A stretch of DNA of 25,241 nucleotides from a virus, in IMG/VR virus record IMGVR_UViG_3300032236_000044, positions 1 to 25,241 of that record. The stretch is one strand, 5' to 3'. The number at the start of each line of letters is the position of its first letter. Position 1 is the stretch's first letter. Below are positions 1 through 25,241 of this stretch, in pieces. Position numbers and translations under genes: made by a program. Under the pieces are notes generated by a model. It did no database searches. It was not told the origin of the DNA and saw only the letters and a program-made list of their open reading frames with translations.

Positions 1-49
1 TCAACTAACATTTAACAGCAATTTTGCAGATTAACACAGGGAATGTTAA

Positions 50-220
50 ATGGAACACAATCTAGTTATTGAAGGTTACGATTTCAAATTGGAAGTTGAG
101 TGCGAAGATTTTGCTTTTATCGCTGCTATCCAAGAATTTGTAGCTTCTATTGTTGCTGATGCTGAAGAAGAGTACGAAATTATTTGGGAAGACGAGACAG
201 AAGACGAAATCGAAGAGTAA
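50..220 (+). CDS. small acidic protein, unknown function
   Basis: This ORF of 56 residues starts at an ATG preceded by an AGGG ribosome-binding-like sequence about eight bases upstream. It ends immediately before a long hairpin. The product is strongly acidic: the last 20 residues are mostly Glu and Asp, with one Trp. There is no membrane segment or recognisable domain. Small acidic proteins are common among phage early genes, and some mimic DNA or bind host proteins, but nothing here shows such a role. It converges on the minus-strand phosphoesterase gene. The coding call rests on the start, the RBS, the compact amphipathic N-terminal half and the fit to the terminator. The function is not known. 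Confidence 0.55.
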   Translation: MEHNLVIEGYDFKLEVECEDFAFIAAIQEFVASIVADAEEEYEIIWEDETEDEIEE

Positions 221-263
221 TTAAGTTAACCTAGTGGGGATTAGTCTCCATTAGGTTACTTAA
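221..263. terminator. long hairpin between convergent genes, likely bidirectional terminator
   Basis: TTAAGT-(T)-AACCTA followed by GTGGGGA pairs with TCTCCAT and TAGGTT-ACTTAA around a TTAG loop. This gives a stem of about 19 pairs with two G-T wobbles and one bulge. It lies between the stop of the small acidic ORF and the stop of the minus-strand phosphoesterase, where a two-way terminator is expected. The A/T-rich ends of the stem would give a U-rich tail in either direction, but no separate long T-run follows. Confidence 0.6.
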
Positions 264-278
264 TGTGTTACTTTGTGT

Positions 279-1226
279 CTAGTATTGCTTTACATTAATA
301 ACTTCACCTCGAAACTGGATAGTGTCTTTGGTATGCACCATGACCAGCTCTGGCATTAACATAACACCATTTTTAAAGGTAAGTATTGCAAACCCTGATC
401 TCCAGTTGACAGGGTTTTGTTCCAAATAGTTTTCAAACTGTGGGCCGTAAATATCAGCTAAAGTGCCTGTGTCAACTCCGTAGCGAACTCCGTTGTAATC
501 AACGTATGGAGTTACCTTTAAAGAGTGTAGATGTCCTGTAACCATAGAAACACCCGATTGAGCAGTATTATTGTGGGTAGCGTGTAAACCTCCCTTATTT
601 CTATGTTTGACGATTACAGATTCATTTAACCATACTGACCAACACTTCTGCCACAGATTGAAATGATCTGATAGTTTAAATCCTGCGGTATGCTCAAATT
701 GAGGTGCGTTGGCAGCAAGATAAGTTTCAAATCTAGCATCATGGTTGCCTAAAGGCCAAACTAATTTGACGTTATGTCTTGCAGCTTTTGCTACTTCCTC
801 AATCTCTGACATACAAGCCTGACAAGCCTTTAGCTCTTCAATTACGCTTGGTGCTTTGTCCCAGCCAATCCTAGCATGGCGGGAAATGGAAGCTCCGTCA
901 AAGATGTCTCCGTTTGCTATAACTGCCTTGGGTGCTAATGTGGATATTGCCCATAGTAATCCCTTAAATGCCGTAGTTCGGATGCCAGGCCAAAAGTGAG
1001 CATCTGAGAATACTACGACTGATCCGTTGAGAATTCCGAGGTCTATCTTTCTTTCTATCTTATGGAAATCTACATGACCAGTTGGGATTACAAAACCCTT
1101 TTCTTCCATTCTTTGTTTTCTTCGCACTAGATTTCTTAAATCTACATTAAGAAACCTTGCTGCTGCTTTAGCACTTCCATGTTTTTGAAATGCATCGAGA
1201 ATCTCTTCGTCAGTATGTTTTATCAT
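279..1226 (-). CDS. metallophosphoesterase with N-terminal helix-turn-helix
   Basis: The 315-residue protein has the full set of calcineurin-like phosphoesterase motifs: D75-x-H77, GD(107)xxD(110), GNHD at 160-163, H208, and GHLH at 231-234. These residues would hold two metal ions in a phosphoesterase or nuclease active site. Residues 6-46 (DEEILDAF, GSAKAAARFL, then a basic helix) look like a helix-turn-helix of the Fis/resolvase type, which suggests DNA targeting. The fold and catalytic class are clear; the substrate is not. Candidates are nucleic acid ends, cyclic nucleotides or phosphoproteins. It is the only supported minus-strand gene here. It diverges from the structural genes and has its own promoter candidate upstream, so it is probably expressed separately from virion genes. 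The start has only a weak RBS. Confidence 0.88.
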   Translation of the reverse strand: MIKHTDEEILDAFQKHGSAKAAARFLNVDLRNLVRRKQRMEEKGFVIPTGHVDFHKIERKIDLGILNGSVVVFSDAHFWPGIRTTAFKGLLWAISTLAPKAVIANGDIFDGASISRHARIGWDKAPSVIEELKACQACMSEIEEVAKAARHNVKLVWPLGNHDARFETYLAANAPQFEHTAGFKLSDHFNLWQKCWSVWLNESVIVKHRNKGGLHATHNNTAQSGVSMVTGHLHSLKVTPYVDYNGVRYGVDTGTLADIYGPQFENYLEQNPVNWRSGFAILTFKNGVMLMPELVMVHTKDTIQFRGEVINVKQY

Positions 1227-1255
1227 ATAAACTTGAAGTAAAGAATTAACTGTCG

Positions 1256-1283
1256 TTTATAACATTAATTTGTTACAATTCAA
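1256..1283 (-). promoter_or_regulatory. candidate promoter for the metallophosphoesterase gene
   Basis: On the minus strand, TTGAAT (complement of 1278-1283) and TATAAA (complement of 1256-1261) are separated by 16 bases. Transcription would start about 20 bases before the ATG at 1226. The -10 is good and the -35 moderate. This was judged by eye only. Confidence 0.4.
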
Positions 1284-1296
1284 ACCACTTGACAAA

Positions 1297-1311
1297 CGCA
1301 TTTATAATGCG
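1297..1311. promoter_or_regulatory. palindrome overlapping a TATAAT box in the divergent region
   Basis: CGCATT-TAT-AATGCG is a perfect 6-bp inverted repeat with a 3-base centre. It contains a consensus TATAAT (1303-1308) on the plus strand and lies about 40 bases upstream of the gene at 1346. A TTGACA (1289-1294) is present, but only eight bases before this TATAAT. With a 17-base spacer it would instead pair with AAAATA at 1312-1317. The symmetry suggests an operator. A promoter here is plausible; which -10 is used is unclear. Confidence 0.4.
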
Positions 1312-1345
1312 AAAATAAAGATTCCAATTTTTTTAAGGATATAAA

Positions 1346-1684
1346 ATGGGATACTACGGTAAAGAAAAAATGCCTAAAGGCGTTGCCGCTTCTGATCGCT
1401 CTGGCGAGAAGATGGGTAGTGAAAAAGGCCCAAACAGCACAAAGGGAACACCTGGCATGACTGGCGAAAAGATGCCTAAAAGCGTTAACGCAAGTGATAT
1501 GTCTGGTGAGCGCAAAGCTAAACTAGTCGGTGGTGTAGGCATGGGTAAAGCAGACACAATCGGTATGCGTGATAACGGCCACATGGGTAAAAATGATGGT
1601 CGTACTGGTGAGTTCAACACAGGTTCTAGCGAATCTGAGTGCTATACTCACGAGCGTGTGCCTCACGTTCAAGATAGAATGTAA
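1346..1684 (+). CDS. Gly/Lys/Met-rich repeat protein, unknown
   Basis: The 112-residue hydrophilic protein starts at an ATG with a good RBS (AAGGA, 1335-1339). It contains a duplicated unit: EKMPKGVAASDRSGEK (7-22) recurs as EKMPKSVNASDMSGER (41-56) with a 34-residue period. The remainder is Gly-, Met- and Ser-rich, ends in a His-containing tail (HERVPHVQDRM), and has one Cys. No enzyme motif, membrane helix or signal peptide is visible, and the composition predicts disorder. It is the first gene rightward from the divergent promoter and is followed at once by a hairpin, so it may be a separate transcript. Similar low-complexity proteins occur next to packaging genes in other phages, but I do not recognise a function. 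Confidence 0.75.
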   Translation: MGYYGKEKMPKGVAASDRSGEKMGSEKGPNSTKGTPGMTGEKMPKSVNASDMSGERKAKLVGGVGMGKADTIGMRDNGHMGKNDGRTGEFNTGSSESECYTHERVPHVQDRM

Positions 1685-1690
1685 AATAGC

Positions 1691-1726
1691 GAAACCCCAC
1701 AACATTGTGTCGATGCGTGGGGTTTC
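1691..1726 (+). terminator. strong stem-loop after the repeat protein
   Basis: GAAACCCCAC (1691-1700) pairs perfectly with GTGGGGTTTC (1717-1726) around a 16-base loop, which itself holds a short CAT/ATG pairing. There is no T-run downstream. It may therefore be a weak or factor-dependent terminator, an attenuator or an RNA-stabilising hairpin ahead of the next gene. Confidence 0.55.
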
Positions 1727-1740
1727 TAGCCAAAGTAAGT

Positions 1741-1747
1741 AAGGAGA
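1741..1747 (+). promoter_or_regulatory. strong RBS that selects a TTG start
   Basis: AAGGAGA ends six bases before the TTG at 1754. No ATG lies near, so this Shine-Dalgarno sequence is the main reason for calling a TTG start for the Cys-rich gene. Confidence 0.65.
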
Positions 1748-1753
1748 CTTAAA

Positions 1754-2023
1754 TTGGATAAAGAGAATTGTAAGTTATGTAGGTTCTTTGATCTACAGAA
1801 TAATCAAACATTGGGTCAATGCAGAAGATACCCAACGTACATGAACAGGCATCAAAATGAATGGTGCGGTGAGTTTAGGTTTCATTTTGAAAGAGATGCA
1901 GTTGCCGAAAAAGCGACTTTAGCCCCAGCCCAAGCGGTTGGGGATTTTTCTGCGGATGTCGCAGAAGCTAGAGAAGTTTTGAAGCCAAAAAACAACAAAC
2001 TTAGTCGGAGGCAAATACCATGA
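1754..2023 (+). CDS. small Cys-rich (CxxC) protein, probable metal binding
   Basis: The 89-residue protein starts with TTG behind a strong AAGGAGA site. The first 41 residues hold four cysteines, C6-x2-C9, C23 and C38, in the arrangement CKLCRFF...GQCRRYP...WCGEF. This arrangement is known from many small phage and bacterial proteins of unknown function. Four such cysteines would suit a zinc or Fe-S site, which is inference. The C-terminal half is Ala/Glu-rich and then basic, and looks unstructured. The stop overlaps the ATG of the GroES-like gene (ATGA), so the two are translationally coupled. Function is unknown; a small regulatory or protein-binding zinc module is one option. Confidence 0.75.
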   Translation: MDKENCKLCRFFDLQNNQTLGQCRRYPTYMNRHQNEWCGEFRFHFERDAVAEKATLAPAQAVGDFSADVAEAREVLKPKNNKLSRRQIP

Positions 2024-2307
2024 AGCCAATCCGAGACAAGATCATTGTCAAGCCAATACCAAGAATCGTATCGACTTTGTATATACAAACCGCTGAAGCG
2101 GACTCCATTGGTCACGTTGTAGCGGTCGGTGACGAAGCTGCAGACGAGGGATTAAAAGTAGGTGATAAGATATACTTTGGAACACTTGCAGAAGATTACA
2201 AAGACGAGTATCTTAAATACTTTGAGTTCAAGGACAATGGTGAAAAGCTAATTGTCATGTCGTGGAAAGACGTTTGTTTTGTGGAGGAAAAAGATGACGT
2301 TAATTAA
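2020..2307 (+). CDS. GroES-like co-chaperonin (Cpn10 family)
   Basis: The 95-residue protein matches the GroES fold in order: IRDKIIVKPIP (4-14), then a short hydrophobic loop with LYIQ (20-23), GHVVAVGDEA (31-40), GLKVGDKIYFG (44-54), and the C-terminal LIVMSWKDVCFVEE (77-90). GroES caps the GroEL chamber through its mobile-loop hydrophobic tripeptide; LYI probably plays that part here, in a shortened loop. Phage-coded co-chaperonins such as T4 gp31 adapt host GroEL to fold capsid protein, and the gene sits upstream of the head genes. No GroEL gene is present, so host GroEL would be the partner. The family call is good; the coat-folding role is inference. It overlaps the genes on both sides. 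Confidence 0.85.
   Translation: MKPIRDKIIVKPIPRIVSTLYIQTAEADSIGHVVAVGDEAADEGLKVGDKIYFGTLAEDYKDEYLKYFEFKDNGEKLIVMSWKDVCFVEEKDDVN
2283..2287 (+). promoter_or_regulatory. RBS selecting the internal ATG at 2294
   Basis: GGAGG lies six bases before ATG 2294, inside the end of the GroES-like gene. It supports this start over the ATG at 2252, which has no such site and would add an unrelated N-terminus. Confidence 0.65.
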
Positions 2308-2437
2308 GTCAACCAAAAAAGAAGCATTTAAGAAAAATATATCTACTGAGGTCAAGGCTGGTCGTCCAGTTAAGCAGGCAGTAGCGATTGCATATTCTGA
2401 AAAACGTGAGGCTGAAAAAGCCAAGAAAAAGAAATGA
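2294..2437 (+). CDS. small basic phage protein, unknown
   Basis: The 47-residue protein begins MTLIKSTKKEAFKKNI and contains GRPVKQAVAIAYSEKREAE before a Lys-rich end. This pattern, with KNI.TE...G.P.KQAVAIA, belongs to a family of short basic proteins that is widespread in phages and has no known function. The start is chosen from the GGAGG site at 2283-2287; a longer reading from 2252 is less likely. It overlaps the GroES-like gene by 14 bases and the next gene by 4, which points to coupled translation. Its charge would allow nucleic-acid binding, but nothing direct shows this. Confidence 0.75.
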   Translation: MTLIKSTKKEAFKKNISTEVKAGRPVKQAVAIAYSEKREAEKAKKKK

Positions 2438-2571
2438 AAGCAAGTTTAGCCGTCCATTTACTGATTGCAATGGGTGTAGATGAACACCTATTTATGAAGT
2501 GGCAAGCTGGTGCAAACCCACATTCAACGAAAAAAGGCCCAGGCCGTAAACACTCACAAGGTAAAAAATGA
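2434..2571 (+). CDS. small basic protein, unknown
   Basis: The 45-residue ORF has ATGA overlaps at both ends: with the preceding gene at 2434-2437 and with the next gene at 2568-2571. The first part (MKASLAVHLLIAMGVDEHLF) could form an amphipathic helix. The second half is Gly-, Lys- and His-rich (STKKGPGRKHSQGKK) and basic. No domain is recognised. The coding call rests on the tight start/stop overlaps, which leave no gap in a string of short genes. It is too short for similarity to be judged by eye. Confidence 0.6.
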   Translation: MKASLAVHLLIAMGVDEHLFMKWQAGANPHSTKKGPGRKHSQGKK

Positions 2572-2738
2572 AATTAGACTTAGAAATCCAAGAAGTAAAC
2601 TTAATTATTACTGCTTTAGAGCATAAGAGCAGAGACACACAGTTGTTATTAACAAAAATAATGAAGTCAGCACAAGAGCAAATGCCTGTACCAAAACTAG
2701 ATGCAGAACCAGTAGAAAACACTCCTGTTAATAACTAA
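2568..2738 (+). CDS. small helical protein upstream of terminase, unknown
   Basis: The 56-residue ORF starts at the overlapping ATGA. Residues 3-38 (LDLEIQEVNLIITALEHKSRDTQLLLTKI) form an amphipathic, coiled-coil-like helix, followed by a Pro/Glu-rich tail. Short proteins with this helix pattern are often found among phage accessory genes and probably oligomerise, but the function is unknown. It is the last of the overlapping small genes. A gap of 39 bases without a clear promoter separates it from the small terminase candidate. Confidence 0.65.
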   Translation: MKLDLEIQEVNLIITALEHKSRDTQLLLTKIMKSAQEQMPVPKLDAEPVENTPVNN

Positions 2739-2777
2739 AAGTAATAAAGAAATCAATTATTTAGGGATTACAGTAAT

Positions 2778-3056
2778 ATGCCAGTAGGAGCGCCACTCGG
2801 AAACAAGAATGGGAGCAAGTCTCGCATCTTTTCCGATCGTCTGCGAATGACATTATTGCAAGAGCCACACAGATTGGTTAAGGTTGCAGAACAGTTAATC
2901 AGTCAAGCAGAAAGCGGAGAGCCTTGGGCAATAAAAGAACTCATGGATCGTTTAGAAGGCAAAGCTATTCAGGCGACAAGTATAGAAAACGCAGATGGTT
3001 CTCCGATAATGCAAAATATCCAAGTGTCATTTGTAGCGCCTAATGGAACAGAGTGA
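2778..3056 (+). CDS. probable small terminase subunit (TerS-like)
   Basis: The 92-residue protein begins PVGAPLGNKNGSKSRIFSDRLRMTLLQ, the basic GNKNxxK opening seen in short DNA-binding phage proteins next to TerL. It continues with helical RLVKVAEQLISQAESGEPWAIKELMDRLEGKA (31-63) and a beta-like tail (IMQNIQVSFVAP). It directly precedes and overlaps the large terminase by 14 bases. That is the usual place for the small subunit, which recognises phage DNA and loads TerL. P22 gp3 is longer (162 residues), so this could be a minimal TerS or another small regulator. Position gives more support than sequence. The RBS (TTAGGGA) is weak and about ten bases away. Confidence 0.6.
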   Translation: MPVGAPLGNKNGSKSRIFSDRLRMTLLQEPHRLVKVAEQLISQAESGEPWAIKELMDRLEGKAIQATSIENADGSPIMQNIQVSFVAPNGTE

Positions 3057-4329
3057 AATCCAAGCTGCGATCACCAAGGCAGAGTTTCCTGTTAAATTAC
3101 AATGCTTGTTTGAGAAATCCCGCTACAAGTGCATTTTTGGCGGAAGAGGATCGGCAAAGAGCTGGTCGGTCGCCCGAGCATTGCTTATCTTGGGGGCAAA
3201 GCAAGTACACAGAATACTTTGTGCTCGTGAATTTCAAAACTCCATATCTCAGTCGGTACATAAGTTACTGAGCGACCAGATCGTAGATTTGGGTTTAATC
3301 GGGTTTTATGAGATTACAGAGCGCACAATCCGAGGCAAAAACGGCACAGAGTTTAATTTTGTTGGCCTGAAAAACAATCCACACAATATAAAATCGTTTG
3401 AAGGTTGCACAATTGTTTGGGTTGAGGAAGCTCAAGCGGTATCAGCTAGAAGTTGGGATATTCTAATTCCTACTATCAGAGCCAAGGATTCAGAAATTTG
3501 GATAACTATGAATCCAGAATTAGAGTCTGATGCGACTTACCAGCGCTTTATATTACATCCACCAGAAAATTGCATTACTCAAAAGGTCAATTGGTCGGAC
3601 AATCCTTGGTTTCCTGAAGTATTGGACTATGAGCGCAGAACTTTGCAATCCAGAGATATTGAGGCTTACAACACAGTCTGGGAAGGATTGTGTAGGCAGA
3701 CTGTAGATGGAGCTGTGTTTGCCAAAGAGATGCAAATGGCAGAGCTGGAAGAGCGCATCACTAAAGTTAGATACGATCCTACTAAGCCAGTTATTGCAGT
3801 TTTTGACCTTGGATGGGCAGATTCCACATCCATTTGGTTTGTTCAGTTCATTGCACAAGAAATCAGGCTCATACGTTACATTGAAGACAATCAGCAGACA
3901 ATAAGTCATTATTTAGCGCTTATGCAGACTTACGGCTATGTTTATGATACTTTATGGCTGCCACATGATGCACAAAACAAAACAATCGGATCAAACGGAC
4001 GATCAATCGAGGAAATCGTCAAATCTGCAGGGTTCAAAACCAAAATCATCCCTAGAACTCCTATCGCAGACTCTATTAATGCAGCGAGAACTATATTCAG
4101 AAACTGCTACTTTGACCGAGATAATTGCTATGATGGACTCCAATGTCTCAGGCATTACAAGTACGAAGTAGACCCAGATACAAAGCAATTCAGCAGAAAC
4201 CCTTTGCACGACCAATATTCGCATGGTGCTGATGCGTTCAGGTACATTGGTCTTGGAGTACAGGAAACTAGACCAAAACGTGCAAAACAAGTAAACTATG
4301 CACCACCACAATCATGGATGGCACTATAA
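3043..4329 (+). CDS. terminase large subunit
   Basis: The 428-residue packaging motor has an N-terminal ATPase: Walker A GGRGSAKS (33-40), Walker B TIVWVEEA (123-130), and coupling motif WITMNPE (153-159). A C-terminal RNase H-like nuclease follows, with likely metal-binding acids D255 (VFDLGWAD), D309 (WLPHDA) and D397 (SHGADAFR). It cuts concatemeric DNA and drives it through the portal. The sequence style (GGRGSAKSWSVA, CAREFQNSISQS, NPHNIKSFEG) fits the terminase_3/PBSX-type group. It overlaps the TerS-like gene and ends directly before the portal ATG, so the three form one packaging operon. All core motifs are intact. Confidence 0.96.
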   Translation: MEQSEIQAAITKAEFPVKLQCLFEKSRYKCIFGGRGSAKSWSVARALLILGAKQVHRILCAREFQNSISQSVHKLLSDQIVDLGLIGFYEITERTIRGKNGTEFNFVGLKNNPHNIKSFEGCTIVWVEEAQAVSARSWDILIPTIRAKDSEIWITMNPELESDATYQRFILHPPENCITQKVNWSDNPWFPEVLDYERRTLQSRDIEAYNTVWEGLCRQTVDGAVFAKEMQMAELEERITKVRYDPTKPVIAVFDLGWADSTSIWFVQFIAQEIRLIRYIEDNQQTISHYLALMQTYGYVYDTLWLPHDAQNKTIGSNGRSIEEIVKSAGFKTKIIPRTPIADSINAARTIFRNCYFDRDNCYDGLQCLRHYKYEVDPDTKQFSRNPLHDQYSHGADAFRYIGLGVQETRPKRAKQVNYAPPQSWMAL

Positions 4330-6438
4330 ATGGCATACGACTCAAACACAGACGATTACGATCCAATAATTGAGGAAGCTAAACAGTTCCTGAAGTTTGC
4401 CAATGATGCAGACACCATGAACCGCCAAGAGGCTTTAGAAGACCTAAAGTTTGCTTCTGGCGGGGATCAATGGCCAGTAGACCTCCAAAACAGTAGAAAT
4501 CTTGAATCTCGTCCAGTTCTTACCATTAATAAGCTCGATGGCTATTGCCGTCAAGTTACAAATCAGCAACGTCAACAACGTCCGAGAATCAAGGTACATG
4601 CGACTAATACGCAAGAAGATGCTGCGGAAGCTAAAGTCGTTCAGGGCATGATTCGTCATATTGAAGTCAACTCTAACGCTGATAACGCTTACGACAATGC
4701 TTATAACTACGCAGTTCGCATGGGTTGGGGATATTGGCGTGTTGATCATCGCTATGTGCGTGAGGATTCTTTTGACCAAGAAATCTTTATTGACCCAATT
4801 GACAACCCATTTACAGTCTATTTAGACCCTAATTCAATTGCGGTTGATGGCTCAGACCAAGAGCGTTGTTTAATAACTACAATGATGCCTAAGACTACAT
4901 TTAGGGAGCTGTATCCCGATGTGGATGAAACATCATTTTTAAGTCGTGGAACTGGAGATACACAAAGCGAATGGATTACCAAAGAAGACATAAGAGTAGC
5001 AGAGTATTGGTACACAGTCAGAGAACCCGCAACTCTATATCAGCTCTCCGATGGTTCTACACGATTTGCAGAAGGTAAAGACTTCTTTGACAGAATTGAA
5101 CGTGCTGGTCTATTTGTCGTTAATGAGCGTAAATCTATTAAACGCACGATTAAATGGAAAAAGCTAACAGCTACTGCGGTGTTAGAGGAGCGTGATTGGC
5201 CTGGTTATTACATCCCAATTGTTCCAGTTTACGGACGGCACGTTGTAATCGGGGACAAGCGCAAGAAGTTTGGTATGGTTCGTCATGCCAAAGATGCCCA
5301 AAGAATGTACAACTTTTGGGTAACATCACTTACAGAATCTGTAGCACTTGCACCTAAAGCCAAGTGGATCATGGCTGAAGGTCAGGACGAGGGGCACGAG
5401 TTAGACTGGGCTGCAGCAAACATTAAGTCAATGGCGACATTGCGTTATAAGCAAACCGACATTGATGGCAATCCAGCGCCTCCTCCACAAAGACTGCAAC
5501 CAGAACCACCTCCATCTGGAGTGATGGCTGCAGCGCAAGAGATCAATAGCGACATGGCGACGATCATTGGAATATATGATCCTAGTCAACAACTGCCTGG
5601 CAATATGTCTGGTAAAGCGCTGAATGGTCAGCAGATGCAAGTTGATTTGACTAACTTTGACTTGTACGATAATTTAACCAAATCTATTGCGTACACAGGC
5701 AAGATTATCCTAGACTTAATTCCTAAAATTTATGATACCGAGCGCATTATGCGTATTATTGGGGATGATGGTAAACCTGATCTGCTTACAATTAACGAGC
5801 GCACAGCGGTTGGCAAGGTCAAGAATGACGTTACTGTTGGTCAATATGACGTGGTGATGGAAACTGGGCCAGGTTACAACTCCAAGCGCCAAGAAGCGGT
5901 TGATGCCATGATGCCATTACTGCAAGGCAACGAGCAACTATTTAATGCTGCTGCCGATCTGGTGTTTAGGAATATGGATTTCCCTGGCGCAGAGACAATT
6001 GCAGACAGACTTGCCGCGCTTAACCCAATGGCGCAGATTGACGAACATTCAGACATACCGCCTGAAGTGCAAATCAAGCTCAAGGCAGCGCAAGGTCAAG
6101 TTCAGCAGATGCAACAACAGATGCAGGCTATGCAGTTGGCTATGAAACAACGTGCAGATATAGAAGGCGTTAAACAACAGGCAGAGACTCAAAGGGAATT
6201 GATGCGCCAGACTGCAAAAGCGCACAATACAGAATTAATGGCTCAAGCGAGGGTTCATGATGTCAATACTAAGGCGATTACGTCGCAGAACAGAAGTGAA
6301 ATTGAAGCGATTTCAGATTTACTTTTGCACCACATGGACACGTCAAGATTAGAGCGTGAGATACAAATGCGTAATCGTGAGCAGTACCAGGCTATTGCCG
6401 AGGCTGACCGATCTATCATGCCAAATATTCAACAATAA
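4330..6438 (+). CDS. portal protein, P22 gp1-like
   Basis: The 702-residue protein starts at the base after the terminase stop. Length and sequence fit the P22-type portal (gp1, 725 residues): an N-terminal helical region with RQEALEDLKFASGGDQWP, then QQRQQRPRIKVHATN, then the wing/stem core with VRMGWGYWRVDHRYV, FTVYLDPNSIA and GMVRHAKDAQRMYNFW. The C-terminal part from about residue 575 is a Gln-rich coiled coil (QVQQMQQQMQAMQ and on), which in P22 forms the long barrel that reaches into the capsid. The dodecameric portal is the packaging channel and the later neck attachment site. Nothing appears missing. Its stop abuts a promoter for the scaffold-coat unit. Confidence 0.95.
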   Translation: MAYDSNTDDYDPIIEEAKQFLKFANDADTMNRQEALEDLKFASGGDQWPVDLQNSRNLESRPVLTINKLDGYCRQVTNQQRQQRPRIKVHATNTQEDAAEAKVVQGMIRHIEVNSNADNAYDNAYNYAVRMGWGYWRVDHRYVREDSFDQEIFIDPIDNPFTVYLDPNSIAVDGSDQERCLITTMMPKTTFRELYPDVDETSFLSRGTGDTQSEWITKEDIRVAEYWYTVREPATLYQLSDGSTRFAEGKDFFDRIERAGLFVVNERKSIKRTIKWKKLTATAVLEERDWPGYYIPIVPVYGRHVVIGDKRKKFGMVRHAKDAQRMYNFWVTSLTESVALAPKAKWIMAEGQDEGHELDWAAANIKSMATLRYKQTDIDGNPAPPPQRLQPEPPPSGVMAAAQEINSDMATIIGIYDPSQQLPGNMSGKALNGQQMQVDLTNFDLYDNLTKSIAYTGKIILDLIPKIYDTERIMRIIGDDGKPDLLTINERTAVGKVKNDVTVGQYDVVMETGPGYNSKRQEAVDAMMPLLQGNEQLFNAAADLVFRNMDFPGAETIADRLAALNPMAQIDEHSDIPPEVQIKLKAAQGQVQQMQQQMQAMQLAMKQRADIEGVKQQAETQRELMRQTAKAHNTELMAQARVHDVNTKAITSQNRSEIEAISDLLLHHMDTSRLEREIQMRNREQYQAIAEADRSIMPNIQQ

Positions 6439-6467
6439 TTGACAGTATAATTACTTTCAGTTATATT
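6439..6467 (+). promoter_or_regulatory. near-consensus sigma70 promoter before scaffold and coat
   Basis: TTGACA (6439-6444), a spacer of 17 bases, and TATATT (6462-6467) begin at the base after the portal stop. Transcription would start near 6475, giving a leader of about 43 bases before the scaffold ATG at 6518. A short TACCT-GTG-AGGTA inverted repeat (6478-6490) lies in the leader. This would boost scaffold and coat mRNA above terminase/portal levels. Recognition by host RNA polymerase is inferred. Confidence 0.7.
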
Positions 6468-6517
6468 GACTAAACCTTACCTGTGAGGTACACAGGGCAA
6501 ATTCTTAGGGAATACCT

Positions 6518-7411
6518 ATGTCTAGTGAAAGAGAAGCAAGTAATGTACTTACTAGCGAAAATTCGGGCGAGTTTTATGCTAATAAACTTGGTTTAGCTAC
6601 GGAAGCTCCTGTCGAGGCGGTTGAAACCGAGCCGACAGTTGAGGATACTCCGCAGAGTGAACCAGTTGCAGACGAACCCAAACCAGTAGAGGAAGGCGAA
6701 AAGAAGCCAAATCCGAAACTTGAAAAGCGTTTTTCTGAATTAACAAAGCAACGTGAGATGGCTCGGCAGGAAGCTGACCGAGAGCGCCAAAGAGCTGCGG
6801 ATTTAGAGGCACGTTTAGAGGCACTTGAAAGAGGTTCTAAGCCTGTAAAACAGGATGAGCCTAATAAAGAGCCACAGCCGAGTGACTTTACCGATGCGTT
6901 TGAATATGCAAAAGCATTGGCAGAATATTCGACTGCTAAAGCACTTGAAAACAGGGATAAACAGGAAGCTGAACGCAAAGCTAACGAAGAGCGCCAGAAA
7001 GTTATGACCTCTTGGCAAACAAAGTTAGAAGCAGCGAAAAGCGAACTACCTGACTACGAAGACATGATTGCATCTAGTGATGTAGTTGTATCAGATCAAG
7101 TTAGGGATGCTATTTTAGAGAGCGATGTAGGGCCAAAGATTCTTTACCATCTGGCAGAGAATCCCGAAGTTGCAACTAAGATCAGCGGATTATCGTTAAC
7201 AAGTGCTTTAAGAGAGATTGGGAAATTAGAGGCTAGGTTTGAAAAAACCGCAGAAGCGCCTAAGCCTGCTGTAAGAAAAAGCAATGCACCAGCGCCTATC
7301 AATCCAATCCGAGGCGGTTCTAATGTTGATGTACCTATGACTGCCGATGGGGAGTTCACAGGATCAATACAGCAATGGAAAGAAATGCGTAAGGCTGGAA
7401 AGATTAGGTAA
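6518..7411 (+). CDS. scaffolding protein
   Basis: The 297-residue acidic, Glu/Pro/Lys-rich protein sits between portal and coat, at the place and size of P22 gp8 (303 residues). Residues 20-65 are acidic and disordered. Residues 66-107 (LEKRFSELTKQREMARQEAD and on) form a strong coiled coil, with more helix through about residue 180 (EERQKVMTSWQTKLEAAKSEL). The C-terminus ends in a short basic helix (QQWKEMRKAGKIR), which resembles the coat-binding end of P22 scaffold. Scaffold copolymerises with coat to form the procapsid and then exits. Assignment rests on position, composition and architecture rather than strict identity. The RBS is a weak AGGGAATACCT. Confidence 0.88.
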   Translation: MSSEREASNVLTSENSGEFYANKLGLATEAPVEAVETEPTVEDTPQSEPVADEPKPVEEGEKKPNPKLEKRFSELTKQREMARQEADRERQRAADLEARLEALERGSKPVKQDEPNKEPQPSDFTDAFEYAKALAEYSTAKALENRDKQEAERKANEERQKVMTSWQTKLEAAKSELPDYEDMIASSDVVVSDQVRDAILESDVGPKILYHLAENPEVATKISGLSLTSALREIGKLEARFEKTAEAPKPAVRKSNAPAPINPIRGGSNVDVPMTADGEFTGSIQQWKEMRKAGKIR

Positions 7412-7437
7412 ACAATTTTTAATTTAAAGGAAATGAA

Positions 7438-8682
7438 ATGGCCAATAATTTATTGACGATTTCCAAGATCACAAATGAAGCCTTGATGGTCCTGGAAAAC
7501 GAACTCACATTTTCAAGCGAAGTAAATCGCAACTACGATGACCAATTTGCGGTTGTTGGCGGCAAGATCGGCAATACTGTGAATGTCCGCAGACCCGGAA
7601 GGTTCATCGGTGCGGTAGGCCCAGCACTATCAGTTGAAGACTTTAACGAGACTTCATTGCCAGTAACATTGTCAACACAATTTCAAGTGGCAACTCAGTT
7701 TACCACTCAGGATTTGGCATTAAGTTTGGACATGTTCTCAGACAGAGTGTTGAAGCCTGCAGTAGCAACTATTGCTAACAAGATTGATCGTGACGGACTT
7801 GCAATGGCTGCTCTTCAAACAGCAAACATTGTTGGAACTGCTGGTACACCTCCAACAGGACTAATCACCTACTTAACAGCTGGTGCTTATCTTGATGCTG
7901 AAGGCGCACCTAGAGATGGTCGTCGTGCTTGTATCGTAGAACCCTTTACATCTGCAACAATCGTTGACAGTTTAAAAGGTTTGTTCATGCCCCAAGAAGC
8001 CATTGCAGAGCAATACCGCAAAGGTTTGATGGGTCGTGATTCAGCTGGTACAAACTGGAAACTCGATCAAAACGTGGTTTCACAGACTTTCGGTTCATAC
8101 TCTGGTAACACATTGTCTGCTGACACAACTGCACAAGTTGGTTATCTTTCAAGTGGTTGGTCACAGTATTCTACAATCCAGATCAAAGCATCTTCAGCTT
8201 CTACATTGAACGCTGGTGACGTTATCCAGATCGCTGGTTTGTATGCTACTAACCCACAAAACCGCCAGGCTTATGGTTCAGGCAAACTGCGTAATTTTGT
8301 TGTTCAGGCTACTACAACTGTAGGAACTGGCGCAACAAACATTACTGTTTCTCCTGCGATCATTACTGGTGGACAATTCCAGAACACAGCAATCATTGGT
8401 ACAACATCTACAACAGCAGTTGTTACACCATTCAACAACACAGGTACATTGTCACCACAGAACATGCTCTTCCATCGTGATGCTTTCACATTAGCGGTAG
8501 CTGATTTGGAGCTTCCAGAAGGAGTGCATTTTGCTGGTCGTGCATCTGATAAAGAAGTTGGACTCTCAATCCGAGTGGTCCGCCAATATACCATTAACAA
8601 CGATAGTATTCCAACACGTTTAGATGTGCTGTATGGATGGGCGCCTCTGTATCAAGAACTTGCTTGCAGAATCGCATCTTAA
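7438..8682 (+). CDS. major capsid (coat) protein, P22 gp5-like
   Basis: The 414-residue protein belongs to the P22 coat family (HK97 fold; P22 gp5 has 430 residues). Typical pieces are MANNLLTISKITNEALMVLE at the N-terminus, GNTVNVRRPGRFIG, QFTTQDLALSLDMFSDRVLKPAV, and the C-terminal ADLELPEGV..AGRASDKEVGLSIRVVRQY. Residues about 213-320 are Thr/Ser/Gly-rich and correspond to the inserted I-domain region that stabilises P22-type coat (GDVIQIAGLYATNP, GATNITVSPAIITGG). Hundreds of copies build the shell around scaffold. The RBS is strong (TAAAGGAAATG). Expression is likely driven by the promoter at 6439 and ended by the terminator at 9170-9210. Confidence 0.95.
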   Translation: MANNLLTISKITNEALMVLENELTFSSEVNRNYDDQFAVVGGKIGNTVNVRRPGRFIGAVGPALSVEDFNETSLPVTLSTQFQVATQFTTQDLALSLDMFSDRVLKPAVATIANKIDRDGLAMAALQTANIVGTAGTPPTGLITYLTAGAYLDAEGAPRDGRRACIVEPFTSATIVDSLKGLFMPQEAIAEQYRKGLMGRDSAGTNWKLDQNVVSQTFGSYSGNTLSADTTAQVGYLSSGWSQYSTIQIKASSASTLNAGDVIQIAGLYATNPQNRQAYGSGKLRNFVVQATTTVGTGATNITVSPAIITGGQFQNTAIIGTTSTTAVVTPFNNTGTLSPQNMLFHRDAFTLAVADLELPEGVHFAGRASDKEVGLSIRVVRQYTINNDSIPTRLDVLYGWAPLYQELACRIAS

Positions 8683-8706
8683 TCAACTTATTTAAAGGAA
8701 ACACAA

Positions 8707-9153
8707 ATGAGTAATCCAGGACCAGCAACCACAGTATCGGCACACCCAAGTAATGTCACAACAAACCAAACATTGCGTTTGATTGGTGTTGCAAAAGGTG
8801 TGAACTTAAATGCTGTAGGTTTTACACCAGTACCAGTAAATAACTCTACTGCGTACTTGCCACAGACTTTGTTAGTAACTAACGTAAACAATGCCGGTTC
8901 AGCTGTTGCATTGTCTACAACTACTGCACTAAGTCTTACAACAACAAACGTAGGTTCACCATCTAGTTTGTTCCCAGCGCTGACTACAGCTCAGATTTCT
9001 GCATTGGCAACTTCACCACTAGGTGTTTCATTGTCAACAGCATCTGCTAACACACCAGCGCAAATAGTTCAAACTTTATACGCAGATGTAACAACCGCCT
9101 CTGGCGCAACTGGTACAGGTGATGTGTATGTTTACGGCTATGACTTTAGCTAA
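8707..9153 (+). CDS. probable virion protein after coat, unknown
   Basis: The 148-residue Thr/Ser/Ala/Val-rich protein has no cysteine. Alternating hydrophobic stretches (QTLLVTNVNNAGSAVALSTT, GDVYVYGYDF) suggest beta structure. Its RBS context (TTTAAAGGAAAC) is almost the same as that of the coat gene, implying high-level translation. It is the last gene before a strong terminator, so it shares a transcript with scaffold and coat. A head decoration, head-completion or fibre-anchoring protein would fit, but I see no family motif that settles it. Confidence 0.72.
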   Translation: MSNPGPATTVSAHPSNVTTNQTLRLIGVAKGVNLNAVGFTPVPVNNSTAYLPQTLLVTNVNNAGSAVALSTTTALSLTTTNVGSPSSLFPALTTAQISALATSPLGVSLSTASANTPAQIVQTLYADVTTASGATGTGDVYVYGYDFS

Positions 9154-9169
9154 TCCAAGCTAAATAAAT

Positions 9170-9210
9170 GAGAAAGGCTATCCTCAAAAGGGGTAGCTTT
9201 TTCTCTTTTT
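9170..9210 (+). terminator. rho-independent terminator after the capsid unit
   Basis: GAGAAAGGCTATCC pairs with GGGGTAGC-T-TTTTCTC (one bulged T, G-T wobbles) around a TCAAAA-type loop, followed by TTTTT. This is a classic intrinsic terminator, 16 bases after the stop of the preceding gene. It separates the scaffold-coat transcript from the fibre region. Confidence 0.85.
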
Positions 9211-9214
9211 AGAC

Positions 9215-9230
9215 TATAATTCATTATAAT
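9215..9230 (+). promoter_or_regulatory. possible promoter for the fibre region (tandem TATAAT)
   Basis: Two TATAAT boxes (9215-9220 and 9225-9230) follow the terminator and precede the ATG at 9248. Neither has a good -35 at 17 bases (GGTAGC or TCTCTT). A restart promoter is expected here because the terminator is strong, but this sequence alone is weak evidence: the stretch is AT-rich. Confidence 0.3.
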
Positions 9231-9247
9231 TTTTCAAAGGAAAAATC

Positions 9248-9574
9248 ATGCCATCTACCACAATTGCTCGTGGAAATGCTTTAAGCACTTTTTACATTGC
9301 ACCATCCCTTACCCCTGCCCAAGTCGCTGCTAGTACAACAGCAGTTCAGACTTTTACTGTTCCAGGCTTGTTAACAACTGACTATATCCAACCAGGTGGT
9401 TACATTGCTAACCAAACTGCCGGTATTTTCATTGCTGAAACAGATTGTTTGACAAATAACGTATTGACTGTTCAGTTTGGCAACTGTAGTACATCTGCTG
9501 CAACTCCTGCATCAGGCGTATATGAGTTCCAGATTACACGTTTTGACGGCCCAGCTCCTGCAACAGCAGTCTAA
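9248..9574 (+). CDS. small beta-rich phage protein, unknown
   Basis: The 108-residue protein starts at an ATG with RBS CAAAGGAAAAA. It is rich in Thr, Ala and Val with two Cys in the second half (C67, C80). Segments such as AVQTFTVPGLLTTDYIQPGG and VLTVQFGNCSTSAATPASGVYEFQITRF suggest a compact beta sandwich. It is the first gene after the terminator. Proteins of this sort often make head-fibre or decoration components in tailed phages, but no specific match can be claimed. It is followed after two bases by another small beta-rich gene. Confidence 0.72.
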   Translation: MPSTTIARGNALSTFYIAPSLTPAQVAASTTAVQTFTVPGLLTTDYIQPGGYIANQTAGIFIAETDCLTNNVLTVQFGNCSTSAATPASGVYEFQITRFDGPAPATAV

Positions 9575-9576
9575 TC

Positions 9577-9939
9577 ATGGCAAATACAAGCGTTTTTAGG
9601 CCAGTTGGCCCATCATACGTTGTAGCTGTATCGACAACCGCATCAACTGCTTTGACTGTTACTCCAGCGGGTAACGATCAGATCAATTATTGCGGTTTTC
9701 TTAACACTTCAGCCAATCCGATTGCACTTACGATCACAGAAGCTAACGTTCTGAATTCGGTAACAGCTCCTGCAGCGGTATTCCCGACTAATGGAACTCC
9801 TACTAACACAGTAATACTGGGCATTTCTATGTCAACGCCAATGGTAATTGCAGTTCCGTCTAACGGATTTTCTGTGAGCGCCATTACTTCGACATCGACT
9901 GCTAATTTGTATATTACTCCTATGGCAGATCAATCATGA
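9577..9939 (+). CDS. small beta-rich phage protein, unknown
   Basis: The 120-residue protein starts two bases after the previous stop and overlaps the next ATG by four bases. It contains VVAVSTTASTALTVTPAGNDQINYCGFLNTSANPIALTI near the N-terminus and SNGFSVSAITSTSTANLYITP at the end. The order (alternating strands, a Gly-Phe-Ser-Val turn, then a last strand) suggests a beta-sandwich. It is probably structural, given its setting between coat and fibre genes and its composition. No catalytic motif is seen. Weak resemblance to its neighbours is compositional rather than clear paralogy. Confidence 0.72.
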   Translation: MANTSVFRPVGPSYVVAVSTTASTALTVTPAGNDQINYCGFLNTSANPIALTITEANVLNSVTAPAAVFPTNGTPTNTVILGISMSTPMVIAVPSNGFSVSAITSTSTANLYITPMADQS

Positions 9940-10295
9940 CCAATCAAGTAGCCAATACAAATACACCAAATACTGTATTACTGAGCACTTACGCTACTCA
10001 GCCAGTTATTGCAAGTGGTTTTGGTACTTCACCAACTCTCAAAGGTGTAAGTCCAAACTGTTTTGCGGTAACTGTAGGTACTGGCGGTGCTGCATCAGGT
10101 ACTTTGACACTTCCCGCTGCTCCAAACGGATGGATGTGTTTAGCTAATGATGTTACCAGTGGTTCAAGCCTATTTTTGCAACAAACTGCTAGTAGCACTA
10201 CATCAGTTACAGTAACTGGTTATGGAATTACTACAGGACTTGCAGCAAATATGTCTGCTGGTGATATGATTGTTATGACTTGCATACCTTACTAA
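9936..10295 (+). CDS. small beta-rich phage protein, unknown
   Basis: The 119-residue protein is coupled by ATGA to the gene before it, and its stop is directly followed by the ATG of the long fibre. It is Thr/Ser/Gly/Ala-rich. ASGTLTLPAAPNGWMCLANDVT (residues about 53-74) is the pattern of a beta domain known from phage structural proteins, and it ends in DMIVMTCIPY. Its coupling to the long fibre suggests a linked role, for example fibre attachment, but this is inference. Confidence 0.72.
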   Translation: MTNQVANTNTPNTVLLSTYATQPVIASGFGTSPTLKGVSPNCFAVTVGTGGAASGTLTLPAAPNGWMCLANDVTSGSSLFLQQTASSTTSVTVTGYGITTGLAANMSAGDMIVMTCIPY

Positions 10296-12890
10296 ATGAC
10301 TGCTCCTGCTCTAACCTCAGATCAAAATATCCTGCCTGTTCAGGCATATTTTAATATTGATGGATCGTTTAACACGTTCATAGGGCAGGGGCATCCTTTT
10401 GTTGTTTCTGCGACAGAATCAATTGGTATAAACAATGTAACAACCAATGCTACTTTTTATCCTGTTTTTAGCCCTGTTAGTAGTGGACAAGTTACTAGTT
10501 TAGATGTATTTACTGGTTTAACTTACAACCCAAGCACAGGATTATTAACTACAACAGCATTGCAAGGTAATCTTAAAGGTATTGCTGATTTAGCCACAAA
10601 TTTAGTGGGAAGTTATACAAATGCACTTGTATATCAATCAACCAACAACACAACTTCTTTTATTGCAAATGGTACAACAGGGCAATATTTAAGTGCTAAT
10701 ACTAGTGGAGCACCTACTTGGGTTACTCCCACATTTGCTGGATCAACTGTTATTGATGATACATCCACAAATGCCACAAGATACCCTTTATTTTCCTCAA
10801 TAACATCAGGAAATTTATTAACAGAATATACAAGTTCCACAAAGTATCAATTCAATCCTAATACTGGAGCATTGACAGCTACATCTTTTGTGGGTTCTGG
10901 TGCTAGTTTAACCAGTATTCCTAATGGGGCACTTGTAAATTCAAGCATTACTGTTGGCACAACTTCAATCTCATTAGGTTCTAGTTCCACAACATTGGTT
11001 GGTTTATCAAGTGTAACTTCTACCAGTTTTGTAGGAGCATTAACTGGCAATGCTAGTTCTGCAACAACAGCTACAAGTGCAACTGTTGCATTAAATGTTC
11101 AAGTAACAGATAGCACATCTAGTTCAAGCACTTTTTATCCAACTTTGTCGCCTGGAACAACTGGATCAACAAACTATGCTTTAGGCACAAGTTCTACAAA
11201 ATTGAGTTTTGTGCCAAACACAGGAACTTTAACCACAACTGCTTTGGTTTCTACTGGTGGAAGTATAGATAACACACCAATAGGTGCTACAACTGCTAGT
11301 ACAGGTAAATTCACAACCTTAGAAGCCACAGGAACATCAACTCTTGGAGATGCTTCTACTACTTATATTCAGGTGGTGGGAGATGCTTCTTATCCTGCAA
11401 TTAAAGCAGCAGGAGGAACAAATACACCTCTTGTTTTACAACCATTGGGAACAGGAGCATTACAAGCACAACAGACTACATCTACCGCTACAGGTGGTAA
11501 TGCTAGGGGTGCTAATGCGGTTGATTGGCAGACAACTAGAAGTGCAGCAAGTTATGTGGCAAGCGGAGCTAATTCTTTTTTGGGTGGTGGTATAAATAAT
11601 ATATCAAGTGGTAGTTATTCTGTTTTAGTTGGAGGAAACACGGGACAATCTACTGCTTATGGAACATTTGTTGGGGGTGGTTACGGAAATAAAGCTACAC
11701 TCAATCAATCTTCTGTTGTAGCTGGAGAAAATAATACAGCAAGTGGAATAGATTCTTTTATAGGAGCTGGTCACTTAAATTCATCAACAGGGTGGTTAGG
11801 TTTTATTGGTAGTGGCGAAGCAAATTCAACCACAGCTAATGCTTATGTAACACAACAAGCAACATCATCTGTAACATCAGGTTCAACAGCAGTCACATTA
11901 AGTGGCTCAAATGCGGCAATTAAAGTTGGTCAATTAGTTACAGGTACAGGTATTGCTAATGTTGGAAGCGCAACAAACTACACTTATGTAGCCGCCATTT
12001 CAGGAACCTCACTAACCCTATCTCAAAACGCAAGTGCATCTGGCTCACCAACCCTATCTTTCTACACACCTCATGGAGTAGTAGTAGGAGGAGGAAATAA
12101 CCAAGCAACAGGTTCCTATTCGTATGTAGGTGGAGGAGGCGATGCGGGTACTGCTGCGAATAGGAACGTAGCATCTGGAGATTGGAGTTTTGTTGGTGGT
12201 GGTTGGGGAAACCAAGCTACTGCTGTTGGTGCTGTTGTTGTTGGTGGAGGTCAAAACAACGGATTGGTTTTTGGAAATCAAGCGTCAAATACTTCTGCAT
12301 TTGTAGGCGCAGGAGTTGGTAATCAAGCAAGTGGCTCAAGAAGTTCTGTAGTTGGTGGGTATAGTAATTGGGCAAATGCTGATTATGCTGCAATTCTTGG
12401 TGGAATTTTTGGAAGCGCAAGAAGTATTATTGGAAATCAAGTTGCCGCTGCTTGTAATAACCCAATGGGTACTGGTTCATTAGGAACACAACAATTTGCT
12501 TTATTAATATTAGCTCGTCAAACCACAGATGCAACCGCCACAGTTCTTACAAGTAATACATCTGCCGCATCAGGTACAAACCAAGTAATCCTACCAAACA
12601 ACTCAGCATATTCATTTAGAGCAACCATAATTGGTGGAGTTACTGGGGCAGGAAATACGGCATCTTGGATTCTTCAAGGTGCAATCAAACGTGGTTCTGG
12701 AGTTGGAACAACTGCAATAGTTGGAGCAGTAAACTCAATACTATTAGCTCAAGACTCAGGTGCATCTACTTGGGCAGTTTCAGCTACCGCAGATACAACC
12801 AATGGTGGTTTATCAATTACAGTTACTGGACAAGCCTCAACTACAATTAGATGGGTTTGCAAGGTAGAGACAACAGAAATGACATACTAA
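10296..12890 (+). CDS. long tail fibre with YadA-like repeats
   Basis: This is an 864-residue fibre. Residues about 35-340 hold three copies of a 45-residue shaft repeat with cores LTYNPSTGLLTTT, YQFNPNTGALTAT and LSFVPNTGTLTTT. From RGANAVDWQ (about 404) to about 712 there are repeats of the form S-x-(V/I)-GGG-x-x-N-x-A-x-G (GGGYGNKATLNQSSVVAGENN and similar), as in the left-handed beta-rolls of YadA-type trimeric adhesins. Residues about 523-590 are an inserted GTGI-type domain (see 11862-12065). The last 150 residues (ILPNNSAYSFRATIIGG, GGLSITVTGQASTTIRWV) form a C-terminal domain frequent in aquatic phage fibres. A trimeric receptor-binding role is likely. The ATG directly follows the previous stop without a clear RBS, implying coupled translation. 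Confidence 0.85.
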   Translation: MTAPALTSDQNILPVQAYFNIDGSFNTFIGQGHPFVVSATESIGINNVTTNATFYPVFSPVSSGQVTSLDVFTGLTYNPSTGLLTTTALQGNLKGIADLATNLVGSYTNALVYQSTNNTTSFIANGTTGQYLSANTSGAPTWVTPTFAGSTVIDDTSTNATRYPLFSSITSGNLLTEYTSSTKYQFNPNTGALTATSFVGSGASLTSIPNGALVNSSITVGTTSISLGSSSTTLVGLSSVTSTSFVGALTGNASSATTATSATVALNVQVTDSTSSSSTFYPTLSPGTTGSTNYALGTSSTKLSFVPNTGTLTTTALVSTGGSIDNTPIGATTASTGKFTTLEATGTSTLGDASTTYIQVVGDASYPAIKAAGGTNTPLVLQPLGTGALQAQQTTSTATGGNARGANAVDWQTTRSAASYVASGANSFLGGGINNISSGSYSVLVGGNTGQSTAYGTFVGGGYGNKATLNQSSVVAGENNTASGIDSFIGAGHLNSSTGWLGFIGSGEANSTTANAYVTQQATSSVTSGSTAVTLSGSNAAIKVGQLVTGTGIANVGSATNYTYVAAISGTSLTLSQNASASGSPTLSFYTPHGVVVGGGNNQATGSYSYVGGGGDAGTAANRNVASGDWSFVGGGWGNQATAVGAVVVGGGQNNGLVFGNQASNTSAFVGAGVGNQASGSRSSVVGGYSNWANADYAAILGGIFGSARSIIGNQVAAACNNPMGTGSLGTQQFALLILARQTTDATATVLTSNTSAASGTNQVILPNNSAYSFRATIIGGVTGAGNTASWILQGAIKRGSGVGTTAIVGAVNSILLAQDSGASTWAVSATADTTNGGLSITVTGQASTTIRWVCKVETTEMTY
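11862..12065 (+). other. GTGI-type beta domain inserted in the long fibre
   Basis: Residues about 523-590 of the fibre (SGSTAVTLSG, KVGQLVTGTGIA, VAAISGTSLTLSQNASASG) interrupt the YadA-like GGG repeats, which resume at GVVVGGGNNQATG. The same kind of domain splits the gp4-like protein (17317-17529). Confidence 0.6.
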
Positions 12891-12899
12891 GGAACTAAC

Positions 12900-13175
12900 A
12901 TGGCACTTAAACTAAACTTAGGCACAACTCAATTTGGCGCACCAGCACCAGAGGCTTATGCTCGTGTAACCAACTTCTTTGGAAACAAAGACAATATCCA
13001 AGTACAGGTATCTGTGCATTTCTCAAAGGATGCTAGAGATTCAAATCTAAGCCCTGTGATGGAACACGCACACTATATTGGTCTTGCAGACCTAGCGGGT
13101 AAGGGTGAGTTGATGACTGCAATATATGAAGTTCTTAAAACAATGGCTCAATATCAAGGCGCAACGGACGTATGA
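12900..13175 (+). CDS. small phage protein between fibre genes, unknown
   Basis: The 91-residue protein has RBS AAGGAA seven bases before its ATG. Its first half is beta-like (QFGAPAPEAYARVTNFFGN, NIQVQVSVHFSKDAR). The C-terminal half is an amphipathic helix (LAGKGELMTAIYEVLKTMAQY). It overlaps the next ATG by four bases. I recall similar proteins beside fibre genes in aquatic phages, without known function. It may assist folding or attachment of the adjacent fibres; that is inference from context only. Confidence 0.75.
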   Translation: MALKLNLGTTQFGAPAPEAYARVTNFFGNKDNIQVQVSVHFSKDARDSNLSPVMEHAHYIGLADLAGKGELMTAIYEVLKTMAQYQGATDV

Positions 13176-13483
13176 ATTACATTTGGAAAATATTAGAAAT
13201 AAGTGCTGAAAATGAGTTAATTACTCATGCCAAATATCATTGCACATTATCTGATGACACAAATACAGTAGAAACCGAAGGAAATTGGTTTTTTATAGAC
13301 CCTGTGATGAATGTGCCATTTGCTCAAGTTACAGAAGAAATGGTAGCAAATTGGATAGAAAATGCTTCTATGAAAGATGGGGTAAATGTAATAAAATCAA
13401 GACTAGAAGAACAATTGAAATCTTTAGAATTAAAAACTGTTGTACCTCCTTGGAAGCCACAAGTATTCACACCTAATATTTAA
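13172..13483 (+). CDS. small phage protein between fibre genes, unknown
   Basis: The 103-residue protein is coupled to the preceding gene by ATGA. It has an N-terminal beta part (YIWKILEISAENELITHAKYHCTL, ETEGNWFF), then VTEEMVANWIENASMKDGVNVIKSRLEEQLKSLE, a helical region, and a Pro-rich end (VVPPWKPQVF). The order WKI....I..A.Y......G.......F..VTEE.V..WI.....I...LEEQL.....P is one I associate with small accessory proteins near phage tail and fibre genes. A fibre-assembly helper is plausible but not demonstrated. Confidence 0.75.
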   Translation: MNYIWKILEISAENELITHAKYHCTLSDDTNTVETEGNWFFIDPVMNVPFAQVTEEMVANWIENASMKDGVNVIKSRLEEQLKSLELKTVVPPWKPQVFTPNI

Positions 13484-13485
13484 AC

Positions 13486-14493
13486 ATGGCGCAAACCAAT
13501 TTCACCCCAATCTATTTATATAACAGCGGAATGGCCAATAATACGCCTCTCGCTGCTAATTTGGGTGCGGGTGAATTAGCTATTAATTACACAGATGGAA
13601 AGCTATTTTATAAAGATAATAGTTCTTCAATCCAAGTAATTGGTTGGAAGACAACTCCTACAACTGCTGGAGGCACAGGTTTAACAAGTTACACAACAGG
13701 TGATCTGCCATATTATGCCTCTGGCACAACACTTTCAAAACTAGGAATTGGTACAAGTGGCTATGTATTAGAGTCAAATGGTTCTGCTCCTACTTGGGTA
13801 GCACAATCTACTTTGTCTGTTGGTACTGCAACTAATGCTACAAATACTGCAATTACAAATAACACAAGTTCAAGTGCCACTTGGTATCTAACTATTGTTT
13901 CTGCAACAACAGGAAATTTACCACAAACCACAAGTTCAACTAAATTAAGTTTTGTACCTAATACTGGTGTTTTAAGCATAACTGGCGCTAATCTTGGTGG
14001 TTTAACTGCATCAAGTGCTGTAGCAACAGATGCAAGTAAAAATCTTGTAAGTGTTACAAATACAGGAACAGGAAATAATGTATTAGCAACATCACCTACT
14101 TTGGTGACTCCAATTTTAGGTGTTGCTAATGCAACTAGTATTCAATTTGGTTCTAGCACAATTTTAAATGATTATGAAGAAGGTACGTGGTCACCAGGAG
14201 TAGGTAATTTAACTGTTGTTGGCACTTTTTCTTCTAGTGGTACATACACAAAAATTGGCAGATTTGTTACAGTTACAGCCACATTAAGTGCTACTACTAG
14301 TGTAACTGGAAATGCAGGTAACTTTTTTAGTGGATTACCATTTACACCGGCTAGACCAACATCAGGTTCTGCAATTTGGGCTAATAGAGGATCTGGTGGA
14401 TTTACTGAAGCGTTTACTAATGGTAATGTTTACACTTCAGGATTTGGTACATATTCAACTATATATGTAACCATAACTTTTGAAACAACTTAA
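13486..14493 (+). CDS. second tail fibre protein
   Basis: The 335-residue fibre begins with the phage-fibre N-terminal pattern LYNSGMANNTPLAANLGAGELAINYTDGKLFYKD (10-44). Next comes a shaft repeat GGTGLTSYTTGDLPYYASGT...GTSGYVLESNGSAPTWV (67-104). A copy of the 45-residue repeat of the longer fibre follows (TSSTKLSFVPNTGVLSITG, about 147-165). The C-terminal domain opens with DYEEGTWSPGV (about 226) and is beta-rich to the end. That EEGTW-type start is typical of a C-terminal knob domain in aquatic phage fibres. It probably trimerises and binds a surface receptor. There is no clear RBS; translation is likely coupled to the gene that ends three bases upstream. Confidence 0.83.
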   Translation: MAQTNFTPIYLYNSGMANNTPLAANLGAGELAINYTDGKLFYKDNSSSIQVIGWKTTPTTAGGTGLTSYTTGDLPYYASGTTLSKLGIGTSGYVLESNGSAPTWVAQSTLSVGTATNATNTAITNNTSSSATWYLTIVSATTGNLPQTTSSTKLSFVPNTGVLSITGANLGGLTASSAVATDASKNLVSVTNTGTGNNVLATSPTLVTPILGVANATSIQFGSSTILNDYEEGTWSPGVGNLTVVGTFSSSGTYTKIGRFVTVTATLSATTSVTGNAGNFFSGLPFTPARPTSGSAIWANRGSGGFTEAFTNGNVYTSGFGTYSTIYVTITFETT

Positions 14494-14507
14494 TTTTGGG
14501 GAAATAA

Positions 14508-14753
14508 ATGACTATATCATCAACAACTGTAATTGATAAAGTTGAAGTATTACAACTTGGACAACTTCAAGTAAGACAAGCTGAAATAATTACAAAAGAT
14601 AATGTAGAGATTGCAAGAACATACAACAGATGGATTTGTGTGCCTGGTGATAATGTAAGTACACAAGACCCTAAAGTACAAGCTATTGCTAATGCACTTT
14701 GGACTTCTGATGTTATTTCTGCATACCAAGCATCTATAACTCAACCAGCATAA
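14508..14753 (+). CDS. small accessory protein after the fibre, unknown
   Basis: The 81-residue protein has a good RBS (GGGGA, six to seven bases before the ATG). It opens with a helical VIDKVEVLQLGQLQVRQAEIITKDNVEIARTYNRWICVPGD (9-49) and ends in QAIANALWTSDVISAYQASI. The segment KDN.EIARTY.R....PGD is recognisable in small proteins that follow phage fibre genes, and which may be fibre-tip or assembly proteins. Function is otherwise not shown. It lies between the second fibre and the tailspike. Confidence 0.75.
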   Translation: MTISSTTVIDKVEVLQLGQLQVRQAEIITKDNVEIARTYNRWICVPGDNVSTQDPKVQAIANALWTSDVISAYQASITQPA

Positions 14754-14764
14754 AAAGGTAAAAC

Positions 14765-17083
14765 ATGACATCAGTTAATCTTTCATATTTTGCTGGAGCA
14801 GGGGCACAATTTTTTGATAATAATGGTGTTCCCTTAGCTGGTGGATTGTTATATACATATTCAGCAGGAACAACAACACAATTAGCAACATATACATCAA
14901 GCTCAGGTTCTGTTGCTAATTCAAATCCTATTGTTTTAGATGCTAGTGGCAGGGTTTCTAATGAAATTTGGTTAATTAGTGGTTCTACTTACAAATTTGT
15001 ATTGCAAACAGCATTTGCTGTGCAAATTGGTTCTTATGACAATATTCCTGGTATTAATGATTTATCCACACTTTATGCTTCAACAGGATCATCATTAGTT
15101 GGATATACATTAGGGGCAACTGGAGCAACTACAACTAATGTACAAGCTAAGTTACAACAAACAATTAGTTTAAAAGATTTTGGTGCTGTTGGAAACGGAT
15201 CAACTGACGATACTACTGCTATTACAAATGCAATAAATTATTTAAATTCTAATTCTTGTGTTTTAACTGGTGGAGATTCTTTATATTTAGTTCAATATGG
15301 TGTATTGCCAAATATAACTAAAGCAAATTCTGTTTTGGCTAATATTAATTTTATTGGTAAGCCAGGAACAAACGGAACTTTATTGGGAATAACTGGTAAT
15401 TATGTTACTTTAAGAGATATAAATATTAATGGAAACCAAGCAAATTTAAGTAGTGGTAATGGTGGTAATTTGTTAATTATCAATGGAGCATCTAGTTCAA
15501 GCCTTGCTTCATACACAACTTTAGATAATGTTGTTTTACAGAACTCAAGTAGCGTAGGATTAAATATTAAATATGCAACTTATGTTAATTGTGTGAATTG
15601 TAATTTTAGTAATAATGCAAGTCTTGGTATTCAAACTTATGTATCTTCATATTTAAACTTTGTTAATTGTCAAGTAAATGCCAATGGATACGGATTCCAA
15701 AACACAAGAACTTATCCAATTAATACATCAAGTTCAAATCAAATTGGTTTTGGTGCTGCAATAAGATGCACAACACATCACACAACATTTACAAATTGCC
15801 AGTTTAATGACAATGGACGTGATGGTATATCAGTAGGTCAAGGAAGTTTTGAAGCTAAATTTACAGCCTGTCAAGCCTTAAGAAATGGTGATGGTGGATT
15901 TACTGCTAATCAAGACAACACAAGTACAGGGTTACCTGGTGAAGGATTGCCTCCTTATGATTTATGGTATGACAATTGTGAAGCCTGTGATAACTATACA
16001 AGCGGCATATCTTTATATTGTCCTGTTTCTGGTGTACAAGTAATTGGCGGAAGTTATTACAATAATCATAGAGAAGCTGGAGATCAGGCATCAGAAACAT
16101 CATCATTTTTTAATGGTATTTATGTTGCTGGTACATCTTCCGATGTTGTTATAAGAGGAGCAAGATGTTATGACAATAGAAACTTTACAAGTGTTCCTAC
16201 TGGAGCAACTGCAACTGGAAGTGGGCCGTATACTATATCTGTAAATAATTGGGTAGTAGGAACAATGAACTACTATCCAAAATTGGCTTTTTATAATCCA
16301 TCAGGTGTATTTTTTGGATATGGTCAAATAACATCAGAAACTACTACAAGTGTAAGTTTTAATTTAACTTCTTACAATGCAGTAACTCCTAGTAATTTAG
16401 GTGGTGGTTGGTATGTAACACAAAGAGTCCAACATAATGGATTATTTATTGACAATGGTTCTAATGGTTCAGTTGATGCTGTTTGCAATGGTCACATGCA
16501 AGGGCCGAGTGCGGTAGCGGCAATTACCGGTTTTGATATTATTTCTGGTGGATATGCCAATGGACAAAACATTGATTTAGCAAGATATGTTTTAGATGCA
16601 ACAGAACTTTTAACTAATCCTACATTTGATTCAAATACAACTGGATGGACAGGAAACTATCCAGGTGGAAGTTTTGGTGTAGATACCTCAACTGTTAGAT
16701 CGCCTGGTTCTGGAAAACTCGTTGGAGGTAGTTCAAATGTTGCAAATGCAGATGCTACTTTAGTTACGAGTGCTTCAAGTTATGCTTCTGGTGGATGGAT
16801 AAGATTTTCTGCTTGGGTAAATACTACTGCATATAATGGAGCAGGAATTACTTTATTTTGGAATGGTACATCTCAAACAACAGCTTTATCTTCATTAGGT
16901 GAAGGTATATGGGAATTGCTTGAAATAACTGCATTTATACCAACGGGTAGCACAGGAATTGGCGCAAGAATAAATGTAAATGCAGGAGTTACTGCATATT
17001 TCGACAATTTATCTTTAAGAGGTATTGCTCCGCCAAGAGGCGGTAATAATTTAGGAATTGGTTGGAATGATCAACCATATTAA
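14765..17083 (+). CDS. tailspike with pectate-lyase-like beta-helix and C-terminal carbohydrate-binding-like domain
   Basis: This is a 772-residue protein with RBS AAGGT. Residues 8-90 (FFDNNGVPLAGGLLYTYSAG, VLDASGRVSNEIWL, YKFVL) are an N-terminal attachment domain of the kind shared by many podovirus tailspikes. ISLKDFGAVGNGSTDDTTAI (about 135-155) opens a pectate lyase-type right-handed beta-helix. Its rungs run to about 580 with NCNFSNNA, NCQVNANGYGFQN, NCQFNDNGRDGISVG and ALRNGDGGFTAN. Residues about 616-755 (LLTNPTFDSNTTGWTG... AYFDNLSLRGI) look like a carbohydrate-binding jelly roll. Tailspikes of this build bind and often hydrolyse O-antigen or capsule. The catalytic residues and the glycan cannot be read from sequence alone. 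Confidence 0.87.
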   Translation: MTSVNLSYFAGAGAQFFDNNGVPLAGGLLYTYSAGTTTQLATYTSSSGSVANSNPIVLDASGRVSNEIWLISGSTYKFVLQTAFAVQIGSYDNIPGINDLSTLYASTGSSLVGYTLGATGATTTNVQAKLQQTISLKDFGAVGNGSTDDTTAITNAINYLNSNSCVLTGGDSLYLVQYGVLPNITKANSVLANINFIGKPGTNGTLLGITGNYVTLRDININGNQANLSSGNGGNLLIINGASSSSLASYTTLDNVVLQNSSSVGLNIKYATYVNCVNCNFSNNASLGIQTYVSSYLNFVNCQVNANGYGFQNTRTYPINTSSSNQIGFGAAIRCTTHHTTFTNCQFNDNGRDGISVGQGSFEAKFTACQALRNGDGGFTANQDNTSTGLPGEGLPPYDLWYDNCEACDNYTSGISLYCPVSGVQVIGGSYYNNHREAGDQASETSSFFNGIYVAGTSSDVVIRGARCYDNRNFTSVPTGATATGSGPYTISVNNWVVGTMNYYPKLAFYNPSGVFFGYGQITSETTTSVSFNLTSYNAVTPSNLGGGWYVTQRVQHNGLFIDNGSNGSVDAVCNGHMQGPSAVAAITGFDIISGGYANGQNIDLARYVLDATELLTNPTFDSNTTGWTGNYPGGSFGVDTSTVRSPGSGKLVGGSSNVANADATLVTSASSYASGGWIRFSAWVNTTAYNGAGITLFWNGTSQTTALSSLGEGIWELLEITAFIPTGSTGIGARINVNAGVTAYFDNLSLRGIAPPRGGNNLGIGWNDQPY

Positions 17084-17091
17084 GGATAAAA

Positions 17092-18069
17092 ATGACTACA
17101 CCTAATGACATTATTAGCAGAGCATTAAAGGATATTGGTGCTTTAGAGGCTGGTGAAACTCCAACTGCTGAAGCATCTCAGGATGCTTTTGATATGTTGC
17201 AAGATATGTTAGATCAATGGTCTAACGAAGATATGATGGTGTTTTATAAAAATGAAATTATATTTCCAATTACACCTGGTCAAACTCAATACACTATTGG
17301 GCCAGGCGGTCAAATTGGTGCAACATTTACTGGAAGTATTACTAATAATATTCTCACTATTACTAGTATCCAGTCTGGGGGCATATCTCTTGGTCAAACT
17401 CTTAGTGGAACTGGTATTACAGCAGGGACTACTATTGTTCAAATGCTCACAGGGGCGGGAAACAATGTAAATGAGGCTGGAACTTATTTATTAAATACAA
17501 CTTATGCAACTCCTATAACAAGCGAGTCAATTCGTAGTTATTATCAACGTCCATTAAGACTTAATTCTTGTTTTGTTAGAATTAATACTTATTCTAATGG
17601 TCAACCAATTACAAATGGAGGACTAGATTACCCAGTTTCAGTATTGAATATTGAACAATACGAAATGATTGGTCTTAAGACGTTAAATGGGCCTTGGCCT
17701 AAAGCTATTTATTATGAGCCAACTGAGACATTAGGTAATATTTATGTGTGGCCTAATCCAAGTCAAGGTGAGATGCACATATTTGTAGATCAATTATTTC
17801 AAAGATTTACAACCCAGTTTGATAATATCAATCTTCCACAAGGCTATAACATGGCTTTGAGATGGTGTCTAGCTGAAAGACTAATGCCTATGTATGGCAA
17901 AGCCTCACCAACACAAATTCAGATGATTATGAAGTTTGCTGCACAAGGCAAGTCTACTGTTAAGCGCACAAACATGAATCCTGCAATTGTGTCTACCTAT
18001 GCCGATTCCTTGCTTGTTGGAAGACAAAAAGATGCAGGCTGGATACTTAGTGGCGGGTTCTTCAGATGA
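17092..18069 (+). CDS. tail accessory factor, P22 gp4-like, with inserted domain
   Basis: The 325-residue protein opens like P22 gp4: IISRALKDIGALEAGETPTAEASQDAFDMLQDMLDQWSNE (7-46), then FPITPGQTQYTIGPGG (58-73). After residues 76-146, which are an extra beta domain, the family sequence resumes with RPLRLNSCFVRI (153-164), IYYEPTETLGNIYVWPNPS (206-224) and NMALRWCLAERLMPMYGK (253-270). P22 gp4 has 166 residues, so this version is about twice as long, partly from the insertion. gp4 binds the portal after packaging to close the channel and start tail assembly. The gene has RBS AAGGATA and overlaps the next ATG by four bases. Confidence 0.9.
   Translation: MTTPNDIISRALKDIGALEAGETPTAEASQDAFDMLQDMLDQWSNEDMMVFYKNEIIFPITPGQTQYTIGPGGQIGATFTGSITNNILTITSIQSGGISLGQTLSGTGITAGTTIVQMLTGAGNNVNEAGTYLLNTTYATPITSESIRSYYQRPLRLNSCFVRINTYSNGQPITNGGLDYPVSVLNIEQYEMIGLKTLNGPWPKAIYYEPTETLGNIYVWPNPSQGEMHIFVDQLFQRFTTQFDNINLPQGYNMALRWCLAERLMPMYGKASPTQIQMIMKFAAQGKSTVKRTNMNPAIVSTYADSLLVGRQKDAGWILSGGFFR
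17317..17529 (+). other. GTGI-type beta domain inserted in the gp4-like protein
   Basis: Residues 76-146 (TFTGSITNNILTITSIQSGG, GQTLSGTGITAGTTI, NEAGTYLLNTTYA) lie between YTIGPGG and RPLRLNS, which are adjacent in shorter members of the family. A related domain is found in the long fibre (11862-12065). Confidence 0.65.
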
Positions 18070-19553
18070 GCGATTTTGGCTTTGTTGGCCCATCTTACGA
18101 AGCTGCATCCATTTATCAGGAAGCGCAAGAGTGCATCAATTTTTATCCTGAAATTGATCCTGAAATTGATCCTTTAAAACCTCCCGGAAGTCGAGGTGTA
18201 GTTGCTTTGTATCCAACGCCAGGACTTACATCTATTTTGTCTTTAAACCCAGCTCCAATAAGAGGGATGAGGACACTTTCTGGAGGTAAATATCTAATTG
18301 TTGTTGCTGGTGCAATTGTGTATTCAGTTACCTATTCATCTGCATTAGGCTATCAATCCACACAAATTGGGTCATTAACTACCACAACTGGTCAAGTATC
18401 TATTACTGATAATGTAACCACAAATTTAGGATTAGTTGCTTATATTGTTGATGGAACAAATAGATATTATTGGCAAACAGGACAAGCATCATTGGTTATG
18501 TTGCCATCAACAGATGGGCCATGGCAAGGAGCAAACATTTGTGATGTTGTGGATAATTATATTATTTACAATCAACCAAATACACAACTTTGGGCAGCAA
18601 CAGACCTGGGGTTAGTTACATCCAATAATGCTTATTACGGCTCTAAAGATGGCGCTCCTGACCCGCTTGTTTCACTTATAGTAGATCATAGACAAGTATT
18701 TTTGCTTGGTGAATTTACTTCGGAAATGTGGACAGATGTAGGAAATGTAATACCTGGCATTATTAGTTTCCCTTTCCAAAGGGTTACAGGAACATCTGTA
18801 CAGCATGGCATTGCAGCGCCTTTTTCGGTAGCAAGATTTGGTGAGCAATTTGCGTTTGTTAGCCAAGATCAACTAGGTCAAAACATTATTGGTGTAATGC
18901 AGGGCTATTCTTTTAAAAGAATAAGTACCCATGCTGTAGAACAAACTTTAATGAACCAATACATAGCAGATGCTATTGCTTATACATATCAGCTCGATGG
19001 TCATGAATTTTATGTGGTTACATTTCCAACTATTAATATTACATGGGTTTACGATTTAACTACAGAAATGTGGCATAAATGGTTGGCTTGGGATGGAACA
19101 CAATTTAATAGACATAGATCAAATTGTGGTGCATTTTTTAACAATGTTTATTTGGTTGGAGATTATCAAAATGGTCAAATCTACCAATTAGATAATGCTG
19201 TTTATACTGATGCAGGAAATACTATTAGAAGGCTCAGGAGAGCACCACATTTGGTAACTGATTTGCAAAGACAGTATTTTGCTGAATTACAGATACAGTT
19301 TCAGCCTGGTGTGGGGTTAGAAAATGGTCAAGGAAAAAATCCACAGGCTATGCTGAGATGGTCAAATGATGGCGGTTCTACCTATTCCAATGAGCATTGG
19401 TGTACTATTGGTGCGGTTGGGAAATACAGGAATCGTGCCATTTGGAGAAGACTTGGTACGGCTAGGGACAGAATTTATGAGGTTAGCATCAGCGATCCAG
19501 TTAAAGCGGTGATAGTGAGCGCCAACCTTAAAGCAGAAGTGGGTGAAAACTAA
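18066..19553 (+). CDS. packaged-DNA stabilisation protein, P22 gp10-like
   Basis: The 495-residue protein (P22 gp10: 472) starts with the family pattern GPSYEAASIYQEAQECINFYPEID and GVVALYPTPGLTSIL, then RGMRTLSGGKYLIVVAG. It continues with beta-propeller-like blocks (YWQTGQASLVMLPSTDGPW, SLIVDHRQVFLLGEFTSEMW, GISFPFQRVTGTSVQHGIAA and following). A recognisable C-terminal part is LRRAPHLVTDLQRQYFAELQIQFQPGVG with ARDRIYEVSISDPVKAVI. gp10 sits below gp4 and keeps packaged DNA in the head. The ATGA overlap with the gp4-like gene fits stoichiometric production. A 12-bp in-frame tandem repeat near the N-terminus gives PEIDPEIDP. Confidence 0.92.
   Translation: MSDFGFVGPSYEAASIYQEAQECINFYPEIDPEIDPLKPPGSRGVVALYPTPGLTSILSLNPAPIRGMRTLSGGKYLIVVAGAIVYSVTYSSALGYQSTQIGSLTTTTGQVSITDNVTTNLGLVAYIVDGTNRYYWQTGQASLVMLPSTDGPWQGANICDVVDNYIIYNQPNTQLWAATDLGLVTSNNAYYGSKDGAPDPLVSLIVDHRQVFLLGEFTSEMWTDVGNVIPGIISFPFQRVTGTSVQHGIAAPFSVARFGEQFAFVSQDQLGQNIIGVMQGYSFKRISTHAVEQTLMNQYIADAIAYTYQLDGHEFYVVTFPTINITWVYDLTTEMWHKWLAWDGTQFNRHRSNCGAFFNNVYLVGDYQNGQIYQLDNAVYTDAGNTIRRLRRAPHLVTDLQRQYFAELQIQFQPGVGLENGQGKNPQAMLRWSNDGGSTYSNEHWCTIGAVGKYRNRAIWRRLGTARDRIYEVSISDPVKAVIVSANLKAEVGEN
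18147..18170 (+). repeat. 12-bp tandem duplication within the gp10-like gene
   Basis: Two identical copies of CCTGAAATTGAT stand in tandem and in frame, encoding PEID twice. It looks like a recent slippage duplication. Confidence 0.85.
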
Positions 19554-19798
19554 TGGCAACATCTAGTTCTAGCGGTAATATTATTTGGCCTAGAGTGCCA
19601 TTTATTGATCCTAGCTCTGGACAGCCTGCCTTGCCTTGGTTGCTTTGGTTGCAAAGTCCTAATTTTGTTAGCGTAAAAACTGGGCAACAAACAATCCAAG
19701 GTAGTCAAGAAATTACAGGTAATTCAACAATTGATGGAAATGAAATTGTAAAAGGCACTTTGACTGCCTTAGGTGGTATTTCTGGAGGTACATTTTGA
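19553..19798 (+). CDS. small virion-type protein, unknown
   Basis: The 81-residue protein has its ATG sharing one base with the gp10-like stop. It contains WPRVPFIDPSSGQPALPWLLWLQSPNFVS (12-40), a Pro/Trp-rich motif common in small phage proteins after the gp10 homologue. A beta-repeat-like end follows (GSQEITGNSTIDGNEIVKGTLTALGG). It occupies the place where P22 has its tail needle (gp26), but it is much shorter than gp26 and has no coiled coil, so that role is not supported. Its stop overlaps the TTG start of the cupin gene. Confidence 0.72.
   Translation: MATSSSSGNIIWPRVPFIDPSSGQPALPWLLWLQSPNFVSVKTGQQTIQGSQEITGNSTIDGNEIVKGTLTALGGISGGTF
19784..19789 (+). promoter_or_regulatory. RBS selecting the TTG start of the cupin gene
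   Basis: GGAGGT ends five bases before TTG 19795, inside the end of the preceding gene. It supports a coupled TTGA start/stop rather than the internal ATG at residue 10. Confidence 0.65.
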
Positions 19799-20145
19799 AT
19801 CACGCAGATATTTTTAGCCAAATGGAAGGCCACATGGAAGTTGATTTAGGCACAATTCATCATTTTTCAGATGGTGTTTATGCTAAAGAAATGGTAATAC
19901 CTAAGGGTTTTCTTGTTGGCCAACACATGCACAAATATTCACATTTGAGTATTTTGAGCAAGGGTAAAGTGATTTTACGCACAGATATAAGCGAAAAAGA
20001 ATATAGCGCTCCAGCGTGTATAGAGATAAAATCGGGGTTACACCACTCGATTGAAGCGTTGGAAGACTCAATTTGGTATTGCATCCATGCTACGGACGAA
20101 AAAGATGCGTCTAAAGTGGATGACGTTTTAATTCAAAGGGGATAA
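19795..20145 (+). CDS. cupin-fold protein
   Basis: The 116-residue protein starts at TTG, coupled by TTGA overlap and a GGAGGT site. Motif 1 is QHMHKYSHLSILSKGKV (43-59): H44, H46 and H50 as metal ligands and G57 as the turn. Motif 2 is SGLHHSIEAL (80-89) with H83/H84. So a single-domain cupin with intact metal-binding residues is likely. Cupins include isomerases, dioxygenases and sugar-binding proteins; this short form gives no substrate. Its location between tail genes and the ejection module suggests a virion or assembly role, such as glycan modification or binding. That is inference. Confidence 0.75.
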   Translation: MNHADIFSQMEGHMEVDLGTIHHFSDGVYAKEMVIPKGFLVGQHMHKYSHLSILSKGKVILRTDISEKEYSAPACIEIKSGLHHSIEALEDSIWYCIHATDEKDASKVDDVLIQRG

Positions 20146-20147
20146 TT

Positions 20148-20948
20148 ATGCCTATAGGATGGGGAATAGCAGCCGCTGCGGGGCTAGGATTAATTGGCGC
20201 TAATAAACAGGCAAGTGCAGCTACAGCTGCGGCTAATACACAAGCACAGGCATCTCAATCTGCACAAAATCAATTACAACAAAACTTCCAGACATTAGCG
20301 CCTAATTACAATCCTTATTTGCAAACTGGTCAAGCTGGTTTAGCTGATTTAAACGCTGCAATTCCTAGTTTAACTGCTCAACAACCAGCATACAAACCTT
20401 TTACGGCACAAGATTTAAATGCTAATCTAGCGCCTAATTATCAGTTTATGTTGCAACAAGGCTTGGGAGCACAAAGCCAAGGATTAAATGCTAGTGGCGG
20501 AGGTTCTAACATTGGAATTGCTGGAACTAAGTTTGCAGAAGATTATGCTTCTAATGCGTATCAAAATGCTTTACAAAACTACATGGGTCAACAAAACCAA
20601 GCATTTAATCAATCACAAACACAACAAACTAATATATACAACAAGTTGCTTGGCATAGCTGGAGTTGGTCAAAACGCTGTATCTGGATTGTCTAATCTTG
20701 CCACAGGTAATGCAACAAATATTGCTAATCTTGGAGTTGGGTCTGCTAATGCGGTCGCACAAGGACAAGTTGGAAGTGCTGCAGCTCAAGCGCAAGGCTT
20801 AAACAGTATTGGTCAAGGCGTTACATTGGCTTCTATTTTAAACCCGGCTAATGCTGGTGGAACTAATGTAAGTGGGGCAAATGGTGTTTCAAATTATTTC
20901 AACAATAATACTAGCTCGACTCCATCTTGGTGGAATTCTCAAGGATAA
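20148..20948 (+). CDS. internal virion / DNA-ejection protein (gp7-like position)
   Basis: The 266-residue Ala/Gln/Asn-rich protein has a strong RBS (AAGGGGA). An N-terminal hydrophobic helix (GWGIAAAAGLGLIGA, 4-18) is followed by Ala/Gln repeats (AATAAANTQAQASQSAQNQL). Then comes the pattern of phage ejection proteins: LAPNYNPYLQTGQAGLADLNA, LAPNYQFMLQQGLGAQSQGLNASGGG, FAEDYASNAYQNALQNYMGQ, and IAGVGQNAV. It is the first of three genes in the order of P22 gp7-gp20-gp16, whose products leave the virion and form a conduit through the cell envelope. The match is by pattern and position. The C-terminus is Asn/Ser-rich. Confidence 0.78.
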   Translation: MPIGWGIAAAAGLGLIGANKQASAATAAANTQAQASQSAQNQLQQNFQTLAPNYNPYLQTGQAGLADLNAAIPSLTAQQPAYKPFTAQDLNANLAPNYQFMLQQGLGAQSQGLNASGGGSNIGIAGTKFAEDYASNAYQNALQNYMGQQNQAFNQSQTQQTNIYNKLLGIAGVGQNAVSGLSNLATGNATNIANLGVGSANAVAQGQVGSAAAQAQGLNSIGQGVTLASILNPANAGGTNVSGANGVSNYFNNNTSSTPSWWNSQG

Positions 20949-20950
20949 AT

Positions 20951-22252
20951 ATGGCTATTCAATCATTCCAAGCACCTACAACTACACCAGTTAAAGGCAC
21001 ATCTTTAGCAGAGATGATGCAGATGGCGCAGTCTGCTCAAGCATTGCAACAGGCTAGACAATTAAATCCTGTACAACTTCAACAAGCAGAACAGGCATTA
21101 GAACAGGCAAAAATTGGAACTGAAAAAGCTAAAAGAACACTAGAGCCAGAAGTATCTAAATCAGAATCTGAGGCCAAAAGACTTAAATTGGTTGCAGAAC
21201 AAACTGGTGTTGATGTTACAAATCATTATGCGAACATTGCTCGTGGAGTTTATGGCGGTCTGCTGACTGATCCAGACTTTCAAAAAGGCGATGCAAAGAA
21301 AATGGTAGAAAAGCTAGATAAAGCAAAAGTGTTTTTAGAAGATGTTGGTATTCCAATGCACGATTCTAAAATGCACGACTCTTTAATCCAAGCAGCCAAA
21401 AGCAATCCAAAAGAAGCGTATCAGTTAATTAAAAATGGCGTACAACAAGCGGGTACAAATGCCGAGCAGTTTGGTCAAGTCAATGCACCTGCGACATATG
21501 TCAATACTGGTCAAATGCAAGTGCCTATTTATCAGTCACCATATCAAGGTGGTGGGCCAGGAAATACTCCTGCAATTCAAAATCAATTGCCACCATCAAC
21601 TCCAACAATAAGTCCAACTGGACAACCTGGTTATCTTGGCGCACAGGGGCAAAAAGGATTTGTGCCTAGTCAATTACCTCCAAACGCAGGAGTTGGTGCA
21701 GAAGATTTAAAACAAGTATTTTCTGATGCACAAACAGCGCAAAACAGAATTGGTTTATTGCAAAACATTAAAGACTTGGCAAATAAATCATTTACTGGTG
21801 TTGGCGGTTCAAGAAAAGAATTTGTTACCGGCATAGCAAATGCAATTGGAGTGCCTGTGTTTGAAATTGAAAAAGCTAACACAGATGTATTGGCTAAAAA
21901 TTCTGCACTTCTTTCACTTGCTGGTGGTAATACCGATTTAGCAAGACAACTTGCTGAAGCTGCAAATCCAAATAAGAAAATGAATGTTGAGGCAATTAAA
22001 GAAGCATCTAATCAATTAATTGCACAAGAAAGATTAAAACAGAAAAAAGCTGAATTTTTACAACCTTTTGCAAATGACCCATTAACATTACAACAAAAAT
22101 CATTAGAATTTGCAAAAATAGCTGATCCTAGATTGTTACAAGAAATGACCCCAGAACAAGTCAAATCTTTAAAACAATCTATGAGTCCTGATGAACGTAA
22201 AGAGTTTGCACAAAAACTAGCAGAAGCTAGAAGATTAGGATTGGTTAAATAA
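20951..22252 (+). CDS. internal virion / DNA-ejection protein (gp20-like position)
   Basis: This 433-residue protein is read from ATG 20951, three bases after the previous stop with RBS AAGGA. An ATG at 20927 in the same frame lacks an RBS and overlaps the upstream gene. Residues 15-75 are a Gln/Ala/Glu-rich coiled coil (LQQARQLNPVQLQQAEQALE and on). A helical region (residues 85-165) follows, then a Pro/Gly/Gln-rich linker (190-255) and a helical C-terminal domain with GVGGSRKEFVTGIANAIGVP and TDLARQLAEAANP. Helical, Gln-rich proteins of this size in this place are ejection proteins in P22-like phages. The position matches gp20 (471 residues), but clear sequence homology cannot be asserted by eye. 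Confidence 0.75.
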   Translation: MAIQSFQAPTTTPVKGTSLAEMMQMAQSAQALQQARQLNPVQLQQAEQALEQAKIGTEKAKRTLEPEVSKSESEAKRLKLVAEQTGVDVTNHYANIARGVYGGLLTDPDFQKGDAKKMVEKLDKAKVFLEDVGIPMHDSKMHDSLIQAAKSNPKEAYQLIKNGVQQAGTNAEQFGQVNAPATYVNTGQMQVPIYQSPYQGGGPGNTPAIQNQLPPSTPTISPTGQPGYLGAQGQKGFVPSQLPPNAGVGAEDLKQVFSDAQTAQNRIGLLQNIKDLANKSFTGVGGSRKEFVTGIANAIGVPVFEIEKANTDVLAKNSALLSLAGGNTDLARQLAEAANPNKKMNVEAIKEASNQLIAQERLKQKKAEFLQPFANDPLTLQQKSLEFAKIADPRLLQEMTPEQVKSLKQSMSPDERKEFAQKLAEARRLGLVK

Positions 22253-24411
22253 TGCCTACATTAGCAGAACTTTGGGATGCTTCAGATACTGGTCTTAAAG
22301 GCGATTTAAATGATCGTCTTGAACAAGCCAAAGAAGCCTATCGTAAGCAATATAACAAAGAGTTGCCTGTTACAAGTGGTTTTCGTACCTATGAACAACA
22401 AGCTGCTCTAGCATCAAAGCCTAATAAATATCCTGTTGCTAAACCAGGCACAAGCGCCCACGAAACTGGTGATGCAGTAGATATTGACTCAAGTGTTCCA
22501 ACAGACTTTCTTAAACAGTTTGGTTTGCATAGACCTATTGCCAATGATGCGGTTCACGTTCAAGTTATGCCAAGTGCCAAGGGGACACAATCATTGGCTA
22601 GTCTTTGGGATCAAATTGACGTTGGTGAGGAACAACCTAAAAAACAACAACAAGAGAAATCTTTATTGCAACGTGCTTTTGAGGAAAGACAAAAAGCTCG
22701 GGATGTATTAACAGGAGTTGGAGAAGCTGGTCTTGCTGCAGCTTCAGGCATGGTTATGCCTTTGGTTGCTGGAGCAAAAGGAATTGTGCAAAGTATCCCC
22801 GAGGCTATTCAAACAAGTCAAGCGCCTGCGCCAATAGCAGAAAAGATTGCATCTAAGTTTTTAGCAGAGCATCCAGGCTATCAACCAACAACCCCACAGG
22901 GTAAAGCATATATTGAAAATATACAAAAGGCTTTTGAGGCTTCTAAACTGCCTCCTGTTATGCCAGAAATTATTGGTCAAACCCCAAATGTAAAACCTGT
23001 ATCTGCTGAAATTAATGAGGCTTTTCAAGCTGCAAAACAACTTAAAAAAGAACCAAGCACATTACCTCAAGCGCAACAATTGGCTATGCAAAATGCAGGG
23101 GCAGCGCAAACAGTTAACAAGACTGTTCTTGACCAGGCAATTGCAAGCGCAACTCCAGAATTAGCTGCAGAACTTAAAACTGTTAATCCTGCTGATTTAC
23201 ATTCGGATGCGTTAGCTAGGCATTTGGAAGCAGATTCTTTGCCAATTCCTGTACGTCTTACCAAAGGTCAAGCATTGCAAGACCCCAATATTATTTCTAG
23301 GGAGCGTAATGAGCGTGGCGTTAAAGAACAATATGTAGAACACTTTAATCAGCAAAACAAAGATTTAATGGCTAATGCTCAAGCTATTAAAGAACGCACA
23401 GCTCCCAATGTATTTACTACTGATTACGTTGATGATGCGGGAAATGCTATTGGTTTTGTAAATGACATTAAGAAAAACAATGTTGAAGCCACAAAAACTG
23501 CTTACAAAGATTTAGAAGCACTAGGTGGTGGAAAGTTTCCTATTGATGCACAAACATTTGGTAAAAATGCTTTGTCTGCATTGTCCAAGGGTGAAGAATC
23601 TGAGTTTTTGCCTGAAGTTTTTAAACGCAGAATAGATGAATATGCAAGTGGCAAAAAAGAAATGAACTTTGACAACTTTGAGAATTTGCGTACACAAATT
23701 GCCAAAGCATCAAGGGCAACAGATGATGGCAACGTGCGCCATGCGTTAAGCGTTGTTAGACAGGAATTAGAAGATATACCTATGCCTGGCGCAACTGCTG
23801 AACTTAAGATTGCAGCAGACAATGCTAGAAGTTTAGCAAAACACGATTTTGAACTAGAAAAAACTAACGATTTATATAATAAAGTTGTTAACGGCAAAGC
23901 GGATACAAAAGACTTTATACAAAACTTTGTTGTAAGGTCTAAAAATGCCGATTTTCAAAATTCACTTAATCTATTAAAAGACAATCCACAAGCCATTGAG
24001 CATTTGCGTTCTGGCACATTGGATTATTTAACTCGTGAAGCCACAGATGCAAGTGGTAATTTTTCTACTGCTAAATTCAATAAAGCTATTAACAAAATGG
24101 ATGTTGATGGCAAATTGGATGCTTTGTTTGGCGGTGATGCACAAATGTTGCGTAATCTGGTTAAAACTGGTCAATATGTAGAGGCTAGACCAAAGGGCGC
24201 ATTTGTTAACGAATCCAACACATTTGTTGCAAGCGCAAAAGCTCTTGCAGCATCAGGATTAGAAAAAGCGTTAAATGCCACAACTGCCAATGTTGTACCA
24301 ATTGGAACAATGGGCAGAGAGGCATTACAAAATCGTGCAATTAAGCAACAAACCAAAGAAGCGCTAAAACCTGGTGCTGGTGTTAAATTATCTGAAATAG
24401 GAAAGCCATGA
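22252..24411 (+). CDS. ejection protein with N-terminal M15-type peptidoglycan peptidase domain
   Basis: This is a 719-residue protein. Residues about 38-106 form a VanY/M15-like zinc peptidase: SGFRT (42-46), SAHETGDAVDID (68-79, with H70 and D77) and D99-x-x-H102 in NDAVHVQV. These match the SxHxxGxAxD and (E/D)xxH metal and catalytic motifs of D,D- or L,D-endopeptidases. LAELWD (4-9) recurs as LASLWD (115-120), flanking the enzyme. Residues about 152-182 are hydrophobic (GEAGLAAASGMVMPLVAGAKG). The rest is helical up to the C-terminus, as in P22 gp16 (609 residues). It is third in the gp7-gp20-gp16 order. A virion-borne lysin that opens the wall during DNA ejection is the best reading. The ATG overlaps the previous stop by one base. 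Confidence 0.83.
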   Translation: MPTLAELWDASDTGLKGDLNDRLEQAKEAYRKQYNKELPVTSGFRTYEQQAALASKPNKYPVAKPGTSAHETGDAVDIDSSVPTDFLKQFGLHRPIANDAVHVQVMPSAKGTQSLASLWDQIDVGEEQPKKQQQEKSLLQRAFEERQKARDVLTGVGEAGLAAASGMVMPLVAGAKGIVQSIPEAIQTSQAPAPIAEKIASKFLAEHPGYQPTTPQGKAYIENIQKAFEASKLPPVMPEIIGQTPNVKPVSAEINEAFQAAKQLKKEPSTLPQAQQLAMQNAGAAQTVNKTVLDQAIASATPELAAELKTVNPADLHSDALARHLEADSLPIPVRLTKGQALQDPNIISRERNERGVKEQYVEHFNQQNKDLMANAQAIKERTAPNVFTTDYVDDAGNAIGFVNDIKKNNVEATKTAYKDLEALGGGKFPIDAQTFGKNALSALSKGEESEFLPEVFKRRIDEYASGKKEMNFDNFENLRTQIAKASRATDDGNVRHALSVVRQELEDIPMPGATAELKIAADNARSLAKHDFELEKTNDLYNKVVNGKADTKDFIQNFVVRSKNADFQNSLNLLKDNPQAIEHLRSGTLDYLTREATDASGNFSTAKFNKAINKMDVDGKLDALFGGDAQMLRNLVKTGQYVEARPKGAFVNESNTFVASAKALAASGLEKALNATTANVVPIGTMGREALQNRAIKQQTKEALKPGAGVKLSEIGKP

Positions 24412-24623
24412 GTACCGAATCACCAATTGACATGTTTAAGTACGGCCAATTGGTCGCAACTGTTGAAACTCTTGAAAAGAAGATCGACAAACTTGAGGTT
24501 TCCGTTTGCCAATTGGTCGAACTTGCAAACCGATCCAAGGGGGGTTTTTGGGTTGGCATGATGGTTGTATCTGGTGTTAGTTCGTTAGTTGGATTCTTAA
24601 CGCATTACCTTACGGTGAAGTAA
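24408..24623 (+). CDS. small coiled-coil membrane protein, possible holin
   Basis: The 71-residue protein is coupled by ATGA to the ejection gene. Residues 9-42 (MFKYGQLVATVETLEKKIDKLEVSVCQLVELANR) form a charged coiled coil. Residues 46-69 (GFWVGMMVVSGVSSLVGFLTHYLT) are one transmembrane helix near the C-terminus. This coiled-coil-then-TM layout resembles XhlA-type hemolysin/holin accessory proteins, which take part in host lysis. No separate endolysin is seen in the window, so the lysis role is tentative. A membrane-bound virion or assembly protein is the alternative. Confidence 0.75.
   Translation: MSTESPIDMFKYGQLVATVETLEKKIDKLEVSVCQLVELANRSKGGFWVGMMVVSGVSSLVGFLTHYLTVK
24614..24618 (+). 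promoter_or_regulatory. RBS-like GGTGA before an ATT start candidate
   Basis: GGTGA, a part of the AAGGAGGTGA consensus, lies six bases before ATT 24625. No comparable site precedes ATG 24646. It supports an upstream, non-ATG start for the next gene. Confidence 0.4.
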
Positions 24624-24645
24624 AATTGATCCTTTTACATTAGCA

Positions 24646-25119
24646 ATGATGGCTTTCTCTGCTGTAAAAAGCGGAGTGGCTGCTTACAAGGAAATTAAAT
24701 CTACTGGCGGTGAAGTAGTCAAGATTGTCAATGAGTTGGGTGGTGCGCTTGGTAGTTTCTTTGACCATCAAGAAAAAGCGCACAAGGAAGCGGAAGAACA
24801 AAAAAAGAATCCTCCCAAAGGTAAGTCATTACAGGCTATTGCATTAGAGAATGTATTGCGTAGAAAGCAATTAGAACAAGCTGAGTACGATCTGAGGCAA
24901 ATGTTGGTATATGAATCCCCGCCTGAACTTGGTGCTGTTTGGACAGAATTTGTAGCAGAACGTCAAAAATTAACGACAGAACAGGCAAAACATAACGCTA
25001 TATTAAAAAAAAAGAACAAGCTAACAAAAGAAGAAGAGCTGAACGGCTGGAGAAATGGAATATTAGAATTGCAATTTGTGTTGCAATCTTGGTGGTCATA
25101 CTCACATTTGCAGTATTGA
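24646..25119 (+). CDS. phage protein read to a frame-0 stop; likely the short form of a -1 frameshift product
   Basis: Frame 0 from ATG 24646 gives 157 residues: a helical N-terminus (FSAVKSGVAAYKEIKSTGGEV), a charged Lys/Glu stretch, then LRRKQLEQAEYDLRQMLVYESPPELGAVWTEF (72-103). It resembles a phage family that normally begins MDPxT and ends in a membrane helix. The upstream in-frame codons ATT-GAT-CCT-TTT-ACA (from 24625) read as DPFTLA before the ATG, so the true start is probably ATT 24625. At 25008-25014 the sequence A AAA AAG permits a -1 slip; frame 0 beyond it is a short tail with no TM helix. Function is unknown; a virion or membrane-associated role is likely. Confidence 0.75.
   Translation: MMAFSAVKSGVAAYKEIKSTGGEVVKIVNELGGALGSFFDHQEKAHKEAEEQKKNPPKGKSLQAIALENVLRRKQLEQAEYDLRQMLVYESPPELGAVWTEFVAERQKLTTEQAKHNAILKKKNKLTKEEELNGWRNGILELQFVLQSWWSYSHLQY
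25008..25014 (+). other. -1 slippery heptamer A AAA AAG in a nine-A run
   Basis: In the frame of the 24646 ORF the codons are AAA AAA AAG (25006-25014), giving the exact A_AAA_AAG heptamer used in E. coli dnaX. The whole A-run covers 25005-25013. No strong stem-loop is evident right after it and no close upstream Shine-Dalgarno-like stimulator. Confidence 0.6.
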
Positions 25120-25241
25120 TGTATGAGATTAATCAAGATTACAAAAACAAGAAAAGCGGACAGGACTGGCACATCATGTTTATGAAACACTATTATGACG
25201 ACTCAATAAACGCAGAATGTGAGCATTTATTCAGACAGACA
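25014..25241 (+). CDS. -1 frame continuation with transmembrane helix, partial at window end
   Basis: From the slip site the -1 frame is open for 76 codons to the edge of the window. It reads EQANKRRRAERLEKWNIRI, then a hydrophobic helix (IAICVAILVVILTFAVLMY, 25068-25124), then a charged tail with HIMFMKHYYDD. The basic flank before the helix followed by an uninterrupted TM segment is what the family's C-terminus should look like. The fused product would exceed 200 residues (130 codons from ATT 24625, plus at least 76). This has no start codon of its own with an RBS, so it is reported as an extension, not a separate gene. Confidence 0.55.

Follow-up and report, generated by a model that had tools for sequence, protein, structure and literature searches.

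The window analysed here, a whole stretch of 25,241 nucleotides from a freshwater virus of bacteria, encodes a gp4-like neck protein that is interrupted by a short segment with a GTGI motif, and a segment of similar appearance lies in a long fibre-like protein of the same virus. This raises the question of what the segment is, how it came to lie in a neck protein, and what it does on the particle. We propose that it is an independently folding beta domain of about 70 residues, traded by phages between unrelated virion proteins, and that an accessory role in weak multivalent contacts is the most likely one. We give this reading a probability of roughly 0.6.

The adaptor gene and its inserted domain

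The gene at 17092-18069 on the forward strand encodes a protein of 325 aa, which its sequence and predicted fold place among the adaptors of P22 gp4 / SU10 type, i.e., the portal-proximal head-to-tail neck ring proteins of the podovirus adaptor family. It matched phrog_12985 (238 columns) over residues 2-309 with an E-value of 3.9e-43, with approximately 80 residues in surplus, and also Pfam SU10_adaptor (PF24175; E 2e-7, 32.1 bits against a cut-off of 27). The core of its AlphaFold model overlays P22 gp4 (8u10_m) with a Z of 15.3 and an rmsd of 2.4. This overlay covers 112 residues only, without the beta part of the adaptor, and the predicted core is left intact by the insert. Upstream are the genes for the portal (4330), scaffold (6518), and coat (7438), and the next gene, from 18066, is that of a gp10-like hub. 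Farther along the window lies a big late ORF (22252-24411, 719 aa), whose N-terminus is VanY/endolysin-like over residues 20-81.

By aligning 18 gp4 proteins (the window's and 17 from the phage collection) together with six contig copies in MAFFT, the surplus was located between GPGG (residues 70-73) and RP (residues 153-154). In 14 of the 18 proteins, which are 232-275 aa long, about 4 residues occupy this site, compared with about 79 in the window. The carriers among the 18 are the window's protein, ctn9Y15, cta1H496, and Xanthomonas phage PBR31, and their inserts are of similar length. The absence from relatives, the AlphaFold block, and a match to a pooled profile of the domain (described below) define the insert as residues 74-152, at 17311-17547 on the forward strand. 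A sequence-only reading of the window had put it at 17317-17529 (residues 76-146), which is the right place, with an extent slightly too short. The translated signature LGQTLSGTGITAGTTI (residues 100-115 of the adaptor, 17389-17436, forward strand) includes several invariant alignment columns.

A core-profile survey of gp4 loci, the check that the same reading had suggested, found the insert in all 80 loci of the window lineage and in all 13 of the PBR31 lineage, and in 3 of 17 loci of the phage collection. The other 14 did not have it, nor did any of the 27 P26218-lineage contigs with a detected gp4 core (28 were fetched, one of them without a core match). This distribution marks the region as a true insertion that certain lineages gained and have since retained, and the proposal that an inserted domain splits the neck protein is borne out. 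It is highly improbable that residues 74-152 belong to a common gp4 fold and were lost by the other relatives. The shared position in the window and PBR31 lineages would agree with such a loss, but the P26218-type and most phage-collection proteins are without the insert, the best-matching adaptors in the PDB are just 146-243 residues long, and the same domain is found in unrelated proteins.

The GC content of the insert (0.368) is the same as that of its flanks (0.369 and 0.374). In the AlphaFold model, the block of residues 71-160 is ordered (pLDDT 67-90), with predicted strands at residues 75-95, 103-105, 114-121, and 130-150. The insert is under purifying selection, yet it evolves faster than the core. 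Its mean amino-acid identity over 253 pairs was 0.73, compared with 0.84 for the core, and the median dN/dS values were 0.12 and 0.04, respectively; the latter are rough because synonymous change was saturated in most of the 253 pairs (unsaturated: 92 and 68).

Relationship between the adaptor insert and the fibre segment

The long fibre-like protein of the window (864 aa, 10296-12890, forward strand) gave no match in Pfam and PHROG scans. Its copy of the domain, which we call type B, covers residues 518-592 (11847-12071, forward strand) according to the pooled-profile match. It had been placed at 11862-12065, so the position stands and the extent is somewhat larger. GGG/NxASG-type repeats, a type judged by eye, are present on both sides of it, and its structure model is of low quality (pLDDT 52, pTM 0.30). 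The fibre relatives gave no support to the description of this segment as an insertion. Among 25 of them matched on both flanks, 24 carry the segment; the one exception, L015, is a truncated ORF in which the two flank matches overlap. It is thus a constant part of the fibre family within the sample at hand, a sample that is biased since most loci were fetched using segment 518-592 itself.

The two segments are related by a real but distant likeness, as far as profiles can tell, which upholds at a distance the earlier suggestion of one domain kind in both proteins. What joins them into one superfamily is the comparison of profiles with each other, together with intermediates and the pooled profile. 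With hhalign, which supplied the comparison of the two segments that had been recommended, the gp4-type and fibre-type profiles matched at 88%, and none of 60 column shuffles reached the score. This match spans just 25-29 columns, which would also suit an origin of the two segments as unrelated Gly/Ser/Thr-rich beta sequences in which GQ.(L/V)(S/T)GTGI is common by chance or convergence. Direct profile searches point in the same direction, being insignificant at Z=1000 both when the fibre segment was searched with the gp4/gp10-type profile (E 0.056) and when gp4 was searched with the fibre profile (E 16), and iterated HMM searches never joined the gp4-type and fibre-type sets, with no common matches at E 1e-4.

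We nevertheless consider an unrelated origin improbable. The PBR31-type insert, which occupies the same gp4 site as the window's and matches the window-type profile at 65-76%, reached 93% over 49 columns against the fibre profile. The pooled profile was built from 52 nonredundant copies in virion proteins other than gp4; these were picked by a DNA pattern based on the motif that the two segments share, a selection that could itself favour a match between unrelated segments. It nevertheless matched exactly two places in the window, both near full length, namely the gp4 insert (E 7.5e-15 with the full gp4 protein as target) and the fibre segment. The fibre segment alone gave an E-value of 1.5e-5, with 21 bits left after a correction of 18 bits for its strong composition bias, and this score was reached by none of 2000 letter shuffles. 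The whole fibre matched a sister profile that includes gp4 copies with an E-value of only 6.6e-4. In hhalign, the pooled profile matched the gp4-type set at 99.2% and the fibre-type set at 97.0%. In addition, two fibres of other contigs (L222:5095-7497 and L224:5095-7497) have a gp4-type GTGI copy within an apparent fibre-type copy.

Carriers among other virion proteins

A DNA-pattern scan for the GTGI motif returned at least 120 contigs. At least 130 carrier ORFs in at least 39 clusters were collected, the clusters including nine bacterial contigs, and 30 carriers were scanned against PHROGs. Two PHROGs include the domain in their own sequences; apart from these, 19 of the 30 carriers matched a PHROG of the head, connector, or tail. 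The other 11 matched just the two domain-containing PHROGs, unknown-function families, or nothing. None of the 30 fell into a non-virion functional category of PHROGs. Among the 19 are major capsid proteins of two kinds, minor head proteins, cement proteins, tail sheaths, a head-tail adaptor of another PHROG, a gp10-like hub, tail fibres, baseplate-like proteins, and one internal virion protein. Pfam agrees for the capsid (Gp10A-like and HK97-type), cement, and DUF3383 carriers. The copies in major capsid proteins of these two Pfam families lie in L356:967-2286 (about residues 173-257) and L390:8778-10073 (about residues 94-184), and sheath proteins with one or more copies are found in L324:1889-4012, L365:2788-4761, and L369:1196-2917. 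Three different ORFs of a single contig have the domain in L365 and also in L378.

With copies in the shell, the sheath, the neck, and the fibres of many phages, the module has the look of an add-on of the particle that is widely traded. The idea of a mobile domain in unrelated virion proteins is supported and extends further than had been proposed, to capsid, cement, sheath, hub, and adaptor proteins.

The carrier annotated by PHROG as an internal virion protein (L317:275-2245) is unexpected for a purely surface module, and it speaks against a function purely outside the particle. The nine bacterial contigs that match the same pattern include very long ORFs, among them ORFs of Prosthecobacter, Verrucomicrobiaceae, and Flavobacteria. 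GTGI-like motifs were seen in bacterial ORFs of 705-2666 aa (L420, L423, L424, L426, and L427), and the L420 ORF has passenger-associated transport repeats. Given such motifs in long bacterial ORFs, the domain probably occurs outside phages as well.

Gain, loss, and inheritance of the domain

The gp10-like head closure or hub protein next to the adaptor (495 aa, 18066-19553, forward strand; phrog_578, E 2.6e-101) has no GTGI copy in the window. A gp10-like ORF was present in 70 of 80 loci of relatives, and 60 full-length genes remained after 10 incomplete ones had been dropped; loci fetched with the domain itself were left out of these counts, as biased. Thirty of the 60 genes have two tandem copies, three have one copy elsewhere, and 27 have none, the last being the type found in the window. 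The three one-copy hubs (L001:5975-7666, L032:5975-7666, and L002:1844-3535) have it at a site unlike that of the usual tandem pair. In L001, whose gp4 is 99% identical to that of the window, the gp10 gene contains an in-frame extra of approximately 220 bp, and the DNA flanking it is 87% and 83% identical to the window. Several gp10-like hubs show a nested insertion, in which the second GTGI copy is split by a repeat-like module containing GYAVND (L043:1310-3541, L047:4475-6616, L059:1568-3805, L067:5398-7911, and L079:5975-8197).

By comparing the copies with each other, the nearest one below 90% identity was found in the same protein of another genome for all 260 testable gp4 and gp10 copies, and in the other protein of the same genome for none of them. 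Therefore, there has been no recent passing of the domain between gp4 and gp10 within one phage, and the suggested shuffling within the phage is not supported. Judging by these relationships, each protein lineage instead captured the domain once or a few times and then inherited it.

Gain and loss in gp10, the nested insertions, and the faster evolution of the insert could also be read as signs of a near-neutral passenger that is spread by recombination and tolerated where it is harmless. We find this doubtful, given that the insert has been kept in 80/80 gp4 genes of the window lineage and 13/13 of the PBR31 lineage and that it is under purifying selection, although folding alone could produce the latter.

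For the traded domain as a whole, we see about an even chance that GTGI represents a pan-virion, promiscuous and uncatalogued beta family apart from the Ig-like domains, which enters in frame the surface hairpins of nearly every class of particle protein (capsid, cement, sheath, adaptor, hub, and fibre), is gained and lost among close relatives, and nests within itself. The module, and not one host protein or another, would then be what selection acts on for contact between particle and environment. That virion proteins exchange small beta domains is already known. If true, a further module of this sort, so far without a name and spread over many kinds of host protein, would mean that virion annotation has a sizeable gap. 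The gp10 genes of L001 versus L003 or the window form natural pairs with and without the domain, in which the benefit of the add-on could be measured directly.

Predicted fold and standing in databases

Taken alone, residues 76-150 overlay the translation-factor barrels of eEFSec, SelB, IF2, and Sup35 with a Z of 6.9-7.3 and an rmsd of 2.5-2.7 over 70-75 residues; a Z of about 7 is a level that the fold-comparison tool warns is common, the advised level being 8. Homology to EF-Tu domain 2 was rejected by sequence, with hhalign giving 3-4% against 14 genuine domains. Because the barrel overlay is weak and a sequence relationship is lacking, we describe the insert as a predicted beta domain only.

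An Ig-like domain was absent from the 50 VIA-align matches listed for residues 76-150, which excludes nothing, and a Pfam Ig match was found in none of 11 GTGI copies. No Pfam or NCBIfam model matched the domain convincingly in the proteins tested. FeoA, the Pfam candidate, appeared in one of the 11 copies with an unconvincing E-value of 0.039, and the NCBIfam candidate was a weak match to polyketide synthase (E 0.043). A PDB sequence search with the domain gave two matches at chance level (E 0.85 and 1.1). When domain copies were compared with the phage collection by tblastn, 0 to 3 records were returned, probably in part because of the BLAST low-complexity filter. The literature searched, mostly outside subscription journals, did not describe the GTGI domain and had the motif letters in unrelated work only. 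Thus, the family, its breadth, and its nesting appear to be undescribed in the searchable literature.

Proposed role of the domain on the particle

The first and last elements of the insert are predicted long strands that would probably lie side by side, so an in-frame drop into an exposed hairpin would leave the host fold undisturbed. We propose that an ancestor of this lineage gained the domain in its adaptor ring, within the beta part. According to the available text of PMC9509320, the adaptors of SU10, T7, and KP32 have a domain that docks the long tail fibres and is absent in P22 and Sf6, and the SU10 adaptor ring is a dodecamer. The beta part of the present adaptor is likewise missing from P22 gp4, whose overlay covers 112 residues only. 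Should this beta part be the counterpart of the fibre dock, the domain would face outward at the neck, and if the ring is dodecameric as in SU10, twelve copies would stand out around the neck, near the fibre docks of other phages. Most likely, the domain would serve as an accessory module that gives weak, multivalent contacts with the host surface, with surrounding polymers, or with neighbouring virion parts. The shared surface function suggested earlier for the neck and fibre copies, perhaps glycan binding, is a candidate function.

The same position would, however, allow a structural clamp or fibre dock, which in the adaptor holds a fibre or spike base or staples neighbouring subunits and in capsid, sheath, and cement proteins strengthens the particle, cell adhesion not being involved. 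The beta part around the insert probably matches the SU10/T7 fibre dock, at least as the dock is presented in the available text of PMC9509320; cement, sheath, and internal proteins are among the carriers; and additional sheath domains were proposed as stabilisers of the tail in the accessible part of PMC9230969. We regard a clamp as possible but less likely. Many adaptor relatives do without the domain, and in gp10 it has been gained and lost between genes approximately 83-87% identical in DNA, which makes it dispensable for assembly on an evolutionary time scale. We favour, by inference and analogy, the accessory contact module, with an adhesive function more likely than a structural one.

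Comparison with known systems

Fraser and colleagues reportedly found Ig-like and related domains on structural proteins of tailed phages and proposed weak carbohydrate binding for them. Like the phage Ig-like domains, the GTGI domain is small, of beta type, exchanged between diverse phages, and present on several virion protein classes. Unlike them, it has no Pfam Ig match in the 11 copies, and its weak overlays are with translation-factor barrels. The likeness to the domain 2 barrels of the EF-Tu family is itself a weak one of fold (Z 6.9-7.3 for residues 76-150), the sequences being unrelated (hhalign 3-4%).

Domain mosaicism in phages, as covered in the available text of PMC10684548, is similar in the recent shuffling within receptor-binding and neck proteins; the domains named there are Ig-like, RIFT-related, and pectin-lyase, and GTGI is not among them. 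The adaptors of T7, KP32, and SU10 resemble the present one in having a beta part besides the helix bundle, as far as the available text of PMC9509320 describes them. That text also gives SU10 accessory domains inserted in the hub protein beside the adaptor, comparable with the gp10 relatives here. The SU10 nozzle domains are described there as Ig-like and lie between propeller blades, whereas GTGI is a separate sequence family that occurs in adaptor and hub alike.

The lactococcal phages of the 936 group, as presented in the accessible part of PMC6669499, have exchangeable carbohydrate-binding modules on neck-passage and tail proteins, and two of these modules were shown to bind host cells. 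The likeness is that a single phage has exchangeable modules on both its neck and its tail proteins. The 936 neck modules, however, are placed at the ends of dedicated collar fibres, whereas the GTGI domain lies inside the adaptor ring protein and its binding is putative. By analogy, the phage Ig-like domains and the neck carbohydrate-binding modules, within what the available texts of PMC9230969 and PMC6669499 report, would provide precedents for weak adhesion by a domain of this kind.

Follow-up and report, generated by a model that had tools for sequence, protein, structure and literature searches.

A run of nine adenines (A9), kept at the same place in a gene by a family of freshwater bacterial viruses, very likely marks a programmed change of reading frame that gives a soluble and a membrane-anchored product. 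The evidence for this is comparative, without RNA or protein data. The window, meaning the whole stretch of DNA that was analysed, is IMG/VR virus record IMGVR_UViG_3300032236_000044 and comprises 25,241 bases.

The A9 G slippage site lies at 25005–25014 on the plus strand, with the nine A's at 25005–25013 and the G at 25014; essentially all near relatives keep A9, in one of two registers. Within the site, an A_AAA_AAG heptamer (25008–25014) is in phase with the frame-0 ORF (24646–25119, plus strand), which ends at a TGA (25117–25119) and encodes the first product, a helical soluble domain of ~120 residues with a frame-0 tail of ~35 residues. The −1 frame has no stop between a TAA at ~24993 and the end of the window (25241), where it encodes IKKKEQANKRRRAERLEKWNIRIAICVAILVVILTFAVLMYEINQDYK..., and, as read from relatives, it ends ~9 codons past the contig end (..GYWPKYCKD-stop). 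Its extension (25005–25241, plus strand) provides the second product with KKK, a basic flank, a TM helix and a C-terminal domain containing two conserved cysteines. In most members, a transcript or ribosome shifted into the +1 frame would run into a stop after only one to three codons. The in-frame heptamer and the −1 continuation with a positively charged flank and a TM helix had been described by an earlier sequence-only reading, and all of these facts were confirmed. The window is AT-rich, and dinucleotide shuffles predict 2.8 A9 runs per window over both strands; A9 alone is therefore unsurprising, and the case rests on its conservation.

Conservation of the A-run and the −1 tail

The first protein search of viral contigs returned 80 related loci, 78 of which carry A9 G at the same position; one of the others (L049) has ten A's (A10), and one is a fragment cut off before the run. 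After later scans, which used profiles for the N-terminal part and for the tail, the final set comprised 212 distinct members. Among the distinct members of the window-like groups (n = 137), A9 is present in 131, A10 in two and no run in four (L449–L452). In the 113 aligned relatives, the run is A9 in 112 and A10 in one, and the offset is −1 in all 113. Further, all A9 members form one clade with support of 100/100 in a tree of the N-domain, from which later intermediates were left out. Away from the slip site, long A-runs are avoided in the related loci: in the first 80 loci, a further A-run of at least nine occurs just once (in L015), compared with ~34 expected in all under a Markov model, and 8 of 12 long relatives (32–45 kb) have exactly one A9 on either strand.

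The A10 of L049 (L049:3359–3368; contig L049/L120) puts both frames into one. It is the only near relative whose ten A's fuse the frames, and a genuine variant and a sequence error cannot be distinguished here.

The −1 tail evolves as coding sequence under purifying selection. In related pairs, position 3 of frame 0 takes 70% of substitutions before the run, and position 3 of the −1 frame takes 66% after the frame-0 stop. Where the frames overlap, substitutions are distributed 49/33/18 over positions 3/1/2 of the −1 frame, making −1 the more constrained frame, and amino acid identity is 0.49 in −1 versus 0.37 in frame 0 (higher in −1 in 87% of pairs). The invariant residues of the tail include two cysteines near its end (EC...F..TG..P..C). 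Downstream of the run, frame 0 shows weak constraint only, and its tail appears dispensable because in L446 frame 0 stops directly after the run (..EKKS-stop); we consider the frame-0 tail a likely by-product.

Relatives that encode the whole protein in a single frame were also found. L449–L452 lack the A-run and specify a full-length protein of 215 amino acids with the same TM segment and two-cysteine end (e.g. ..ECWKIVKETNMLPKFCQ), and a more distant group likewise carries the N-domain and TM segment in a single frame; the tail profile of distant single-ORF members matched the window-type −1 tail with an E-value of 7e-9 over 58 columns, ungapped. Because the tail is fused in one frame in both L449–L452 and the distant group, the anchored protein would be the shared product and the soluble form an addition of the A9 lineage. 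L449–L452 group with the A9-bearing L446 and L445 (support 89/92 and 81/99, not decisive), and it is possible that an in-frame fusion replaced the A-run there or that the change went in the reverse direction. The sequence-only reading had proposed a homologue alignment and held that a single continuous frame in close relatives without the A-run would reduce the finding to a sequence error or an ordinary gene. That alignment showed A9 to be conserved in near relatives; L449–L452 and the distant group meet the refuting condition literally, but they show that the fused protein is genuine, and the near relatives of the window uniformly keep A9 with the −1 offset.

Three further observations concern individual relatives. 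In the distant L238, L281, L292 and L453–L459, another small TM ORF comes next, overlapping in −1; it apparently has its own start and lacks an A-run. The TM tail of L275 lies in +1 relative to the N-domain, unlike in its neighbours, possibly because of an assembly indel. L235 resides on a 9.7-kb contig that was assigned to the bin of an uncultured Bacteroidetes genome; this hints weakly at the host, unless the phage was mis-binned.

Route of the frame change and rival explanations

As to how the frame changes, RNA-polymerase slippage at A9 is favoured over ribosomal frameshifting, although only by a modest margin and without proof, there being no RNA data. The preference derives from the two registers, the lack of a conserved Shine-Dalgarno (SD) element or 3′ structure, the length of the run and the weakness of unstimulated heptamers. 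The run occurs in two codon registers (n = 113), NNA AAA AAA AAG in 21 (the window type) and NAA AAA AAA AGG in 92, and L153, which has A10 and an unchanged frame offset, is a natural intermediate between them. In the second register, the strong ribosomal heptamer A_AAA_AAG becomes A_AAA_AAA, and nine A's are still kept. Run length and not codon register is conserved, which meets a criterion of programmed transcriptional slippage; a second criterion, a conserved homopolymer at the frame junction at least some eight or nine bases long, is fulfilled too. In many bacteria, nine A's is also the length at which selection against slippage can be seen (PMC1088944). The criterion of −1 ribosomal frameshifting that an X_XXY_YYZ heptamer lie in the zero frame is met as well (25008–25014; A_AAA_AAA in the other register). 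The stimulator criterion, which is common but not obligatory, is unmet: no consistent 5′ SD-like match was found among relatives, and no conserved 3′ structure was found downstream (mean folding z-scores of +0.17 and +0.11), where there is only an 8-bp hairpin ~55 nt away. In Escherichia coli, heptamers without a stimulator reach at most ~10× a 0.055% background, and A_AAA_AAG is among the best motifs once stimulated (PMC4066793). A search for PF00940 (phage RNA polymerase) gave no match in 12 long relatives and none in control genomes either.

In the best-surviving rival, transcriptional slippage plays no part: programmed −1 ribosomal frameshifting at A_AAA_AAG/A_AAA_AAA would yield the same two products, and we place this reading a little behind polymerase slippage. 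In its favour, every member has an A_AAA_AAR heptamer in phase; the shift is −1 throughout, and under the GeneTack rule a constant direction points to ribosomal frameshifting (PMC3711429); and E. coli RNA polymerase, according to one study, shows little slippage on runs of eight or fewer A's, slightly shorter than the run here (PMC6260861). Against it, most relatives have the A_AAA_AAA phase, neither an SD-like element nor a 3′ stem-loop is conserved, and the conserved length is nine A's, not seven. The earlier proposal of a slip at A AAA AAG as such thus remains unsettled, as most relatives are one base out of register (A_AAA_AAA and then AGG), no stimulator was found and RNA-polymerase slippage is at least as likely.

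A second possibility, which we regard as very unlikely, is that the −1 ORF stands as a gene of its own, whose translation would begin either at an internal start or, by termination-reinitiation, at the frame-0 stop, which is conserved (TGATG/TAATG). Consistent with this reading, a −1 frame ATG overlaps the frame-0 stop in most members, earlier ATGs exist in some (L067: MERWNIRIA..) and the distant group has a second TM ORF in −1 with its own start. However, 19 of the 113 aligned relatives have no ATG there, a start at the stop-overlapping ATG would lose the TM helix, constraint on the −1 frame extends upstream of the candidate ATGs as well, and the tail is fused in the single-frame relatives.

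The two alternatives that the sequence-only reading had itself raised are all but excluded. A homopolymer sequencing or assembly error hiding a true run of ten A's finds support in the one contig (L049/L120) that does carry a frame-joining A10, but exactly nine A's occur in over 100 distinct, divergent sequences, and L153 has ten A's and is nonetheless offset by −1. A broken gene or a chance overlap of two frames would fit a single gene showing two frames, but each half is under purifying selection in its own frame across deep divergence, and the frame changes at the identical place everywhere.

Start codon and genomic neighbourhood

Sequence comparison indicates that translation likely starts not at the first ATG but seven codons upstream of it, at an ATT (24625–24627) aligned with the start codon of relatives, which adds (M)DPFTLA (24625–24645, plus strand; ATT GAT CCT TTT ACA TTA GCA). 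In relatives of groups a and b (n = 84), the aligned start codon is ATG in 28 and ATA, ATC or ATT in 56, and 52 of these 56 rare-start relatives have no other usable in-frame start. Among distinct DNA versions bearing rare start codons, 23 of 24 encode DPFTLA with purely synonymous variation, and most rare-start versions have AGGAG, GGTGA or a similar SD-like motif upstream. The gene upstream (24408–24623, plus strand), which encodes a 71-amino acid coiled-coil/TM protein without a Pfam or PHROG match, ends in a TAA (24621–24623) abutting the ATT; this conserved rare start next to the stop of the preceding gene suggests coupled or weak initiation. Nothing relevant on AUU starts in phages was found in the literature searched.

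The phage has P22-type portal, head-closure and ejection genes. After the ejection gene comes a 719-amino acid protein (22252–24411) whose N-terminus carries a VanY (D-Ala-D-Ala carboxypeptidase) domain, attached to a long region; it may be a wall hydrolase carried in the virion. In the close relative L003, the order is the 719-amino acid VanY protein, the 71-amino acid coiled-coil/TM protein, the slip gene, a holin-like protein and an M15-peptidase endolysin, and L067 keeps the slip, holin-like and endolysin genes in that order. The holin-like neighbour is a hydrophobic protein matching phrog_1544 (function unknown), and we infer its holin-like nature from hydrophobic segments and position, without a family match. 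Because the slip gene directly precedes the holin-like and endolysin genes in relatives, a role in lysis suggests itself; this is a possibility inferred from gene order only. The position after the ejection and VanY genes and before the holin-like and endolysin genes does not meet the criterion for a tail-assembly chaperone of the G/GT type, which lies between the tail tube and tape-measure genes, and the earlier statement that this is not a tail-chaperone gene thus held.

A spanin (Rz) was considered as a candidate and rejected; in spanins, a periplasmic coiled coil comes after an N-terminal TM segment or lipobox, and here the TM segment follows a 120-residue soluble domain.

Two-product model and comparison with known systems

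Conservation, codon-phase selection and the single-frame relatives all lend strong support to the earlier proposal of soluble and membrane-anchored products from one gene. In the model we propose, the majority of expression would remain in frame 0 and give a soluble, all-helical protein of ~164 residues, and a fraction would shift to −1 and give a fused protein of ~215 residues, extended by the basic flank, one TM helix and a small domain at the C-terminus with the two invariant cysteines. From the basic flank, the fused protein is inferred to be N-in/C-out. The switch would occur mainly by transcriptional slippage adding one A; ribosomal slippage on these A's could contribute or act instead. 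The ratio of soluble to anchored protein could then tune a membrane step at lysis, a possibility that depends on the lysis role inferred from gene order alone. The structure of the fused protein predicted by AlphaFold2 from L049, the natural A10 fusion, is all-helical (pLDDT 82, pTM 0.47), with one long helix continuing through the TM segment, and it has no PDB match with an E-value below 0.8. Pfam and PHROGs searches with the gene, the fused protein and distant members gave no convincing match, and neither the gene nor a frame switch in such a lysis region is described in the open-access literature searched. Single-frame gene finders miss the full protein in every such genome.

A bolder reading, which we offer only as a possibility, is that polymerase slippage at A9 sets the soluble/anchored ratio of a lysis-control protein that also starts at a conserved AUA/AUC/AUU; if true, the expression of this one gene would be deliberately imprecise at two levels.

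Thermus dnaX, Shigella type III genes and IS transposases are known cases of transcriptional slippage at nine A's or T's (PMC1088944, PMC5009743), and the present gene resembles them in having a conserved A9 within a coding region, an avoidance of long A-runs elsewhere and two products. It differs from them in being a phage gene beside lysis genes, in that the switched product gains a membrane anchor and in that slippage is here only inferred. Most of what is known about programmed frame changes in phages comes from tail and capsid genes. With the −1 frameshifting of tail-assembly chaperones (lambda G/GT) and of the T7/T3 capsid genes, our case shares a phage gene, the −1 direction and a short and an extended product, but it concerns neither a tail nor a capsid gene, belongs to a phage with a P22-type portal, extends the protein by a TM anchor and has no stimulator that we could find. 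Paired forms of a lysis protein are familiar from the lambda S105/S107 holin and antiholin, which arise by a dual start. Similarly, one lysis-region gene would here give two forms that differ in membrane behaviour, but by a frame switch rather than a dual start, with a cytosolic N-domain and without a match to a holin or spanin family. Overall, this deeply conserved slip, which lies in an uncharacterised gene beside lysis genes and has an optional membrane anchor as its outcome, suggests that a membrane event may be set in a new way, by a fixed slip rate.
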